Below are positions 1 to 64,000 of a stretch of 64,000 nucleotides of DNA, one piece after another. The notes below the pieces were generated by a model. The model was not told where the DNA came from. It saw only the letters and a list, made by a program, of their open reading frames with translations, and did no database searches. The DNA comes from Agrococcus beijingensis (GTDB lineage: Bacteria > Actinomycetota > Actinomycetes > Actinomycetales > Microbacteriaceae): assembly GCF_030758955.1 (NCBI RefSeq), contig NZ_CP132360.1, forward strand, positions 610,587-674,586, in the 5' to 3' direction. The position numbers and the translations under genes are program-made. How positions within the stretch are numbered: the first letter of the stretch is position 1; every line of letters starts with the position of its first letter.

Positions 1-192
1 GGACGCGCAGGGCCAATACGCGCAGGGCCAGTACGCACCTGCTGGCCAGGACGCGCTGGGCCAATACGCGCAGGGCCAGTACGCACCTGCTGGCCAGGAC
101 GCGCTGGGCCAATACGCGCAGGGCCAGTACGCACCTGCTGGCCAGGACGCGCAGGGCCAATACGCGCAGGGCCAGTACGCACCTGCTGGCCA
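1..192 (+). repeat. 48-bp tandem repeat, four near-perfect copies
   Basis: Units begin at 1, 49, 97 and 145. They are identical except for the base that makes CTG or CAG in the third codon. The unit is a multiple of three and lies inside the coding frame, so copy number can change without a frameshift. Further copies may lie left of the window. Confidence 0.95.
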
Positions 193-565
193 GTACTCGC
201 CTGGCCAGTACCTGCCGGGCCAGTACTCGCAGGGCCAGGCGCCCGCGACCGCGTTCCCGGCTGCACCGGCGCAGTGGAGCGCCCCCACGCATCCGGGCCC
301 CAAGACCAACACCATGGCGCTGCTGGCGATCCTGGCGTCGGCCGCCGGCACGACGATCCTGCTCGGGCTCGGCTCGATCGCCGGCATCGTGCTGGGCTTC
401 ATCGCGCTCGGGCAGATCCGCCGCACGGGCGACGACGGCAGGCTGCTCGCGCTCTGGGGGATCATCCTCGGCGCGGTCACGCTGCTCGCGCTGATCGTCG
501 GCGCCGTCATCGGCATCGCGGGGCTCGCGCAGCTGTTCGAGCAGCTGCAGCCGGGCGGCTTCTAG
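2..565 (+). CDS. DUF4190-like membrane protein with Q/Y/A-rich repeat tail (5' end outside window)
   Basis: The reading frame is open from the left edge, so the start lies outside the window; 187 residues are visible before the TAG stop at 563-565. The first 64 visible residues are four identical copies (up to A/L at one position) of a 16-residue unit of the form DAxGQYAQGQYAPAGQ, then a looser run of QY/GQ units. The C-terminal part has two hydrophobic segments, MALLAILASAAGTTILLGL onward and LLALWGIILGAVTLLALIVG onward, separated by a short charged loop (RRTGDDGR). This two-helix pattern behind a low-complexity cytoplasmic tail is typical of DUF4190 proteins, whose function is unknown. The next gene encodes a protein of the same architecture, so the two are probably related in origin or role. 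Confidence 0.8.
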   Translation, partial: DAQGQYAQGQYAPAGQDALGQYAQGQYAPAGQDALGQYAQGQYAPAGQDAQGQYAQGQYAPAGQYSPGQYLPGQYSQGQAPATAFPAAPAQWSAPTHPGPKTNTMALLAILASAAGTTILLGLGSIAGIVLGFIALGQIRRTGDDGRLLALWGIILGAVTLLALIVGAVIGIAGLAQLFEQLQPGGF

Positions 566-653
566 CCGCGACGGGGCGCCGATCGCTGCCAGACATCCGC
601 ATCCGCTGGCGGTAGGTTTGGCTCGCGCACTCGCGCATCGCAAGGAGGATCCC

Positions 654-1646
654 GTGAGCGACCAGAACCCGCCGGCCGACGACCGCTTCCGTCGCCCCGA
701 CCAGGAGGACGCCGCCCCTCCCGCCGCTGATGCCGCAGCGCCGCCCGCCGCGCACGACGCGCCGCCCGTCGCAGACTTCGGCCAGTCGGCGCCGCAGCCC
801 GGCTCGGTCGGCCAGGCACCCGCGGCGTCGGACGAGCAGCCCGCCTTCGGCCAGGCGCCGGCGCAGGACGCGCCGACCTACGGCCAGCAGCAGGCTCCCG
901 CCTACGGGCAGGTGCCCGGCTACGACCAGCAGCAGCCCTTCGGCCAGCCCGCGGAGCAGCCCTACGGCCAGGCTCCGCATCAGCCCGGCTACGACCAGCA
1001 GCAGGGCTTCGGCCAGGCTCCGCAGCAGCCGTCCTACGACCAGCAGCAGGCCTTCGGCGACCAGCAGCAGGCCTTCGGCGACCAGCAGCAGGCCTACGGC
1101 CAGCAGCCGCAGCAGCCGGGCTACGACGCGCAGCAGGGCTACGGCCAGCAGTCGCCCGCCTACGGCGCGAGCGCGCCCTACGGCGCGAGCGCGCCCGGAT
1201 ACGGCCAGCCCGAGCAGGCCTACGGCCAGCAGGCACCCGCCTACGGCCAGCAGGCGGGCTACGGCGCGGCTCCGGCGGCGCAGGCCTACGGCGAGCAGCC
1301 GGCCTACGGCCAGCAGCAGGGCTACGGCGACCCGGCCGCGGTCGGCTACGCGCCCTCGCCGTACGGCCCCGTCGCCGGTCAGAAGAGGATCAAGGGCATC
1401 ACGATCGCCGCGATGATCTTCGGCGGCCTCGGCGTGCTGGGCCTGCTCGCCTCCGGCTTCGGCGGCGTGTTCGCGCTGGTGGGCGCGATCCTCGGCTTCG
1501 TCGCCATGAAGAAGAACCCCGAGGCGAGGCCCTGGCCGATGATCGTGGCGATCGTCAGCTCGATCGTCTTCATCGCCAGCGTGGTGATGGGCATCGTCAT
1601 GGCCGTCGCGTGGAGCGAGTACTTCACCGCGATCGCCGGCCTCTGA
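654..1646 (+). CDS. DUF4190-like membrane protein with long YGQ/FGQ-rich N-terminal tail
   Basis: The GTG start at 654 is chosen because AAGGAGG lies just upstream (642-648); an in-frame ATG-like start further upstream would have no such site. The 330-residue product has an acidic/proline-rich first 50 residues. A region to about residue 240 is built from YGQ, FGQ and QQQ motifs, including consecutive AFGDQQQ units. The C-terminus has two or three membrane helices (ITIAAMIFGGLGVLGLLAS and MIVAIVSSIVFIASVVMGI). It resembles DUF4190/DUF4064-type membrane proteins of Gram-positive bacteria. The tail is compositionally prion-like and probably disordered. No enzymatic motif is seen. The gene follows its partial relative by about 90 bp and ends at a strong hairpin. 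Confidence 0.8.
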   Translation: MSDQNPPADDRFRRPDQEDAAPPAADAAAPPAAHDAPPVADFGQSAPQPGSVGQAPAASDEQPAFGQAPAQDAPTYGQQQAPAYGQVPGYDQQQPFGQPAEQPYGQAPHQPGYDQQQGFGQAPQQPSYDQQQAFGDQQQAFGDQQQAYGQQPQQPGYDAQQGYGQQSPAYGASAPYGASAPGYGQPEQAYGQQAPAYGQQAGYGAAPAAQAYGEQPAYGQQQGYGDPAAVGYAPSPYGPVAGQKRIKGITIAAMIFGGLGVLGLLASGFGGVFALVGAILGFVAMKKNPEARPWPMIVAIVSSIVFIASVVMGIVMAVAWSEYFTAIAGL

Positions 1647-1652
1647 CCCGCA

Positions 1653-1692
1653 CGACGACGCCCCCGGCACACCGTGCGCGGGGGCGTCGTCG
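1653..1692. terminator. Bidirectional terminator hairpin
   Basis: A perfect 13-bp stem (1653-1665 with 1680-1692) and a 14-nt loop lie between the convergent genes ending at 1646 and 1706, so the hairpin can serve both strands. Confidence 0.75.
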
Positions 1693-1705
1693 CGTGCGCC
1701 TGGGG

Positions 1706-2875
1706 TTAGGGCCGGTCGGCCAGGATCGCCCGGTGCCGCCCGCCCACCCGGGTGGCGATGAGGGTCGCCCGCTCGTCGCCCTTGAGCTTCAGCCGCTTCC
1801 GCAGCGCCGCCGGGTCGAGGTCGGCGCCGCGCTTCTTGATCTCGAGCTCGCCGATGCCCAGCTCTCGCAGCCGCTGCGCGATCCGCCGCTCGTCGAGGGG
1901 CAGCGTCTCGCGCACGCGGAACGCCTGCGCGAGCGGCGTCTCGACGTGCGCGTCGGCCGTCAGGTAGGCGATGCCGTCCGACACGCTGCGGGCGCCCAGC
2001 CGCTCGGCGAGCGTGCCGATGAGCTCGGCCCTGATCACCGCGCCGGCCGGCTCGTACAGCCACTCGCCGAGCTCGCCCGGCTCCGGATGCGCAGGGTCGC
2101 CCACGAGCTCCGCCGCGCCGCCGTCGCCGAGCACGAGGGCGCTCCTGGCGATCCCGGACCGCGCGAGCCGGCCGGTCCACACGACGGCCTCGACGGTCTC
2201 GAGGCCGTCCGTCACCCACTGGTGCTCCGCATCCGTCGGCAGCAGGTCGCGGTCGATGCCCGGCGCGAGCTTCACGCCCGCCGGCTGCGCGGCGGCGCGG
2301 GCGAAGACGGCGTCGAGCGAAGGCGACCAGTCGGCCGGGTCGTTGAGGCGCCGGCTGCCGTCGCGGCGCGCGGGGTCGAACCAGAGCGCCTCGGCATCCA
2401 CCGGCGTCTCGAGGGCGTCGCCGTGCAGCACGGTCGCATGCCAGGCGGCGAGGTTGAACGCGGCGATCGCCGCCGTCGCCTCGTCGCGCTCGACGGCGGT
2501 CACGGCGAGGCCCAGCGTCGCGAAGGCGAGCGAGTCGGCACCGATGCCGCATCCCAGGTCGGCGACCGAGACGATGCCGGCCGACCGCATCCGCCCCGCA
2601 TGGTGCGCCGCGACCCGCAGCCGGGTCGCCTGCTCGAGGCCGGCCTCGGTGAACAGCATGCCCTCGGCGAACTCGCCGAACTTCGCCCGGGCCCGACGGC
2701 GCAGGCGCGCCTGCGTGAGCACCGCGGCGACCAGCCGCGGGTCGTGCCCCTCGGCGCGCAGCCGCGAGACCTCGCGCACCACGTCGTCGTCGAGCCCGGC
2801 CTCGGCGCGCTCGAGCAGCGCGAGGCCGTCCTTCGACAGCAGCAGTCGCAGCTCCTCGGCATCCATCGCACTCAT
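1706..2875 (-). CDS. Class I SAM-dependent methyltransferase, THUMP-like C-terminal domain
   Basis: This 389-residue protein starts at the ATG 2873-2875; a second in-frame ATG lies three codons later. The SAM-binding motif I is visible as VADLGCGIGADSLAF, followed by an acidic residue at the end of the second strand (TAVERDE), as in Rossmann-type methyltransferases. The N-terminal about 90 residues are helical and charged. The C-terminal region with LKLKGDERATLIATRV resembles the THUMP-like domain found in a family of actinobacterial methyltransferases of unknown substrate, probably RNA. The gene is divergent from groES with only about 150 bp between them. The substrate cannot be read from the sequence. 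Confidence 0.8.
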   Translation of the reverse strand: MSAMDAEELRLLLSKDGLALLERAEAGLDDDVVREVSRLRAEGHDPRLVAAVLTQARLRRRARAKFGEFAEGMLFTEAGLEQATRLRVAAHHAGRMRSAGIVSVADLGCGIGADSLAFATLGLAVTAVERDEATAAIAAFNLAAWHATVLHGDALETPVDAEALWFDPARRDGSRRLNDPADWSPSLDAVFARAAAQPAGVKLAPGIDRDLLPTDAEHQWVTDGLETVEAVVWTGRLARSGIARSALVLGDGGAAELVGDPAHPEPGELGEWLYEPAGAVIRAELIGTLAERLGARSVSDGIAYLTADAHVETPLAQAFRVRETLPLDERRIAQRLRELGIGELEIKKRGADLDPAALRKRLKLKGDERATLIATRVGGRHRAILADRP

Positions 2876-2923
2876 CCAACACCACCGCGGAGCGCGTCCG
2901 CCGCGCCCCGCGACGGCGCTCGA

Positions 2924-2950
2924 TTGGCACTCATGTTGACCGAGTGCCAA
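2924..2950. promoter_or_regulatory. CIRCE operator (HrcA site)
   Basis: A perfect inverted repeat TTGGCACTC-N9-GAGTGCCAA occupies 2924-2932 and 2942-2950. This is the canonical CIRCE spacing and matches the consensus closely. HrcA repression of the downstream groES is the expected function. Confidence 0.93.
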
Positions 2951-2965
2951 CTCACGGCCTAGGCT
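2936..2965 (+). promoter_or_regulatory. groES promoter overlapping CIRCE
   Basis: The -35 box TTGACC (2936-2941) lies in the spacer of the CIRCE palindrome. The -10 box TAGGCT is at 2960-2965 with an 18-bp gap. Bound HrcA would cover the -35 region, which explains heat-shock control. Confidence 0.7.
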
Positions 2966-3023
2966 GGATCCGGTGTCCGGTACGGCCGGACGCTCCCAAG
3001 AGTCTGAGAAGAAAGAGGCAACC

Positions 3024-3320
3024 GTGTCGGTTTCCATCAAGCCGCTCGAGGACCGCATCGTCATCCAGCAGGTCGAGGCAGAGACGACCACTGCGAGCGG
3101 TCTCGTCATCCCTGACACCGCCAAGGAGAAGCCCCAGGAGGGCGAGGTCGTGGCGGTCGGCCCCGGCCGCATCGACGACAACGGCAACCGCGTCCCGATC
3201 GACGTGTCGGTCGGCGACAAGGTGCTGTACTCCAAGTACGGCGGCACCGAGATCAAGTTCGGCGCCGACGAGTACCTCGTGCTCTCGGCGCGCGACGTGC
3301 TCGCCATCGTCGAGCGCTGA
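3024..3320 (+). CDS. groES: Co-chaperonin GroES (Hsp10)
   Basis: The 98-residue product has the normal GroES length. It forms the seven-subunit lid of the GroEL folding chamber in the cytoplasm. The N-terminus [12 protein letters not shown], the mobile-loop segment [14 protein letters not shown] and the motif [13 protein letters not shown] are all typical. The GTG start at 3024 is preferred over upstream in-frame codons because GAAAGAGG precedes it and the family begins here. It sits behind a CIRCE/HrcA-controlled promoter. groEL does not follow; a drug/metabolite transporter gene does, after a terminator. This separation of groES from groEL must be compensated by a groEL elsewhere on the chromosome. 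Confidence 0.97.
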
Positions 3321-3336
3321 CGCACCACTGACGCCA

Positions 3337-3363
3337 GGCGGCGCCCCCTCGCGGGGCGCCGCC
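3337..3363 (+). terminator. groES terminator
   Basis: A perfect 11-bp GC-rich stem (3337-3347 with 3353-3363) with a 5-nt loop begins 16 nt after the groES stop, isolating groES from the next gene. Confidence 0.8.
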
Positions 3364-3385
3364 TTCGCGGTCCCGGGAGGGGAGC

Positions 3386-4294
3386 ATGACCGAGCACCGC
3401 AAGGGCCTGGGCTTCGCGTTCTTCGCCTATGCCTTCTGGGCCGCGCTGCCGGCCTATCTGCAGCTCACCAAGGGCATCGACGGCTTCGAGCTGATCGGCT
3501 GGCGCGTGCTCTCGTCGGTGGCGGTGGCCGTCGCGCTCGTCGCCCTGACGCGCGGCTGGAGCCGCCTGCGCACGGTGCTGCGCAGCCGCCGCGACACGCT
3601 CACGCTCGTGATCGCCGGCCACGCCGTGCTCATCAACTGGACCGCCTTCATCGTCGGCGTGCTCTCCGACCGGGTGCTCGAGACCAGCCTGGGCTACTTC
3701 CTCAACCCGCTCGTGAGCATCGTGCTGGCCGTGCTCTTCCTCGGCGAGCGGCTCCGGCCCACCCAGTGGGTGGCGGTCGGGCTCGGCGCCGCCGGGGTGG
3801 TCGTGATGATCATCGGCTACGGCGAGGTGCCGTGGATCGGCCTGCTGGTCGCCGCCTCGTTCGGGCTCTACGGCCTCATCAAGAAGCGCGTCGGGGCGTC
3901 GGTGGATGCGCTGTCCGGCTTCACGATCGAGACCACGGCCGCGCTCCCCGCGTCGCTCGTGATGATGGGCGTCGCGTTCAGCCTCGGCGGTGTCACGGTG
4001 GGCGCCGCCGGCACGACCGGCATCTGGGCGACCGTGGGCCTCGGCATCGTCACCGCCGTGCCGCTGCTGGCCTTCTCGGCGGCGGCCCGCCGCATCAAGC
4101 TCACCACGCTGGCGTTCGTGCAGTACCTGACGCCGGTGCTCACCTTCCTCTTCGGCGCCTTCGTCATGCTCGAGCCCATGCCGCTCGAGCGCTGGCTCGG
4201 CTTCGGGCTCGTGTGGCTCTCGCTCGTGCTCATCTCGGTCGACCTCGTCGCGACGCAGGCGCGCAGGCCGCGACCGGGCACTGCTGCGGCCTAG
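3386..4294 (+). CDS. rarD: RarD-like EamA-family transporter
   Basis: This 302-residue integral membrane protein has about ten helices made of two EamA repeats. The opening AFFAYAFWAALPAYLQ and the segment ETSLGYFLNPLVSIVLAVLF match the RarD (chloramphenicol-sensitive protein) branch of the drug/metabolite transporter superfamily. LNPL and the FVQYLTPVLTFLFG stretch in the second half are family hallmarks. A good ribosome site (GGAGGGGAGC) precedes the ATG. The substrate is unknown for the family. The gene is monocistronic between the groES terminator and the promoter region of the next gene. Confidence 0.85.
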   Translation: MTEHRKGLGFAFFAYAFWAALPAYLQLTKGIDGFELIGWRVLSSVAVAVALVALTRGWSRLRTVLRSRRDTLTLVIAGHAVLINWTAFIVGVLSDRVLETSLGYFLNPLVSIVLAVLFLGERLRPTQWVAVGLGAAGVVVMIIGYGEVPWIGLLVAASFGLYGLIKKRVGASVDALSGFTIETTAALPASLVMMGVAFSLGGVTVGAAGTTGIWATVGLGIVTAVPLLAFSAAARRIKLTTLAFVQYLTPVLTFLFGAFVMLEPMPLERWLGFGLVWLSLVLISVDLVATQARRPRPGTAAA

Positions 4295-4376
4295 GCACAC
4301 CCGACCCGCCCGCTGCCCTAAGACAGTCCAAGGAAACGCACGCATTGTGCGCAGGCACGGGCGCTGACGCCAAGAC

Positions 4377-4394
4377 CGTTACCAGGACGTAACG
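4377..4394. promoter_or_regulatory. Candidate GlnR box
   Basis: A perfect palindrome CGTTAC-N6-GTAACG lies 32 bp before the -10 box of the binding-protein gene. GTTAC-N6-GTAAC fits the GlnR consensus (gTnAC-n6-GnAAC) known from Streptomyces and mycobacteria. Its position suits activation under nitrogen limitation. The assignment is by consensus only. Confidence 0.5.
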
Positions 4395-4425
4395 CAGAAC
4401 GGCGGTTTTCTGCGCGGGGCTCGCC

Positions 4426-4431
4426 TACTGT
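4426..4431 (+). promoter_or_regulatory. -10 box of the binding-protein gene
   Basis: TACTGT is the best -10 match, about 49 bp before the ATG at 4480. No strong -35 box is present, which fits a promoter that needs an activator such as GlnR. Confidence 0.45.
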
Positions 4432-4479
4432 GAGTCCAACGCGCGCGCCAGCGCGCCGCTCAACACACTGAGGAGCACG

Positions 4480-5748
4480 ATGAAGTCCTTCATTCGCACC
4501 ACGGGGCAGCACCCTCGCCGTGCCGCAGCGCTCGGCGCCGCGACCGCCGGCGTCCTGCTGCTCGCGGCCTGCGCCGGTGGCGGCACGCCCACGCCGTCGG
4601 GCTCGACCGGACCGGAGACCGAGGTCGACACCTCGTTCGTGGTCGGCACGATCCTGCCCCAGACCGGCAACCTCGCCTTCCTCGGCCCGCCCGAGTTCGC
4701 GGGCGTCGACCTGGCCGCCGCAGACCTCGAGGCCGCAGGCTTCGAGTTCGAGGTCGACGTGCAGCACCGCGACTCCGGTGACACCACGACCGACATCGCC
4801 ACCGCTTCTGCGGGCGAGCTCATCGGCGCAGGCGCCGACATCGTGATCGGCGCCGCTTCGTCGGGCGTCTCGTTCACCTTCATCGACCAGCTGATCGATG
4901 CGGGCGTCGTCCAGATCTCGCCGGCCAACACGTCGCCCGACTTCTCCGACTACGAGGACGACGGGTTCTACTGGCGCACGGCTCCCTCCGACGTCATGCA
5001 GGGTCGCGTGCTCGGCAACCTGATGACGGGTGACGGCGCTGCCAGCGTCGGCTTCATCACGATCAACGACCCGTACGGCACCGGTCTGCAGGAGAACGCG
5101 GCTGCCGCGGTCGAGGCGGCCGGCGGCACGGTCACGGGCAACGTGCTCTACAACCCGGGTGACACGAACTTCACCACCCAGGTGCAGGAGATCGTGGCCG
5201 GCCAGCCCGACGCGATCGCGATCATCGCCTTCGCCGAGACGGCGCAGATCGTGCCGGAGCTCGTCACGCAGGGCTTCCCGGCCTCGGGCATGTACTTCGT
5301 CGACGGCAACCTGTCGAACGACTACAACTTCCCCGAGGGCACGCTCGACGGCGCGAAGGGCACCCTGCCCGGCAACCCGGCCGACGGCTCGTTCCAGGAC
5401 CGCCTGCTCGAGCAGGACGACTCGCTGCAGGACTTCTCCTACGGCCCGGAGTCCTACGACGCCGTGATCCTCGCCGCGCTCGCCGCTGCGCAGGGCGGCA
5501 GCGCCGACTCGGCGACGATCCGCGACAACCTGCAGGCCGTCTCGGCCGAGGGCACCGAGTGCACCGACGTCGCCGAATGCCTGCAGCTCATCGCTGACGG
5601 CGAGGACATCGACTACAACGGTCCCTCGGGCCCGATCACGTTCGATGAGAACGGCGACCCGACGGAGGCGTTCATCGGCATCTACCAGTACGGTGCCGAC
5701 AACAAGTACACCTTCCTGAACGCGGAGTTCGGCACGCTCAACGGCTGA
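4480..5748 (+). CDS. livK: Branched-chain amino acid type ABC transporter substrate-binding lipoprotein
   Basis: The 422-residue protein has a lipoprotein signal peptide with lipobox LLAAC, the modified cysteine being residue 31, then a Gly/Ser/Thr/Pro linker. The mature domain is a periplasmic-binding-protein type I fold: VVGTILPQTGNLAFLGPPE at the start, IGAGADIVIGAASSGVS, and a ligand-binding-fold segment AIIAFAETAQIVPELVTQG. It captures a ligand outside the membrane for the LivHMGF importer encoded convergently downstream. Amino acids, urea or short amides are all possible ligands for this family. GAGGAGC precedes the ATG. A candidate GlnR box in the upstream region points to a nitrogen-scavenging role. 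Confidence 0.9.
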   Translation: MKSFIRTTGQHPRRAAALGAATAGVLLLAACAGGGTPTPSGSTGPETEVDTSFVVGTILPQTGNLAFLGPPEFAGVDLAAADLEAAGFEFEVDVQHRDSGDTTTDIATASAGELIGAGADIVIGAASSGVSFTFIDQLIDAGVVQISPANTSPDFSDYEDDGFYWRTAPSDVMQGRVLGNLMTGDGAASVGFITINDPYGTGLQENAAAAVEAAGGTVTGNVLYNPGDTNFTTQVQEIVAGQPDAIAIIAFAETAQIVPELVTQGFPASGMYFVDGNLSNDYNFPEGTLDGAKGTLPGNPADGSFQDRLLEQDDSLQDFSYGPESYDAVILAALAAAQGGSADSATIRDNLQAVSAEGTECTDVAECLQLIADGEDIDYNGPSGPITFDENGDPTEAFIGIYQYGADNKYTFLNAEFGTLNG

Positions 5749-5762
5749 TCTGATCCGCACCT

Positions 5763-5788
5763 GAGGGCCCGGCTTCGGCCGGGCCCTC
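5763..5788 (+). terminator. Terminator of the binding-protein gene
   Basis: A perfect 11-bp stem with a TTCG tetraloop (5763-5773 with 5778-5788) follows the stop codon by 14 nt. Confidence 0.85.
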
Positions 5789-5835
5789 TGCCGTTGCCCG
5801 GGACGTCCCGTCGCGACCCGCAGGCCGCTGCCGCA

Positions 5836-5877
5836 ACGACCGACGCCCCGCTCGATGAGGAGCGGGGCGTCGGTCGT
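5836..5877 (-). terminator. Terminator of the livHMGF operon
   Basis: A perfect 18-bp stem (5836-5853 with 5860-5877) with a 6-nt loop lies 13 bp beyond the livF stop on the minus strand. Together with the hairpin at 5763 it insulates the convergent units. Confidence 0.85.
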
Positions 5878-5889
5878 CTCGGGGGAGCG

Positions 5890-6672
5890 CTACGGGGTCG
5901 TCGGGCCCTCGACGACGTCCTGCGACTCGGTGCGCGCCTTCTCCTCCACGTCGGTGGCCAGCGTGCCGAGGTAGAGCTGGATCACCTTGGGGTCGTTCAG
6001 CATCTCGCGGCCGGTGCCCGTGTAGGCGTCCTTGCCCTGGTCGAGCACGTAGGCGCGGTGGGCGATCTGCAGGCAGCGGCGGGCGTTCTGCTCGACCATC
6101 ACGATCGTCACGCCGTGGCTGTTGATCTCGGCGACGCGCAGGAACGTCTCGTCCTGGCGCACCGGGCTGAGACCGGCGCTCGGCTCGTCGAGCAGCAGCA
6201 CGGCGGGGTCCATCATGAGCGCGCGGCCCATGGCGACCATCTGCCGCTCGCCGCCCGAGAGGCTGCCGGCGCGCTGCTTGCGCCGCGACACCAGCTCGGG
6301 GAAGAGCGCGCCCACGAACTCGAAGCGCTCCTTGAACATCTTCGGCTGCTGGAACAGCCCCATCTCGAGGTTCTCCTCGATGGTGAGCGAGGGGAAGACG
6401 TTGTTGTTCTGCGGCACCATGCCGACGCCCTTGCCGACCAGCCGGTCGGCCTTGAGGCCGGTGATGTCCTCGCCGTTCAGCAGCACCGCGCCCTCGCGGA
6501 TGTTCACCTGGCCGAACACCGCCTTCAGCAGCGTCGACTTGCCGGCGCCGTTCGGGCCGATGATGCCGATCAGGTCGCCCTGGTTCGCCACGATCGAGCA
6601 GCCGTTGAGGATGTTGACGCCCGGGATGTAGCCGGCGATCAGGTCCTTCGTCTCGAGCACGGGGGTGGTCAT
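5890..6672 (-). CDS. livF: LivF-type ABC transporter ATP-binding protein
   Basis: This 260-residue ATPase powers the branched-chain amino acid type importer. Walker A GPNGAGKST is at residues 39-47, the signature LSGGERQ at 138-144 and Walker B VLLLDEP at 158-164. The switch histidine is replaced by Q in the MVEQNARR segment, which is normal for LivF. The start ATG overlaps the last codons of livG by 4 bp, so translation is coupled. It is the last gene of the livH-livM-livG-livF unit and is followed by a long terminator hairpin. The family usually has about 235 residues; the extra C-terminal 20 residues are acidic and unremarkable. Confidence 0.95.
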   Translation of the reverse strand: MTTPVLETKDLIAGYIPGVNILNGCSIVANQGDLIGIIGPNGAGKSTLLKAVFGQVNIREGAVLLNGEDITGLKADRLVGKGVGMVPQNNNVFPSLTIEENLEMGLFQQPKMFKERFEFVGALFPELVSRRKQRAGSLSGGERQMVAMGRALMMDPAVLLLDEPSAGLSPVRQDETFLRVAEINSHGVTIVMVEQNARRCLQIAHRAYVLDQGKDAYTGTGREMLNDPKVIQLYLGTLATDVEEKARTESQDVVEGPTTP

Positions 6673-7679
6673 CGCTCGCCCTCCTTCTCGTGGGTCTGCG
6701 GGTCGTGCGCCTGCGCGCCCGTCTCGGGCGACGCATCCGTCGTGTCCTGTGCGGGGGCGGATGCGTCGGGGTCGACGGGCACCTCCTCCTCGGCGGCCTC
6801 GTGGATCTGCGCGACCTGCTGGTTCGTCAGCGTGCCCAGGTCGGTGTCGTGGTGCGCGCCCAGGTAGGCGTCGACCACGGCCTGGTTGTGCATGATCGTC
6901 TCGGGCGGGCCCTCGGCGACGACCTTGCCCTCGGCCATGACGATGACCCAGTCGGAGATGTGGCGCACCATGTGCATGTCGTGCTCGACGAAGAGCACGG
7001 TCATGCCCTCGTCCTTGAGCCCGCGCACGTGGTCGAGCAGCGACTGCGTGAGCGCCGGGTTGACGCCGGCCATCGGCTCGTCGAGCATCACGAGGGTCGG
7101 CTCGCTCATCAGCGCGCGCGCCATCTCGAGCAGCTTGCGCTGGCCGCCCGAGAGCGACGCGGCGTAGTCCTCGCGCTTCGTGTCGAGCTTGAAGCGGGCG
7201 AGCAGGCTGTCGGCCCGCTCGATGTTCGCCTTCTCCTGCGCAGCCCAGAGCGGCCGCACGAGCGCCGCGAAGAGGCCCTCGCCGCGCTGGTCGCGCGCGC
7301 CCAGCAGCATGTTCTGCAGCACCGTGAGCCGCGCGAGCGACTTCGTCAGCTGGAACGTGCGCACCATGCCGCGCCGCGCCACCTTGTGGCTGGGCACGTG
7401 GGCGAGCGACTGGCCCTCGAACGACCAGGTGCCCTTGTTGGGCCGGTCGAAGCCCGTGAGCAGGTTGAAGAACGTCGTCTTGCCGGCGCCGTTGGGCCCG
7501 ATCAGCGCCGTGATGGCGCCGCGCGGGATCTCGACGTGGGCGACGTCGACCGCGGTGAGGCCGCCGAACTGGCGGATGACGCCGTCGGCGACCACGATCG
7601 GGTCGACCTTCTTGCAGCCGGGCCCGACCTCGCCGTCGACGAGGGGATGGGTCGTGGGAGGCGTGATCGTGTCAGACAT
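6669..7679 (-). CDS. livG: LivG-type ABC transporter ATP-binding protein
   Basis: The 336-residue product is the partner ATPase of LivF. Walker A GPNGAGKTT is at 61-69, signature LSGGQ at 176-180, Walker B LVMLDEP at 196-202, and the switch histidine is in VEHDMHMV. The protein is longer than the usual about 255 residues. It has a 25-residue N-terminal extension and an acidic, Ala/Pro/Thr-rich C-terminal tail of about 50 residues after the helix NQAVVDAYLG, probably disordered. It overlaps livM by 8 bp at its start and livF by 4 bp at its end. Confidence 0.95.
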   Translation of the reverse strand: MSDTITPPTTHPLVDGEVGPGCKKVDPIVVADGVIRQFGGLTAVDVAHVEIPRGAITALIGPNGAGKTTFFNLLTGFDRPNKGTWSFEGQSLAHVPSHKVARRGMVRTFQLTKSLARLTVLQNMLLGARDQRGEGLFAALVRPLWAAQEKANIERADSLLARFKLDTKREDYAASLSGGQRKLLEMARALMSEPTLVMLDEPMAGVNPALTQSLLDHVRGLKDEGMTVLFVEHDMHMVRHISDWVIVMAEGKVVAEGPPETIMHNQAVVDAYLGAHHDTDLGTLTNQQVAQIHEAAEEEVPVDPDASAPAQDTTDASPETGAQAHDPQTHEKEGER

Positions 7680-8688
7680 TGAACGACAGCTCCTTCTTGT
7701 TGCCCATGATGCCCTGTGGTCGGAAGACCACCAGGGCCATCAAGGCGAGGCCGATGATGACGAAGCGGATCTGGCCGGCCTGCGAGCCGGACATGTCGCC
7801 GAAGAGGCCCGCGCCGTGCAGCAGGTTGATGAGCCCGCCGGTGAACGACAGCAGCACCCAGAAGAGGATGGAGCCGAGCACGGGCCCGAGCACCGTGGCC
7901 GCGCCGCCCAGCAGCAGCGCCGTCCAGATGAAGAACGTCATCGTGGTGGCGAAGTTGTCGGGCTGCACGGCTCGGGGGAGCACGAACATGATGCCCGCGA
8001 CCGCGCCCATCACGCCGCCCAGCACGAGCGCCTGCATCTTGTAGCTGTAGACGTTCTTGCCGAGCGAGCGCACCGCATCCTCGTCCTCGCGGATGCCCTT
8101 CACGACGCGGCCCCACGGGCTGCGCATGAGCAGCCAGACGAGGATCAGCGCGATGATGACGAGCGACCAGGCGACGATGCGCACCCAGGTGTCGTAGGCG
8201 GTGGCGGTGAACGGGCCGAAGCCGTACGTGGTGCCGGTCAGCGGGTTCATGGCGTCGAAGTCGCCCTTGTAGTCCTGACCGCGCAGGCCCTGCGAGCCGC
8301 CGGTGATGGCGGTGAGATCCTGCGTGCGCACGGTGAAGCGGATGATCTCCGCCGCGGCGATCGTGACGATCGCCAGGTAGTCGCCGCGCAGGCGCAGGGT
8401 CGGGATGCCGAGGATCAGCGCGAAGATCACCGAGGCGAGCACCGCGACCAGCACGCCGGCCAGGAACGACAGCCAGACGGGCCAGCCGAGCGTCGCCGTC
8501 GGGTCGGCCATCATCGTGAAGATGGCGAACGCGTAGGCGCCGACGGCCATGAAGGCCGCCTGGCCGAAGTTCAGCAGGCCGGAGTAGCCGAAGTGGATGT
8601 TCAGGCCGATGGTCGCGAGCGCGAACGCCGCGGTGGTGGGCGAGAGGATCTCGCCCGCTGCCGAGTTCAGGATGGTGAGGAAGTCCAC
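7672..8688 (-). CDS. livM: LivM-type ABC transporter permease
   Basis: This 338-residue permease forms the membrane channel with LivH. It has eight to ten hydrophobic helices. Typical LivM motifs are NIHFGYSGLLNFGQAAFMAV near the N-terminus, LRLRGDYLAIVTIAAAEIIR, and the coupling-helix segment GRVVKGIREDEDAVRSLGKN that contacts the ATPase. The start is GTG at 8686-8688, two bases after the livH stop, with purine-rich AAGGAAAGGA upstream inside livH. The C-terminal VFRPQGIMGNKK repeats the ending of LivH, a common feature of the two paralogues. Confidence 0.95.
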   Translation of the reverse strand: MDFLTILNSAAGEILSPTTAAFALATIGLNIHFGYSGLLNFGQAAFMAVGAYAFAIFTMMADPTATLGWPVWLSFLAGVLVAVLASVIFALILGIPTLRLRGDYLAIVTIAAAEIIRFTVRTQDLTAITGGSQGLRGQDYKGDFDAMNPLTGTTYGFGPFTATAYDTWVRIVAWSLVIIALILVWLLMRSPWGRVVKGIREDEDAVRSLGKNVYSYKMQALVLGGVMGAVAGIMFVLPRAVQPDNFATTMTFFIWTALLLGGAATVLGPVLGSILFWVLLSFTGGLINLLHGAGLFGDMSGSQAGQIRFVIIGLALMALVVFRPQGIMGNKKELSFNV

Positions 8689-8689
8689 G

Positions 8690-10093
8690 TCAGCCGATCC
8701 TTTCCTTGCGACCGAGGATGCCCTGCGGTCGGAACAGCAGCACCAGGATGAGCGCGAGCAGCGCGACCGCGTAGCGGAGGTCGGGTGCGATGAAGAGCGT
8801 CGAGATCTCGGTCACGAGCCCGATGAGCAGGGCGCCGACGAGGGCGCCGAACGCGCTGCCCAGGCCGCCGAGCGTGACGGCCGCGAACAGCAGCAGCAGC
8901 ACGGTGAAGCCGACGTCCCACTTGATGTTGCCGCCGATGAAGTAGGTGTAGAGGATGCCGGCGCCACCGGTGAGGAGGCCCGCGAGCACCCAGACGATGC
9001 GGATCACCCGGTCGACGTCGATGCCGGAGGCGGCCGCGAGGCCCGCGTTGTCGCTGACGGCGCGGGTGGCCTTGCCGATGCGGGTGCGGGTGAGGAACAG
9101 GCCCACGCCCACGAGCACCACGATCGCTATCAGCATGCTGACCACGTTCGACGTCGTCATCAGCACCGGGCCCACCTGCACGACCGCGCCGCGGTCGATC
9201 GAGAGGCCCTCGGTGCCGCCGCCGATGAGGAACTGGAAGAAGTAGCGCAGCGCGATCGACAGGCCGATCGTCACGATCAGCACCTGCACCAGGCCCACCC
9301 GGCGCTTGCGCAGCGGCTTGAAGATCGCCCAGTCGTGGAACCAGCCGAACGCCGCTGACGCCACGAGGGTGATGATCACCGCCACCCAGGCGGGCCACTC
9401 GACCAGCGTCGTCGTCGCGTAGAAGACGATGCCGCCGAAGGTCAGCAGCTCGCCGTGCGCGAAGTTGTTGACGCCGGTGGTGCCGAAGATCAGCGTGATG
9501 CCGATCGCGCCGAGGGCGAGCAGCAGGCCGAAGTTGATGCCGGAGATGATGCGCGACAGCAGCTGCGAGCCGAAGTCGTTGGAGCGCGAGCCGGTGTCGC
9601 TGGTGCCGCCGGGCACCTCTTCGCCGCCGGGCGTCGGTGCGCCGCTGGCACCCGGATCCGGCGTGGTGCCGGGGGAGCCGCCGGTCGACGGGCCGAACGG
9701 GAACAGCACGCCCACCGCGGAGGAGGCGCCGATCTCGAACTCGCGGCTCTCGAAGCTCGCGTCGCGCAGCGTCACGCCGTCGGGGAGCGTCGAGGTGTCG
9801 ATCGACACCGTGTAGGTGCCGGGCTCGACGACGCCGATCAGCCACCGCCCGTCGGCGTCGCTGGCGACGGTCTCGTCGACGCCGTTGCCGCTCACGGTGA
9901 TCTCGACGCCCTCGAGCGGGGTCTGCCCGTCTCGGACGACGCCGTTGAAGTTGTAGGGCGTCGCCTGGGCGGTCTCCGGGAGCGGCGCAGCGGCGACGGC
10001 GCTCGCGCCACCTGCCACCATGCCTACGACGGCCAGGGCGACAGCGATCATGCGCCGCACCCCGCTCCGTTGCGGTCTGCTGGACGTCTTCAC
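8690..10093 (-). CDS. livH: LivH-type ABC permease with N-terminal signal peptide and exported beta-domain
   Basis: The start is the GTG at 10091-10093, directly after GGAGGAC; the ATG overlapping it is followed at once by TGA. The product has 467 residues. Residues 1-36 look like a signal peptide ending AVAAA. Residues about 47-133 form a carboxypeptidase-regulatory-like beta-sandwich, with DGQTPLEGVEITVSG and SDADGRWLIGVVEPGTYTV as the diagnostic segments. Residues 134-172 are a Gly/Pro/Ser linker. The rest is a normal LivH permease with GITLIFGTTGVNNFAHGELL and the coupling segment KATRAVSDNAGLAAASG. Standard LivH proteins have about 290 residues and no such domain. The extra domain should lie outside the membrane, near the docking face for the binding protein. 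First gene of the livHMGF operon. Confidence 0.92.
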   Translation of the reverse strand: MKTSSRPQRSGVRRMIAVALAVVGMVAGGASAVAAAPLPETAQATPYNFNGVVRDGQTPLEGVEITVSGNGVDETVASDADGRWLIGVVEPGTYTVSIDTSTLPDGVTLRDASFESREFEIGASSAVGVLFPFGPSTGGSPGTTPDPGASGAPTPGGEEVPGGTSDTGSRSNDFGSQLLSRIISGINFGLLLALGAIGITLIFGTTGVNNFAHGELLTFGGIVFYATTTLVEWPAWVAVIITLVASAAFGWFHDWAIFKPLRKRRVGLVQVLIVTIGLSIALRYFFQFLIGGGTEGLSIDRGAVVQVGPVLMTTSNVVSMLIAIVVLVGVGLFLTRTRIGKATRAVSDNAGLAAASGIDVDRVIRIVWVLAGLLTGGAGILYTYFIGGNIKWDVGFTVLLLLFAAVTLGGLGSAFGALVGALLIGLVTEISTLFIAPDLRYAVALLALILVLLFRPQGILGRKERIG

Positions 10094-10175
10094 ATGTCCT
10101 CCATGCTGTGGGGCTGGCGAGCGCACAGGGAATGCGGTTCGTGGGATGCCCGTTACATCGGTGGTGACAATGTAG

Positions 10176-11780
<1,605 letters not shown>

Positions 11781-11791
11781 GCCCAGCGACC

Positions 11792-11827
11792 CGAAGGCCG
11801 GACGTGCACCTGCACGCCCGGCCTTCG
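11792..11827 (+). terminator. guaB terminator
   Basis: A 10-bp stem CGAAGGCCGG/CCGGCCTTCG (11792-11801 with 11818-11827) encloses a second small GTGCA/TGCAC stem. It begins 12 nt after the guaB stop. Confidence 0.75.
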
Positions 11828-11863
11828 TCGTCTGCCCGCTCGCCTCTTCCGCCCGGGGTGCGA

Positions 11864-11928
11864 TCTCAACGTGCGAGGTGCGCCTTCGCCGCACACGGTG
11901 CGGCGAGGCAGCACCTCGCACGTTGAGA
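11864..11928. repeat. Long intergenic hairpin, 18-bp outer and 9-bp inner perfect stems
   Basis: Arms 11864-11881 and 11911-11928 are perfect complements of 18 bp. After a short imperfect step, 11886-11894 pairs perfectly with 11898-11906 around a 3-nt loop. The whole 65-nt palindrome lies between guaB and the DUF4097 gene, past the guaB terminator. It may be a dispersed palindromic element or a second terminator. Confidence 0.7.
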
Positions 11929-11949
11929 AGACTGTTGCGGTGCGCGCAG

Positions 11950-11983
11950 ACGCGATATATCGTGTGTTGCAAGACGCGATATA
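11950..11983. promoter_or_regulatory. Candidate PadR operator pair
   Basis: ACGCGATATA occurs at 11950-11959 and 11974-11983, 24 bp apart. The first copy extends to the palindrome CGATATATCG (11953-11962). The AT-rich core stands out in GC-rich DNA and lies just before the DUF4097-padR operon, so autoregulation by the encoded PadR protein is the simplest reading. Confidence 0.45.
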
Positions 11984-12012
11984 GCGCGATGGCAGCACGA
12001 AGGGGTCAGACC

Positions 12013-12879
12013 ATGGAGCAGCAGTTCGACAGCGGCGACACCAGGCCGCGCAGCGCATCCGGTGCGGCGGCATCGGGCGCCGACACCATCACCGAGCAGT
12101 GGACCATCCGCGACGGCGAGAGCCGCGTGATCGACATCGATGCCGTGCGGGCGCTCCGCGTCGGCATCGTCGGCGGCAGCGTCGACATCGTCGGGCACGA
12201 CGAGCCGGCCGCCCGCGTCGAGGTGCACCGCGTCGAGGGCCGCGACCTCACGGTCACGCTCGAGCAGGGGCGCCTCTCGATCTCGCACCCGAAGGTGAGC
12301 TGGGACGACGTGTGGGAGTCGGTGAAGGCCCTGGTCGGCGTGCGCGCCAAGGTCGAGCTGAGCATCCTCGTGCCTCGCGAGACGGTGCTGTCGCTGGGCC
12401 AGGTCAACGCATCCGCCCTGGTCAGCGGCCTCGGCGGCAAGGCCACGCTGAGCACCGTGTCGGGCGGCATGCAGGTCGAGGCGCACCACGGCGACCTCGA
12501 GCTCAACACCGTCTCGGGCGACCTCGAGGTGAGCGGCGGCGCCGGCCGGCTCGCCGTGCACGGCGTCTCCTCCGACATCACCGCCTCCGGCCGCTTCGAC
12601 GAGATCGGCATCGACACCGTCAGCGGCGAGGTGCTGCTCGACGTGCACGGCTCGCCGCGCAGCATCTCGGTCAACTCGGTCTCGGCCGATGTCACGACCC
12701 GGCTCGACGCCGGCCAGGCGGTGCGCGCCACCACCCGCACCGTCTCGGGCAAGGGCACGATCGTCGGCCGCTCGCTGCCGCGGCGCGGCGGCAGCGAGGC
12801 CGTCGACGGCACGAACGCCTTCAACCTGCAGGCCAACACCGTCTCGGGCGACGTGACCGTCGTGCGGAGGGACGCATGA
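12013..12879 (+). CDS. DUF4097-family beta-solenoid protein
   Basis: The ATG at 12013 is chosen because AGGGG lies 7 nt upstream; an in-frame ATG at 11989 has no such site. The 288-residue protein has a disordered N-terminus of about 25 residues. After it, short repeats centred on TVSG appear (LSTVSGGM, LNTVSGDLEVSG, IDTVSGEVLLD, ANTVSGDVTVV). Such repeats are the hallmark of the DUF4097 adhesin-like fold, a stack of beta strands. No signal peptide is seen. It overlaps the PadR gene by the 4-bp ATGA, so the two proteins are made together. DUF4097-PadR pairs are common in Actinobacteria, but the biochemical role is unknown. Confidence 0.85.
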   Translation: MEQQFDSGDTRPRSASGAAASGADTITEQWTIRDGESRVIDIDAVRALRVGIVGGSVDIVGHDEPAARVEVHRVEGRDLTVTLEQGRLSISHPKVSWDDVWESVKALVGVRAKVELSILVPRETVLSLGQVNASALVSGLGGKATLSTVSGGMQVEAHHGDLELNTVSGDLEVSGGAGRLAVHGVSSDITASGRFDEIGIDTVSGEVLLDVHGSPRSISVNSVSADVTTRLDAGQAVRATTRTVSGKGTIVGRSLPRRGGSEAVDGTNAFNLQANTVSGDVTVVRRDA

Positions 12880-13604
12880 CCCCCGTCTTCGGCCACGGGG
12901 CGCTGCGCCTCTACCTGCTGAGCCTGCTCGCCGAGGCGCCGCGCCACGGCTACGAGCTGATGCAGTCGCTCGAGCAGCGCTTCGGCGGCACGTACTCGCC
13001 CAGCGCCGGCACCATCTACCCGCGGCTGGCGAAGCTCGAGGAGGAGGGGCTGCTGACCAAGTCGGTCGACGGCCGCAAGACCACCTACACGATCACCGAC
13101 GCGGGTCGGGCCGAGCTGGCGGCGCGGGAGGGGGAGCTGCGCGACCTCGAGGGCGAGATCACCGATTCGGTGCGCCGCATGGCGTCCGACGTGCGCGCCG
13201 GCGTGAAGTCGGCGATGCAGGCGCTGCGCGCCGATCTGGCGGCGGCCGATCGCGGCGCCCGAAGCGCGCCGAGCGCACCGCGGGCTGACGACGGGTGGCG
13301 GGCCGAGGCATCCGACCCCCTGCTGTCGAACCCGTGGCCGGGGCCGCGGGAGCACCGCGAGGAGCCGATGCCGGAGCCGCACGCGGCGGCGCGGGCACAG
13401 GATGGGGCGGATGCGTCGCACCCGGCCGTGAAGATCGCGGCACGGCTCGCGGTCCACGACGTCGACCTGGCGCTGGGCGAGTTCCGCACGCAGCTGCGGT
13501 CGGCCGTGCGCGCGGGGCACGGCGACCGCATGACGAGCGAGAAGGCGAGCCTCGTGCGGCGCGAGCTGGAGGCGGCGCTGCTGCGCATCAAGAGCCAGCT
13601 CTGA
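12876..13604 (+). CDS. PadR-family transcriptional regulator
   Basis: The 242-residue protein starts at an ATG overlapping the DUF4097 stop. The N-terminal winged helix (residues about 5-80) carries the PadR signature segments HGYELMQSLEQRFGG and SAGTIYPRLAKLEEEGLL, followed by GRKTTYTITDAGR. A longer C-terminal region (about 85-242) is helical at both ends with a proline-rich, charged middle. It is longer than the four-helix dimerisation domain of classic PadR proteins. It probably binds the ACGCGATATA repeats before the operon. The ligand is unknown. Confidence 0.88.
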   Translation: MTPVFGHGALRLYLLSLLAEAPRHGYELMQSLEQRFGGTYSPSAGTIYPRLAKLEEEGLLTKSVDGRKTTYTITDAGRAELAAREGELRDLEGEITDSVRRMASDVRAGVKSAMQALRADLAAADRGARSAPSAPRADDGWRAEASDPLLSNPWPGPREHREEPMPEPHAAARAQDGADASHPAVKIAARLAVHDVDLALGEFRTQLRSAVRAGHGDRMTSEKASLVRRELEAALLRIKSQL

Positions 13605-13633
13605 GCCTGAGCCTCGTGCGGGGAGGCCCGGGA

Positions 13634-13639
13634 TAGGCT
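13634..13639 (+). promoter_or_regulatory. -10 box for leaderless guaB3 mRNA
   Basis: TAGGCT ends 6 nt before the GTG start of guaB3, so transcription should begin at the start codon. No Shine-Dalgarno site is present. Confidence 0.55.
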
Positions 13640-13645
13640 GAGGGC

Positions 13646-14770
13646 GTGACGGAGATCGAGATCGGCCGCAGCAAGCGCGCCCGCATGGGGTACGGGTTCG
13701 ACGACATCAGCATCGTCCCCTCCCGACGCACGCGCGACAGCGATCTGGTCTCGCTCGGCTGGCAGATCGACGCCTTCAAGTTCGAGATCCCGGTGATGGG
13801 CGCGCCGACCGACTCGGTGACGAGCCCGGCGACGGCGATCGCGCTCGGCAGGGCCGGCGGCGTCGGCGTGCTCAACCTCGAGGGCGTCTGGACGCGCTAC
13901 GACGACCCCGAGCCGCTGCTCGCCGAGATCGCGGGCCTCCCCGCCGACCTGGCGACCAGCCGCATGCGCGAGATCTACGCGGCGCCCATCAAGCCCGAGC
14001 TGATCCGCGACCGGCTGGCGCAGATCCGCGACGCGGGCGTGGTCGTCTCGGGCAGCCTGAGCCCGCAGGCCGTGCAGGAGCACTACGAGACGGTGCTCGC
14101 CGCGGGCGTCGACCTGATGGTGATCCGCGGCGCGACCGTGAGCGCCGAGCACGTCTCGGCCGAGGCCGGCTCGCCCCTCAACCTGAAGCGGTTCATCTAC
14201 GAGCTCGACGTGCCCGTCGTGGTCGGCGGCGTCGTGACCTACACGGCCGCGCTGCACCTCATGCGCACGGGCGCCGCAGGCGTGCTCGTCGGCTTCGGCG
14301 GCGGTGCCGCATCGACGAGCGAGAAGGTGCTCGGCGTCGCGGCCCCGATGGCGACCGCGGTGAGCGACGTCGCCGCCGCCCGGCGCGACTACCTCGACGA
14401 GTCGGGCGGCCGCTACGTGCACGTCATCGCCGACGGCTCGCTCGGCACGTCGGGCCAGGTCGTCAAGGCGCTCGCCTGCGGCGCCGACAGCGTGATGCTC
14501 GGCACCGCGCTCGCGCGCGCGACGGATGCTCCCGGTCGCGGCTGGCACTGGGGCCCGGAGGCGCACAACCAGAAGCTGCCGCGCGGCAACCGCGTGCAGG
14601 TCGCCCAGGTCGGGCCGCTCGACGTGGTGCTGAACGGCCCGTCGCCGACCGCCGACGGCACCGCCAACATCATGGGCGCGCTGCGCAAGGCGATGTCGAC
14701 CACCGGATACAAGGATCTCAAGGAGTTCCAGCGCATCGACGTCGTCGTGGAGGCGACGCCGCCGCGCTGA
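13646..14770 (+). CDS. guaB3: GuaB3-family IMP dehydrogenase-related protein
   Basis: This 374-residue (beta/alpha)8 protein belongs to the GuaB3 branch, recognised by the opening KRARMGYGFDDISIVPSRRTR and VMGAPTDSVTSP. It lacks the CBS insertion of GuaB. At the position of the GuaB catalytic loop it has VGFGGGAASTSEKVLG, with no cysteine, so ordinary IMP dehydrogenase chemistry is doubtful. The flap region GTSGQVVKALACGADSVMLG is conserved. Actinobacterial GuaB3 proteins are generally of unproven function. The GTG start has TAGGCT 6 nt upstream and appears leaderless. It lies between the PadR operon and glpD. Confidence 0.9.
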   Translation: MTEIEIGRSKRARMGYGFDDISIVPSRRTRDSDLVSLGWQIDAFKFEIPVMGAPTDSVTSPATAIALGRAGGVGVLNLEGVWTRYDDPEPLLAEIAGLPADLATSRMREIYAAPIKPELIRDRLAQIRDAGVVVSGSLSPQAVQEHYETVLAAGVDLMVIRGATVSAEHVSAEAGSPLNLKRFIYELDVPVVVGGVVTYTAALHLMRTGAAGVLVGFGGGAASTSEKVLGVAAPMATAVSDVAAARRDYLDESGGRYVHVIADGSLGTSGQVVKALACGADSVMLGTALARATDAPGRGWHWGPEAHNQKLPRGNRVQVAQVGPLDVVLNGPSPTADGTANIMGALRKAMSTTGYKDLKEFQRIDVVVEATPPR

Positions 14771-14771
14771 C

Positions 14772-14790
14772 CGGCCCGCGATCCGGGCCG
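14772..14790 (+). terminator. Short hairpin between guaB3 and glpD
   Basis: A 7-bp stem CGGCCCG/CGGGCCG with a 5-nt loop directly follows the guaB3 stop and ends about 19 nt before the glpD start. It is a weak terminator or attenuator at best. Confidence 0.4.
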
Positions 14791-14808
14791 CCTGATGAAG
14801 GAGGAGCC

Positions 14809-16596
14809 ATGTCGGAGACCACCAACAGCGTGAGCCGCTCGAGGAAGCTCGGCCCGGAGGAGCGCGCGGCCGCGCTGCGCTCGATGCGCGAGCGCGAGGT
14901 CGATGTCCTCGTGATCGGCGGCGGCATCGTCGGCACCGGCGCGGCGCTCGACGCCGTCACCCGCGGCCTGCGCGTCGGCCTCATCGAGGCGCGCGACTTC
15001 GCGTCGGGCACGTCGAGCCGGTCGTCGAAGCTGATCCACGGCGGCATCCGCTACCTGGAGCAGATGAACTTCGGGCTCGTGCGCGAGGCGCTCATCGAGC
15101 GCGGCCTGCTGCTGCAGCGCATCGCCCCGCACCTCGCCAAGCCGGTGCGGTTCCTCTACCCGCTCGACAAGCCGCTGGTCGAGCGCGCCTACATCGGCGC
15201 CGGCATGGCGCTCTACGACCTCTTCAGCTACACGGGCTTCATGAAGCCGGGCGTGCCGATCCACCGGCACCTGACGAAGAAGCAGGTGCTGAAGCAGATC
15301 CCGTCGCTCGACCCCGACGCGTTCGTCGGCGGCCTCACCTACTACGACGCGCAGGTCGACGACGCCCGCTACGTGGCGGAGCTCGCCCGCACCGCGTCGT
15401 TCTACGGCGCCCACGTCGCCAGCCGTGTGCGCGCGGAGGGCTTCCTGAAGGTCGGCGAGCGGGTGGTGGGCGTGCAGGCGCACGACTACGAGACCGGCGA
15501 GCAGTTCGAGATCCGGGCGAAGCAGGTCGTGAACGCCACCGGTGTCTGGACGGGCGAGACGCAGGCGATGGTCGGCGAGCGCGGCGAGTTCAAGGTGCGC
15601 GCGTCGAAGGGCGTGCACCTGGTGGTGCCGCGCGACCGCTTCCACTCCGAGATGGGCATGATCCTGCGCACCGAGAAGAGCGTGCTCTTCGTCATCCCGT
15701 GGGGCCGCCACTGGATCCTCGGCACGACCGACACCGACTGGAACCTCGACAAGGCCCACCCGGCCGCGACCGCCGCCGACATCGACTACATCCTCGACCA
15801 CGTCAACAAGGTGCTCGCGACGAAGCTCACGCGCGCCGACGTCGAGGGCGTCTACGCGGGCCTGCGGCCGCTGCTGGCCGCGGCCGGCGAGGGCAAGTCG
15901 ACCGCCAACCTGTCGCGCGAGCACTACGTCTCGCACACCGTGCCGGGACTCGTGCTCGTCGCCGGCGGCAAGTGGACCACCTACCGGGTGATGGCGAAGG
16001 ACGCGATCGACGAGGCCGTCAGCGCCATCGACGGCAAGGTGCCCGCCTCCTGCACCGAGCAGATCCCGCTGCTGGGCGCCACCGGCTACCGCGCCGCCTG
16101 GAACAAGCGGGCGAAGATCGCGCGCGCCTTCGGCCTGCACAAGGCCCGGGTCGAGCACCTGCTGAACCGCTACGGCGTGCTCACCGACGAGCTGCTCGAC
16201 ATGATCCGGCAGGATCCGTCGCTCGCCGAGCCGCTGCCGGGCGCCGACGACTACCTGGGCGCCGAGGTGCGCTACGCCTGCACCCACGAGGGCGCCCTGC
16301 ACCTCGACGACGTGCTCGCCCGCCGCACCCGCATCTCGATCGAGTCGTGGGATCGCGGCGTGGCGGCGGCTCCCGTCGCCGCCCGGATCATGGCGGATGC
16401 GCTGGGCTGGGACGACGAGCGCGTCGAGAAGGAGATCAACACCTACAACAAGCGCGTCGCCGCCGAGCTCGCGAGCCAGGAGCTGCCCGACGACGAATCG
16501 GCCGACCGGGCACGCACGGAGGCACCGGAGATCGTGCCGCTGAGCGCCCTGCCGACGGCTGACACCGTGCGCACGCGACCGGAGCCGGCCGCATAG
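14809..16596 (+). CDS. glpD: Aerobic glycerol-3-phosphate dehydrogenase
   Basis: The enzyme oxidises glycerol 3-phosphate to dihydroxyacetone phosphate at the membrane, passing electrons to quinone through FAD. The 595-residue protein has the dinucleotide-binding motif GGGIVGTG at residues 37-44 and SSRSSKLIHGGIRYLEQ, typical of GlpD. It also has WILGTTDTDW and GGKWTTYRVMAKDA. A C-terminal GlpD cap domain follows residue about 420. AAGGAGGAGCC precedes the ATG. No glpF or glpK lies next to it. The C-terminal 30 residues are low complexity. Confidence 0.95.
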   Translation: MSETTNSVSRSRKLGPEERAAALRSMREREVDVLVIGGGIVGTGAALDAVTRGLRVGLIEARDFASGTSSRSSKLIHGGIRYLEQMNFGLVREALIERGLLLQRIAPHLAKPVRFLYPLDKPLVERAYIGAGMALYDLFSYTGFMKPGVPIHRHLTKKQVLKQIPSLDPDAFVGGLTYYDAQVDDARYVAELARTASFYGAHVASRVRAEGFLKVGERVVGVQAHDYETGEQFEIRAKQVVNATGVWTGETQAMVGERGEFKVRASKGVHLVVPRDRFHSEMGMILRTEKSVLFVIPWGRHWILGTTDTDWNLDKAHPAATAADIDYILDHVNKVLATKLTRADVEGVYAGLRPLLAAAGEGKSTANLSREHYVSHTVPGLVLVAGGKWTTYRVMAKDAIDEAVSAIDGKVPASCTEQIPLLGATGYRAAWNKRAKIARAFGLHKARVEHLLNRYGVLTDELLDMIRQDPSLAEPLPGADDYLGAEVRYACTHEGALHLDDVLARRTRISIESWDRGVAAAPVAARIMADALGWDDERVEKEINTYNKRVAAELASQELPDDESADRARTEAPEIVPLSALPTADTVRTRPEPAA

Positions 16597-16621
16597 CGGG
16601 CCGGTAGACTGAGCGGTGCCC

Positions 16622-17470
16622 ATGACGAGCACCGCCCCCACCTTCAAGGATGTCGCCACCCGACCCCGGTGGATCGGCGTGCTCGCGCTCTGCATCCTGG
16701 TCGCGGGCGTCTTCGCGCTGCTCGGCCAGTGGCAGATCGAGCGGGCCGTCGAGCAGGGGCAGAGCGACCAGCGCGACACCGAGACCGCAGTGCCGCTCGA
16801 GTCGGTCGCCGAGCCGGTGTCGACGCTCACCACCGAGGCGGGCGGCCGCATGGTCTCGTTCACCGGCACGTGGGTGGCCGACGACTTCGACACCCTCGCG
16901 GGCCGCAAGCAGCACGACGCGGTCGGCACCTGGGTGATCGGCCGCGCGCTCGTCGAGCAGCCGGCGGGCGAGCCCGCCTCGCTGCCGGTGGCGATCGCGT
17001 GGTTCGCCGACGCGGGCGAGGCCGAGGCGCTGGTCGACGAGCTCAGGACGGCGGATGCGACCCAAGACCTGGTCGCGCGCCTGATGCCCACCGAGGCGCC
17101 CACCATGGGCGACCTCCGCGGCGACACCCGCGAGGCGATGAGCGTCGCGGCGCTCATCAACGAGTGGCAGGAGTGGAACGGCCTGGTCTACGGGTCGTAC
17201 GCGATCCTCGACGAGCCGTCGGCAGCCGCATCCGCTGCCCTCGACGGTGCCGGGGAGCCGATCGTGTCGGCCCCGCCCGAGGTCGACGCGCAGCTCAACG
17301 TGCTGAACATCTTCTACGCGATCGAATGGATCGCCTTCATGCTGTTCGCCTTCTACCTCTGGTACCGGCTCGTGAAGGACGCGCACGAGCGCGAGATCGA
17401 GGCCGTCGAGGACGCCCAGGCAGAGGCGGCAGCCGCTGCGGCCGGCAGCGGCGAATCGGTGCGCCGGTAG
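16622..17470 (+). CDS. SURF1-family cytochrome oxidase biogenesis protein
   Basis: The 282-residue protein has two membrane helices, one near the N-terminus (WIGVLALCILVAGVFALLG followed by QWQI) and one near the C-terminus (FYAIEWIAFMLFAFYLWYRL). This is the SURF1/Shy1 layout, and LLGQWQIERA matches the conserved GxWQ motif. The extracytoplasmic domain lies between. The family assists haem a insertion into cytochrome c oxidase. TAGACT at 16605-16610 suggests a leaderless transcript; GTG 16616 and ATG 16622 are both possible starts, and ATG is chosen. A short acidic coiled tail ends the protein. Confidence 0.85.
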   Translation: MTSTAPTFKDVATRPRWIGVLALCILVAGVFALLGQWQIERAVEQGQSDQRDTETAVPLESVAEPVSTLTTEAGGRMVSFTGTWVADDFDTLAGRKQHDAVGTWVIGRALVEQPAGEPASLPVAIAWFADAGEAEALVDELRTADATQDLVARLMPTEAPTMGDLRGDTREAMSVAALINEWQEWNGLVYGSYAILDEPSAAASAALDGAGEPIVSAPPEVDAQLNVLNIFYAIEWIAFMLFAFYLWYRLVKDAHEREIEAVEDAQAEAAAAAAGSGESVRR

Positions 17471-17473
17471 ACT
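17468..17473 (+). promoter_or_regulatory. -10 box for leaderless DUF3817 gene
   Basis: TAGACT ends 7 nt before the GTG at 17481. It overlaps the stop codon of the SURF1 gene, so the promoter is embedded in the end of the preceding gene. Confidence 0.5.
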
Positions 17474-17480
17474 GGTCTGC

Positions 17481-18005
17481 GTGCCGCGCCCTATCGAACA
17501 GCTCCCGCAGATCCGCTCCGCCATCGGCTTCTACCGCGTGATGTCGTGGGTGACGGGCATCTTCCTGCTCCTGCTCGTGACCGAGATGGTGCTGAAGTAC
17601 TCGCCCACCCACGTCGAGGTCTTCGCTGGCGGCTCCGGCGGCCCGCTGTCGCTGCAGGCCGTCGTGCCCGCGGCCGGCTGCCAGTGGTTCTCGATGTTCG
17701 TGCCCGGCGGCATGGGCTGCGAGATCGCCTCGCTCGGCGACGGCTTCAACATCTCGCTCGCGATCCTGATCGTGCACGGCTGGATCTACGTGGTCTACCT
17801 GGTCGCAGCCTTCCGGCTCTGGAGCCTGCTGCGCTGGCCGTTCCCGCGCCTGCTGGCGATGGCCGCCGGCGGCGTCGTGCCGTTCCTGTCGTTCTTCGTC
17901 GAGCGCCGGATGCACCGCACGGCCGTGGGCGACCTCGCGCGGCTCGAGGCCGAGAAGGCCAGCCGCGCCGAGGCATCCGCAGTTTCCGCCCCCCAGGAGG
18001 CCTGA
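17481..18005 (+). CDS. DUF3817 membrane protein
   Basis: The 174-residue product has three or four membrane helices and the DUF3817 core, with IGFYRVMSWVTGIFLLLLV at the start and ILIVHGWIYVVYLVAAFRLW in the middle. About 45 residues with two cysteines separate these helices and may face outward. The C-terminus is a charged helix (ARLEAEKASRAEA). The family is restricted mainly to Actinobacteria and Firmicutes and has no known biochemical function. The stop codon abuts the guaA start with no gap, so translation of guaA is coupled to it. Confidence 0.85.
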   Translation: MPRPIEQLPQIRSAIGFYRVMSWVTGIFLLLLVTEMVLKYSPTHVEVFAGGSGGPLSLQAVVPAAGCQWFSMFVPGGMGCEIASLGDGFNISLAILIVHGWIYVVYLVAAFRLWSLLRWPFPRLLAMAAGGVVPFLSFFVERRMHRTAVGDLARLEAEKASRAEASAVSAPQEA

Positions 18006-19577
<1,572 letters not shown>

Positions 19578-19588
19578 GGGGCGGTAGC

Positions 19589-19700
19589 GCGCTGGTCGCG
19601 CTCGCCGCTCCTCAGCTCAGACAATGACGATGGCCGGACGCCCCTGTGGGGCATCCGGCCATCGCCATAACTCGCACCCCGCGGCGAGCGCGACCAGCGC
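19589..19700. repeat. Nested inverted repeat downstream of guaA
   Basis: Outer arms 19589-19608 and 19681-19700 are perfect 20-bp complements carrying GCTGGTCGCGCTCGCC. The terminator hairpin 19629-19662 lies inside. The remaining stretch to the next gene holds a further structured repeat (19745-19802) and no credible gene. Confidence 0.75.
19629..19662 (+). terminator. guaA terminator
   Basis: GATGGCCGGA pairs with TCCGGCCATC and, after one mismatch, GCCCC pairs with GGGGC around a 3-nt loop. It begins 51 nt after the guaA stop. Confidence 0.8.
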
Positions 19701-19744
19701 TCGCTGGGTGGGCGTGCAGGGAGGCCGGGCGGGCGCTCGCGGTG

Positions 19745-19802
19745 CCGACAGGCGGCGGGCAGCCGGGTGCCCGGCGGGGATTCGCGCGCCGCCGCCTGTC
19801 GG
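19745..19802. repeat. Inverted repeat upstream of membrane-protein pair
   Basis: Perfect 14-bp arms (19745-19758 with 19789-19802) enclose a smaller GCCGGG/CCCGGC stem. A related but shorter inverted repeat (20595-20604 with 20634-20643) precedes the paralogous second gene, suggesting that the upstream region was duplicated with the gene. Confidence 0.6.
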
Positions 19803-19884
19803 GCGGAGGGCTACCTGTGGACTTGGGCGCGCGCAGGCGCTGGAACGACCGGCTCCATCCGTTGCCGAGCCAGGGAGGTGCGGC

Positions 19885-20586
19885 ATGATCGGTGGCATGG
19901 GATCGGCGGGCTCAGTGCGCGACGCGCGGGTGCTCGCCTGGTGGTTGTTGGGCGGCGCAGCGGTGCTGGCGCCGCTGCTCGCGTTCACGGCCGTCGGATG
20001 GCTGCGCGACGCGCTGCGCTTCGGCTGCTGGTTCGGAGCGATGGGCGATGAGCCGGGCGAGTGGATGTGCGGGGACGGGCTGATGCTGCTCATGCCCGGC
20101 GTCGGCATGCTGGTGCTGTGCGGGGTCGCTCTGCTGATCGCCGGCATCGGCGTGCGCGCCGCGACATCTGCTCGGTGGCTCCTCCCGGTCTCCGGTCTCG
20201 CAGCCGCGCTGCCGGCCGTCGTGACGTGCCTGCTGCTGCTGCCGCTCGCGCAGTCGACCGACGAGAGCATCGCGAGCTCGGGCGGAGTGCTTCCCCCGGA
20301 GTCGAGCGTCGGCCTCTGGACGACCTACGCCGCCGTGCCGATGGTGCTGGCGGCACTGGGTGCGCTCTCGACCGCGGTCGCCTGCGCGCTGCTCCTGCGT
20401 GGGCATTCGACCGCCGTCGTGACCGGCCTCGCCTACGCCGGTCCCGCTCTGCTGCTGGTCTCGAGCGTGCCCTCGCTCGGGGGTACGCTCGCGCTCGCCG
20501 TGGGCGGAGCAGCGATCGCCCTCGCCGTCGGGCGGGTCGCCTCGGCGACCGGGCAGGCAGTCGCGGTCGTGCCAGACGGCAGGTAG
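19885..20586 (+). CDS. Membrane protein of unknown function (paralogue 1)
   Basis: I do not recognise a family. The ATG at 19885 is chosen because GGAGG lies 6 nt upstream. The 233-residue product has about five hydrophobic helices. Between helices one and two lies a short loop LRFGCWFGAMGDEPGEWMCGDG with two cysteines; the following helix contains PGVGMLVLCGVALL. The same order, with LRFGC, a second Cys-Asp and P-x-VG-VL-G-AL, recurs in the next gene, so the two are tandem paralogues. The C-terminal half (VVTGLAYAGPALLLVSS onward) has no paired charged motif. A disulfide outside the membrane between the two loop cysteines is plausible. Confidence 0.7.
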   Translation: MIGGMGSAGSVRDARVLAWWLLGGAAVLAPLLAFTAVGWLRDALRFGCWFGAMGDEPGEWMCGDGLMLLMPGVGMLVLCGVALLIAGIGVRAATSARWLLPVSGLAAALPAVVTCLLLLPLAQSTDESIASSGGVLPPESSVGLWTTYAAVPMVLAALGALSTAVACALLLRGHSTAVVTGLAYAGPALLLVSSVPSLGGTLALAVGGAAIALAVGRVASATGQAVAVVPDGR

Positions 20587-20712
20587 TGGGCGCCCGACAG
20601 GGAGTCGCACACGGCTACCTGCTGCGCGGTGGGCTCCCTGTCGAGATGCGCGCAGGCAGGCGTCGGCTTCGGCGAGCATGCGCGGCTCGTCCGCCGGGGG
20701 CATGATGGGGGC

Positions 20713-21366
20713 ATGACGCTGCACGGGGCACGCCGCCGCGCGGCCCGAGCCGCCGCCCTCTGGACGCTGGTGATCGGGTTCGGCGCCAGCGTGCTCGTGG
20801 GGCTGTCGCCCGCGAGCTGGCTGCAGCAGCGGCTGCGCTTCGGCTGCGAGCTCGCCGGCCGCGACTGGTTCTGCGACGACCAGGCGGTGCTCGTCTGGCC
20901 CGCCGTCGGCATCATCGTGCTGGGCGGGCTCGCGCTCGGCTGGTCGTGGCTGATCGTGCGCGCCACCTGGGAGGCGCCGGAGGAGCGCGCCGGCCAGATC
21001 GCCACGTTCGCCGTGCTCGCCGTCGCGCCCACCCTGATCATCTGCGGGCTGCTGCTCGTCGACGCCGCGCGACACGACGCATCCGGAGTCACGATCGAGG
21101 CGTCGCGCATCGCGATGTGGGTGGAGCGGGCGATGCTGCCGGCGCTGCTGACGGCGGTCTCGGGCGGGCTCGCCTTCGGCGCCCTGCGGATGCGCGCCCT
21201 CGGCCAGGTGCGCAGGGTCGCGGCCGTGCAGCTCGTCTTCGCGCTCGTGCTGCTGTTCGTCGCCGCCGCGATCTCGTCGCTCGGGACGCTGCCGTCGAAC
21301 ATCATCGCCGCCGCCGCGATCGGCGCCGGCTGGTACATCGCGTCGGCCTCGGCGAAGGCGGCCTGA
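20713..21366 (+). CDS. Membrane protein of unknown function (paralogue 2)
   Basis: The 217-residue product repeats the layout of the preceding gene: helix one (ALWTLVIGFGASVLVGLS), then LQQRLRFGCELAGRDWFCDD with two cysteines, then VWPAVGIIVLGGLALGWSW and three more helices. The ATG at 20713 follows a G-rich stretch that could serve as a ribosome site; two other ATG codons just upstream are out of frame. Function unknown. Sequence identity to paralogue 1 is low outside the cysteine loop and the helix after it, so the duplication is old or diverging fast. Confidence 0.7.
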   Translation: MTLHGARRRAARAAALWTLVIGFGASVLVGLSPASWLQQRLRFGCELAGRDWFCDDQAVLVWPAVGIIVLGGLALGWSWLIVRATWEAPEERAGQIATFAVLAVAPTLIICGLLLVDAARHDASGVTIEASRIAMWVERAMLPALLTAVSGGLAFGALRMRALGQVRRVAAVQLVFALVLLFVAAAISSLGTLPSNIIAAAAIGAGWYIASASAKAA

Positions 21367-21382
21367 AGCAGTTCGACGGCGA

Positions 21383-21409
21383 TGTCGATCGAGAGCGTTC
21401 CCGTTCGAC
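21383..21409 (+). promoter_or_regulatory. Candidate ECF42-type promoter
   Basis: TGTCGA (21383-21388) and CGAC (21406-21409) are 17 bp apart, upstream of the YCII-sigma pair. TGTCGA in the -35 region and CGA/TC in the -10 region are the reported ECF42 target motif, so the sigma factor probably controls its own operon. Confidence 0.6.
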
Positions 21410-21458
21410 GTCCTGAGTGAGAGGGTCGAGACCGACCCGCCGAACAAGGAGCCGAACC

Positions 21459-21908
21459 ATGCAGTACATGCTCATCATGCGCGCGACCGACGAGGCCGTC
21501 GAGGCGTACAAGCAGATCCCCTTCGAGCAGGTCATCGAGGCGATGGGGAAGTACAACGAGTCGATGATCGACGCCGGCGTGCTGACCGCCGGCGAGGGCC
21601 TCAGCGACGCCAGCGAGGGCTTCGTCGTCGACTTCAGCGCCGACCCGCCGCTGGTCACCGACGGCCCGTACGGCGAGACGAAGGAGCTCTTCAACGGCTT
21701 CTGGATCCTCGAGGTCTCGTCGAAGGAGGAGGCCGCCGAGTGGGCGAAGCGCTGCCCGCTGGGGCCCGGCTCGAAGCTCGAGGTGCGCCGCGTGCAGGGC
21801 GTCGACGACTTCCCGGCCGACAACGAGTGGATCCAGAAGGAGGAGGGCTGGCGCGAGGAGGAGGCCGCACGCCGAGCCGCGAGCACCCCCGGCGGCAGCG
21901 CGGGCTGA
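21459..21908 (+). CDS. YCII-related (DGPF-domain) protein
   Basis: The 149-residue protein starts at ATG 21459, with AAGGA 8 nt upstream. MQYMLIMRATDEAVEAY opens a ferredoxin-like fold, and VTDGPYGETKELFNGFWILE carries the DGPF-type motif of the YCII family. PLGPGSKLEVRRVQ is the last strand. Proteins of this type are encoded next to ECF42 sigma factors across Actinobacteria. Their chemistry is not established; a small-molecule binding or enzymatic role is assumed. The C-terminus is a charged, Ala-rich tail. The sigma gene follows by 4 bp. Confidence 0.9.
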   Translation: MQYMLIMRATDEAVEAYKQIPFEQVIEAMGKYNESMIDAGVLTAGEGLSDASEGFVVDFSADPPLVTDGPYGETKELFNGFWILEVSSKEEAAEWAKRCPLGPGSKLEVRRVQGVDDFPADNEWIQKEEGWREEEAARRAASTPGGSAG

Positions 21909-21912
21909 CCCG

Positions 21913-23211
21913 ATGACGCCGGGCGACGCGGTGACGGCCGACGAGACGGCGCGCCGAGCGGAGGACTCCGCCCGGCGCGCCGTCGTCGCGGTCTGGCGCA
22001 TCGAATCGGCCCGCATCGTCGCCACCCTCACCCGCTTCACCGGCGACTTCGCGCTCGCGGAGGACCTCGGGCAGGACGCGCTCGCGGATGCGTTGGCCCA
22101 GTGGCCGACGCAGGGCGTGCCCCGGAACGGGGCGGCATGGCTCACCGCGGTCGCCAAGCGCAAGGCGATCGACCACTGGCGGCGGCAGGAGCGCCTCGAC
22201 CAGCGGGTCGCGGCGCTCGGTCGTGACCTGGAGCGCCAGGAGCAGGCGGGGGCGGATGCGGTGCCCTGGGATCCGGACGAGATCGACGACGACGTGCTGC
22301 GGCTCGTCTTCACCGCCTGCCACCCGGTGCTGAGCGCCCAGGCGCGGGTCGCGCTCACGCTGCGGGTCGTCGCCGGGCTCGAGACGACGGAGATCGCCCG
22401 CGCCTTCCTGGTGCCGGTCGCGACGATCCAGCAGCGCATCGTGCGCGCCAAGCAGGCGCTAGCCGAGGCCGAGGTGCCGTTCGAGACGCCGCCGCGGGCG
22501 GAGCGCACCGCGCGCCTCGGCGCCGTGCTGGGCGTGATCTACGCGATCTTCACCGAGGGCCACGCCGCGACCGCGGGCGACGACTGGATGCGGCCCGAGC
22601 TGTCGCTCGAGGCCATCAGGCTCGCGCGCCAGCTGGCCGCGCTGCAGCCCGACGAGTCCGAGGTGCACGGGCTGCTGGCGCTGCTCGAGCTGACCGTGGC
22701 GCGCTTCCCGGCGCGCATCGACGCGCACGGCGAGCCCGTGCTGCTCGCCGACCAGGATCGGCGCCGATGGGATCGGGGCGCCATCCGGCGGGGGAGCGCG
22801 GCGCTCGCCCGTGCCGAGGGGTTCGGCCGCGGCCTCGGCCCCTACGCGCTCCAGGCGGCGATCGCGCAGACGCACGCCGACGCATCCGACTTCGCCGCGA
22901 CCGACTGGCCGCGCATCGTCGCCGCCTACGACGCGCTGCTGCGGATCGCCCCGTCACCGGTGGTGGCGCTGAACCGTGCGGTCGCCGTGTCGATGGCCGA
23001 CGGGCCTGCGGCGGCGCTCGCGATCGTCGACGCGCTGGCGGGCGAGCGGGCGCTCGCGGTCGGCCACCTGCTGCCGTCGGTGCGGGGCGAGGTGCTCGCG
23101 AGGCTCGGCCGCGACGACGAGGCGCGCGAGGCGTTCGCGCTCGCCGCCGCGCGCACGCAGAACGAGCGCGAGCGCGCCGTGCTGCTGGCGAAGGCCGCCG
23201 CCGGCCGCTGA
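21913..23211 (+). CDS. ECF42-group RNA polymerase sigma factor with C-terminal TPR region
   Basis: The 432-residue protein has sigma region 2 at about 25-95 (DFALAEDLGQDALADALAQWP, then WLTAVAKRKAIDHWRRQ) and region 4 at about 130-185 (LTLRVVAGLETTEIARAF then QQRIVRAKQAL). A long extension follows, first the DUF6596 segment (VIYAIFTEGHAA, SEVHGLLALLEL) and then TPR-like helices containing LLRIAPSPVVALNRAVAVS and LGRDDEAREAFALA. This architecture and the YCII neighbour define group ECF42, which has no separate anti-sigma factor; the extension is thought to control activity. Confidence 0.93.
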   Translation: MTPGDAVTADETARRAEDSARRAVVAVWRIESARIVATLTRFTGDFALAEDLGQDALADALAQWPTQGVPRNGAAWLTAVAKRKAIDHWRRQERLDQRVAALGRDLERQEQAGADAVPWDPDEIDDDVLRLVFTACHPVLSAQARVALTLRVVAGLETTEIARAFLVPVATIQQRIVRAKQALAEAEVPFETPPRAERTARLGAVLGVIYAIFTEGHAATAGDDWMRPELSLEAIRLARQLAALQPDESEVHGLLALLELTVARFPARIDAHGEPVLLADQDRRRWDRGAIRRGSAALARAEGFGRGLGPYALQAAIAQTHADASDFAATDWPRIVAAYDALLRIAPSPVVALNRAVAVSMADGPAAALAIVDALAGERALAVGHLLPSVRGEVLARLGRDDEAREAFALAAARTQNERERAVLLAKAAAGR

Positions 23212-23270
23212 GGCGCATCCCGCGTCATCGCATATGGGGGTGATCGGTTGGGCTACTACCCTTGGATGCC

Positions 23271-24575
23271 GTGACGACGACCCGAACCGAGCCCGCGCTG
23301 ACCGAGGAGCGCATCCAGCTGCTGCGCGCCGACTTCCCGATCCTCGCCGAGCAGCCGGCGGGCGTGCCGCTCGTCTACCTCGACTCCGGCGCCACCAGCC
23401 AGCAGCCGCGCCAGGTGCTCGAGGCCGAGTGGGCGTTCCGCACGCAGCGCAACGCCGCCGTGCACCGCGGCGCGCACACGCTCGCGGCGCTCGCGACCGT
23501 CGACTACGAGGAGGCGCGCGAGCGCATCGCCCGCTTCGTCGGCGCGCGCCCGACCCAGATCTCCTGGGCCATGAACGCCACGGATGCGCTCAACACCGTC
23601 GCGCTGTCGCTCGCCGAGGCCAACCGTGCGGCTGCAGACGGGGGCTCCGCGACCGACCCGACCCTCCGCATCCGCGAGGGCGACGAGATCGTCGTCACCG
23701 AGGCCGAGCACCACGCCAACCTGCTGCCCTGGCAGCGGCTCGCCGACGAGACCGGCGCTCGGCTGCGCTGGGTGGAGGTCGACGACGACGGCGTCTGGTC
23801 GGCGGATGCGCTGCTCGCGCTGATCACGGAGCGCACCCGGGTCGTCGCGGTCGCCCACGTGTCGAACGTCACCGGGCAGATCGCGCCGGTCGAGCGCATC
23901 GTCGCCGCCGCCCACGCGGTCGGCGCGCTGGTCGTGCTCGACGCCTGCCAGTCGGTGCCGCACCGCCCGGTCGACCTGGGTGCGCTCGGCGTCGACGCGG
24001 CCGCCTTCTCGAGCCACAAGATGCTCGGCCCCGGCGGCATCGGCGTGCTGTACCTCAGCGAGGCGCTCGGCGCCGCGCTGCCGCCGGCGCGCGTGGGCGG
24101 GTCGATGATCACCACCGTCACCATGACCGAGCGCGAGTACCTGCCGGCGCCCCAGAAGTTCGAGGCCGGCACGCAGCCGGTCGCGTCGATCGTCGGCCTC
24201 GCCGCCGCGGTCGACTACCTCGAGGCGGTCGGCATGGCCGCGATCGAGCGTCATGAGGTCGCCCTCGGCGAGCGGCTCGCCGCCGGCGCCGTCACGATCC
24301 CCGGCGTGCGGCTGGTCGGGCCCCGCCCCGGCAGCGAGCGCGCGGGCCTGGCGAGCGTCGTCGTCGACGGCGTGCACGCGCACGACGTCGGTCAGGTGCT
24401 CGACGCCGCCGGCATCGCGGCCCGGGTCGGCCACCACTGCGCCCAGCCGCTGCACCGTCGCCTCGGCGTCGCCGCGACGACCCGCGCATCCACCTACCTC
24501 TACACGACCGACGACGAGGTCGACCGCTTCCTCGACGCCCTCTCGGGCGTGCGCGCCTACTTCGGAGCCGTCTGA
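23271..24575 (+). CDS. sufS: SufS-type cysteine desulfurase
   Basis: The PLP enzyme removes sulfur from cysteine for Fe-S cluster assembly. From the GTG at 23271 it has 434 residues. The PLP lysine is Lys250 in AFSSHKMLGPGGIG, the histidine of EAEHHANLLPW stacks on the cofactor, and the persulfide cysteine is Cys390 in VGHHCAQP. TACCCT at 23257-23262 lies 8 nt before the GTG and no ribosome site is present, so a leaderless start is favoured over an in-frame TTG at 23262. sufU follows with a 1-bp overlap. The sufB, sufC and sufD genes are not in the window, so this pair is detached from the rest of the pathway. Confidence 0.95.
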   Translation: MTTTRTEPALTEERIQLLRADFPILAEQPAGVPLVYLDSGATSQQPRQVLEAEWAFRTQRNAAVHRGAHTLAALATVDYEEARERIARFVGARPTQISWAMNATDALNTVALSLAEANRAAADGGSATDPTLRIREGDEIVVTEAEHHANLLPWQRLADETGARLRWVEVDDDGVWSADALLALITERTRVVAVAHVSNVTGQIAPVERIVAAAHAVGALVVLDACQSVPHRPVDLGALGVDAAAFSSHKMLGPGGIGVLYLSEALGAALPPARVGGSMITTVTMTEREYLPAPQKFEAGTQPVASIVGLAAAVDYLEAVGMAAIERHEVALGERLAAGAVTIPGVRLVGPRPGSERAGLASVVVDGVHAHDVGQVLDAAGIAARVGHHCAQPLHRRLGVAATTRASTYLYTTDDEVDRFLDALSGVRAYFGAV

Positions 24576-25030
24576 TGGCCGATCCCCTCGCCGGCCTCTA
24601 TCAGGAGCTGATCCTCGAGCACGCGAAGCGCCGCGCGGGCGACGCGGTGCTCGACCCGTTCGACGCCGAGCGCTACCTCAAGAACCCGACCTGCGGCGAC
24701 GAGATCCGGCTGCGGGTGCGCCTCGACGGCACGGGCCCGCAGGCCCGGGTGGATGCGCTCGGCTGGCAGGGGCAGGGATGCTCGATCTCGCAGGCCTCGG
24801 CCTCGGTGCTCGCCGAGGAGGCGCCCGGGCTGACGGTCGCCGAGGCGCACGAGCGGATCGAGGCGCTCCGCGAGCTGCTGCGCTCGCGCGGCGCTGCGGA
24901 GCCCGACGAGGAGCTGCTGGGCGATGCGGTCGCGTTCGCCGGCGTCGCGAAGTTCCCGATGCGGGTGAAGTGCGCGATGCTCGCGTGGGTGGCGCTGGAA
25001 GAGGCGCTGCGGGAGATCGAGCTGCGCTGA
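24575..25030 (+). CDS. sufU: SufU-type Fe-S assembly sulfurtransferase
   Basis: The 151-residue protein accepts sulfur from SufS. The zinc/persulfide ligands Cys40 and Asp42 (NPTCGDE), Cys69 (QGCSIS) and Cys133 (RVKCAML) are all present, as in Bacillus SufU. The insertion between the second and third cysteines that separates SufU from IscU is also seen. Its ATG overlaps the sufS stop in TGATG, so the two are translated as a unit. Confidence 0.95.
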   Translation: MADPLAGLYQELILEHAKRRAGDAVLDPFDAERYLKNPTCGDEIRLRVRLDGTGPQARVDALGWQGQGCSISQASASVLAEEAPGLTVAEAHERIEALRELLRSRGAAEPDEELLGDAVAFAGVAKFPMRVKCAMLAWVALEEALREIELR

Positions 25031-25115
25031 CCCCTGAGGGGGCATGGCACTGAGCGGGCATGCACCTGTGCGGGCATGGCACCTGTGCGGGCATGGCACC
25101 TGTGATGGGATGGGA
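25031..25115. repeat. Degenerate 16-17 bp tandem repeat before the symporter gene
   Basis: Four or five units around CACCTGTGCGGGCATGG occur between sufU and the next gene, the two central ones identical. Each carries GGGCATGG. They occupy nearly all of the 105-bp gap, so they must include the leader of the downstream gene if it has its own promoter. Confidence 0.65.
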
Positions 25116-25135
25116 GTTCCCTCAGGAGGTCAGAT

Positions 25136-26122
25136 ATGTCCAGCACCACTTCGGTCGGCGAGCGCGTGGGTCGCCTCGCCGGCACCTGGTTCCCCGCGAT
25201 CGTCATCGTCGCCGGCGCCCTCGCGATCGCGTTCCCCCCGATCGGCCTGCCGATCCTGCCGTGGGTGAACACGCTGCTGGGCGTCATCATGCTCGGCATG
25301 GGCCTGACCCTGCAGCCGGTCGACTTCAAGGTCATCGCCAAGAAGCCCAAGGCCTTCGCCATCGGCGTCGTCGCGCAGTACGTGATCATGCCGCTCACCG
25401 CGATCGGTCTCGCGCTGGCCTTCCAGCTGCCGCCCGAGCTGCTCGTCGGTGTGGTGCTGGTCGGCTCCGCGCCCGGCGGCACGTCGTCGAACGTCATGGT
25501 CTACCTCGCGAAGGGCGACACCGCGCTCTCGGTGGCGATGACCACCGCCTCGACGATGCTCGCGCCGGTGCTGACCCCGCTGCTGGTGCTGTGGCTCGCG
25601 GGCTCCTACCTGCCGGTCGACGCCTGGCAGCTGTTCCAGTCGATCATCTTCATCGTGCTGCTCCCGGTGATCGCGGGCGTCGTGCTGCGCCTGCTGCTGC
25701 CGAAGGTCGTCAAGGCGGTGCTGCCCTGGCTGCCGCTCGTCTCGGTCGTCGGCATCACGCTCATCGTCGTCGCCGTCGTCGCCGGCTCCGCCGCGACGAT
25801 CCTCACCGTGGGTCTGCTGGTCGCGGTCGTCGTCATCCTGCACAACACGATCGGCTACGGACTGGGCTTCGTGGCCGCGAAGGCCGTCGGGCTCGACACC
25901 TCAGCGCAGCGCGCGGTCGCGATCGAGGTGGGCATGCAGAACTCCGGCCTCGCCGCCGGTCTCGCCCGCACGCACTTCTCGCCCGAGGCGGCGCTGCCGG
26001 GCGCGATCTTCTCCGTCTGGCACAACATCTCGGGCTCGCTGCTCGCTTCGTACTGGTCGCGCCGCCCGCCGAAGGACACCGCTGCCGCCCAGCCGCTCGA
26101 GGAGCAGCCGGTCGCCAGCTGA
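25136..26122 (+). CDS. Bile acid:sodium symporter family (BASS) transporter
   Basis: The 328-residue protein has about ten membrane helices. Typical BASS segments are NTLLGVIMLGMGLTLQPVDF, VLVGSAPGGTSSNVMVYLAKGD with the conserved APGGTSSN crossing loop, and RAVAIEVGMQNSGLAAGLA with the second crossover EVGMQNSG. Both sodium-site crossover motifs are intact. Such proteins carry organic anions such as pantoate, pyruvate or bile acids; the substrate here is not known. CAGGAGG precedes the ATG. The stop is followed by a strong hairpin. Confidence 0.92.
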   Translation: MSSTTSVGERVGRLAGTWFPAIVIVAGALAIAFPPIGLPILPWVNTLLGVIMLGMGLTLQPVDFKVIAKKPKAFAIGVVAQYVIMPLTAIGLALAFQLPPELLVGVVLVGSAPGGTSSNVMVYLAKGDTALSVAMTTASTMLAPVLTPLLVLWLAGSYLPVDAWQLFQSIIFIVLLPVIAGVVLRLLLPKVVKAVLPWLPLVSVVGITLIVVAVVAGSAATILTVGLLVAVVVILHNTIGYGLGFVAAKAVGLDTSAQRAVAIEVGMQNSGLAAGLARTHFSPEAALPGAIFSVWHNISGSLLASYWSRRPPKDTAAAQPLEEQPVAS

Positions 26123-26141
26123 CGCCACCGCCTCGTCGCCG

Positions 26142-26187
26142 CGCCCCGCCGCCGATCCTGGGTCTCACCCGGATGGGCGGCGGGGCG
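26142..26187 (+). terminator. Terminator after the symporter gene
   Basis: A 12-bp stem CGCCCCGCCGCC/GGCGGCGGGGCG (26142-26153 with 26176-26187) continues inward through a second stem with ATCC/GGAT and GGG/CCC pairs. Confidence 0.8.
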
Positions 26188-26220
26188 TAGCCTTGCCCGC
26201 GACGGGCAGAGGAGGCGGCG

Positions 26221-26619
26221 ATGGGGCTGCGCTGGTATTCGAACGTGATCGAGACGACGGATGTGTCGAGGCTGGCCCGCTGGTGGGCCGAGGCGCTCGA
26301 CTGGGAGGTCATCTTCGACACCCCCGACGAGGCCGTCGCGGTGCCGAAGTGGGCACGTGAGCTGTCGTCGAAGCTCGAGTTCCACCAGGTGCCGCCGGGC
26401 CTCGTGTTCGTGCGGGTCGACCACGAGAAGCAGACCAAGAACCGCATCCACATGGACTTCGCGCCGCACACCACCGACGACCGCGACGCGGAGATCGCTC
26501 GGCTCGAGGCGCTGGGCGCGAAGCGCGTCGACATCGGCCAAGGGCCGGACGTCTCGTGGACGGTGCTCGCCGACATCGACGGCAACGAGTTCTGCGTGCT
26601 CTCCAGCCGCGACCAGTAG
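26221..26619 (+). CDS. VOC-superfamily (glyoxalase-like) protein
   Basis: The 132-residue protein has the paired beta-alpha-beta-beta-beta layout of the vicinal-oxygen-chelate fold. SNVIETTDVSRLARWWAEAL is the first module, FVRVDHEKQTKNRIHMDF links to the second, and WTVLADIDGNEFCVLSS is the C-terminal strand pair with the usual D-G-NEF-V motif. The metal ligands are only partly identifiable (His in IHMDF, Glu in NEF). The substrate is unknown. AGAGGAGGC precedes the ATG. The next gene starts 5 bp after the stop. Confidence 0.85.
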   Translation: MGLRWYSNVIETTDVSRLARWWAEALDWEVIFDTPDEAVAVPKWARELSSKLEFHQVPPGLVFVRVDHEKQTKNRIHMDFAPHTTDDRDAEIARLEALGAKRVDIGQGPDVSWTVLADIDGNEFCVLSSRDQ

Positions 26620-26624
26620 CCGCC

Positions 26625-27212
26625 ATGGGCGTCTACCCGGCTCTCTACCGCCTGGGCATCCGGCCCTGGGAGCGCTACGGCTCCGGGGCCGGCCCCCAGA
26701 TCGAGGCCGCGTTCGACCGCGAGCGCGCCGAGTGGCCGACGCCGCCGGGCCGCGCGCTCGACATCGGCTGCGGTCGGGGCATGCAGACGCCCAAGCTCGC
26801 CGAGCGCGGCTGGGAGGCGGTCGGCATCGACCTCGTGCCGTCGGCGGTCGAGCACGCGCGCGGCCATGACCGCTCCGGCGCGCGCTTCGAGGTGGCCGAC
26901 GTGACGCGGCTGCCGGCCTCGCTCGGCCGCTTCGAGCACTTCGTCGACATCGGCTGCTTCCAGACGCTGGGCTCGGCCCAGCGCTCGGCGGCAGCGCGCA
27001 GCATCACGGCGCTCGCGAGCCCCGGAGCGACGCTCCTCATGCTCGCCTTCGGTCAGGTGTGGTTCAGCTATGAGGGGGTCTCGCGAGGCCAGGTGGAGGA
27101 GGCCTTCGCCGACTGGCAGCTCGTCTCGGCCGAGCCCGCTCCGACCACCGGGCTCGGCTGGCCGCTCGACCGCACCGAGCCGATGTGGTTCCGGATGCGG
27201 TTGCGGGCGTAG
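26625..27212 (+). CDS. Class I SAM-dependent methyltransferase
   Basis: The 195-residue protein carries motif I as ALDIGCGRGMQTPKLA, the acidic residue of strand two in VGIDLVPSA, and ARFEVADVTRLP as motif II. The C-terminal half is a short lid-like segment. There is no ribosome site before the ATG at 26625, which lies 5 bp after the VOC stop, so translation probably depends on that gene. The substrate is not evident. Small methyltransferases of this kind often act on small molecules. Confidence 0.85.
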   Translation: MGVYPALYRLGIRPWERYGSGAGPQIEAAFDRERAEWPTPPGRALDIGCGRGMQTPKLAERGWEAVGIDLVPSAVEHARGHDRSGARFEVADVTRLPASLGRFEHFVDIGCFQTLGSAQRSAAARSITALASPGATLLMLAFGQVWFSYEGVSRGQVEEAFADWQLVSAEPAPTTGLGWPLDRTEPMWFRMRLRA

Positions 27213-27240
27213 GAGCGCCCGTCGCCCTCGAACCGCGCAG

Positions 27241-27630
27241 CTACGAGGCCTGCGCGCGCAGCGCGACGATCGCTGCGGTGATGCGGCCGACCAGCTCGGT
27301 CGGCAGCGGCAGCGCGTGCTTGAGCACGACCGTGTCCTTCGCGGAGCGCAGCGGTGCGACCTCGGCCTCGAGGTCGGCCGGCAGCGTGGGCACGGGGTAC
27401 AGGCCGATGTGCTTGCGCCAGCCGGCGAAGTGCAGGGCGTAGCGGCCGCCCAGCATGACCGCGGCGATGCCGTAGCGCATCCGCTCCTCAGGCTCGGGCA
27501 CCTCGGCGACGATGGCCTCGCGCACCAGCTGCAGGCGCTCGGCGATCTCGGGGGAGTAGGCGGCGATGTAGGCGTCGACGGTGCTCGGCTGTTCGCCCTC
27601 GGGCTGCTCGCTTATGCGCTGCTCGCTCAT
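27241..27630 (-). CDS. DUF1801-domain protein (YdhG-like)
   Basis: The 129-residue protein has the DUF1801 signature, with ERMRYGIAAVMLGGRYALHFAGWRKHI around the core and KDTVVLKHALPLPTELVGRI near the end. Members such as Bacillus YdhG/Fra are described as frataxin-like iron chaperones, but most are uncharacterised. The start at ATG 27628-27630 is preferred over an upstream in-frame ATG because CACACT (27637-27642) lies 6 nt before it, as in other leaderless genes here. It is convergent with the methyltransferase gene. Confidence 0.8.
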   Translation of the reverse strand: MSEQRISEQPEGEQPSTVDAYIAAYSPEIAERLQLVREAIVAEVPEPEERMRYGIAAVMLGGRYALHFAGWRKHIGLYPVPTLPADLEAEVAPLRSAKDTVVLKHALPLPTELVGRITAAIVALRAQAS

Positions 27631-27650
27631 GCGCACAGTGTGGCGCAACG

Positions 27651-27684
27651 AGGAAGGGCTCCGACAGATGCCGGAGCCCTTCCT
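27651..27684 (-). terminator. Terminator of the Bax-inhibitor-like gene
   Basis: A perfect 13-bp stem (27651-27663 with 27672-27684) with an 8-nt loop lies 19 bp beyond the stop at 27704 on the minus strand. Confidence 0.8.
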
Positions 27685-27703
27685 TGCGCAGTGCTGAGAC
27701 CGC

Positions 27704-28687
27704 TTAGTTGTTGCTGCGCAGGATCGCGATGATGCGGAGGATCTCGACGTAGAGCCAGATGATCGTCATCGTGAGGCCGAACGCAGCCGACCAGCCGTAC
27801 TTCTTGTGCACGCCGCGCTTGACGCCCATCTCGATGCCCTCGAAGTCCATGACCAGCGAGTAGGCGCCGAGCACCACCGCGAGCACTCCGAGGATGACGC
27901 CGAGCGGGATGCCCATGATCTCGACCGAGCTGCGCCAGCCGAACATGCCCGACGGTGCGACGAGCATGCCGACGAAGTTGGCGATCGAGAACAGGCCGTA
28001 GCCGATGATCACGATGAAGAAGATCTTGTTCATCTTCGGCGAGGTGCGCACGATGCGGAACGCGTAGAGCGCGAGCGTCGCGGCGATCACGCAGGCAGTG
28101 GCGAGCAGCGCCTGGAAGATGATGCCGGTCATCGGCTGGCCGCCGATGCCGCCGAACTCGAGCAGCCCCGAGAAGCCACCCAGGAACAGGCCCTGCGCCG
28201 CCGCGTAGCCGAGCACGAGCGCCGGGCTCGGCTCCTTCTTGAAGATGTTGACGAGCGCGAGCACGAAGCCGACCAGCGCGCCGCCGTAGGTGAGCACGTA
28301 GAACGGAGCCGAGGTGCCCGTGAAGAGCAGCATGCCGAGCGTGATGACGAAGCCGATCGCCGTGACGCCGAGCGTCATGACCGTCTTCGTGATGACGCCG
28401 TCGTAGGTCAGGCGCTCGGTCTCGAGCGGTCCGGCCGAGGGGGCGTTGTACTGCTGCTGGAGCTGCTCGGGCGTCGGCATGCCCGGCTGCTGGCCGTAGG
28501 GCTGCTGGCCGTACTGCATCGGCTGGCCGTAGGGCTGCTGGCCGTACTGCTGCGGCTGGCCATAGGGCTGCTGACCGTAGGGCGCCTGGCCGTAGGGCTG
28601 CTGGCCACCGGCGGGGGTGGCCTGGGCTGCACGCTGCGCGTTCTCCGTGAACGCGGGCGAGTTGCGGAACGCGGGATTGCCTGCCAA
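27704..28687 (-). CDS. Bax inhibitor-1/YccA-like membrane protein with QPYGQ-rich tail
   Basis: The TTG at 28685-28687 is chosen as start. AGGAGC lies 8 nt upstream, and the resulting N-terminus AGNPAFRNSPAFTEN fits the family pattern. The 327-residue protein has an about 75-residue low-complexity tail of QQPYGQ, QYGQ and QPMQ repeats. Seven membrane helices follow, from VITKTVMTLGVTAIGFVITLG to AAFGLTMTIIWLYVEILRIIAIL. The helix pair with FFIVIIGYGLFSIANFVGML and the final helices are diagnostic for the Bax inhibitor-1 superfamily; actinobacterial members have no established role. The tail resembles those of the two DUF4190-like proteins at the left end. Confidence 0.85.
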   Translation of the reverse strand: MAGNPAFRNSPAFTENAQRAAQATPAGGQQPYGQAPYGQQPYGQPQQYGQQPYGQPMQYGQQPYGQQPGMPTPEQLQQQYNAPSAGPLETERLTYDGVITKTVMTLGVTAIGFVITLGMLLFTGTSAPFYVLTYGGALVGFVLALVNIFKKEPSPALVLGYAAAQGLFLGGFSGLLEFGGIGGQPMTGIIFQALLATACVIAATLALYAFRIVRTSPKMNKIFFIVIIGYGLFSIANFVGMLVAPSGMFGWRSSVEIMGIPLGVILGVLAVVLGAYSLVMDFEGIEMGVKRGVHKKYGWSAAFGLTMTIIWLYVEILRIIAILRSNN

Positions 28688-28813
28688 GGGAAGTGCTCCT
28701 GTCGAGATCGTGCGGCCGCCGCGAGGGCGGACGCGCTCAGGGTATCGACTCATGCCATGAATCCGCTGGGCAGGCGGGCGCGTTCGCCGCAGGCGCACGA
28801 CACCTGCCACGGC

Positions 28814-28819
28814 TAGCCT
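28814..28819 (+). promoter_or_regulatory. -10 box for leaderless glycerophosphodiesterase gene
   Basis: TAGCCT ends 6 nt before the GTG at 28826 and no ribosome site is present. Confidence 0.5.
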
Positions 28820-28825
28820 GCCGCC

Positions 28826-29842
28826 GTGCAGCAGCCCACCCGACTCATCGCCCATCGCGGAGCCTCCGGCTGGGCTCCCGAGCACACCGAGACCGCCGTG
28901 CGACTGGCCGCCGCGCTCGGCGCCGACGCGGTCGAGCCCGACCTGGTCGCGACCCGCGACGGCGTGCTCGTGGTGCGCCACGACAACGAGCTGGGCGAGA
29001 CGACCGACGTGGCGAGCCGTCCCGAGTTCGCCGACCGTCGCCGGATGCAGACGATCGACGGCTGGCAGCTCGAAGGCTGGTTCGTCGAGGACTTCACCTG
29101 GGCCGAGGTCGCGACGCTGCGCGCCCGCGAACGGCTGCCGCAGCTGCGCCCGCTCGGCGCCCGCCTCGACGGCCGCGACCGCGTGCTGCGCTTCGACGAG
29201 CTGCTGGCGATCGCCGACGAGACCGGCCTCGACGTCGTCGCCGAGCTCAAGCACGCCACCCACCACGCCGCCCTCGGCCTCCCGCTCGACGCGATGCTGG
29301 CGGATGCGGTGACCGGCACCCACTGGATCTCCAGCGGGCGCCTCATCGTCGAGTCCTTCGAGGAGACCGTGCTCCACGAGGTGCGGGATCGCGGCGTCGA
29401 GGCCCGACTCGTCTACCTGATGGGGGACGGCGGCACCGCGGCGGATCTGGCGGCCGACGTCGTGGCCCGTGGGGAGGCATCCGCCGGTGCCCGTCAGACG
29501 CCACCCACCTATGCCGAGCAGCGCACCGACGCGGCACTCGCGGCCCTCGCGCAGCGGGTCGATGCGATCAGCGTCGACAAGGCCGTGCTGTTCGAGCGGG
29601 TGGACGGGCGGCTGCGCACGAGCGATCTCGCCGAGCGCGCCCGCGCCGCGGGGCTCGGCACGATCACCTGGACGCTGCGGCCCGAGAACCGCTTCCTCGA
29701 GCCGGAGCACCGCCTCGGCGACGCCGACGGCGCCTGGGGCGATTGGACCACCGAGTGGTCGATGCTCGCCGGGCTCGGGCTCGAGGCGGTGTTCGCCGAC
29801 CACCCCGACCTGTGGCGGCGCATCGCGCTCGCGGCCCGATAG
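28826..29842 (+). CDS. Glycerophosphodiester phosphodiesterase family protein
   Basis: The enzyme hydrolyses glycerophosphodiesters to glycerol 3-phosphate and an alcohol in a metal-dependent TIM barrel. The catalytic start is IAHRGASGWAPEHT with His10 and Arg11, followed by VEPDLVATRDGVLVVRHDN, which gives the Glu/Asp metal ligands and the second histidine. The last strands are TITWTLRPENRF and AVFADHPDLW. The 338-residue length is normal for actinobacterial members. No signal peptide is seen, so it is probably cytoplasmic. GTG start with leaderless -10. Confidence 0.92.
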   Translation: MQQPTRLIAHRGASGWAPEHTETAVRLAAALGADAVEPDLVATRDGVLVVRHDNELGETTDVASRPEFADRRRMQTIDGWQLEGWFVEDFTWAEVATLRARERLPQLRPLGARLDGRDRVLRFDELLAIADETGLDVVAELKHATHHAALGLPLDAMLADAVTGTHWISSGRLIVESFEETVLHEVRDRGVEARLVYLMGDGGTAADLAADVVARGEASAGARQTPPTYAEQRTDAALAALAQRVDAISVDKAVLFERVDGRLRTSDLAERARAAGLGTITWTLRPENRFLEPEHRLGDADGAWGDWTTEWSMLAGLGLEAVFADHPDLWRRIALAAR

Positions 29843-29952
29843 CGGCAGCGCCGCTCGCGTTCCCGCGCCGTTCACCTGCCGTTCGCCGGGCGGCACCTGC
29901 CGGATGCCTGCGCCGCGTTGAGTGAGGTCGACCCTCCATCTGAAGGAACCTC

Positions 29953-32436
29953 ATGCGCCGACGCAGTTCCGCGATGCTCGCCGCCGCCATCCCGGCGGCT
30001 CTCCTGGCAACGCTCCTCACCGCCCCCGCCGCCCACGCGGCCGACGCCGACATCCGCATCAACGAGGTGCAGTCGAACTCCGCGCTCGGTGCGCCGGACT
30101 TCATCGAGCTCATCAACACGGGTGCCGAGCCGGTCGACATCTCGGACTGGCTCGTCAAGGACAGCGACGACGCCCGCACGCTGCGCGTGCCGGCCGGCAC
30201 GGTCGTCGCGCCCGGCGGCTTCGCCCTCATCGAGCCCGACAGCTTCCCCGACGGCATCGGCTTCGGGCTCGGCAGCGACGACGCGGCACGCATCTACGCC
30301 GCCGACGACACCACGCTCGTCGACAGCTACGCGTGGATCGCGCACGCGTTCACCGAGGGCAGGCTGCCCGACGGCAGCGGCGCGTTCGTCGACACCGAGC
30401 CGACCCCCGGGGCCGTGAACATCGCGCGCGCCGTGGTCGCGGAGCCCGTGCCATTCCCGTCGCCCATCGTCGTCAACGAGGTGCGCTCGAACGACTCGGT
30501 CGGCGACGACCCCGACTGGGTCGAGCTGCTGAACACCAGCGCCACCGAGAGCGTCGACGTCAGCGGCTGGATCCTGCGCGACGACGACCCGCTCAGCTCG
30601 CTGCCGATCGCGGCCGGCTCGATCGTCGCGCCCGGCGGCTTCCTCGTCGTCGAGACGAGCGTCGACGCCATCTCGTCGAGCTTCGGGCTCGGCAAGGCCG
30701 ACGAGATCACGCTGCTCACCGCCGACGGCACGGGCCTGGTCGACCACTACGCCTGGACGGAGCACGCCGAGACCGAGGGTCGTCTGCCCGACGGCACCGG
30801 CGCGTTCGTCGACACGGAGCCCACCCGCGGCGCCGCGAACGTCGAGCGCTTCGCCGACTCCGCGGTCGTGATCAACGAGGTCGAGTCGAACGGCGACACC
30901 CGTGGCGACTGGGTCGAGCTCTACAACGCCGACCTCGAGCGCTCGGTCGACATCTCGGGCTGGACCATCGTCGACACCGACCCCTCGCACACGCCGCTCG
31001 CCTTCCCGGCAGGCAGCGTCATCGAGTCGGGCGGCTACGTCACCTTCGTCACGGATGCCGCCGAGCACGCCCCGGACGGCTTCGGCCTGGGCGGCGGCGA
31101 CGGCGTGACCATCCGCGACGCGGCAGGCGCCGTGGTCGACAGCGTCACCTGGACGTCGCATGCGGCGATGACCCTCGGCCTCTGCGCCGGCGGCGAGACG
31201 CTGGTCGAGACGGCATCCGCGACCTTCGGCCTCGTCAATGACTGCGGCGAGGTCGCCGGCTCGGTGGTGCCGAGCGAAGCATGGCCCTTCGGCGACGACG
31301 TCGCGAATGCGGTCGCCCCCGGCACCTGGACCGACGACATGTCGGGCCTCGACTACGCCGCCGACGGCACGCTGTTCGCGGTGAAAAACGACAACGCCGA
31401 GATCTTCGAGATGTCGGCGGGCACCGACGGCGCCTTCACCGTCGCGCAGTCGTGGATCCCCGGCTACGTCGACGGCTCCGGGCAGCCCGACGCCGAGGGC
31501 ATCTCGGTCGCGGGCGACGGCGCGATCTTCCTCTCGACCGAGCGCGACAACGCCTTCAAGAGCGTCAGCCGCCCGTCGATCCTGCGCGTCGAGCTCGGCG
31601 CAGACGGCGCGACGACGACCACGCACGAGTGGAACCTCACCTCGGTGCTCGGCCCGCTGGGCGCGAACCTCGGCCCGGAGGCGATCGAGTGGATCTCCGA
31701 CGCCGACGCTGTGCGCCTCGGGGTGCTCGACCAGTCGAGCATCGCCGGCCCCGGCGATGTCGGCGCCGCAGCAGTGGCCTACGACCCGGCCGCCTTCGGG
31801 GAGCACTTCGGCGGCATCTTCGCCGTCGCCGTCGAGCAGACCGGCCTCGTCCACCTGTTCGTGCTCGAGGCCGACGGCAGCGTCACGATGCTGCAGTCGG
31901 CTGAGCCCGGACCCGCCGTCGAGGTCGTCATGGCGCTCGACTGGCGCGCTGGCGGCAACGCCCTCTGGGCGCTCTGCGACGACGCCTGCAGCAGCGCGAG
32001 CTCCGAGCTGGCGTTCGTCGACGGGCTCCTGACGACGCTGCGCGACGTGGCCGCCCCGACCACGATGCCCGCCGGCTACACCAACGAGGGCCTCGCCTTC
32101 GCCTGGTGCGCCGTCGACCCGGCCGCGACGCCCACCGTCGCCTGGATCTCGGACACCGCGCACGACGGCGTCTCGCTCCGCGTCGCGCCCGGCGACGCGT
32201 GCGAGGCAGCGGTCACCCCGCCGCCCGCGACAGGCGGCGGCACCGGGGCGGTCGAGACGCCCGTCGTCGTCCAGGTCGGCGCCGGTGCTGGCGCCACCAC
32301 CGGCGACACCGCGACGAAGGGTGCTGGCACGCTGCCGCGCACCGGCGGCGAGGCTCCCACCGGCGCGATCATCGCGGCGCTGCTGCTGATGCTCGCGGGG
32401 CTCGGCCTGACGCTGCGCCGCCGCAGCGCCCTCTGA
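29953..32436 (+). CDS. Sortase-anchored surface protein with three lamin-tail domains
   Basis: The 827-residue protein has a signal peptide ending about residue 30 (APAAHAA). Three lamin-tail domains follow at about 34-157, 171-297 and 304-433, each opening with an INEVxSN-type strand and containing VELLNT or IELINT and an APGG-type turn. The central about 440-740 region (WTDDMSGLDYAADGTLFAVKN, DAEGISVAGDGAIFLSTERD, ANLGPEAIEWISD) resembles beta-propeller esterase-like/phytase-like domains. The C-terminus has a Gly/Thr linker, sortase motif LPRTG at 794-798, a hydrophobic segment and RRR. It should be covalently attached to the cell wall. AAGGAA precedes the ATG. No sortase gene is in the window. 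Confidence 0.9.
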   Translation: MRRRSSAMLAAAIPAALLATLLTAPAAHAADADIRINEVQSNSALGAPDFIELINTGAEPVDISDWLVKDSDDARTLRVPAGTVVAPGGFALIEPDSFPDGIGFGLGSDDAARIYAADDTTLVDSYAWIAHAFTEGRLPDGSGAFVDTEPTPGAVNIARAVVAEPVPFPSPIVVNEVRSNDSVGDDPDWVELLNTSATESVDVSGWILRDDDPLSSLPIAAGSIVAPGGFLVVETSVDAISSSFGLGKADEITLLTADGTGLVDHYAWTEHAETEGRLPDGTGAFVDTEPTRGAANVERFADSAVVINEVESNGDTRGDWVELYNADLERSVDISGWTIVDTDPSHTPLAFPAGSVIESGGYVTFVTDAAEHAPDGFGLGGGDGVTIRDAAGAVVDSVTWTSHAAMTLGLCAGGETLVETASATFGLVNDCGEVAGSVVPSEAWPFGDDVANAVAPGTWTDDMSGLDYAADGTLFAVKNDNAEIFEMSAGTDGAFTVAQSWIPGYVDGSGQPDAEGISVAGDGAIFLSTERDNAFKSVSRPSILRVELGADGATTTTHEWNLTSVLGPLGANLGPEAIEWISDADAVRLGVLDQSSIAGPGDVGAAAVAYDPAAFGEHFGGIFAVAVEQTGLVHLFVLEADGSVTMLQSAEPGPAVEVVMALDWRAGGNALWALCDDACSSASSELAFVDGLLTTLRDVAAPTTMPAGYTNEGLAFAWCAVDPAATPTVAWISDTAHDGVSLRVAPGDACEAAVTPPPATGGGTGAVETPVVVQVGAGAGATTGDTATKGAGTLPRTGGEAPTGAIIAALLLMLAGLGLTLRRRSAL

Positions 32437-32468
32437 CCAGGCACGGCTGGGGCGTGACCGAACGGGAG

Positions 32469-32491
32469 GGCCGGATGCGACGCATCCGGCC
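32469..32491 (+). terminator. Terminator after the LPXTG protein gene
   Basis: GGCCGGATG pairs with CATCCGGCC around the loop CGACG, followed by CTTTC; it lies 32 nt after the stop. Confidence 0.75.
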
Positions 32492-32548
32492 TTTCGCCGT
32501 TCGTCGGCGGCCCTGCATGTCACCGGCCCCTCGTAGACTTGACCCTCG

Positions 32549-34927
32549 ATGAGCGACTTGTGGGGGCTGGGCGACGCGGGGTTCGACGATGTGCAGCGGC
32601 CGACCCCGATCGGCCCCCGCGGCGACACCATTCCCGAGCAGCTGCTCGAGGGCCTGAACCCGCCGCAGCGCGAGGCGGTCACCTACCGCGGCCCCGCGCT
32701 GCTGATCGTCGCCGGCGCCGGCTCCGGCAAGACGAAGGTGCTCACGCACCGCATCGCCGGCCTGCTCGCCACCCGTGAGGCGTGGCCGAGCCAGATCCTC
32801 GCGATCACGTTCACGAACAAGGCCGCCGCCGAGATGCGCGAGCGCGTCGAGCGCCTCGTCGGCGAGGAGTCGCGCGGCATGTGGATCCGCACGTTCCACG
32901 CGGCCTGCGTGCGCATCCTGCGCCGCGAGGCCGAGGAGTTCGGCTTCAAGCAGACCTTCACGATCTACGACTCGGGCGACGTGCGCGCGCTCATCAAGCG
33001 GCTCATCAAGGAGCGCGGCGCCGACATCCAGGGGCTCACGCCCGGCGGCGTCTCTGCACGCATCTCGAAGGCCAAGAACGAGCTGCACGACGTCGACTCG
33101 TGGGCCCGGACCGCCAACCTCGAGAACCCGCTCGACGCGGCCTTCCTCGAGCTGTGGCGCGACTACGACCGCGAGCTGCGGCGCGCGAGCGCCTTCGACT
33201 TCGACGACCTCATCTCGCAGACCGTCTTCCTCTTCCGCGCCTTCCCGCACGTGGCGGCGCAGTACCGCAAGCGCTTCCGGCACATCCTGGTCGACGAGTA
33301 CCAGGACACCAACGCTGCCCAGTACGCGCTCATCCGCGAGCTCACGCAGCCGGTGACGCGCAACGACCTGCCCGACCTCCGAGCCGACCTGCCCGGTGCC
33401 TCCCTGACGGTCGTGGGCGACTCCGACCAGTCGATCTACGCCTTCCGGGGCGCCGACATCCGCAACATCACCGACTTCGAGCGCGACTTCCACGGCGCGC
33501 GGGTGCTGATGCTCGAGCAGAACTACCGGTCGACGCAGAACATCCTCTCGGCCGCGAACGCCGTGATCGGCAACAACTTCGACCGGCGCGAGAAGCGGCT
33601 CTGGACCGATTCCGGCGACGGCGCGAAGATCGTCGGCTACACCGGCTACTCGGGCTACGACGAGGCGCAGTTCGTCGCCGACGAGATCGTCGAGCTCACC
33701 TCCGGGGGCATGGCCTACAGCGACGTGGCCGTGTTCTACCGCACGAACGCGCAGACGCGCGCGCTCGAGGAGGTGCTGATCCGCACCGCCATCCCATACA
33801 GGGTGATCGGCGGCACGAAGTTCTACGAGCGCGCCGAGATCAAGGACGCGATGGCCTACCTGATCACGGTGGCCAACCCCGACGACTCCCTGAGCCTGCG
33901 CCGCATCATGAACGTGCCCAAGCGCGGCATCGGGCCCGCCACCGAGGCGGCGCTGCAGGCCTACGCCGACGAGCACCAGATCACGTTGCGGGATGCGCTG
34001 CGGCACGTCGACGAGATCGCCCTCGGCCCGAAGGTGGCCGCGGCCATCAAGGACCTGGCGGCGCTCCTCGACGAGTGGACCGCGCGGCCCGCGGCCGACC
34101 CGGGCGAGGTGCTGCGCGAGCTGATGAGTCGCTCGGGGTACACCGACCAGCTGCGCCGCTCGACCGACCCGCAGGACGCGGCGCGGCTCGAGAACGTCGA
34201 GGAGCTCGTCGCGGTGACGCGCGAGTACCGGAGGCAGAACCCGGCGGGCAACCTCATCGACTTCCTCACCGAGACGGCGCTGGTCGCCGCAGCCGACGAG
34301 CTCGACGACTCCGGCGGCCAGGTGTCGCTCATGACGCTGCACACCGCGAAGGGCCTCGAGTTCGACGCGGTGTTCATCACCGGCATCGAGGAGGAGCTGC
34401 TGCCGCACCGCATCTCGGCGACCGAGCCGGGCGGCCCGGCCGAGGAGCGGCGCCTCTTCTACGTCGGCATCACGCGCGCCAGGCAGCGCCTGCACCTCTC
34501 GCTCGCGACCACCCGCGCGCAGTTCGGCAAGGTCGAGCCCGCAGCGCCCAGCCGGTTCCTCGAGGAGATCCCGGCAGAGCTCATCGAGTGGCGCACGCCG
34601 CCGTCGACGATGCGGCAGGGGAGCGGGCAGCGCGAGGTGGGCCGCTGGCGCGACGAGCCGCGCGAGTCGTACGTCACCGGCTACCGCGACCCGAAGCCGC
34701 TGCCGCGAGGGCCGAAGAAGGAGTTCTCGAACACCATCACCGAGGTGCGCGACAACTCGGGGCTCGAGCTCGAACCCGGCGACCGCATCCGCCACAAGGA
34801 CTTCGGCGAGGGCCGCGTGCAGGGCATCACCGGGGCCGGGGCGAAGCGGGTTGCCGAGGTGCAGTTCGACAGCGCGGGCCGCAAGCGGCTGCTGATCAAG
34901 ATCGCGCCGATCGAGAAGCTGGCGTAG
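32549..34927 (+). CDS. pcrA: ATP-dependent DNA helicase PcrA/UvrD
   Basis: The 792-residue superfamily 1A helicase unwinds DNA 3' to 5' in repair and replication restart. Walker A AGAGSGKT is at 55-62, motif Ia contains AITFTNKAAAEMRERV, motif II is VDEYQDTN at about 248-255, motif III GDSDQSIYAFRGAD, motif IV EQNYRSTQNIL, motif V TLHTAKGLEFDAVFITG and motif VI VGITRARQRLHL. The C-terminal about 50 residues have the RIRHKDFGEGRVQGITG Tudor-like segment that contacts RNA polymerase in PcrA. TAGACT at 32534-32539 lies 9 nt before the ATG, with no ribosome site. Confidence 0.97.
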   Translation: MSDLWGLGDAGFDDVQRPTPIGPRGDTIPEQLLEGLNPPQREAVTYRGPALLIVAGAGSGKTKVLTHRIAGLLATREAWPSQILAITFTNKAAAEMRERVERLVGEESRGMWIRTFHAACVRILRREAEEFGFKQTFTIYDSGDVRALIKRLIKERGADIQGLTPGGVSARISKAKNELHDVDSWARTANLENPLDAAFLELWRDYDRELRRASAFDFDDLISQTVFLFRAFPHVAAQYRKRFRHILVDEYQDTNAAQYALIRELTQPVTRNDLPDLRADLPGASLTVVGDSDQSIYAFRGADIRNITDFERDFHGARVLMLEQNYRSTQNILSAANAVIGNNFDRREKRLWTDSGDGAKIVGYTGYSGYDEAQFVADEIVELTSGGMAYSDVAVFYRTNAQTRALEEVLIRTAIPYRVIGGTKFYERAEIKDAMAYLITVANPDDSLSLRRIMNVPKRGIGPATEAALQAYADEHQITLRDALRHVDEIALGPKVAAAIKDLAALLDEWTARPAADPGEVLRELMSRSGYTDQLRRSTDPQDAARLENVEELVAVTREYRRQNPAGNLIDFLTETALVAAADELDDSGGQVSLMTLHTAKGLEFDAVFITGIEEELLPHRISATEPGGPAEERRLFYVGITRARQRLHLSLATTRAQFGKVEPAAPSRFLEEIPAELIEWRTPPSTMRQGSGQREVGRWRDEPRESYVTGYRDPKPLPRGPKKEFSNTITEVRDNSGLELEPGDRIRHKDFGEGRVQGITGAGAKRVAEVQFDSAGRKRLLIKIAPIEKLA

Positions 34928-35096
34928 CGCTCAAGGCCGCTCAGAGGCCGTGCGCGACCAGATCGCCGACCCGCACCCCGGCCGAGCGGTGCGCTGCGCG
35001 CGGGTGATCGCTGCTCGTGATCCCGTGGTCGCGCGCCGCGCGCCTCAGCGCGCGGGCTCCGCCGCCCATGGACCTCGCTGTGCCAGCCGCTCGTGA
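34928..35096. other. Intergenic stretch without recognised gene
   Basis: This part of the 405-bp gap between pcrA and tRNA-Arg holds GC-rich sequence. It includes a short CGCGC-rich inverted repeat near 35035-35056 and two loose copies of GCTCGTGATC. No supported gene or clear terminator is seen. Confidence 0.4.
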
Positions 35097-35279
35097 TCAG
35101 AACGGGGTGGGCGGTTCGTCGCTCGCGGGCTCCTGCGCGGCCCAAGGCGAACCAGGCGCCGGAGGCGGCAATTCCACGCCCGCCGAGCGGTCGGCCTCGA
35201 ACTGCGCGATGGCTTCGCGCTGGTCGCGGCGTCGTTCGCTCGCGGTGCGCTTGGGCGGTTTCGGTGGTGTGCGGGGCAT
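35097..35279 (-). CDS. Small charged hypothetical protein
   Basis: The 60-residue reading frame encodes a basic, proline-rich N-terminus (MPRTPPKPPKRTASERRRDQ), a predicted helix (REAIAQFEADRSAG) and an acidic, proline-rich C-terminus. The switch from a basic to an acidic half, rather than the arginine-rich monotony of shadow frames in this DNA, suggests a true gene. There is no clear ribosome site before the ATG. The opposite strand has overlapping open frames without such character. I do not recognise a family. Confidence 0.45.
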   Translation of the reverse strand: MPRTPPKPPKRTASERRRDQREAIAQFEADRSAGVELPPPAPGSPWAAQEPASDEPPTPF

Positions 35280-35332
35280 GTCGGTGAAGCGTGGCCCGAC
35301 CGGTGAGACCTATGTCGCGACTCATCACAGTG

Positions 35333-35405
35333 CGCGCCCGGAGGGATTCGAACCCCCAACCTTCTGATCCGTAGTCAGATGCTCTATCCGTTGAGCTACG
35401 GGCGC
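35333..35405 (-). tRNA. tRNA-Arg (anticodon ACG)
   Basis: The 73-nt gene folds with a 7-bp acceptor stem GCGCCCG/CGGGCGC and D-arm GCTC/GAGC. The anticodon arm TCTGA/TCAGA has loop CTACGGA, giving ACG (wobble inosine expected), and the T-arm is GGGGG-TTCGAAT-CCCTC. The discriminator is G and CCA is not encoded. The terminator hairpin of the upstream csp gene ends only 9 nt before its 5' end. Confidence 0.96.
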
Positions 35406-35414
35406 TTGGCCGAA

Positions 35415-35447
35415 CGGCCAGGGATCAGCATAACTGATCCCTGGCCG
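35415..35447 (-). terminator. csp terminator, just upstream of tRNA-Arg
   Basis: A perfect 14-bp stem (35415-35428 with 35434-35447) has a 5-nt loop. A second smaller stem CGCGTC/GACGCG (35464-35469 with 35475-35480) lies at the end of the csp reading frame. The tRNA follows so closely that it needs read-through or a promoter inside this region. Confidence 0.8.
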
Positions 35448-35487
35448 TCAGCGCGAATCGAGCCGCGTCACGAAGACGCGACCAGGC

Positions 35488-35691
35488 TCACAGGGGGCGA
35501 ATGTTCGCAGCCTGCGGGCCCTTGTTGCCCTCGACGATCTCGAACTCGACTGCCTGAGCCTCTTCGAGGGTCTTGAAGCCGTTGGACTGGATCTGGCTGT
35601 AGTGAGCGAACAGATCCTTGCCGCCGTCGTCCGGAGCGATGAAGCCGAAGCCCTTGCCGGAGTCGAACCACTTGACGGTGCCGGTTGCCAT
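35488..35691 (-). CDS. Cold-shock protein, CspA family
   Basis: The 67-residue protein is a single OB-fold cold-shock domain that binds single-stranded RNA and DNA. RNP1 KGFGFI and a modified RNP2 (LFAHYSQI) are visible after the opening [13 protein letters not shown]. The RNP2 has FAHY instead of the usual FVHF. The ATG follows AAGGAATT. The leader is about 70 nt if TACGCT (35767-35772 complement) is the -10 box, and it contains a CAGC-CGAA-GCTG hairpin, in line with the structured leaders of csp messages. Confidence 0.96.
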
Positions 35692-35766
35692 AATTCCTTC
35701 AATCAATGCAATGCAGCCGAAGCTGCGTTCAGAAGCGCAGAGCAAGATCCGCCCTGCGCTGCAGCA

Positions 35767-35772
35767 AGCGTA
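35767..35772 (-). promoter_or_regulatory. Candidate csp -10 box
   Basis: TACGCT on the minus strand would give a leader of roughly 70 nt containing a small stable hairpin at 35712-35723. No convincing -35 box accompanies it. Confidence 0.35.
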
Positions 35773-35991
35773 GCGCTCACGACCCCGTCTTCGCTGAGAA
35801 ACTTTCTGGGGCCGTCTCCGAGCGATGCCGCCGCGACGGCCCGGCCGCGGTCGGCTCGACGCCCCTGACCTCGGCGAGCGCGCCGATAGCCTCGTCGGAA
35901 GCGCGCCGAGCGCGCGTCTCAGCCCCACGCATCCGCCGTCGTTGCGCCCCCAGCGCAGCCTGGCCGAATCCCTGCCCCCAGGAGCATCACG

Positions 35992-37137
35992 ATGCCCGCA
36001 CCACAGCCCCGCCTGTCGCGACGACCGCAGCGCAGCCGCACACTCGAGATCGTGGCCGCGGTCTGCCTCGCCGCCGCGCTCGTCGCCTGCGGCCCACAGC
36101 TCGACGTCGATCGCGCGCCGTCGACGGCGCCCTCCCCCACGCCGACGGCGGCGCCGCTGCCGCTGCCGGCCGACGACGTCATCGCTCTGGCAGACCAGAT
36201 GCTGCTCACGAGCGAGGGCCGCACGGTCTTCTTCGAGAGCCAGCCGCGGCTGGCCGACGCCGACGAGATCGTTGTCGAGTGCGCGGGCGTCGGCGATGCT
36301 GGCGCCGACGACCGTTTCACGGGCGGATGCTTCCTCGGCTCCGGGGGCACGAACCGTGACGCTGACCGCATCTTCGTCTTCCGGCCCGCCGACGCCAGGC
36401 TCGCGGAGTCGATGGTCACCGTGGGCGCGCACGAGCTGCTGCACGCGGTCTACGCGCGCTTCGAGCCGGGTGAGCGCGCGCAGGTCGACGCGCTGGTCGT
36501 TCAGGCGGCGGCGCTCGTGCCCGCCGACGATCCGGTGCACGAGCAGATCGAGTGGTCGGTCGGCGACGCGGAGCCGAACCGTGCGAACGAGCAGTTCGCC
36601 TATCTCGGCTCGCAGATCGCCATCGAGGGAGGCTTCCCCGAGCTGCTCGAAGACGTCTACGCGCTGTTCTTCACCGATCGTGCTGCGCTCGTCGAGGCGC
36701 ACCGCCGGGCCGGTGCGGTCATCGACGACGCCCGCGCCGCTGCAGAGGCAGCGTGGGCCGAGGTCGGCCCGCAGGAGTCGGCGAACGCCCAGGAGCGCGC
36801 GCAGCTCGAAGCCGATCGCGGCGGCTACGCGTCGGCCGCCAGCACCTACACGGCCGATCTCGACCGCTTCAACGCCACACCTGCCGAGGAGCAGGCGCGC
36901 TGGGAGGTGACGCTCACGCCCGTCGGCGAGGCGCCCATCACCATGAGCTGGCAGGCGTCGCTGACCTACCGCTGGGAGCAGCTCGAGGGCTTCCGCGCAG
37001 AGCTCGAGGCACGCGCCGCCGCACTCGCCTCCGCCGGCGCGACGGCGGCGAGCGCCCGAGCCGAGGCCGAGCGGCTGCAGGCCGACGCGCTCGCCCTCAT
37101 CCAGGCGGCCAACCCGAACGCCGCGACCGACGACTGA
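35992..37137 (+). CDS. Lipoprotein with HELLH (zincin-like) motif
   Basis: The 381-residue protein has a lipoprotein signal peptide with lipobox LVAC at Cys33 and then a Thr/Pro/Ala linker. A domain of about residues 60-250 contains [14 protein letters not shown] with H147, E148 and H151 in an HExxH arrangement. [17 protein letters not shown] about 50 residues later can offer a third, glutamate, ligand. This fits a gluzincin-like metalloprotease outside the membrane, although no named family is recognised. The C-terminal third is a predicted coiled coil ([20 protein letters not shown]). A cysteine pair (CAGV and GGCFLG) lies before the motif. CAGGAGC precedes the ATG. Confidence 0.75.
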
Positions 37138-37164
37138 CCGCGCCGCGCGACGTCCGCACACGAC

Positions 37165-37197
37165 GAAGGCCCCGCATCCGTGGATGTCGGGGCCTTC
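37165..37197. terminator. Bidirectional terminator hairpin
   Basis: GAAGGCCCCG pairs with CGGGGCCTTC (37165-37174 with 37188-37197), with CATCC/GGATG pairing inside. It lies between the lipoprotein gene and the convergent tRNA-Ser. Confidence 0.8.
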
Positions 37198-37204
37198 TGG
37201 CCGG

Positions 37205-37293
37205 TGGAGACGGAGGGATTTGAACCCTCGGTCCCCTAGTGGGGACTCCACCTTAGCAGGGTGGTGCACTCGGCCGGACTATGCGACGTCTCC
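37205..37293 (-). tRNA. tRNA-Ser (anticodon GCT)
   Basis: The gene has acceptor stem GGAGACG/CGTCTCC, anticodon stem CCACC/GGTGG with loop CTGCTAA (anticodon GCT), and a long class II variable arm with GTCCCC/GGGGAC. The T-arm carries GGTTCAAATCC. The base after the acceptor stem is A, unusual for a serine tRNA. TAGACT (37324-37329 complement) is a candidate -10 box. CCA is not encoded. Confidence 0.95.
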
Positions 37294-37397
37294 GCTGGCC
37301 CACTGTTGAGCAGGCCGTGGGCAAGTCTAGCAAAGCAACTGGGTGGTCTCGATACGCGGCCGCGGCGCTGCTCGACCAGCGGCCGATCAGGGTGTGC

Positions 37398-38705
37398 CTA
37401 CGCGCCGAACGGCACCACGCACGACTCCTGCGACGCATCCTGACCGATGACGCCGTCGAGCTCTTCGGTGGGCGTCGGCGTCGCGCCGGGCGCGGCCGTC
37501 TCAGCGGGGCCCGTCGTCTCGGCGGGCCCGGCCGTCGCGCTCGGCGTCGGCTCGGCCGTCGGCGTCGCGGTGGCGGATGCGTCGGGTGCGGTCGTGGGCG
37601 CGGGGGTCTCCTCGGTCGATCCCACACCGAGGGAGTCCTCGCCCAGCTCGATCGGCAGGTTCAGGCGGATGCGTCGCATCAGCTCTTCGGCGCGGGCCTC
37701 GTCGGGCACCACCCGCGCGCCCTGGTAGACGTTCGGGTAGAGCACGAACTGCATCGTCTCGAGAGGGATGTCGGCGAGCACGCGCGCCATCGACACCATC
37801 GTGCCGATGTCCCCGAGACCGGAGGAGAGCGTCATGTTCTCGATCGCGACCTGCGAGATCGCGTAGAGCCGCGTCACGTCGGTGAGCACCGCATCCGACT
37901 GCAGGGTGCGCACCAGCGACGACAGGAACACCTGCTGCGACGAGATGCGCGCGAGGTCGGAGCCGTCGCCGACGCCATGGCGCGAGCGCAGGAACGCGAG
38001 CGCCTGCTCGCCCTCGAGCTCGTGCACGCCGGCCTCTTCGATCTGCAGGCCGGTCCACGGGTCGTCGATGGGGCCGGCGAAGCAGACGGGCACGCCGCCG
38101 ACCGCGCTCGACAGGTTGATCACGCCGTTGAAGGTGATCATCGCGGCGTACGGCACCTCGATGCCGGTGAGATCCTCGACGACGGTGGCGACGCATGCGA
38201 GGCCGCCGCGGCTGAGCGCCGAGTTGAACTGCACGTTGCGGGCCGCGGGCGCCGTCGTGCCGGTCGTCGGATCCTCGCAGGCGGGGAAGTCGACGAGCAG
38301 GTCGCGCGGGAAGGAGACGACGCGGGCCTGCTGGTGGTCGGGGCTCACGTGCAGCAGCATCGTGACGTCGTTGAGGCTGCCCTCGCCGTACGACGACTCG
38401 CCGAACGCCTCGCCCTGCCCGGCACGCTGGTCGGAGCCGACCAGCAGGATCGTGAAGCCGCCCTCGTAGGGGGCGAAGCCGGCCTGAGCAGGCGGCACCT
38501 CGGCGCCGAGCTCGACGGTGTTGAGGCCGGTGGTCAGGCGCAGCACCGAGACGCCGACGACGCCGGCGAGCGCGGTGAGCACGACCGCCATGCTGAGCGC
38601 GATCCAGCGGAAGACGTGCGCGACGCCGGAGTGGCGGCGCAGCCGCCCGTGGCGGGGTGCCATCGTCGAGGTGTCGACGACGGTGGTCGCGCGCTCCTGC
38701 ACCAT
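37398..38705 (-). CDS. LytR-CpsA-Psr (LCP) family cell-wall glycopolymer ligase
   Basis: LCP enzymes transfer polyprenyl-linked glycopolymers to peptidoglycan on the outer face of the membrane. The 435-residue protein has a cytoplasmic N-terminus of about 30 residues, one membrane helix (IALSMAVVLTALAGVVGVSVL) and the LCP domain from about 80 to 320. Typical segments are FTILLVGSDQRAG, NDVTMLLHVSPDHQQARVVSFPRDLLVD, and the arginine-rich ALAFLRSRHGVGDGSDLARISSQQ that binds the pyrophosphate. The C-terminal about 90 residues are a Thr/Ala/Pro/Glu-rich tail ending with a cysteine (ESCVVPFGA). GGGAGGGGGAG precedes the ATG. It lies between two tRNA-Ser genes. Confidence 0.93.
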   Translation of the reverse strand: MVQERATTVVDTSTMAPRHGRLRRHSGVAHVFRWIALSMAVVLTALAGVVGVSVLRLTTGLNTVELGAEVPPAQAGFAPYEGGFTILLVGSDQRAGQGEAFGESSYGEGSLNDVTMLLHVSPDHQQARVVSFPRDLLVDFPACEDPTTGTTAPAARNVQFNSALSRGGLACVATVVEDLTGIEVPYAAMITFNGVINLSSAVGGVPVCFAGPIDDPWTGLQIEEAGVHELEGEQALAFLRSRHGVGDGSDLARISSQQVFLSSLVRTLQSDAVLTDVTRLYAISQVAIENMTLSSGLGDIGTMVSMARVLADIPLETMQFVLYPNVYQGARVVPDEARAEELMRRIRLNLPIELGEDSLGVGSTEETPAPTTAPDASATATPTAEPTPSATAGPAETTGPAETAAPGATPTPTEELDGVIGQDASQESCVVPFGA

Positions 38706-38718
38706 GACTCCCCCTCCC

Positions 38719-38777
38719 CTGCTGCGATCGTGGATGCTCGATGCGATCGTCGCTGTGCTGCTGCGATCGTGGATGCT
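38719..38777. repeat. 20-bp direct repeat upstream of the LCP gene
   Basis: CTGCTGCGATCGTGGATGCT occurs at 38719-38738 and 38758-38777, and a third partial copy with GCGATCG lies between. The repeats fill the short gap between the LCP start and tRNA-Ser(TGA). Confidence 0.75.
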
Positions 38778-38778
38778 G

Positions 38779-38863
38779 CGGAGGGCGTGGGATTCGAACC
38801 CACGAGACATCTCTGCCCACCGGTTTTCAAGACCGGCTCCATCGGCCGCTCGGACAGCCCTCC
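38779..38863 (-). tRNA. tRNA-Ser (anticodon TGA)
   Basis: The gene has acceptor stem GGAGGGC/GCCCTCC, discriminator G, and anticodon stem CCGGT/ACCGG with loop CTTGAAA (anticodon TGA). It has a long variable arm and T-arm GTGGG-TTCGAAT-CCCAC. A perfect -10 TAGAAT (38906-38911 complement) lies upstream. CCA is not encoded. Confidence 0.97.
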
Positions 38864-39014
38864 AGACGCTCGACGCGGCTGGGAAGACGCGGCGGGCCTC
38901 GGAAGATTCTACTGGCGTGCTGGAGCTTTGAGCGAAGGCCCTTTCGGCCTGCGGCGCGACGCCGATGCCGTGGCCCGTCTCGGGGCACGGGAGCTGCCGA
39001 CTGAGCCTCCGGCT

Positions 39015-39815
39015 TCAGGCGCTGACCAGCAGCCCCTCGAGCACGTCAGCCAGCCCGTCGTCGTGCACGTGCCCGGTCACCTCGCTGGCGGCCGCCTGCA
39101 CCTCGTCGGGCGCCTGGCCCATGGCGACGGCGCGGCCGCCGCCCTCGATGGCCCACTCGAACATCTCGATGTCGTTGCGGCCGTCGCCGACCACCATCAC
39201 GCGCTCTCGCGGGATCTCGAGCAGCCCGGCGACCAGCTCGAGCCCGGTCGCCTTGTTGACGCCGTCGGGCGCGATGTCGAGCCACGACGAGTAGCCGATC
39301 GCGTACGAGACCTTGTGCAGGCCCATCGATTCGACGATCTCGAGGAACTCGTCGACGTCGTGGTCGGGGCTCATCACGACGACGCGCATCGCCGGTTGCG
39401 CGAAGAGGCCCTCGAACTCGACCTCCTCCGCCTCGTCGAGGTTCCAGTCGATCATGCCGTTCGTGTAGCGGCGGTGGCCGCTGGCGTCCTCCACCATGAA
39501 CGACCCGGTCGGGAGCCCCTGCGCGATGGTGCGCAGGGCGGCGGATGGGTCGAAGGTCTCCACGTGGATCGGCTCGTACCGCTCCCCCCGGCGCTCGAGC
39601 ACGAGGGCGCCGTTCGCTGCGATGAGGTGGCTCGGCTCGATGCCGAGCCGCACGGCGGTCGACTCGGTGGTGCGCTGGGAGCGGCCGGTGGCGAGCACCA
39701 CGACGTGACCGGCGTCGGCGACCGCACGCACCGCATCCGCCACCCTCTGGCTCATCGAGTCGTCCTCGTGCACGATGGTGCCGTCGATGTCGAGGCCGAT
39801 CAGCATGCGCTCCAT
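39015..39815 (-). CDS. Cof-type HAD-IIB phosphatase
   Basis: The 266-residue HAD hydrolase dephosphorylates small metabolites. The nucleophile motif is GLDIDGTIV with Asp9 and Asp11, motif II is VVLATGRSQRTT, and motif III/IV is VNKATGLELVAGLL followed by VMVVGDGRNDIEMFEWA. A C2-type cap lies between about residues 85 and 185. The ATG overlaps the serS stop in TGATG, so it is co-translated with serS. No link to serine metabolism can be shown; substrates of Cof proteins vary widely. Confidence 0.92.
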   Translation of the reverse strand: MERMLIGLDIDGTIVHEDDSMSQRVADAVRAVADAGHVVVLATGRSQRTTESTAVRLGIEPSHLIAANGALVLERRGERYEPIHVETFDPSAALRTIAQGLPTGSFMVEDASGHRRYTNGMIDWNLDEAEEVEFEGLFAQPAMRVVVMSPDHDVDEFLEIVESMGLHKVSYAIGYSSWLDIAPDGVNKATGLELVAGLLEIPRERVMVVGDGRNDIEMFEWAIEGGGRAVAMGQAPDEVQAAASEVTGHVHDDGLADVLEGLLVSA

Positions 39816-41077
39816 CAGGCGACCGGCTCGAGCACGGTGAGGCCGCCCAGGTAGGGCTGCAGCGCGGCGGGCACGCGCACCGAGCCGTCGGCCTGCTGGT
39901 GCGTCTCGAGCAGCGCGACCAGCCAGCGGGTGGTGGCGGCGGTGCCGTTGAGGGTCGCGACGGGCGCGGTCTTGCCGGTCTCGGTGCGGTAGCGGGTGGC
40001 GAGGCGGCGCGACTGGAAGGTCGTGCAGTTCGAGGTGGAGGTGAGCTCGCGGTACTGCTGCTGCGAGGGGATCCACGCCTCGATGTCGAACTTGCGGGCG
40101 GCCGAGGAGCCGAGGTCGCCGGCGGCCACGTCGATGACGCGGTAGTCGAGCTCGCAGGCCTGCAGCATGCGCTCCTGTAGGGCGCGCAGCCGGTCGTGCT
40201 CGGCCTCGGCCTCGTCGGGCTTCACGTACGAGAACATCTCGAGCTTGTTGAACTGGTGCACGCGCAGGATGCCGCGGGTGTCGCGGCCGGCCGAGCCCGC
40301 CTCACGGCGGTAGCAGGTCGACCAGCCGGCGTAGCGCAGCGGCTGCTCGAGGTCGACGATCTCGTCGGCGTGGAAGCCCGCGAGCGCCACCTCGCTCGTG
40401 CCGGTGAGGTAGAGGTCGTCGGCGGGCAGGTAGTAGACCTCGTCGGCGTGCTCGCCGAGGAAGCCGGTGCCGCGCATGATCTCGGGGCGCACGAGCGTGG
40501 GGGTGGTGAGCGGCGTGAACCCGTCGGCGAGCACCTCGTCGAGGCCCATGAGCATGAGCGCGAGCTCGAGCCGCATGCCGACGCCGGTGAGGTAGTAGAA
40601 GCGGCTGCCGGCGATCTTCGTGCCGCGCGCGATGTCGAAGGCCTTGAGGCTCTCGCCGAGCGCCACGTGGTCCTGCGCCTCGAAGTCGAAGCTGCGCTCG
40701 GTGCCGTGCGTGGCGAGGGTGATGAAGTTCTCCTCCCCGCCGGCGGGGACGTCGGGGTGCACGAGGTTGCCGAGCTTCGAGACGGATGCGTCGAAGGCAC
40801 TCTCGGCGTCGGTCACCCTCGCCTGCGCCTCCTTCACACCCGCGGCGAGCGCCTTGCCCTGCTCGATGAGCGCCGGGCGCTCCTCCTTGCTCGCCTGCCC
40901 GACGAGCTTGCCGTGCGCGTTCTGCTCGGCGCGGAGCCGCTCGAACTCGGTGATGGCGGCGCGGCGGGCGGCCTCGGCGGCGAGCGCGTCGTCGACGTGG
41001 CTCACCGGGTCGCCGCGGCGCTCCTGGCTGGCACGGACGAGGTCGGGCTGCTCGCGCAGCAGCTGGGGGTCGATCAC
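39815..41077 (-). CDS. serS: Serine--tRNA ligase
   Basis: The class II synthetase charges tRNA-Ser and tRNA-Sec. The 420-residue protein has the N-terminal coiled coil at about 25-100 that binds the long variable arm. Its motif 2 is [20 protein letters not shown] followed by [13 protein letters not shown], and its motif 3 is [35 protein letters not shown] is the serine-pocket segment. The GTG start has TAGACT (41085-41090 complement) 7 nt upstream, a leaderless arrangement. Two of its substrate tRNA genes lie 1-3 kb downstream. Confidence 0.97.
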
Positions 41078-41084
41078 GCCCGCC

Positions 41085-41090
41085 AGTCTA
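41085..41090 (-). promoter_or_regulatory. -10 box for leaderless serS
   Basis: TAGACT on the minus strand ends 7 nt before the GTG at 41077. The gene is divergent from the lipid kinase gene, which has its own TACTGT box at 41147-41152, 6 nt before its ATG. Confidence 0.55.
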
Positions 41091-41158
41091 CGAGCGGGCG
41101 GGTGGACGCCGCGTCTGCGCCGCATCCGCACCCAGTCGCCGCGGGGTACTGTCTGCTC

Positions 41159-42139
41159 ATGCGAGCCGCCATCGTCTTCAACCCCTCCAAGATGCAGCGC
41201 GCCACGCTCGCGCCCCAGATCGAGTCGGCGCAGCCGCTCGAATGGTCGGAGCCGCTGTGGTTCGAGACCGATGCCGACGACGCGGGCGAGGCGGCCGTGC
41301 AGGAGGCGCTCGACGCCGGCGTCGACCTGCTGATCGTCGCCGGCGGCGACGGCACGGTGCGCGTGGCAGCCGATGCCGCGACGGGCGCGCACGTGCCGCT
41401 GGCGATCATCCCCGCGGGCACCGGCAACCTGCTGGCGCGCAACCTGGGCATCGACGTCACGAACCTCAGGAACGCTGTGCAGACGGCATTCGAGGGCGAC
41501 GAGCGCGAGATCGACCTGGGCGAGCTCGAGATCGAGGCGCCCGATGGCACCCGCTCGAAGCACGCCTTCGCGGTCATGGTGGGCTTCGGCCTCGACGCCG
41601 AGATGATCGACAAGACCGACGAGGGCCTGAAGAAGAAGGTCGGATGGCTCGCCTACGTCGATGCCGCCGGTCGCGTGATCTCGGGGCTCGAGAAGGTGCG
41701 CGTGCAGGTGCGCATGGATGGCGGCCGCACGGCCCGCTCGACGGTCAACACCATGCTCATCGGCAACTGCGGCACGGTGACGAACGGCATCGTGGTGCTC
41801 CCAGACGCGGTCATCGACGACGGCATGCTCGACATCGCGCTCATCCGTCCGCAGGGCGTGCGAGGCTGGGCGCAGGTCGCCGGCTACGTCGCCCGCAACA
41901 ACATGCTGGTGACGAAGCTGCTCCGCCGCCGCGGCCACCTGGGCCGGCAGCGCACGGGGGCCGCGCTCGGCTACGGCCAGGCGAAGGAGACGCACGCCCG
42001 GCTCGACGAGCCGCGCGCTGTGCAGGTCGACGGCGACGTGGTCGGCGAGGCGATCGCGCTGCGGGCGACGATCCGTGACGACGCACTCGCCGTGCGGGTG
42101 CCGAAGGGCCGTGCCCAGGAGGGCGGCGTCGCGGTCTGA
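41159..42139 (+). CDS. Diacylglycerol kinase-family lipid kinase
   Basis: The 326-residue protein has the DAGK catalytic domain, with [11 protein letters not shown] containing GGDGT at 62-66 and [15 protein letters not shown] containing PAGTGN at 85-90. The C-terminal beta-sandwich has [17 protein letters not shown], with the FGxDA motif, and DGMLDIALI. Such kinases phosphorylate diacylglycerol or related lipids for phospholipid recycling; the exact lipid is unknown. The ATG has TACTGT 6 nt upstream and no ribosome site. It converges on pheA with only 4 bp between stop codons. Confidence 0.92.
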
Positions 42140-42143
42140 GCCG

Positions 42144-43085
42144 TCAGGCCTCGTAGGGCTCCCCGGCGATGAGGCCGCGCAGCCAGTCGCGCGCCTCCTC
42201 GAACGAGCGGTTCGTGTAGCGGCGCTCGACCTCGATCTTGTGGCCGTCGGCGCGCGGGTACGAACCCAGGAACGTCACCGACGGTGAGAAGCGCTTGAGG
42301 CCGAGCAGCGCATCCGCCACCCGTTCGTCGCGGATGTGGCCGTCGGCGTCCATCACGAAGCGGTAGCGGCCGAGCCGGTCGCCGATGGGCCGCGACTGGA
42401 TGAGCGAGAGGTTGACGCCGCGGGTCGCGAACTGCTCGAGCATGTCGAGCAGCACGCCCGGCTCGTCGCTCGGCAGCTCGACCACGAGGCTCGTCTTGTC
42501 GGCGCCGGTCGGCTCGCTGGGAGCGCCCGCGCGACCGACGTAGAGGAACCGCGTCACCGCATCCGGGTTGTCGCCGATGCGGTCGGCGAGCACGTCGAGC
42601 CCCTCGACCCAGTGGCCGATCGTCGGGGTCGAGAGCGCCGCCTGGGCGGTGCCGGTGCCCAGGTCGGCGGCGGCGGTGACGTTGGATGCGGCGGGCAGGT
42701 GCGCACGGCCCGGCAGCTCGCGCTGCAGCCAGTCCGAGCACTGCGCCCACGCGACCGGGTGGGCGGCGATCACCCGGATGTCGTCGAGGCGGGTGCCGGC
42801 GGGGGCGACGAGCGAGAAGTTCACGCTCACGACGTGCTCGGAGATGATGCGGAGGCCCGGCGTGGCCGCGAGGGCATCCTGCGCGGCCGTGACGCCGCCC
42901 TCGATGGAGTTCTCGATCGCGATCATCGCCGCGTCGGAGCGGCCGGTCGCGACCGCGGTGAGCGCCTCGGCGACGTTCGCGACCGGGATGCGCTCGGCAT
43001 CCTCCAGCCCCTCGACCTGCTCGAGGGCCGCCTCGGTGAACGTGCCGCGGGGGCCGAGGAACGTGACGACGCGGGGCTGGGTCAT
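42144..43085 (-). CDS. pheA: Prephenate dehydratase
   Basis: The enzyme converts prephenate to phenylpyruvate in phenylalanine synthesis. The 313-residue monofunctional protein has the dehydratase core with [33 protein letters not shown] and the catalytic [13 protein letters not shown] (TRF motif). The ACT regulatory domain is at about 205-290, with [14 protein letters not shown] in place of the common ESRP. Phenylalanine feedback is expected. TAGGCT (43093-43098 complement) lies 7 nt before the ATG, and its last three bases are the stop codon of the upstream decarboxylase gene. Confidence 0.95.
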
Positions 43086-43092
43086 GGGTGCA

Positions 43093-43098
43093 AGCCTA
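43093..43098 (-). promoter_or_regulatory. pheA -10 box overlapping the upstream stop codon
   Basis: TAGGCT starts with the TAG stop of the decarboxylase gene and ends 7 nt before the pheA ATG, giving a leaderless pheA message independent of the upstream gene. Confidence 0.55.
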
Positions 43099-44505
43099 CG
43101 GTCGCGAGTCTGCCTCTCTCGGCGCCCTCCGTGCCAGCGACCGGACCGCCGCGAGGGTGCGCTCGATGTCCGCGGACGTCGTCGCCCACGACGACATCGA
43201 GCAGCGCAGCGCCGCGCGGCCGCGCCACTCGGCACCGGTGACGACGGCCGTGCCCTCGGCGAGGATCGCGCCGCCCAGCGCCCGCGTCGCCTCGTCGGCG
43301 TCGAGCCGGAACATCACCTGCGTGTAGTCGACATCGTTGACGACCTCGACGCCCTCGATCGCGGCGAGGCCCTCGGCCATCGCCTTCGCGTTCGCGTGCA
43401 GCCGGTCGATGAGCGCGGCGACCCCGGAGCGGCCGAGGCTGCGCAGCGCCGCCCAGGCCGGCACGCCGCGCGCGCGGCGCGAGAGCTCGGGGGTGACGTC
43501 CCACGGGTCGAGCCCGGTGTAGACGAGGTAGTCGCCACCGGTGCGGAACGCGGCGATCGAGTCGGCCGGGTCGCGCACGATCGCCATGCCGCAGTCGTAC
43601 GGCACGTTCAGCGTCTTGTGCGCATCCGTCGCCCACGAGTCGGCCTGCTCCATGCCGGCGGTGAGGTGCTGCAGCGCCGGGCTCGCCGCCGCCCACAGGC
43701 CGAAGGCGCCGTCGACGTGCACCCACGCGCCGTTGCGGTGCGCGATCGGGATGAGCGCGGCGAAGTCGTCGAAGGCGCCCGTGTGCACCTCGCCCGCCTG
43801 CAGGCAGACGATCAGCGGGCCCTCGCCGTGCTCGAGCGTCCTCTCGAGCGCGTCTGGACGCATCCGCCCCTGGTCGTCGGCATCGACGACCTCGATCTCG
43901 CTGCGGCCGATGCCGAGGAAGCGCGCCGCCCGGTCGATCGAGCCGTGGCGGTCGGCGCCCACGACGAAGCGCACGGCGGGTGCGTTGCGCAGTCCCAGGT
44001 CGGCGAGATCCCAGCCGGCGCGGGCGAGCACGGCGTTTCGGGCGGCTGCGAGGCACGTGAAGTTGGCGATCTGGCCGCCGGTGACGAAGCCGACGCTCGC
44101 GGTGTCGGGGAGGCCGAAGAGGTCGAGCATCCAGCGGCCGGCGATGCGCTCGAGCGCGACCGTGGTGGGCGTGAGCATGGCGGAGCCGGAGTTCTGATCC
44201 CACGCGGAGACGAGCCAGTCGGCCGCGAGGGCTGCCGGCAGGGTGCCGCCGATCACGAAGCCGAAGAAGCGGGGGCCGGGGATGCCGACGAGGCCGGGGT
44301 CGGCGCCGCTCGCGAGCTGCTCGACGACTGCGGCCGGGTCTTGCCCGTCGTCGGGCAGCGGGCCGCCGAACACCTCGAGCATCTCGTCGAGCGTCGCGCG
44401 CGGCCAGACCGGCCGCTCGTCGAGCGAGCCCAGCCAATCGAGCGCGGCGCTGTGCGCCGCCTCGAGCGCCTTCGCGCGGTCGTCCGCGCCGTCGGGTGCG
44501 TCCAC
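43096..44505 (-). CDS. PLP-dependent group II decarboxylase
   Basis: The 469-residue fold-type I enzyme has the PLP lysine Lys297 in [13 protein letters not shown]. The aspartate that holds the pyridine nitrogen is in [11 protein letters not shown] and the stacking histidine in [11 protein letters not shown]. The opening [23 protein letters not shown] and [11 protein letters not shown] are typical of the aromatic-amino-acid/glutamate decarboxylase-like group common in Actinobacteria. The substrate cannot be fixed from sequence; aromatic amino acids, glutamate or a tyrosine-like compound are options. The GTG start has CACACT (44513-44518 complement) 7 nt upstream and no ribosome site. Confidence 0.9.
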
Positions 44506-44559
44506 GGGCGTCAGTGTGGCACCGGATGCGATGCCGGACAACGGGTCGGATCCGCGCCT

Positions 44560-44651
44560 GCACAACGCAAGCCCGCGCGACCCGAACAGCGGCGTGCACG
44601 AGTCAGCCTCGTCGTCGGCCGCGGCATCGCGCTGGGCGGCTTGCATTGTGC
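44560..44651. repeat. 92-bp inverted-repeat element, copy 1
   Basis: GCACAACGCAAGCC at the left end and its complement with one mismatch at the right end (44638-44651) bound a 92-bp segment. It lies in the divergent gap between the decarboxylase and phosphoglucomutase genes. A second element with the same ends and exactly the same length lies at 63074-63165. Confidence 0.75.
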
Positions 44652-44727
44652 GCGGCGGCGGGCCGAGATCGGCGCCGTGCGCGGCCGCGACCTGCCGCTG
44701 CCCAGCGGCCGGTGCTTGGATGGAGCC

Positions 44728-46371
<1,644 letters not shown>

Positions 46372-46420
46372 CGGAGGCCCAGTGGGGCCTTCGCGCGAGG
46401 GCCGCCGAGCGCGCCAGCGC

Positions 46421-46720
46421 GAGGATGGCCGGGTAGCCGCCCGGGAACGCGCCTCGCCCAGTCGACTGGCGCCTCCCGCAGGTGAGTGGCGGCTCGCGCA
46501 GGTGAGTGGCGCGGGCCGCGGCCGACTGGCGCCCCCCCGAGGTGATGGCCGGGTAGCCGAGGTGGATCGCGCCTCGCCCAGTCGACTGGCGCCTCCCGCA
46601 GGTGAGTGGCGCCGCCCGCGGGTGAGTGGCGGCTCCCGCAGGTGAGTGGCGGCTCCCGCAGGTGAGTGGCGCCTCCCGCAGGTGAGTGGCGGCTCCCGCA
46701 GGTGAGTGGCGGATTGCTCA
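46421..46720 (+). repeat. 20-bp tandem repeat array, forward orientation
   Basis: Fifteen contiguous 20-bp units can be laid out in strict register. Eight of them carry GGTGAGTGGC and the commonest unit is GAGTGGCGGCTCCCGCAGGT. Three units have GACTGGCG instead. Units from about 46425-46500 recur at 46545-46620, giving a 120-bp higher-order period. Units are contiguous, with no unique spacers. The array fills the left half of the 575-bp gap between pgm and the capA-like gene. Confidence 0.95.
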
Positions 46721-46767
46721 TATTGGAGGCGATTCCGCTCGTCCTCTGCCACCAGTGAGCGCCAACC

Positions 46768-46940
46768 GGCCAGTCAGGCACGGGAGGGCGCCAGTCAGAC
46801 ACCGCAGGCGCCACTCAGGCACCGCAGGCGCCACTCAGCCACCGCAGGCGCCACTCAGGCACCGCAGGCGCCACTCAGCCACCGCAGGCGCCACTCAGAC
46901 ACCGCAGGCGCCACTCAGGCACGGGAGGCGCCACTCGGGC
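46768..46940 (-). repeat. 20-bp tandem repeat array, opposite orientation
   Basis: Nine units of about 20 bp read, on the minus strand, GAGTGGCGCCTGCGGTGCCT in the main version. The end units read GACTGGCG or GAGTGGCGCCTCCCGTGCCT. They share the GAGTGGCG(CC) core with the first array but face it across an about 47-bp unique core (46721-46767). Confidence 0.95.
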
Positions 46941-46946
46941 GGCGGG

Positions 46947-48197
46947 CTACGGGGCGAACGAGTCCGTGACGATGCGCACGTCGGGACCCAGCGCATCCGT
47001 CACGAGGGCCAGGCCCGACTCGACCGTCAGGTCGTTGCGCCAGGCCGAGCGGGTGATCGGCTCGGCGGCGTCGACGAGCGGATGCAGCTGCAGGTTGCGG
47101 CGGTTGATCCACTGCTGCGAGACGAACTGCTGCGGCGTCAGGTCGAAGTGCATGTAGATCGGCACCGCCGCCGGGTCGATTACCTCGACCGGCCCGCCCG
47201 GCACGCCGACGAGCGAGAACTGCGCCACCGCGCTCACCACCCGCGGAATGGCCATCTGCGTCGTCACCGAGTTGCCCAGCGAGTAGTAGACGAACGCGCG
47301 CGAGCCGTCGGCGCGCGTCAGCCACTCTGCCTCCTGCAGCACGTGCGGATGCGTGCCGAGGATCACCTCGGCGCCCAGGTCGGCCAGACGCTGCGCCTGC
47401 TCCCGCTGCCGCGCGTTGACGACCGTCGAGTACTCGTCGCCCCAGTGCACCGCGATGATCGTCGCGTCGGCGATCTGCTCGGCCTCGGCCATCTGCTGCT
47501 CGACGAGCGGATCGTCGAGCCACGTCACGACGGTGTCGTTCGTGGGCGTGTTCGACAGGTCGACGAAGTTCAAGAAGGCGACCGTGAGCGGCCCGTCGAC
47601 GCCCACGGGCACCTCGGCGGTCGGCACGAGCGCCTGCTCCTCGGCCGAGCGGAAGGCGCCGGAGATGAGCAGCGGGTCGAGGCCGTCCCACACCGCCCGC
47701 GTCAGGTCGACGCCCACCTGCCCGCGGTCGAACGTGTGGTTGTTGCCGAGGCCGATCGTGTTGCAGCCGGCCGCGGCGATGCCCTCGGCGAACTCGACCG
47801 GAGCGTTGAACGCCGGGAAGTACGACAACCCCAGCTCGACGCCGCCCGAGGGTGCCTCCTGGTTGCAGTAGACGAGGTCGCTGTCGGCCCAGATGGGCTT
47901 GGCGGCGTCGAAGAACTGGCCGTAGTCGTACCCGCCGTCCTCCGTGCGCGCATCCATCGTCACCGAGTCGTGCGGCAGGATGTCGCCCATCGCGCTCACC
48001 GAGACGGTGACCGGCTCGGCTGTCGGCGTGGGCGTCGGGGTCGCGGATGCCGTGGGCTCGGCCGCGACGTCGCTGGCCGAGGGTGCCGGGTCGAGCGAGC
48101 CCTGCTGGCAGCCGGTGAGCAGCAGTGCGGCGCCCGCCGTGAGCGCGGCGAGGCGCACGAGACGTGCGGAACGGGTGCGCGGAGCCTGCTGCAGCAT
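46947..48197 (-). CDS. CapA-family lipoprotein (poly-gamma-glutamate synthesis type)
   Basis: The 416-residue protein has a lipoprotein signal peptide with lipobox LLTGC at Cys30 and a Ser/Thr/Pro linker to about residue 63. The CapA metallophosphatase-like domain contains SAMGDILPHDSV, DSDLVYCNQEAPSGG, TIGLGNNHTFDRG, IAVHWGDEYS and VILGTHPHVLQEAEW, which give the expected Asp, Asn and His metal ligands. CapA was first described in poly-gamma-glutamate capsule export, but no pgsB or pgsC genes are near. The role is therefore unclear. TAGCCT (48204-48209 complement) lies 6 nt before the ATG, a leaderless start. Confidence 0.92.
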   Translation of the reverse strand: MLQQAPRTRSARLVRLAALTAGAALLLTGCQQGSLDPAPSASDVAAEPTASATPTPTPTAEPVTVSVSAMGDILPHDSVTMDARTEDGGYDYGQFFDAAKPIWADSDLVYCNQEAPSGGVELGLSYFPAFNAPVEFAEGIAAAGCNTIGLGNNHTFDRGQVGVDLTRAVWDGLDPLLISGAFRSAEEQALVPTAEVPVGVDGPLTVAFLNFVDLSNTPTNDTVVTWLDDPLVEQQMAEAEQIADATIIAVHWGDEYSTVVNARQREQAQRLADLGAEVILGTHPHVLQEAEWLTRADGSRAFVYYSLGNSVTTQMAIPRVVSAVAQFSLVGVPGGPVEVIDPAAVPIYMHFDLTPQQFVSQQWINRRNLQLHPLVDAAEPITRSAWRNDLTVESGLALVTDALGPDVRIVTDSFAP

Positions 48198-48222
48198 GCG
48201 GCCAGGCTACGCGGCTGGCGCG

Positions 48223-48549
48223 TCAGTCCATCGCCGCGAACAGCACGTACAGGCCGATCACGACGACGATGCCGAGCAGTGCCATGCCCCAGTCGCCGTT
48301 CGTTCGCGGGCCGCCGCCGCTGGGCGAGCGCCTCGAGCTCGAGCCCGCGCTCGAGCTCGAGCCCCAGCTCCACGACGACCCTCTCGATCTCGAGCCCGAG
48401 CGCGAGCGCGATCCCGACGAGCCGCCGAAGAGGCCGCCGCCGCCCGACCGCGATCCGCCGCCCATGAAGCTGCGGCCGGACGACCGGCCGAAGCCGCCGC
48501 CACCGCCGCTGCGCTTGCCGCCGCCGCTGCGGCCACTCACCTTGCCCAT
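48223..48549 (-). CDS. Gly/Ser/Arg-rich small membrane protein
   Basis: The 108-residue protein has an about 80-residue low-complexity region of GGG, SGS and SRSR runs (for example RSGGGGLFGGSSGSRSRSGS), then one membrane helix (MALLGIVVVIGLYVLFAAM) at the C-terminus. It would be a tail-anchored protein with a basic cytoplasmic tail. Support for a real gene is the TAGCCT box (48556-48561 complement) exactly 6 nt before the ATG, the same spacing as in capA next to it, and the clean hydrophobic end. Function unknown. Confidence 0.65.
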   Translation of the reverse strand: MGKVSGRSGGGKRSGGGGGFGRSSGRSFMGGGSRSGGGGLFGGSSGSRSRSGSRSRGSSWSWGSSSSAGSSSRRSPSGGGPRTNGDWGMALLGIVVVIGLYVLFAAMD

Positions 48550-48701
48550 GCGGGCAGGCTACGACGTGCGTCTGCGAGCGCGCCCGGGTCCGCGAGACCA
48601 CCGCTCGTGCGCATGGAGCAGCAGACTCTCTGCACGCCCAGCATCAATCCGCCGATCCCTGGCACAATCGAACGAACACTGCGCCTGCCGAGAGGGCCCC
48701 G

Positions 48702-51700
48702 ATGCTGCGATGGATCAAGCGCCATCGCCGATCGTCGACCGCGGCAGGCCTCGTGACCGCCGTGAGCATCGCGCTGGGCGTCGTGGCGTTCAGCCACGAC
48801 GGGTTCACCACCACCGATGTCGAGATGCACGACGGCAGCGTCTGGGTGACGAAGAGCGACACCCTGCAGCTCGGCCACCTCAACGTGCAGGCGGGCGAGC
48901 TCGACGCCGCGCTCACCTCGCCCTCGAACAGCTTCGACGTGCTGCAGGATGCGGGCCGGGTGCTGCTGCTCGCGCACGACACCTCGACGGCGATGGTCGT
49001 CGACCCAGCGACCGTGCAGGCCGGCACCGCCATCACCCTGCCGCCCGGCGGCGCGATCGCGATGGGCGGCGGCATGGTCGCGGTCACCGATCCCGAGACC
49101 GGCATGCTGTGGCCGATGCGCTGGGCCGACCTGCCGGCCTTCGCGCCCGCGACCACGGAGCCGGCGATCGAGGTCGGCGGCGGGGTCGTCGCCGCGGTCG
49201 GTCGCGACGGCACGATCGTCGCGGTCTCGCCGGAGACGGGCGTCGAGATGACGGTGCGCGAGGGCGACGACGGGCTCGAGCCGCAGTCGCGCGAGCGCGG
49301 CGAGCTGCGCGGCATGGACGAGCCGACGATCACGATGGTCGGCGATCGCCCGGTGGTGCTCGATGCCGCATCGCAGACGCTGCTGCTGCCGGGCGGCGCG
49401 GTGCAGACCGAGGCGGATGCGGTGCTGCAGCAGGTGGGCGACGCGGCCGACCGGGTGCTGCTCGCGAGCCCGACGTCGCTGGTCAGGCAGCCGCTCGACG
49501 GCGGCGGTGCGAGCATCGACGAGGTCGCCGACACGGGGTCGGACGCGGTCGCGCCCGTGCAGCTCGGCGGCTGCGCCTTCGGCATCTGGCCGGCCACCGG
49601 TCGGTTCGTGCGCGACTGCGCCGACGACGGCCGCGACACCGAGGAGCTGGTCGAGCAGGCGGCAGGCACGCCGCTGGTGTTCCGGGTGAACCGCGACACG
49701 GTCGTGCTCAACCAGTTCGCGGCAGGTCGCTCGTGGCTGCTGTCGGACGAGTTGATCATGGTCGACAACTGGGACGACCTGGTGCCCCCGCAGTCCGAGG
49801 AGACGAGCGACGAGGAGTCCGAGTCGACCGAGGACGTCTTCGAGAACGTCACCCCACCCGTCACCGAGGAGAACTCACCGCCGACCGCGAACGACGACGA
49901 CTTCGGCGCGCGCGCTGGCCGCTCGACCCTGCTGCCGGTGCTCTGGAACGACAGCGACCCCGACGGCGACGTGCTCACCGCATCCCTCTCCGGCGACGTG
50001 CCCGAGGGCGTTTCGGTCGCCGCCGTCGAGAACGACTCGCAGCTGCAGGTGCAGCTCTCCCCCTCCTACGCCGGCGGCGACTTCGCCTTCGAGTACGCGG
50101 TCGCCGACGGTCGCGGCGAGAGCGACACCGCGACGGTGCGCCTGGCAGTGCGCGGCGACGACGAGAACTCCGTGCCCGAGCCGCTGCGCGAGACCACGTT
50201 CGTCGTCGAGCAGGGCGCGACGGCCGAGTACCAGGTGCTGCAGGACTGGCACGACCCCGACGGCGACGACATGGTGCTCGTCGACGCGGTCAGCGACTCC
50301 GGTGACACGATCCAGACGGATGCGTCGGGTCGGCTCGTCTACACCGCCACCGGGGAGGCGGGCCTCCAGGCGGTGCTGCTGACGATCTCGGACGGCCGCG
50401 ACAGCACGACCGGTGAGCTGCAGGTCGACGTGCGCGAGCCCGGCAGCGCGCCGCCGTTCGCCAACGCCGACTTCGTCTCGACGGTCGCCGGCCGCGAGGT
50501 GGCCGTGCGCCCGCTGCTGAACGACTACTCGCCCAGCGGCGCCCCGCTGCGGCTCGCGCAGGTCGGCGAGGTGCCCGGCGTGACGATGCAGTGGGATCCG
50601 ACGACCGGCACCGTGCGCATCGTCGACGGCCCGGTCGGCACCCACTACTTCAGCTACATCGTCGCCGCCGACGGCCCCGAGACCGCCTCCGGCCGCATCC
50701 GCGTCGACATCCGCGAGCCCGACGACGAGGCCCGCCCGGTCGCGGTGCGCGACACGGCGCTGCTGCCGCAGCAGGGCGAGGCGCTCGTCGACCTGCTCGC
50801 CAACGACGTCGACCCGACCGGCGGCGTGCTGGTGGTGCAGCAGCTGACGATCGAGAACGGCGCCCCGATCTCGGTCGAGCTGATCGACCGACGGCTCGCG
50901 CGCATCCGCGATGCGCGCGGCATCGACGCGCCGTTCCAATTCAGCTACACCGTCTCGAACGGGCGCTTCAGCGAGACCGGCACCGTTGAGGTGATCCCGG
51001 TCGCGCCGCCCGCCCAGCCGCGGGCACCGGTCGCGGTCGACGATAGCGCGACGGTCCGCGCCGGCGACTTCCAGACCGTCGACGTGCTCGGCAACGACTT
51101 CTCGCCCGACGGGGGCGCGTTCGCGCTGTCCCCGCAGCTCGTCGACGGCGGCTTCGCCTCGCTCGACGAGGGCCTCGCCTTCGTGTCGGAGGGCCGGCTG
51201 CGCGTGCACGCGCTCGAGGCCGCGTCGGGCAGGGTGACCATCGCCTACGAGATCGTCGACGAGCTCGGCAACCGCGACAGCGCCACGCTGACGGTCGAGG
51301 TCGTGCCGCGCGCCGACGCGGGCAACGATCCCCCGATGCCTCGCACCGTCACCTCGCGCGTGCTCGCGGGCTCGTCGGTGCGCATCCCCATCCCCCTCGA
51401 GGGCATCGACCCCGACGGCGACGGCGTCGACCTGGTCGGCTACGACTCGGCCCCCGACCAGGGCGAGATCACCGAGACCGGTGCCGACCACTTCGTCTTC
51501 GAGGCCTACCCCGACGCGGCGGGCACTGTCGAGTTCGTCTACCGCGTGCGCGACCGCTGGGGCGAGGAGGCGACGGCATCGGCGATCATCGGCATCGCGC
51601 CCGCCGCGAGCGTCAACCAGACGCCATTCGCCGAGCTCGACACCGTCGTCGCGCGGCCCGACCGCAGCATCGCCATCCCGGTGCTCGACAACGACTCCGA

Positions 51701-54700
51701 CCCCGATCAGGATCCCCTCTCGCTCCAGCCGGAGAAGCTCGAGCTGCCGCCCGAGCTCGAGGGCGCCGCCATCGACCGCGAGCGCGGCACGATCGACCTG
51801 CGCACGCCCGCCGTGCCCGGCATCCACCAGTTCACCTACGGCGTGGAGGACTCCGGCGGCGCCTCGACCACGGGCACGGTCATGCTGACGGTCGACGCCG
51901 ACGCGCAGCTGCTGCCGCCGATCGCGAAGGACGACCCCGTCCCCGCCGCCGACGTGGTGCTCGGGCAGCCCATGCGGGTGCCGGTGCTCGCCAACGACGT
52001 CGACCCCGACGGCGACGCCGACGAGCTGCAGCTCTCGATCGTGACCGGTCGGGGAACGGTGGTCGGCGACGAGGTCGAGGTCGAGCCGACGGATGCGTTC
52101 CAGGTCATCACCTACCGGGTGACGGATGTCGACGGTCAGACCGCGGAGGCGTTCCTGAGCGTGCCCGCGGTGCGGAGCCCCGCGCCCATGCTCGCGAGCA
52201 CCGAGCCGGTGCAGGTGCCGTCGGGGGTGCTGCGCGAGCTGCCGCTGCGCGAGTTCGTCGTGGTCTCCTCCGGCAACGCGCCGCGCATCACCTCGGGCGA
52301 GACGGTGACCGCCGTCAACGCCGACGGCTCGGCGCTGGTGATCGACCCGGAGACGCTCGCCTACACCTCCGTGGCGGGCTACACCGGGCCCGCGTCGATC
52401 ACCTTCGAGGTGACCGACGGCACGAGTCCCGAGGATCCGGCGGGCAACACCGCGGTGCTGACGATCCCCATCGAGGTGATCGCCTCGAGCGTGATCCCGC
52501 CGATCTTCGCCGGCGCGAGCCTCGAGGTGGTGGCAGGCGAGCGGGCGACCGAGTTCGACCTGCGCGCGGCCACCACCGACCCCGACCCCGGCGACCTCGA
52601 GGCGATGCGCTACGACGGGCTCGCCGGCTCGGGCGAGGGCGTGCTCGCCTCGCTGAACGGCTCGGTCTTCACCGCGAGCGCTGAGCGCACGACCCGCCCT
52701 GGCACCACGACGTCGTACCAGGTGCGCATCACCGACCCGCACGGCAACGAGATCACCGGCACGGTGCTGCTCACGGTGGTGGCGACCGACCGGCCGCTGG
52801 CGGCCACAGAGATCGACGCGGTCGAGGGCGTGCAGGGCCAGCCGCTCGTGATCGACGTGCTGCGCAACGACTTCAACCCATACGCGAACGACGGCGTGCC
52901 GCTGCGCGTCGTCGACGCGCAGGTCGCCGCGGGCGACGGCGTCGCATCGTTCGGCGATCGCGAGGCCACCGTCACCCCCGGCCCCGACTTCTCCGGGCTG
53001 CTGACGGTGCAGTACACGGTGGAGGACGCGACCGAGCTGACCGAGCGCCGCGTGACCGGCACGGTCGCCGTCACCGTGAAGGGCAGGCCCGACGCGCCGC
53101 TGCGGCCCAACGTCAAGTCGGTCGGGGACCGTCAGGTCACGCTCGAATGGGCGGCGCCGCTGTCGAACGGCGCCCCCATCACCGGCTACCTGGTGCAGTC
53201 GGCCGACGGCTCCGCGTCGCAGCAGTGCCCCTCGACGACCTGCGCGATCGAGGGGCTCCAGAACAACGTCACCTACACGTTCCACGTCACCGCGCAGAAC
53301 GAGGTGGGCGACTCCGACGCCTCCCCCGCTTCCGCCGACGCCCGCCCCGACGTGCGGCCCGAGGCGCCGCCGGCGCCCACAGCGACCCGCGGCGACACGC
53401 AGCTCGACATCGCGTGGGCACCGGCCGTCTCGAACGGCTCGCCCGTGACCAACTACATCCTCGAGATCTCGCCGGCACCGGCGAGCGGCACGATCATGGT
53501 CGAGACCGGCACCGCGACCTCCTACACCTGGACGGGACTCGCCAACGGCACCGCCTACTCGTTCCGCGTGCGGGCCGAGAACCTGGCGCCAGAGCCGGGC
53601 GACTGGTCGACCTCGTCGCGGGCCGAGACGCCCGCCGGCCGGCCGTTCCCGGTGACCGGCGTCACCAGCTCGGTCGACCGCTCCATCCCGCGCGAGGTGC
53701 AGATGTCGGTGTCGTGGGCTGCGGCGAACGGCAACGGCGCCGAGGTCACGACCTACACGGTGACGCCGTCGCGAGGTCAGGCGCAGACGGTCACCGGCAC
53801 CAGCGCCAGCTTCGCGAGCATCCCCGCCGACGGGTCGGAGATCACCTTCACCGTGGTCGCGACCAACGCGGTCGGCGCGAGCGACGCATCCGCCCCCACC
53901 CCCGCGCTCCGCGCGGTGAACGGGCCGGAAGCGCCCGGCTCGGTGAGCGTGGTCGACGGCGACGGCCAGGTGCAGGTGAGCTTCGCGCCAGGCGCGACGA
54001 ACGGGCTGCGCGCCGACGAGGTGCTGTTCGAGGTGTCGAGCGCCGCAGGCGTGCAGCAGATGGGCCCCGGCGGCACCTACACCGGACTCAGCAACCACGG
54101 CGGGCCCTACGCGGTGCAGGTGCGCGCCTTCGCGATCATCGACGGGCAGCGCTACGAGAGCGCCTGGGCGGCGTCGAGCAACCAGGCCAGCCCGTACGGG
54201 CCTCCGCCGGCACCCACAATCTGGATGACGTCGCAGACCGAGCAGGTGACCTACTTCTGGCAGCCGAACGGCACGAACGGGCGACCGCTCGCGCGCATCG
54301 AGTGGACGCAGGAGAACGCCGGCGCCGACATCAAGTCGGTGGACCCGACCGCAGGCTCGCAGTCGCAGAGCCTGCCCGGCGGTCATCAGGCGTTCATGAC
54401 CGCGATCGTGGTGGATGTGGACGGCAACGTGAGCGAGCGGGTCACGGTCGGTCCCGTGGTCGCCGGCTACCAGCCCGGCGTCATCTCGCTGCAGCGAGGC
54501 CCCGTCGCCCACCGCGACACGTGCAACGTCGGCAAGCCGACGCCGTGCTACGCCTACGAGCTGCACTGGAGCAACATGGTGCCAGGCACGTACGACTACA
54601 ACTGCTTCCACACGGTGGGCCTCGGGCAGCCCGCCACGCGCCGTGTCGTCATCCCGGCCGCGAGCGGCTCCACCCGGGTCGAGATCGACGACTCCTGGCT

Positions 54701-54800
54701 CTGCCACAGCGGCGAAGCGGGCGAGGCGTGGATGACCGTGACGGGCGGGCCGAGCAGTCAGGACATCATCACGCCACGCATCGCCTGGCCCGGGCCCTGA
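48702..54800 (+). CDS. Giant surface protein with Ig-like/cadherin-like and fibronectin III repeats
   Basis: The 2032-residue protein has a short basic N-terminus and one signal-anchor helix at about 14-30 (TAAGLVTAVSIALGVVAF). Residues about 35-370 look like a beta-propeller-type domain. An acidic linker (EETSDEESESTEDV) follows. From about 391 to 1455 there are roughly ten beta-sandwich repeats with calcium-type motifs such as NDSDPDGD, NDVDPTGG, NDFSPDGG and NDVDPDGDAD. From about 1460 to 1830 there are four fibronectin III modules (VTLEWAAPLSNGAPITGYLV and similar), and a C-terminal region with cysteine pairs ends the protein. Similar proteins in related actinobacteria are usually followed by MoxR ATPase, DUF58 and transglutaminase genes, which are absent here. 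Confidence 0.9.
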   Translation: MLRWIKRHRRSSTAAGLVTAVSIALGVVAFSHDGFTTTDVEMHDGSVWVTKSDTLQLGHLNVQAGELDAALTSPSNSFDVLQDAGRVLLLAHDTSTAMVVDPATVQAGTAITLPPGGAIAMGGGMVAVTDPETGMLWPMRWADLPAFAPATTEPAIEVGGGVVAAVGRDGTIVAVSPETGVEMTVREGDDGLEPQSRERGELRGMDEPTITMVGDRPVVLDAASQTLLLPGGAVQTEADAVLQQVGDAADRVLLASPTSLVRQPLDGGGASIDEVADTGSDAVAPVQLGGCAFGIWPATGRFVRDCADDGRDTEELVEQAAGTPLVFRVNRDTVVLNQFAAGRSWLLSDELIMVDNWDDLVPPQSEETSDEESESTEDVFENVTPPVTEENSPPTANDDDFGARAGRSTLLPVLWNDSDPDGDVLTASLSGDVPEGVSVAAVENDSQLQVQLSPSYAGGDFAFEYAVADGRGESDTATVRLAVRGDDENSVPEPLRETTFVVEQGATAEYQVLQDWHDPDGDDMVLVDAVSDSGDTIQTDASGRLVYTATGEAGLQAVLLTISDGRDSTTGELQVDVREPGSAPPFANADFVSTVAGREVAVRPLLNDYSPSGAPLRLAQVGEVPGVTMQWDPTTGTVRIVDGPVGTHYFSYIVAADGPETASGRIRVDIREPDDEARPVAVRDTALLPQQGEALVDLLANDVDPTGGVLVVQQLTIENGAPISVELIDRRLARIRDARGIDAPFQFSYTVSNGRFSETGTVEVIPVAPPAQPRAPVAVDDSATVRAGDFQTVDVLGNDFSPDGGAFALSPQLVDGGFASLDEGLAFVSEGRLRVHALEAASGRVTIAYEIVDELGNRDSATLTVEVVPRADAGNDPPMPRTVTSRVLAGSSVRIPIPLEGIDPDGDGVDLVGYDSAPDQGEITETGADHFVFEAYPDAAGTVEFVYRVRDRWGEEATASAIIGIAPAASVNQTPFAELDTVVARPDRSIAIPVLDNDSDPDQDPLSLQPEKLELPPELEGAAIDRERGTIDLRTPAVPGIHQFTYGVEDSGGASTTGTVMLTVDADAQLLPPIAKDDPVPAADVVLGQPMRVPVLANDVDPDGDADELQLSIVTGRGTVVGDEVEVEPTDAFQVITYRVTDVDGQTAEAFLSVPAVRSPAPMLASTEPVQVPSGVLRELPLREFVVVSSGNAPRITSGETVTAVNADGSALVIDPETLAYTSVAGYTGPASITFEVTDGTSPEDPAGNTAVLTIPIEVIASSVIPPIFAGASLEVVAGERATEFDLRAATTDPDPGDLEAMRYDGLAGSGEGVLASLNGSVFTASAERTTRPGTTTSYQVRITDPHGNEITGTVLLTVVATDRPLAATEIDAVEGVQGQPLVIDVLRNDFNPYANDGVPLRVVDAQVAAGDGVASFGDREATVTPGPDFSGLLTVQYTVEDATELTERRVTGTVAVTVKGRPDAPLRPNVKSVGDRQVTLEWAAPLSNGAPITGYLVQSADGSASQQCPSTTCAIEGLQNNVTYTFHVTAQNEVGDSDASPASADARPDVRPEAPPAPTATRGDTQLDIAWAPAVSNGSPVTNYILEISPAPASGTIMVETGTATSYTWTGLANGTAYSFRVRAENLAPEPGDWSTSSRAETPAGRPFPVTGVTSSVDRSIPREVQMSVSWAAANGNGAEVTTYTVTPSRGQAQTVTGTSASFASIPADGSEITFTVVATNAVGASDASAPTPALRAVNGPEAPGSVSVVDGDGQVQVSFAPGATNGLRADEVLFEVSSAAGVQQMGPGGTYTGLSNHGGPYAVQVRAFAIIDGQRYESAWAASSNQASPYGPPPAPTIWMTSQTEQVTYFWQPNGTNGRPLARIEWTQENAGADIKSVDPTAGSQSQSLPGGHQAFMTAIVVDVDGNVSERVTVGPVVAGYQPGVISLQRGPVAHRDTCNVGKPTPCYAYELHWSNMVPGTYDYNCFHTVGLGQPATRRVVIPAASGSTRVEIDDSWLCHSGEAGEAWMTVTGGPSSQDIITPRIAWPGP

Positions 54801-54833
54801 GCCCCGCCTGTCACCGGGGGTGGCAGCGAGCGA

Positions 54834-55676
54834 TCAGTAGTCCGGAGCCGGTCCGGTGCCGAAGAGCTCCTCGAGCGTCGCGACGCGGCGCTCGTGCATG
54901 GCCGTCGACACCTCGACGCCCACATAGCGCACGTGCCACGGCTCCCACTCGTAGCCGGTGACCTCCTCCATGCCCTGCGGGTAGCGCACGACGAAGCCGT
55001 GCTGCCAGGCGTTCGCCGCGATCCAGCGGCCCGCGGCGGTGTCGCCGAAGCACGTGCTCAGGCGGCACTGCCCGCCCGTGCCCGACAGATCGACGGCGAG
55101 GCCGGTCTGGTGCTCGCTGTGCCCCGGCCGGGCGCTGGTCGTGTCGGCCTCGGCCTGCCCGTAGCGGGCGACGTAGCCGCTGTAGAGCTCGGCCTGGCGA
55201 TCGTAGCCGCGATAGGAGGAGAAGACGAACGTGCCTTCGCCGATCTCGGCGCGCATCTGCGCCGACATCGCGGTGAGGGCCGCGTCGCCCTCGGGCCGCA
55301 CGGTCTCTCCGCCCTCCTGCGCGCTCGAGATCGCGACGAGGGCCGGCTGGTACTCGGGCGGCTGCAGCGGGCGGCGCTTGTTGACGAGCACCTGCAGGCT
55401 GCTCGCCGCGTCGATGTCCCAGCTCGCCGCGGGCGGCGCTGCCGGCTCGGGAGCGCTCGGGGCAGCGGGCTGCGGCGGCGCGGCGGGGTCCGGAGCGCTC
55501 GGAGCGGTGGTCGTCGGGCCCGGGGCTGCTGCCGACGGCGCGACCGTGGGCGTCGCGAGCGACGGGCTGGCGGATGCGGTTGCGGGCTCTTGTGCGCGCG
55601 TCGCGTCCGGCATCGACGGCGCACCGCAGCCGGTCAGCACCAGGACCGCCGCCAGCAGCACCCCAGCTCGTCGCAC
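54834..55676 (-). CDS. VanY-like D-alanyl-D-alanine carboxypeptidase lipoprotein (peptidase M15B)
   Basis: The 280-residue product trims the terminal D-Ala from peptidoglycan stems. It has a lipobox LLTG-type motif VLVLTGC at Cys17 and an about 65-residue Pro/Ala/Ser linker. The M15 zinc domain shows FVFSSYRGYDRQAELYSGYV, the zinc motif SEHQTGLAVD with His189 and Asp196, and the catalytic EPWH motif with Glu245 and His248. The GTG at 55674-55676 is chosen as start because CACGAT (55683-55688 complement) lies 6 nt upstream; GGAG is also present but very close. A longer in-frame extension upstream lacks protein character. Confidence 0.9.
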   Translation of the reverse strand: MRRAGVLLAAVLVLTGCGAPSMPDATRAQEPATASASPSLATPTVAPSAAAPGPTTTAPSAPDPAAPPQPAAPSAPEPAAPPAASWDIDAASSLQVLVNKRRPLQPPEYQPALVAISSAQEGGETVRPEGDAALTAMSAQMRAEIGEGTFVFSSYRGYDRQAELYSGYVARYGQAEADTTSARPGHSEHQTGLAVDLSGTGGQCRLSTCFGDTAAGRWIAANAWQHGFVVRYPQGMEEVTGYEWEPWHVRYVGVEVSTAMHERRVATLEELFGTGPAPDY

Positions 55677-55751
55677 GTCTCCATCGTGCCATCGACGGCT
55701 GCGACGACGGGCGCAGAGCGGCTCGGCAGGGTAGCGGGACCGCAAGAACAT

Positions 55752-55766
55752 TCGGTAGACTAACGA
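55752..55766 (+). promoter_or_regulatory. Promoter and candidate operator of the exporter gene
   Basis: TAGACT (55756-55761) lies at the centre of the imperfect palindrome TCGGTA-GAC-TAACGA (55752-55766). A repressor bound here would cover the -10 box, as is common for DHA2 exporters. No regulator gene is adjacent. Confidence 0.45.
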
Positions 55767-55788
55767 TCTCCCGAGAGCAAGGACCCCT

Positions 55789-57588
55789 ATGTCGCAGCGC
55801 GAACCGCGCTCCGTCGACGCCACTGCGCCTGACGCCCAACCCCTGATGACCCGCCGCCAGATCACCATGGTGATCGTCGGTCTGATGATCGCGATGTTCC
55901 TGTCGTCGATCTCGCAGACCGTCGTCGGCACCTCGATGCGCACCATCGCCGACGACCTCAACGGCCTCGACCTGCAGGTGTGGGTCGTCACCGCCTTCCT
56001 GATCGTGTCGACGATCGTGACGCCCATCTACGGCAAGCTCAGCGACATCTTCGGTCGCCGACCGCTCTTCCTCATCGCGATCGTGCTGTTCCTGCTCGGC
56101 TCGATCCTCAGCTCGTTCGCGCAGGACATGATCCAGCTGTCGGCCTTCCGCGCCATCCAGGGCTTGGGTGCCGGCGGCCTCATGTCGCTGCCGATGACGA
56201 TCATGGCCGACGTGCTGAACCCGCGGGAGCGGGCGAAGTACCAGGGCTACTTCCTCGCCGTCTTCGGCGTCTCGTCGATCCTCGGCCCCCTGATCGGCGG
56301 CGTCTTCGCCGGCGCCGACGAGATCCTCTTCGTCGACGGCTGGCGCTGGGTCTTCCTGTTCAACCTCCCCATCGGCGCCGTGGCGGTCTGGATGGTCTTC
56401 CACTACCTGCACCTGCCGGCGCATCACGAGCGCGTGAAGATCGACTGGTGGGGCGCCGCCCTGCTGGTCGTCGGTGTGGTGCCGCTGCTGCTGGTCGCCG
56501 AGCAGGGCCGCGAGTGGGGCTGGGCCTCGACCGCCGCGATCGCCTGCTACGTCGTGGGCGCGATCGGCATCGCGCTGTTCGTGATCGTCGAGTCGCGGAT
56601 GGGCGACGCGGCGCTCATCCCGCTGCACCTGTTCAAGAACAGCACCTTCTCGATGGCGACCCTGCTGGGCGTCTTCACCGGCTTCGGCATGTTCGCGGCG
56701 ATGATGATGATCCCGTTCGTGCTCCAGATCGTGCACGGCATGAACCCCACCGAGGCCGGCCTCGCGACACTGCCGATGATCCTCGGCCTGATGATCGCCT
56801 CGATCACCTCGGGCCAGATCACCGCGCGCACCGGCCGCTACCGCCTGTTCCCCGTGATCGGCCTGGCCATCATGGCGATCGGCTACGGCGTGCTCGTCAC
56901 GCTGCAGTACGACAGCGCGCTGTGGGCGCTGCTGCTCGGCCAGCTGTTCATCGGCCTCGGCCTCGGCCAGCTGATGCAGACGCTCACCATCGCCTCGCAG
57001 AACGCGGTGCAGCCGAAGGACATGGGCGTCGCCACGAGCTCGTCGACGTTCTTCCGCCAGCTCGGCGGCACGACCGGCGTGGCCGTCGCGTTCTCACTGC
57101 TCTTCGCTCGGCTGCCCGAGACCCTGCAGACCTCGTTCTCGCGCCCCGACCTGCGCGAGAGCCTCGCGGCCGCGACACAGGATCCCGCGGTGCTCGCCGA
57201 CCCCGGCAACGCGCGCATCCTCGAGGTGCTGCAGAACCCGGAGCAGATCGGTGAGGCGCTCAACTCCGACTCCTCGTTCCTCAACACGGCCGATCCCCGC
57301 CTGGCCGCGCCGTTCCTCGACGGCTTCAGCACGGCCACGACGGCGCCCTTCTGGGTCGGGCTCGCGGTGGTCACCGTCGCGTTCGTGCTGGCGATCTTCT
57401 TCAAGGCGCCGCCGCTGCGGCAGAAGTCGGCGATGGAGGAGGTGCTCGACGAGCGCGCCCGCGTCGCACAGCTCGAGGCGGATGCGTCGGCACCCGGTTC
57501 GTACGCCCCTCCCGTCACGACGTCGTCGATCCCGACGGTGCCGGCCGGCGGCGGCGGCCGCGACGACGGTCGAGCCGACGCGCCCTGA
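55789..57588 (+). CDS. MFS transporter, DHA2 (14-helix drug:H+ antiporter) family
   Basis: The 599-residue protein has 14 membrane helices. Motif A appears as GKLSDIFGRRPLF after helix two, FRAIQGLGAGGLMSLPMTI is motif B/C-like, and VFGVSSILGPLIGGVFA is the antiporter motif C. A periplasmic insertion of about 70 residues lies before the last helix (PETLQTSFSRPDLRESLAAA onward). The C-terminal about 55 residues are a hydrophilic tail. Exported compounds are unknown; relatives confer multidrug resistance. AAGGA precedes the ATG by 5 nt. The TAGACT promoter sits inside an imperfect palindrome. Confidence 0.93.
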   Translation: MSQREPRSVDATAPDAQPLMTRRQITMVIVGLMIAMFLSSISQTVVGTSMRTIADDLNGLDLQVWVVTAFLIVSTIVTPIYGKLSDIFGRRPLFLIAIVLFLLGSILSSFAQDMIQLSAFRAIQGLGAGGLMSLPMTIMADVLNPRERAKYQGYFLAVFGVSSILGPLIGGVFAGADEILFVDGWRWVFLFNLPIGAVAVWMVFHYLHLPAHHERVKIDWWGAALLVVGVVPLLLVAEQGREWGWASTAAIACYVVGAIGIALFVIVESRMGDAALIPLHLFKNSTFSMATLLGVFTGFGMFAAMMMIPFVLQIVHGMNPTEAGLATLPMILGLMIASITSGQITARTGRYRLFPVIGLAIMAIGYGVLVTLQYDSALWALLLGQLFIGLGLGQLMQTLTIASQNAVQPKDMGVATSSSTFFRQLGGTTGVAVAFSLLFARLPETLQTSFSRPDLRESLAAATQDPAVLADPGNARILEVLQNPEQIGEALNSDSSFLNTADPRLAAPFLDGFSTATTAPFWVGLAVVTVAFVLAIFFKAPPLRQKSAMEEVLDERARVAQLEADASAPGSYAPPVTTSSIPTVPAGGGGRDDGRADAP

Positions 57589-57600
57589 GCGTTCTCCCAG

Positions 57601-57637
57601 CCGGGGCACCTAGTTTGTACCCCGGAGCGAACGCTCC
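57601..57637. promoter_or_regulatory. Paired palindromes before csbD
   Basis: CCGGGGCAC (57601-57609) and GTACCCCGG (57617-57625) form an imperfect palindrome around TAGTTT. It is followed at once by the perfect palindrome GGAGCGAACGCTCC (57624-57637). They may be operator and leader hairpin of the stress gene. Confidence 0.4.
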
Positions 57638-57657
57638 CAACGATCAAGGAGGTTGAG

Positions 57658-57849
57658 ATGGGTCTCGACGACAAGATCTCGAACGCAGCCAAGGAAGCGG
57701 TCGGCAACGCCAAGGAGGGCATCGGCGACGCGACCGACAACGAGCGCATGCAGGCGGAAGGTCAGCACGACCAGAACGTCGCCAACACCAAGCAGGCCGG
57801 CGAGCACGTCAAGGACGCCGGCAAGGACGTCAAGGACGCCTTCCACTAG
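57658..57849 (+). CDS. CsbD-family stress protein
   Basis: The 63-residue hydrophilic protein has the CsbD pattern GLDDKISNAAKEAVGNAKEG followed by DATDNERMQAEGQHDQ, and a helical tail NTKQAGEHVKDAGKDVKDAFH. In Bacillus CsbD belongs to the SigB general stress response. Its biochemical action is unknown. AAGGAGG lies 7 nt before the ATG. The gene is flanked by palindromes upstream and a 17-bp terminator stem downstream. Confidence 0.92.
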   Translation: MGLDDKISNAAKEAVGNAKEGIGDATDNERMQAEGQHDQNVANTKQAGEHVKDAGKDVKDAFH

Positions 57850-57889
57850 GTCGACCGACCGCGAGACCGGCCGAAGGGTCGGCCTCGTC

Positions 57890-57926
57890 GAGAGGGGCGG
57901 GGTGCAGCGTGCACCCCGCCCCTCTC
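57890..57926. terminator. Bidirectional terminator
   Basis: A perfect 17-bp stem (57890-57906 with 57910-57926) with loop GCG lies between the convergent csbD and citE-like genes. Confidence 0.9.
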
Positions 57927-57947
57927 GCCTGCCCGCGAAGGACCGGG

Positions 57948-58799
57948 CTAGTAGTTCAGGTCGGCCAGCCGGGCTGCGTCGGCGTCGATGCCGAAGTCGC
58001 GCGCCTGCGTCTGGATCTTCTGCGCCCGCGCGAGCCGGGGCAGGTCGCTGCCGTCGGTGATCTTGCCGCCCGACTCCTCGAACGCCTTCACGAAGCCATG
58101 CGCCCAGGCGACCTCGTCGGGGCTGGGCGCGAGCCCGGCGTTGATCGTCGGTGCCTGCTCATGCGTGAGCAGCAGTTTGCCCGACATGCCCATCTCCTTC
58201 GAGAGCCGTGTGCCGTCGGCCAGCGCATCCATCGTCAGCGTCGGACCGTCGATCGGCGCGGGCAGGCGCGCGGCGCGCGACGCGATCACGAGCTGCGAGC
58301 GCGCGTAGGCGAGCGCGATCGGCTCGTCGCCGGTGGCGGTGTCGCGCTTGAAGTCGCCGGTGCCGAACGCGAGCCGGAAGGTGGAGGGGGCGTTGGAGAT
58401 CTGCTCGACGTGCAGCACGCCGCGGGCCGTCTCGACGAGCGGCAGGATGCGCATGCCCTCCGGCAGGCGGTCGGCCGTGTCGTTCACATGGCTGGCCGAC
58501 TCGGTCTTCGCGAGCATCACGCCCTCGAGGCCCTCGACATCCTTGAGCGCTGCGCAGTCCACGCTCCAGAACTCGCTCGCCGCGTCGTTGATGCGCACCC
58601 AGGCGCGGTGGCCGCTCGAGAGCCACGCCACGGTGTCCTCGCGGGCCTGCGCCTTGTCCTTCGCGGCGACCGCGTCCTCGATGTCGATGATGATCGCGTC
58701 GGCCTCGCTGGCCTGGGCGATCTCGAACAGCTCTGGCTTCGAGGCCGGCACGAGCAGCCAGGAGCGGGCGATCAGCGGCGAGACGTCGGTTCTGGGCAC
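57948..58799 (-). CDS. HpcH/HpaI aldolase / citrate lyase beta-like (CitE) protein
   Basis: The 283-residue TIM-barrel protein has RSWLLVPASKPELFEIA at the start, the metal-binding IIIDIEDAVAAKDK, the conserved arginine in WVRINDAAS, ILPLVETARGVLHVEQI with its catalytic glutamate, and LAFGTGDFKRDTATG. Stand-alone CitE-like proteins without the other citrate lyase subunits act as malyl-CoA, citramalyl-CoA or related acyl-CoA lyases or thioesterases; which applies here is not known. The GTG start has TAGCCT (58807-58812 complement) 7 nt upstream and no ribosome site. Confidence 0.9.
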   Translation of the reverse strand: MPRTDVSPLIARSWLLVPASKPELFEIAQASEADAIIIDIEDAVAAKDKAQAREDTVAWLSSGHRAWVRINDAASEFWSVDCAALKDVEGLEGVMLAKTESASHVNDTADRLPEGMRILPLVETARGVLHVEQISNAPSTFRLAFGTGDFKRDTATGDEPIALAYARSQLVIASRAARLPAPIDGPTLTMDALADGTRLSKEMGMSGKLLLTHEQAPTINAGLAPSPDEVAWAHGFVKAFEESGGKITDGSDLPRLARAQKIQTQARDFGIDADAARLADLNY

Positions 58800-58862
58800 G
58801 CGCTCCAGGCTACCGGTTCGGGCATCCGCGGCCGCCGTGCCGACGCGCGCTACGCTCACGGC

Positions 58863-59081
58863 ATGGCCACCGGTCTCCTCAGCGTGCTCGCCTGGGTCGT
58901 GCTCCTGCTGGGGCTGCTCGCGATCGCCGGCGGCATCGTGCTGCTGGTCGTGGGCTCGCGGCGGCATGACGACTCCACCTCGCGCCCGTTCCTCTCGCTC
59001 GGCATCACGGCGCTCGTGATCGGCACCGCGCTGGCGATCCCCGCGCTCATCGGCATCCTGATGCCGCTGATGGCCGCGTAG
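58863..59081 (+). CDS. Small two-helix membrane protein
   Basis: The 72-residue protein has two helices (LLSVLAWVVLLLGLLAIAGG and LGITALVIGTALAIPALIGI) joined by a charged loop SRRHDDSTSRP. No family is recognised. The TACGCT box (58851-58856) ends 6 nt before the ATG, the leaderless spacing seen through the window, which supports a real gene. It is divergent from the citE-like gene and the first of three short membrane-protein genes in a row. Confidence 0.7.
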   Translation: MATGLLSVLAWVVLLLGLLAIAGGIVLLVVGSRRHDDSTSRPFLSLGITALVIGTALAIPALIGILMPLMAA

Positions 59082-59149
59082 CTTCGCCGACAGGACTCGC
59101 GCAGGCCGCGCCGACGCGACGTCCAGGCTGCCCGCCTACTCTGCCCGGC

Positions 59150-59380
59150 ATGGACGCGATCTTCGGCCTGGGTCAGGGGCTCTCCATCGTCGTGCTGGCG
59201 CTCGGCCTCGGCGCCCTCGTGCTCGGCCTCGGACTGCTGCGCGCCGCCGCGCGCCGGCGCGGCAAGCTGGAAGCCGGGCAGCAGCGGCGCGTGCTCGCGA
59301 TCGTGCTGGTCGTCGCCGGCGCCCTGCTGGCGGTCTTCGCCGCGATCTCGTGGATCGTCGCCCTCACCGCCGGAGGCTGA
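59150..59380 (+). CDS. Small two-helix membrane protein
   Basis: The 76-residue protein has helices GLSIVVLALGLGALVLGLGLL and VLAIVLVVAGALLAVFAAIS, separated by the basic loop RAAARRRGKLEAGQQRR, so the loop is probably cytoplasmic. TACTCT (59137-59142) lies 7 nt before the ATG with no ribosome site. Function unknown. Length and layout match the genes on either side, although sequence similarity is limited to hydrophobic character. Confidence 0.7.
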   Translation: MDAIFGLGQGLSIVVLALGLGALVLGLGLLRAAARRRGKLEAGQQRRVLAIVLVVAGALLAVFAAISWIVALTAGG

Positions 59381-59456
59381 TGGACGCCGCCGGGCGTCGC
59401 CGCGCGGCGCGATCCTGCCCGCCGGGATCGCAGGCGTCATGTGGTGGAATGGCGCC

Positions 59457-59672
59457 ATGCCCGCGCCGTTCCTGGTCCTGCTCATCCTCTTCCTGATCGC
59501 GGTCGCGCTGCTCGCCGCCGGCATCGTGATGAGCATCAAGGGCACCGGCTCGACACCGAAGCGGGGCGGATGGCTCGCCGTCATCAGCGGGCTGGTCGCG
59601 CTCTGCTTCGGCGTGGTGCTCGGCATCTCGCTCATCGGCGCCGCGATGGACGACGTGCCCGGGCTCTGGTAA
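59457..59672 (+). CDS. Small two-helix membrane protein
   Basis: The 71-residue protein has helices PFLVLLILFLIAVALLAAGI and LAVISGLVALCFGVVLGISL with loop KGTGSTPKRGG between. The ATG at 59457 is preferred because TGGAAT (59445-59450) ends 6 nt upstream; an in-frame start at 59439 is also open. It ends 8 bp before the convergent S4-domain gene stop. Function unknown. Confidence 0.7.
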   Translation: MPAPFLVLLILFLIAVALLAAGIVMSIKGTGSTPKRGGWLAVISGLVALCFGVVLGISLIGAAMDDVPGLW

Positions 59673-59680
59673 CCAGCCGC

Positions 59681-60064
59681 TCAGCCGCGTCCGCGCAGGC
59701 GGTCGATCTCGCGCCGCTCGCGGCTGCTGGGCCTGCCGGCGCCCCGCGGCCGGTGCGGCACCTGCGCCGCGTCGATCGCACTCGGCCGCGCGGGCGAGCG
59801 ATCCTCGAACGCCTCGGCCGCCGCGGGTGCCGCGACCCGCTTGGGCAGCAGCTGCTTGACGATCACGATGCGGTCGAAGCCGTGCACGCGCACGCGCACC
59901 TCGTCGCCGATCCGCACCGGCTGGGCGGCCTTCGCCGCCTGGCCGTTGACCTTGACGTGGCCGCCCCTGCATGCCTCGGTGGCCGCGGCCCGCGTCTTCA
60001 CCAGCCGCACGGCCCAGACCCAGACGTCGAGGCGCACGCGGCCCGCCGCCCTGGACTCGCTCAT
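59681..60064 (-). CDS. RNA-binding S4-domain protein (Hsp15/HslR-like)
   Basis: The 127-residue protein has an S4 domain at about 9-70, with RLDVWVWAVRLVKTRAAATE and GGHVKVNGQAAKAAQPVRIGD. A basic C-terminal tail ends SRERREIDRLRGRG. Hsp15 of E. coli, the closest named type, binds stalled 50S subunits carrying nascent chains; a ribosome-linked role is likely here too. The start is the third of three ATGAGCGAG sequences after the recQ stop, each overlapping the stop of the preceding short frame, so translation is probably coupled to recQ. Confidence 0.9.
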   Translation of the reverse strand: MSESRAAGRVRLDVWVWAVRLVKTRAAATEACRGGHVKVNGQAAKAAQPVRIGDEVRVRVHGFDRIVIVKQLLPKRVAAPAAAEAFEDRSPARPSAIDAAQVPHRPRGAGRPSSRERREIDRLRGRG

Positions 60065-60094
60065 GCTCTGCGCTCGCTCATGCCCCGCGCTCGC

Positions 60095-60098
<4 letters not shown>
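60062..60098 (-). repeat. 17-bp repeat carrying a stop/start ladder
   Basis: ATGAGCGAG occurs three times at 17-bp spacing on the minus strand (starts at 60098, 60081 and 60064). Copy 1 overlaps the recQ stop as ATGA. The first two open frames encode MSERGA and MSERRA and end in TGA overlapping the next ATG. The third is the S4 gene start. Confidence 0.85.
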
Positions 60099-62149
<2,051 letters not shown>

Positions 62150-62253
62150 GCCTCCCCCTTCGTGCGCCACCGCATCCCCCGATCGCGCACCTGCCAGCCT
62201 AGGCGCCGCCACCCACTCCGCGTGTCGGCCCGGGGGCCGGTTGGGGATTCGTC

Positions 62254-63012
62254 TCAGCGGCGCCGGGCCAGCCACTCCTCGAAACCGACGGCGCCCTTGT
62301 GCTGCTCGGTGAGGTTCGCCCCTGAGCGCAGGTAGTCGAGCAGCGACGGCGGGAACGGGCCGTTCACGATGACGCCGCGCGCGCCGGTGGCGCTCTGCCA
62401 CGCCTTGGCGAGGTCGCGCGAGACGCGCACCTGCGGGCCCGCGATCTCGAGCAGGCGCCTGCCGGAGGGGTCGAGCGCCTCCTGCGCCACGAAGGCCGCG
62501 ACATCGCTGACCGCGACGGGCTGCAGCCGGGCGCCCAGCGCCACCGGGATCGCGCCGAACGCGGAGCCGGCCTCGAACATCGCCGTCGGCCACTCGTGGA
62601 ACTGCGCGGCTCGCACGACGGCGGTCTCGAGCGGCGAGTCGAGGTAGATGCCCTCCTGCTCGAGCTTGCGGCGGTGGTACGGGAACCGCGAGCGGTCGAC
62701 GCCCAGGATCGACAGCAGCACCGCCCGCTGCACGCCCGCCCGCTCGGCGGCGGCCACGATGCTGCGCGCACCGAGCGTGAACGGCTTGTGGTCGAGCGGG
62801 TTGCGCGGGTTGATGGCGTCGACGACCACGTCGGCGCCGGCCAGCGCAGCATCGAGCCCCTCGCCGGAGATCACGTCGGCGGCCACGCCGGAGGCGCCGG
62901 CGATGGCCCGGCCGGAGCGCGACATCGGCACGGCGGTCGCGCCGCGACGGCCCAGCTCCCGCACGATCGCCGAGCCCGCGTTCCCCGATCCACCGATCAC
63001 GACGATGCGCAT
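62254..63012 (-). CDS. NmrA-like NAD(P)-binding oxidoreductase
   Basis: The 252-residue atypical short-chain dehydrogenase has the nucleotide-binding motif IGGSGNAGSAIVREL at its N-terminus. The segment ADVVVDAINPRNPLDHKPFT follows, then RAVLLSILGVDRSRFPYHRRKLEQE, where Tyr and Lys take the usual active-site spacing only loosely. The family includes NmrA-type sensors and NAD(P)H-dependent epimerases; the substrate is unknown. TAGCGT (63019-63024 complement) lies 6 nt before the ATG. No ribosome site is seen. Confidence 0.88.
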   Translation of the reverse strand: MRIVVIGGSGNAGSAIVRELGRRGATAVPMSRSGRAIAGASGVAADVISGEGLDAALAGADVVVDAINPRNPLDHKPFTLGARSIVAAAERAGVQRAVLLSILGVDRSRFPYHRRKLEQEGIYLDSPLETAVVRAAQFHEWPTAMFEAGSAFGAIPVALGARLQPVAVSDVAAFVAQEALDPSGRRLLEIAGPQVRVSRDLAKAWQSATGARGVIVNGPFPPSLLDYLRSGANLTEQHKGAVGFEEWLARRR

Positions 63013-63073
63013 GCCCCCACGCTACGCCCGCCCGTCGCGAACGCAACCCGGTTCGGCGAGCGCCGCGCCCCTC

Positions 63074-63165
63074 GCACAGCGCAAGCCCGATCGGCCGACG
63101 TCGCGGGCTGCAGGCCGGCTGGCCCGCAAGCGCCGCTGATCTCGGTGATCGGGCTTGCGTTGTGC
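63074..63165. repeat. 92-bp inverted-repeat element, copy 2
   Basis: Arms 63074-63092 and 63147-63165 match over 19 bp with one G-T position; the left arm reads GCACAGCGCAAGCCCGATC. Inside lies a GCGGGC/GCCCGC stem. It has the same ends and total length as the element at 44560-44651, with a different centre. It lies between the end of the helicase gene and the NmrA-like gene start. Confidence 0.8.
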
Positions 63166-63206
63166 TCCGACGCGCAGGGCGCTTCGGGGCGGATGCGGTG
63201 GGTCGC

Positions 63207-64000
63207 CTACTCGGCGCGGGTCGCCTCAGCGTCGGTCGCCGCGGCCTCGGTCGCCATGGCCTCAGGAGCGTCGGGCTCGTCGGTCGCCAGCATCGTGAGG
63301 GTGTCGAGCAGGTCGGCACCCGGGCGGACCGGGATCATCGGCGCGTCGATCTCGGCCCGGTGCAGGAGATCCTGCATGCGCTTGCGGCGCGCGGGGGCGA
63401 TCAGCGTCACGACTCGACCGTCGTTGCCCGCGCGGCCGGTGCGGCCCGAGCGGTGCATGTAGGTCTTGTACTCGTCCGGCGGGTCGGCCTGCACGACGAG
63501 CGCGATGTCGTCGATGTGGATGCCGCGGGCGGCGACGTCGGTCGCGACCAGCACGTCGACCTTGCCGCGCTTCAGCTTCTCGAGCGAGCGGTTGCGGCGC
63601 GCCTGCGTCAGGTCGCCGTGGAGGCTCACCGCCGAGATGCCGGCGTCGTCGAACTGCTCGGCGAGCCGCTCGGCGTAGGCGCGGGTGCGGGTGAAGACGA
63701 TGATGCGGCCGGGGTTCGTGACGATCTGCTCGAGCACCGCGTCCTTGTCGAAGCGGTCGACGACGAGCACCTGGTGGTCGATGGTCGAGGTCGACTGCTC
63801 CTCGCCCGCCACCTCGTGCACGGCCGGCTTCGGCAGGAACTCCTTGACGATGGTCTGCACCTCGGCGTCGAGCGTCGCCGAGAACAGCAGCTTCTGGCTG
63901 CCCGGGCGCGTGCGGCGCAGGATGCGCTGCACGGGCTCGAGGAACCCGAGCTCGCACATGTGGTCTGCCTCGTCGACCACGGCGATCTCGACGCTGCCGA
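63207..64000 (-). CDS. DEAD-box RNA helicase (N-terminal part outside window)
   Basis: The open frame runs off the right edge, and the last about 263 residues are visible. They start just before motif II, VVDEADHM. Then come motif III SAT (LLFSATLDAEV), IIVFTRTRAYAERLAEQFD, SLHGDLTQARRNRSLEKLK, motif V VLVATDVAARGIHIDDIALV, and motif VI YMHRSGRTGRAG. The C-terminal 60 residues are short and acidic, without the basic tail of CsdA or DbpA types, which resembles RhlE-like proteins. Such helicases remodel RNA in ribosome assembly or decay. Confidence 0.93.
   Translation of the reverse strand, partial: GSVEIAVVDEADHMCELGFLEPVQRILRRTRPGSQKLLFSATLDAEVQTIVKEFLPKPAVHEVAGEEQSTSTIDHQVLVVDRFDKDAVLEQIVTNPGRIIVFTRTRAYAERLAEQFDDAGISAVSLHGDLTQARRNRSLEKLKRGKVDVLVATDVAARGIHIDDIALVVQADPPDEYKTYMHRSGRTGRAGNDGRVVTLIAPARRKRMQDLLHRAEIDAPMIPVRPGADLLDTLTMLATDEPDAPEAMATEAAATDAEATRAE

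Follow-up and report, generated by a model that had tools for sequence, protein, structure and literature searches.

Facing arrays of 20-bp repeats in Agrococcus and gene-specific hairpins beside actinomycete AbiEi-Vsr nuclease genes: a candidate counterpart of REPIN/RAYT

What is a pair of long, opposed tandem-repeat arrays between two convergent genes of Agrococcus beijingensis, and does it belong with a particular protein? The window analysed here, a 64,000-nucleotide (64-kb) stretch of the genome (G000), carries such a pair between genes that we take, from their sequences, to be pgm and a capA-like gene (Table 1). The evidence below leads us to regard the window element as probably a dispersed, selfish-looking, non-autonomous hairpin, its arms multiplied as 20-bp tandem units, that is linked to a nuclease gene whose place is fixed. 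Both this gene and the hairpins that match around its relatives lie outside the window.

Layout of the window element

The original prediction described two opposed 20-bp arrays of 15 forward and nine reverse units around an approximately 47-bp unique middle, lying between convergent genes and with a 120-bp period in the forward array. A block re-count bore out this architecture, and the neighbouring gene ends and the higher-order copies agree with it (Table 1). The core said to be common to both arms was recovered in 11 of 15 forward and eight of nine reverse blocks, the forward blocks at 46421, 46441, 46541 and 46561 being degenerate. The predicted ability of the arms to pair is supported by 72% complementarity over 129 nt and by the folding of 46583–46937 as single-stranded DNA, at −121.9 kcal/mol versus a mean of −90.0 for shuffled sequences (z −7.3; 0/100 shuffles as good). 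A search of 46300–47100 against Rfam gave a lone match up to E 1, which scores 17.7 against a gathering threshold of 71 bits. A coding repeat was rejected, the period of 20 not being divisible by 3.

Table 1. Features of the window element and its neighbours in A. beijingensis (window coordinates)
Feature	Position	Strand	Remark
pgm (presumed phosphoglucomutase gene), left convergent neighbour	44728..46371	+	
Intergenic stretch common to array-free G018 and G011; left element border	46372..46443	+	match weakens after ~46430
120-bp higher-order repeat, copy 1	46400..46519	+	
120-bp higher-order repeat, copy 2	46520..46639	+	82% identical to copy 1
Forward arm, 15 blocks of 20 bp in register, 11 with core TGASTGGCG	46421..46720	+	core match with ≤2 mismatches
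Loop, unique sequence, 47 bp	46721..46767	.	between the two arms
Reverse arm, nine 20-bp blocks, eight with core	46768..46940	-	read on minus strand
capA-like gene (presumed), right convergent neighbour	46947..48197	-	

The same gap was compared among the 22 genomes having pgm. Seven (G018, G011, G013, G006, G002, G005 and G017) have the capA-like gene 42–420 bp from pgm and are array-free, three others (G014, G004 and G023) have it at ~1 kb with no array between, and it was not found in the pgm stretch of 11. Starting at the pgm stop, the left flank of the A. beijingensis element agrees with G018 and G011 as far as ~46430–46443 and then diverges. In two other species (L085 and L097) facing arrays adjoin the same capA-like gene. 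The array-free gaps, together with the arrays beside capA in these two species, suggest that the window element arose recently or is readily lost. A different inverted pair, GACCGGTGGAG...CTCCACCGGTC, occupies the gap of G018 and G011 (L197 and L199) where A. beijingensis has the array.

Other repeats occur in the window. A 17-bp-period array of ~4 copies (GGGCATGGCACCTGTGC) lies at 25031–25104 in a gap between same-strand genes and another short 17-bp array at 60056–60104; both possibly belong to other repeat families. An inverted pair at ~37340–37397, GGTCTCGATACG...CTGCTCGACCAGC, resembles one in the pgm/capA gap of G006 (L202) and looks like another scattered hairpin family.

Spread, anatomy and placement of the repeat family

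A two-unit pattern (≤2 mismatches) matched the 2.89-Mb A. beijingensis genome 145 times forward and 85 times in reverse, versus 0 and 4 times for the pattern read backwards, so the arrays are not due to chance; at least 12 places carry them. Across 299 genomes of the bacterial family (85 genera) a three-unit pattern was found in three, A. beijingensis among them, all of one genus. In a genome collection, 43 of 46 matching stretches were Agrococcus, from A. lahaulensis, A. pavilionensis, A. baldri, A. terreus and strains Marseille-P2731 and HG114. Three outsider stretches, from a Methylococcaceae MAG, a Streptomyces and an Actinomycetota MAG (L067, L070 and L091), carry short repeats of 20-bp period and similar core, with no nuclease homologue in the surrounding 5.7–8 kb. 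The two-unit pattern occurred once, and a chain of three units not at all, in one 5-kb viral contig; the forward array had no match in the plasmid collection. Where the original prediction had reserved chance expansion for a single locus absent from close relatives, the search with the unit pattern thus revealed a genome-wide and genus-wide family.

To describe its anatomy we took one element per stretch (n = 55; 12 from A. beijingensis and 43 from the Agrococcus stretches of the collection, the three outsiders excluded). Most were found through three exact units, a search that misses weak elements, and surrounding genes were called with a simple codon model; some collection stretches and genus genomes represent the same organisms, and the two sets are never summed. 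Two arms, always facing inward, are present in 36 of the 55, and 19 are one-armed. Among core-to-core spacings of up to 60 bp, 210 of 216 in A. beijingensis and 402 of 425 elsewhere are exactly 20 bp; the core is nearly fixed and the 11-bp spacer drifts. Near relatives differ in unit number, as a comparison suggested by the original prediction showed: L088 has arms of 6 and 8 units and L090 of 8 and 6, with flanking proteins 94–98% alike. The local expansion that it read into the array is likewise supported.

In L052 one arm seems to have expanded very recently: the forward arm, at 4920–5808, has 45 units, of which ~43 are identical, and the 11 units of the opposing arm are mixed. Single N or N runs lie within or adjoining arrays at L050 4594–4980, L053 5178–5313 and the end of L056, with repeated sequence after the N in L050 and L056; arrays are gap or merge points of this assembly. 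Such N stretches and contig ends in or beside arrays (including L078, L093 and G011), and the arm with ~43 identical units, are what local slippage or an assembly artefact, with no partner, would produce. However, the family is common to six Agrococcus genomes from different assemblies, representing four named species and two strains, and the same core was kept while spacers diverged. As a full account, slippage or artefact is refuted by the spread of the family and by the bracketing of a nuclease gene described below, and we give it practically no weight.

Placement was scored for the 47 elements that have called genes to the left and right, eight at stretch ends being left out. Convergent gaps hold 31 of the 47, versus 59 of the 395 element-free pairs that these stretches contain (p 4e-13), a local background, since the stretches were chosen for their arrays. 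Whether the arrays always sit between convergent genes had been posed as a check: most elements do, and 16 of 47 sit in tandem or divergent gaps. This convergent bias and the pairing of the arms would suit two-way terminators or insulators, and a two-way transcription block had been among the roles first proposed. As a main role it is not sustained: there is no terminator-like site in 46300–47000 by a consensus scan that requires a T run and is weak here; ordinary-looking GC terminator hairpins are seen by eye between gene and array at L047, L053 and L055; 59 convergent pairs in the same stretches manage without an element; the 16 elements in other gaps do not fit; and the bracketed nuclease gene, which the presence of arrays follows, would be left unexplained. 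We consider this explanation very improbable.

Two further ideas were dropped. A same-strand gene lies upstream of 77 of 89 arrays (three more have no upstream gene), which had pointed to an mRNA 3′ end, and arises because the arms face each other between convergent genes. An initial list of single cores seemed to describe a replichore-polar motif; fuller searches gave both strands and inward-facing pairs.

The nuclease gene and hairpins beside its homologues

One A. beijingensis element, at 854675–856252 of the genome, encloses a nuclease gene between opposed repeats. The protein has two domains, an AbiEi-like DNA-binding domain and a Vsr/I-Bth0305I-type nuclease domain with a predicted EDxHD/Vsr homing-endonuclease-type fold, and its gene is single-copy with cognate repeats as flanks. 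E189 and D221 are conserved acidic residues of the protein. Of the 24 genus genomes, 18 have an orthologue flanked by one constant pair of genes, and another has it at a contig end; we take the pair to encode a response regulator of the ANTAR type and a thioesterase-like protein. Where both neighbours were identified (18 loci), no AbiEii nucleotidyltransferase gene adjoins the nuclease gene. At least five matches to three core patterns occur in 18 of 19 genomes with the nuclease locus versus 0 of 5 without it (p 1.4e-4), a test that is partly circular, as it counts the gene's own flanks, and confounded by kinship, G003 and G010 being incomplete. The one orthologue-bearing genome below this level, G009, has zero matches to any of the three patterns, and in G006 the nuclease gene is split into two frames and 70 matches are still present.

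The flanks of the nuclease gene carry one of three core types, GGCG, GGTCA or GGCCA (labelled by hand), the same on both sides in the loci read except for the mixed L119 (G008). On a tree of 23 homologues these types need 6 changes, where the least possible is 2 and the shuffled mean 10.8; core type thus follows kinship yet has switched repeatedly along the gene tree. The commonest scattered core is also the flank core in 15 of 17 genomes (at least 10 matches in all), counts that include the gene's own flanks; among the matches listed for G018, all GGCCA copies lie at the nuclease gene. Another core outnumbers the flank core in G016 and G020, and G014 is close to even, with 49 against 43. Each pattern tolerates one mismatch and two are much alike, so that small cross-counts carry no meaning, and the control with reversed patterns gave matches in some genomes (11 in G016, 5 in G014 and 3 each in G020 and G001; 7 in G016 in a second core search). 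The related G014, G016 and G022, which have GGCG flanks, also hold GGTCA copies, as a core switch with relics would leave.

Beyond Agrococcus, we compared the 450-bp flanks of 74 nuclease homologues (75 loci minus one duplicate), with gene length capped, and took the 99% point of 684 mismatched distant pairs as the null. The two flanks matched above this null in 50 of 74 (14 of the 17 close homologues, 36 of the 57 distant ones) and not in 24 of 74; two of the three close misses, L113 and L124 (the split gene), are visibly flanked by arrays. In a first run 37 of 75 had exceeded a 99% null score of 72; that null held same-core pairs, and gene starts were over-extended. No control gene (0/131) passed the flank null, all controls coming from Agrococcus stretches and so being unmatched for other genera. 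Among paralogues of one genome, own flank pairs had a median score of 77 versus 29 for cross pairs, the own partner being best in 34 of 40, and paralogues within one genome therefore carry different repeats. We are highly confident of this association between gene and hairpin.

Alike hairpins on both sides of the gene, with arms of 12–29 nt, were found in 26 of the 57 distant homologues. CGA at the outer end of the arms was considered as a shared mark, proved common and not general, and was dropped. The arms of L129 and L170 (20 nt) resemble single units. The ~20-nt arms of distant homologues correspond to the 20-bp Agrococcus unit, so that the Agrococcus arrays are best understood as hairpins with multiplied arms.

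Scattered copies also occur in another order. The plasmid collection held four homologues (three Arthrobacter and one Tsukamurella; 30–38% identity), all with hairpin pairs by eye and with flank scores of 68, 52, 71 and 87, three of the four above 53. The Tsukamurella hairpin, whose arms start ACATCTTTCG, is present in seven records including that of the nuclease, at 18 places counted on both strands. In the five of the six further records that were covered, the ~23-nt arms are nearly identical and the loops differ. The matches begin ≤11 bp past a stop codon, four of five lie between convergent genes, and among those shown one (H12) overlaps an annotated gene and the others do not. Some of these plasmid-named records may be pieces of chromosome, as several carry housekeeping genes. 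One Arthrobacter hairpin lies at 10 places in two records and another only at its own two; the hairpin of G217 has a single extra half copy, in one of five genomes of that genus.

The original prediction had also offered a protein-binding array, for which the likely candidate protein is the AbiEi-like/Vsr-type nuclease. The repeats might be sites useful to the host, bound by the nuclease or another protein in a nucleoid role, as a supercoiling sink between convergent genes or in self-marking, and the flank match might reflect autoregulation, not mobility. The strict 20-bp period, equal to two helical turns and kept almost throughout (210 of 216 spacings in A. beijingensis, 402 of 425 elsewhere), the convergent setting and the AbiEi-like domain all fit such a role. 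However, placement varies between species, the seven genomes with closely spaced pgm and capA being array-free, matching hairpins also lie downstream of the nuclease gene, which is unexpected for an operator, and several genomes hold few or zero copies. We regard host-useful binding sites as unlikely, and favour a nuclease that probably spreads or keeps the hairpins.

Comparison with known systems

Parts of the arrangement have precedents. BIME/REP arrays of enterobacteria lie after gene ends, often between convergent genes, as the Agrococcus arrays do; unlike in BIME/REP, the Agrococcus unit is not a clear palindrome and all units of an arm point one way. In foldback elements of eukaryotes, short tandem repeats build up extended inverted termini, and the variable region that these enclose sometimes contains a gene. 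The window family shares this construction, whereas foldback elements are known from eukaryotes, with other enzymes. The nuclease has the same type of fold as EDxHD/Vsr homing endonucleases (I-Bth0305I, 3r3p), but interrupts no host gene or intron and has a single, conserved place, and its presumed targets are amplified. It differs from AbiE toxin-antitoxin systems (AbiEi antitoxin, 6y8q) in that the AbiEi-like domain is fused to a nuclease, with no AbiEii toxin gene adjacent.

To our knowledge, REPIN/RAYT is so far the only system in which a partner enzyme is known for hairpins scattered in bacterial genomes. In that system, a single-copy enzyme gene is flanked by cognate repeats, non-autonomous inverted pairs are scattered in extragenic sites, orthologous genes at one locus may have different repeat classes ("orthoswitch"), and relics outlast gene breakage (PMC3116915; PMC3686654). 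Agrococcus resembles this description in its fixed single enzyme gene, cognate flanks, scattered inverted pairs, class switches and relics. In contrast, the enzyme joins a Vsr-type nuclease to an AbiEi-like domain and is not a Y1 (HUH) transposase, and the arms are multiplied into 20-bp tandem arrays. A search for the Y1 tyrosine transposase PF01797 gave 0 matches in A. beijingensis and was positive in 5 of 14 control genomes, and the conserved GTAG/GTGG at the arm start is not kept, unit position 4 being C in 29% of own unit types. For these two reasons we say that the nuclease–hairpin pair, by analogy, appears to work like REPIN/RAYT with an unrelated enzyme, and not that it is REPIN/RAYT.

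We envisage that the AbiEi-like domain would read the ~20-bp arm, that the Vsr/I-Bth0305I-type domain would nick or cut the hairpin or cruciform, and that repair could then copy hairpins elsewhere between genes, where an insertion flanked by two 3′ ends might do little harm; arms would lengthen afterwards by slippage or unequal crossover. On a broader reading, actinomycete AbiEi-Vsr nuclease genes (DUF559/MTES_1575) and their gene-specific hairpins would form an independent counterpart of REPIN/RAYT, a reading to which we incline slightly: a fixed gene would keep and spread a private, repeatedly switching hairpin, which in Agrococcus would have grown into facing arrays with as many as 45 units of 20 bp. 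A weak search of the open literature, by title or start of abstract, gave no paper tying DUF559 or such nucleases to hairpins.

These observations suggest a little-noticed enzyme-plus-repeat partnership in actinomycete bacteria. If this is true, a second, unrelated class of enzyme would have the REPIN/RAYT architecture, implying that such partnerships arise repeatedly, and the large "DUF559" gene family would gain a role. The small, gene-specific and often-switching pairs would then let nuclease–hairpin recognition be compared and the question of mutual maintenance be asked directly.
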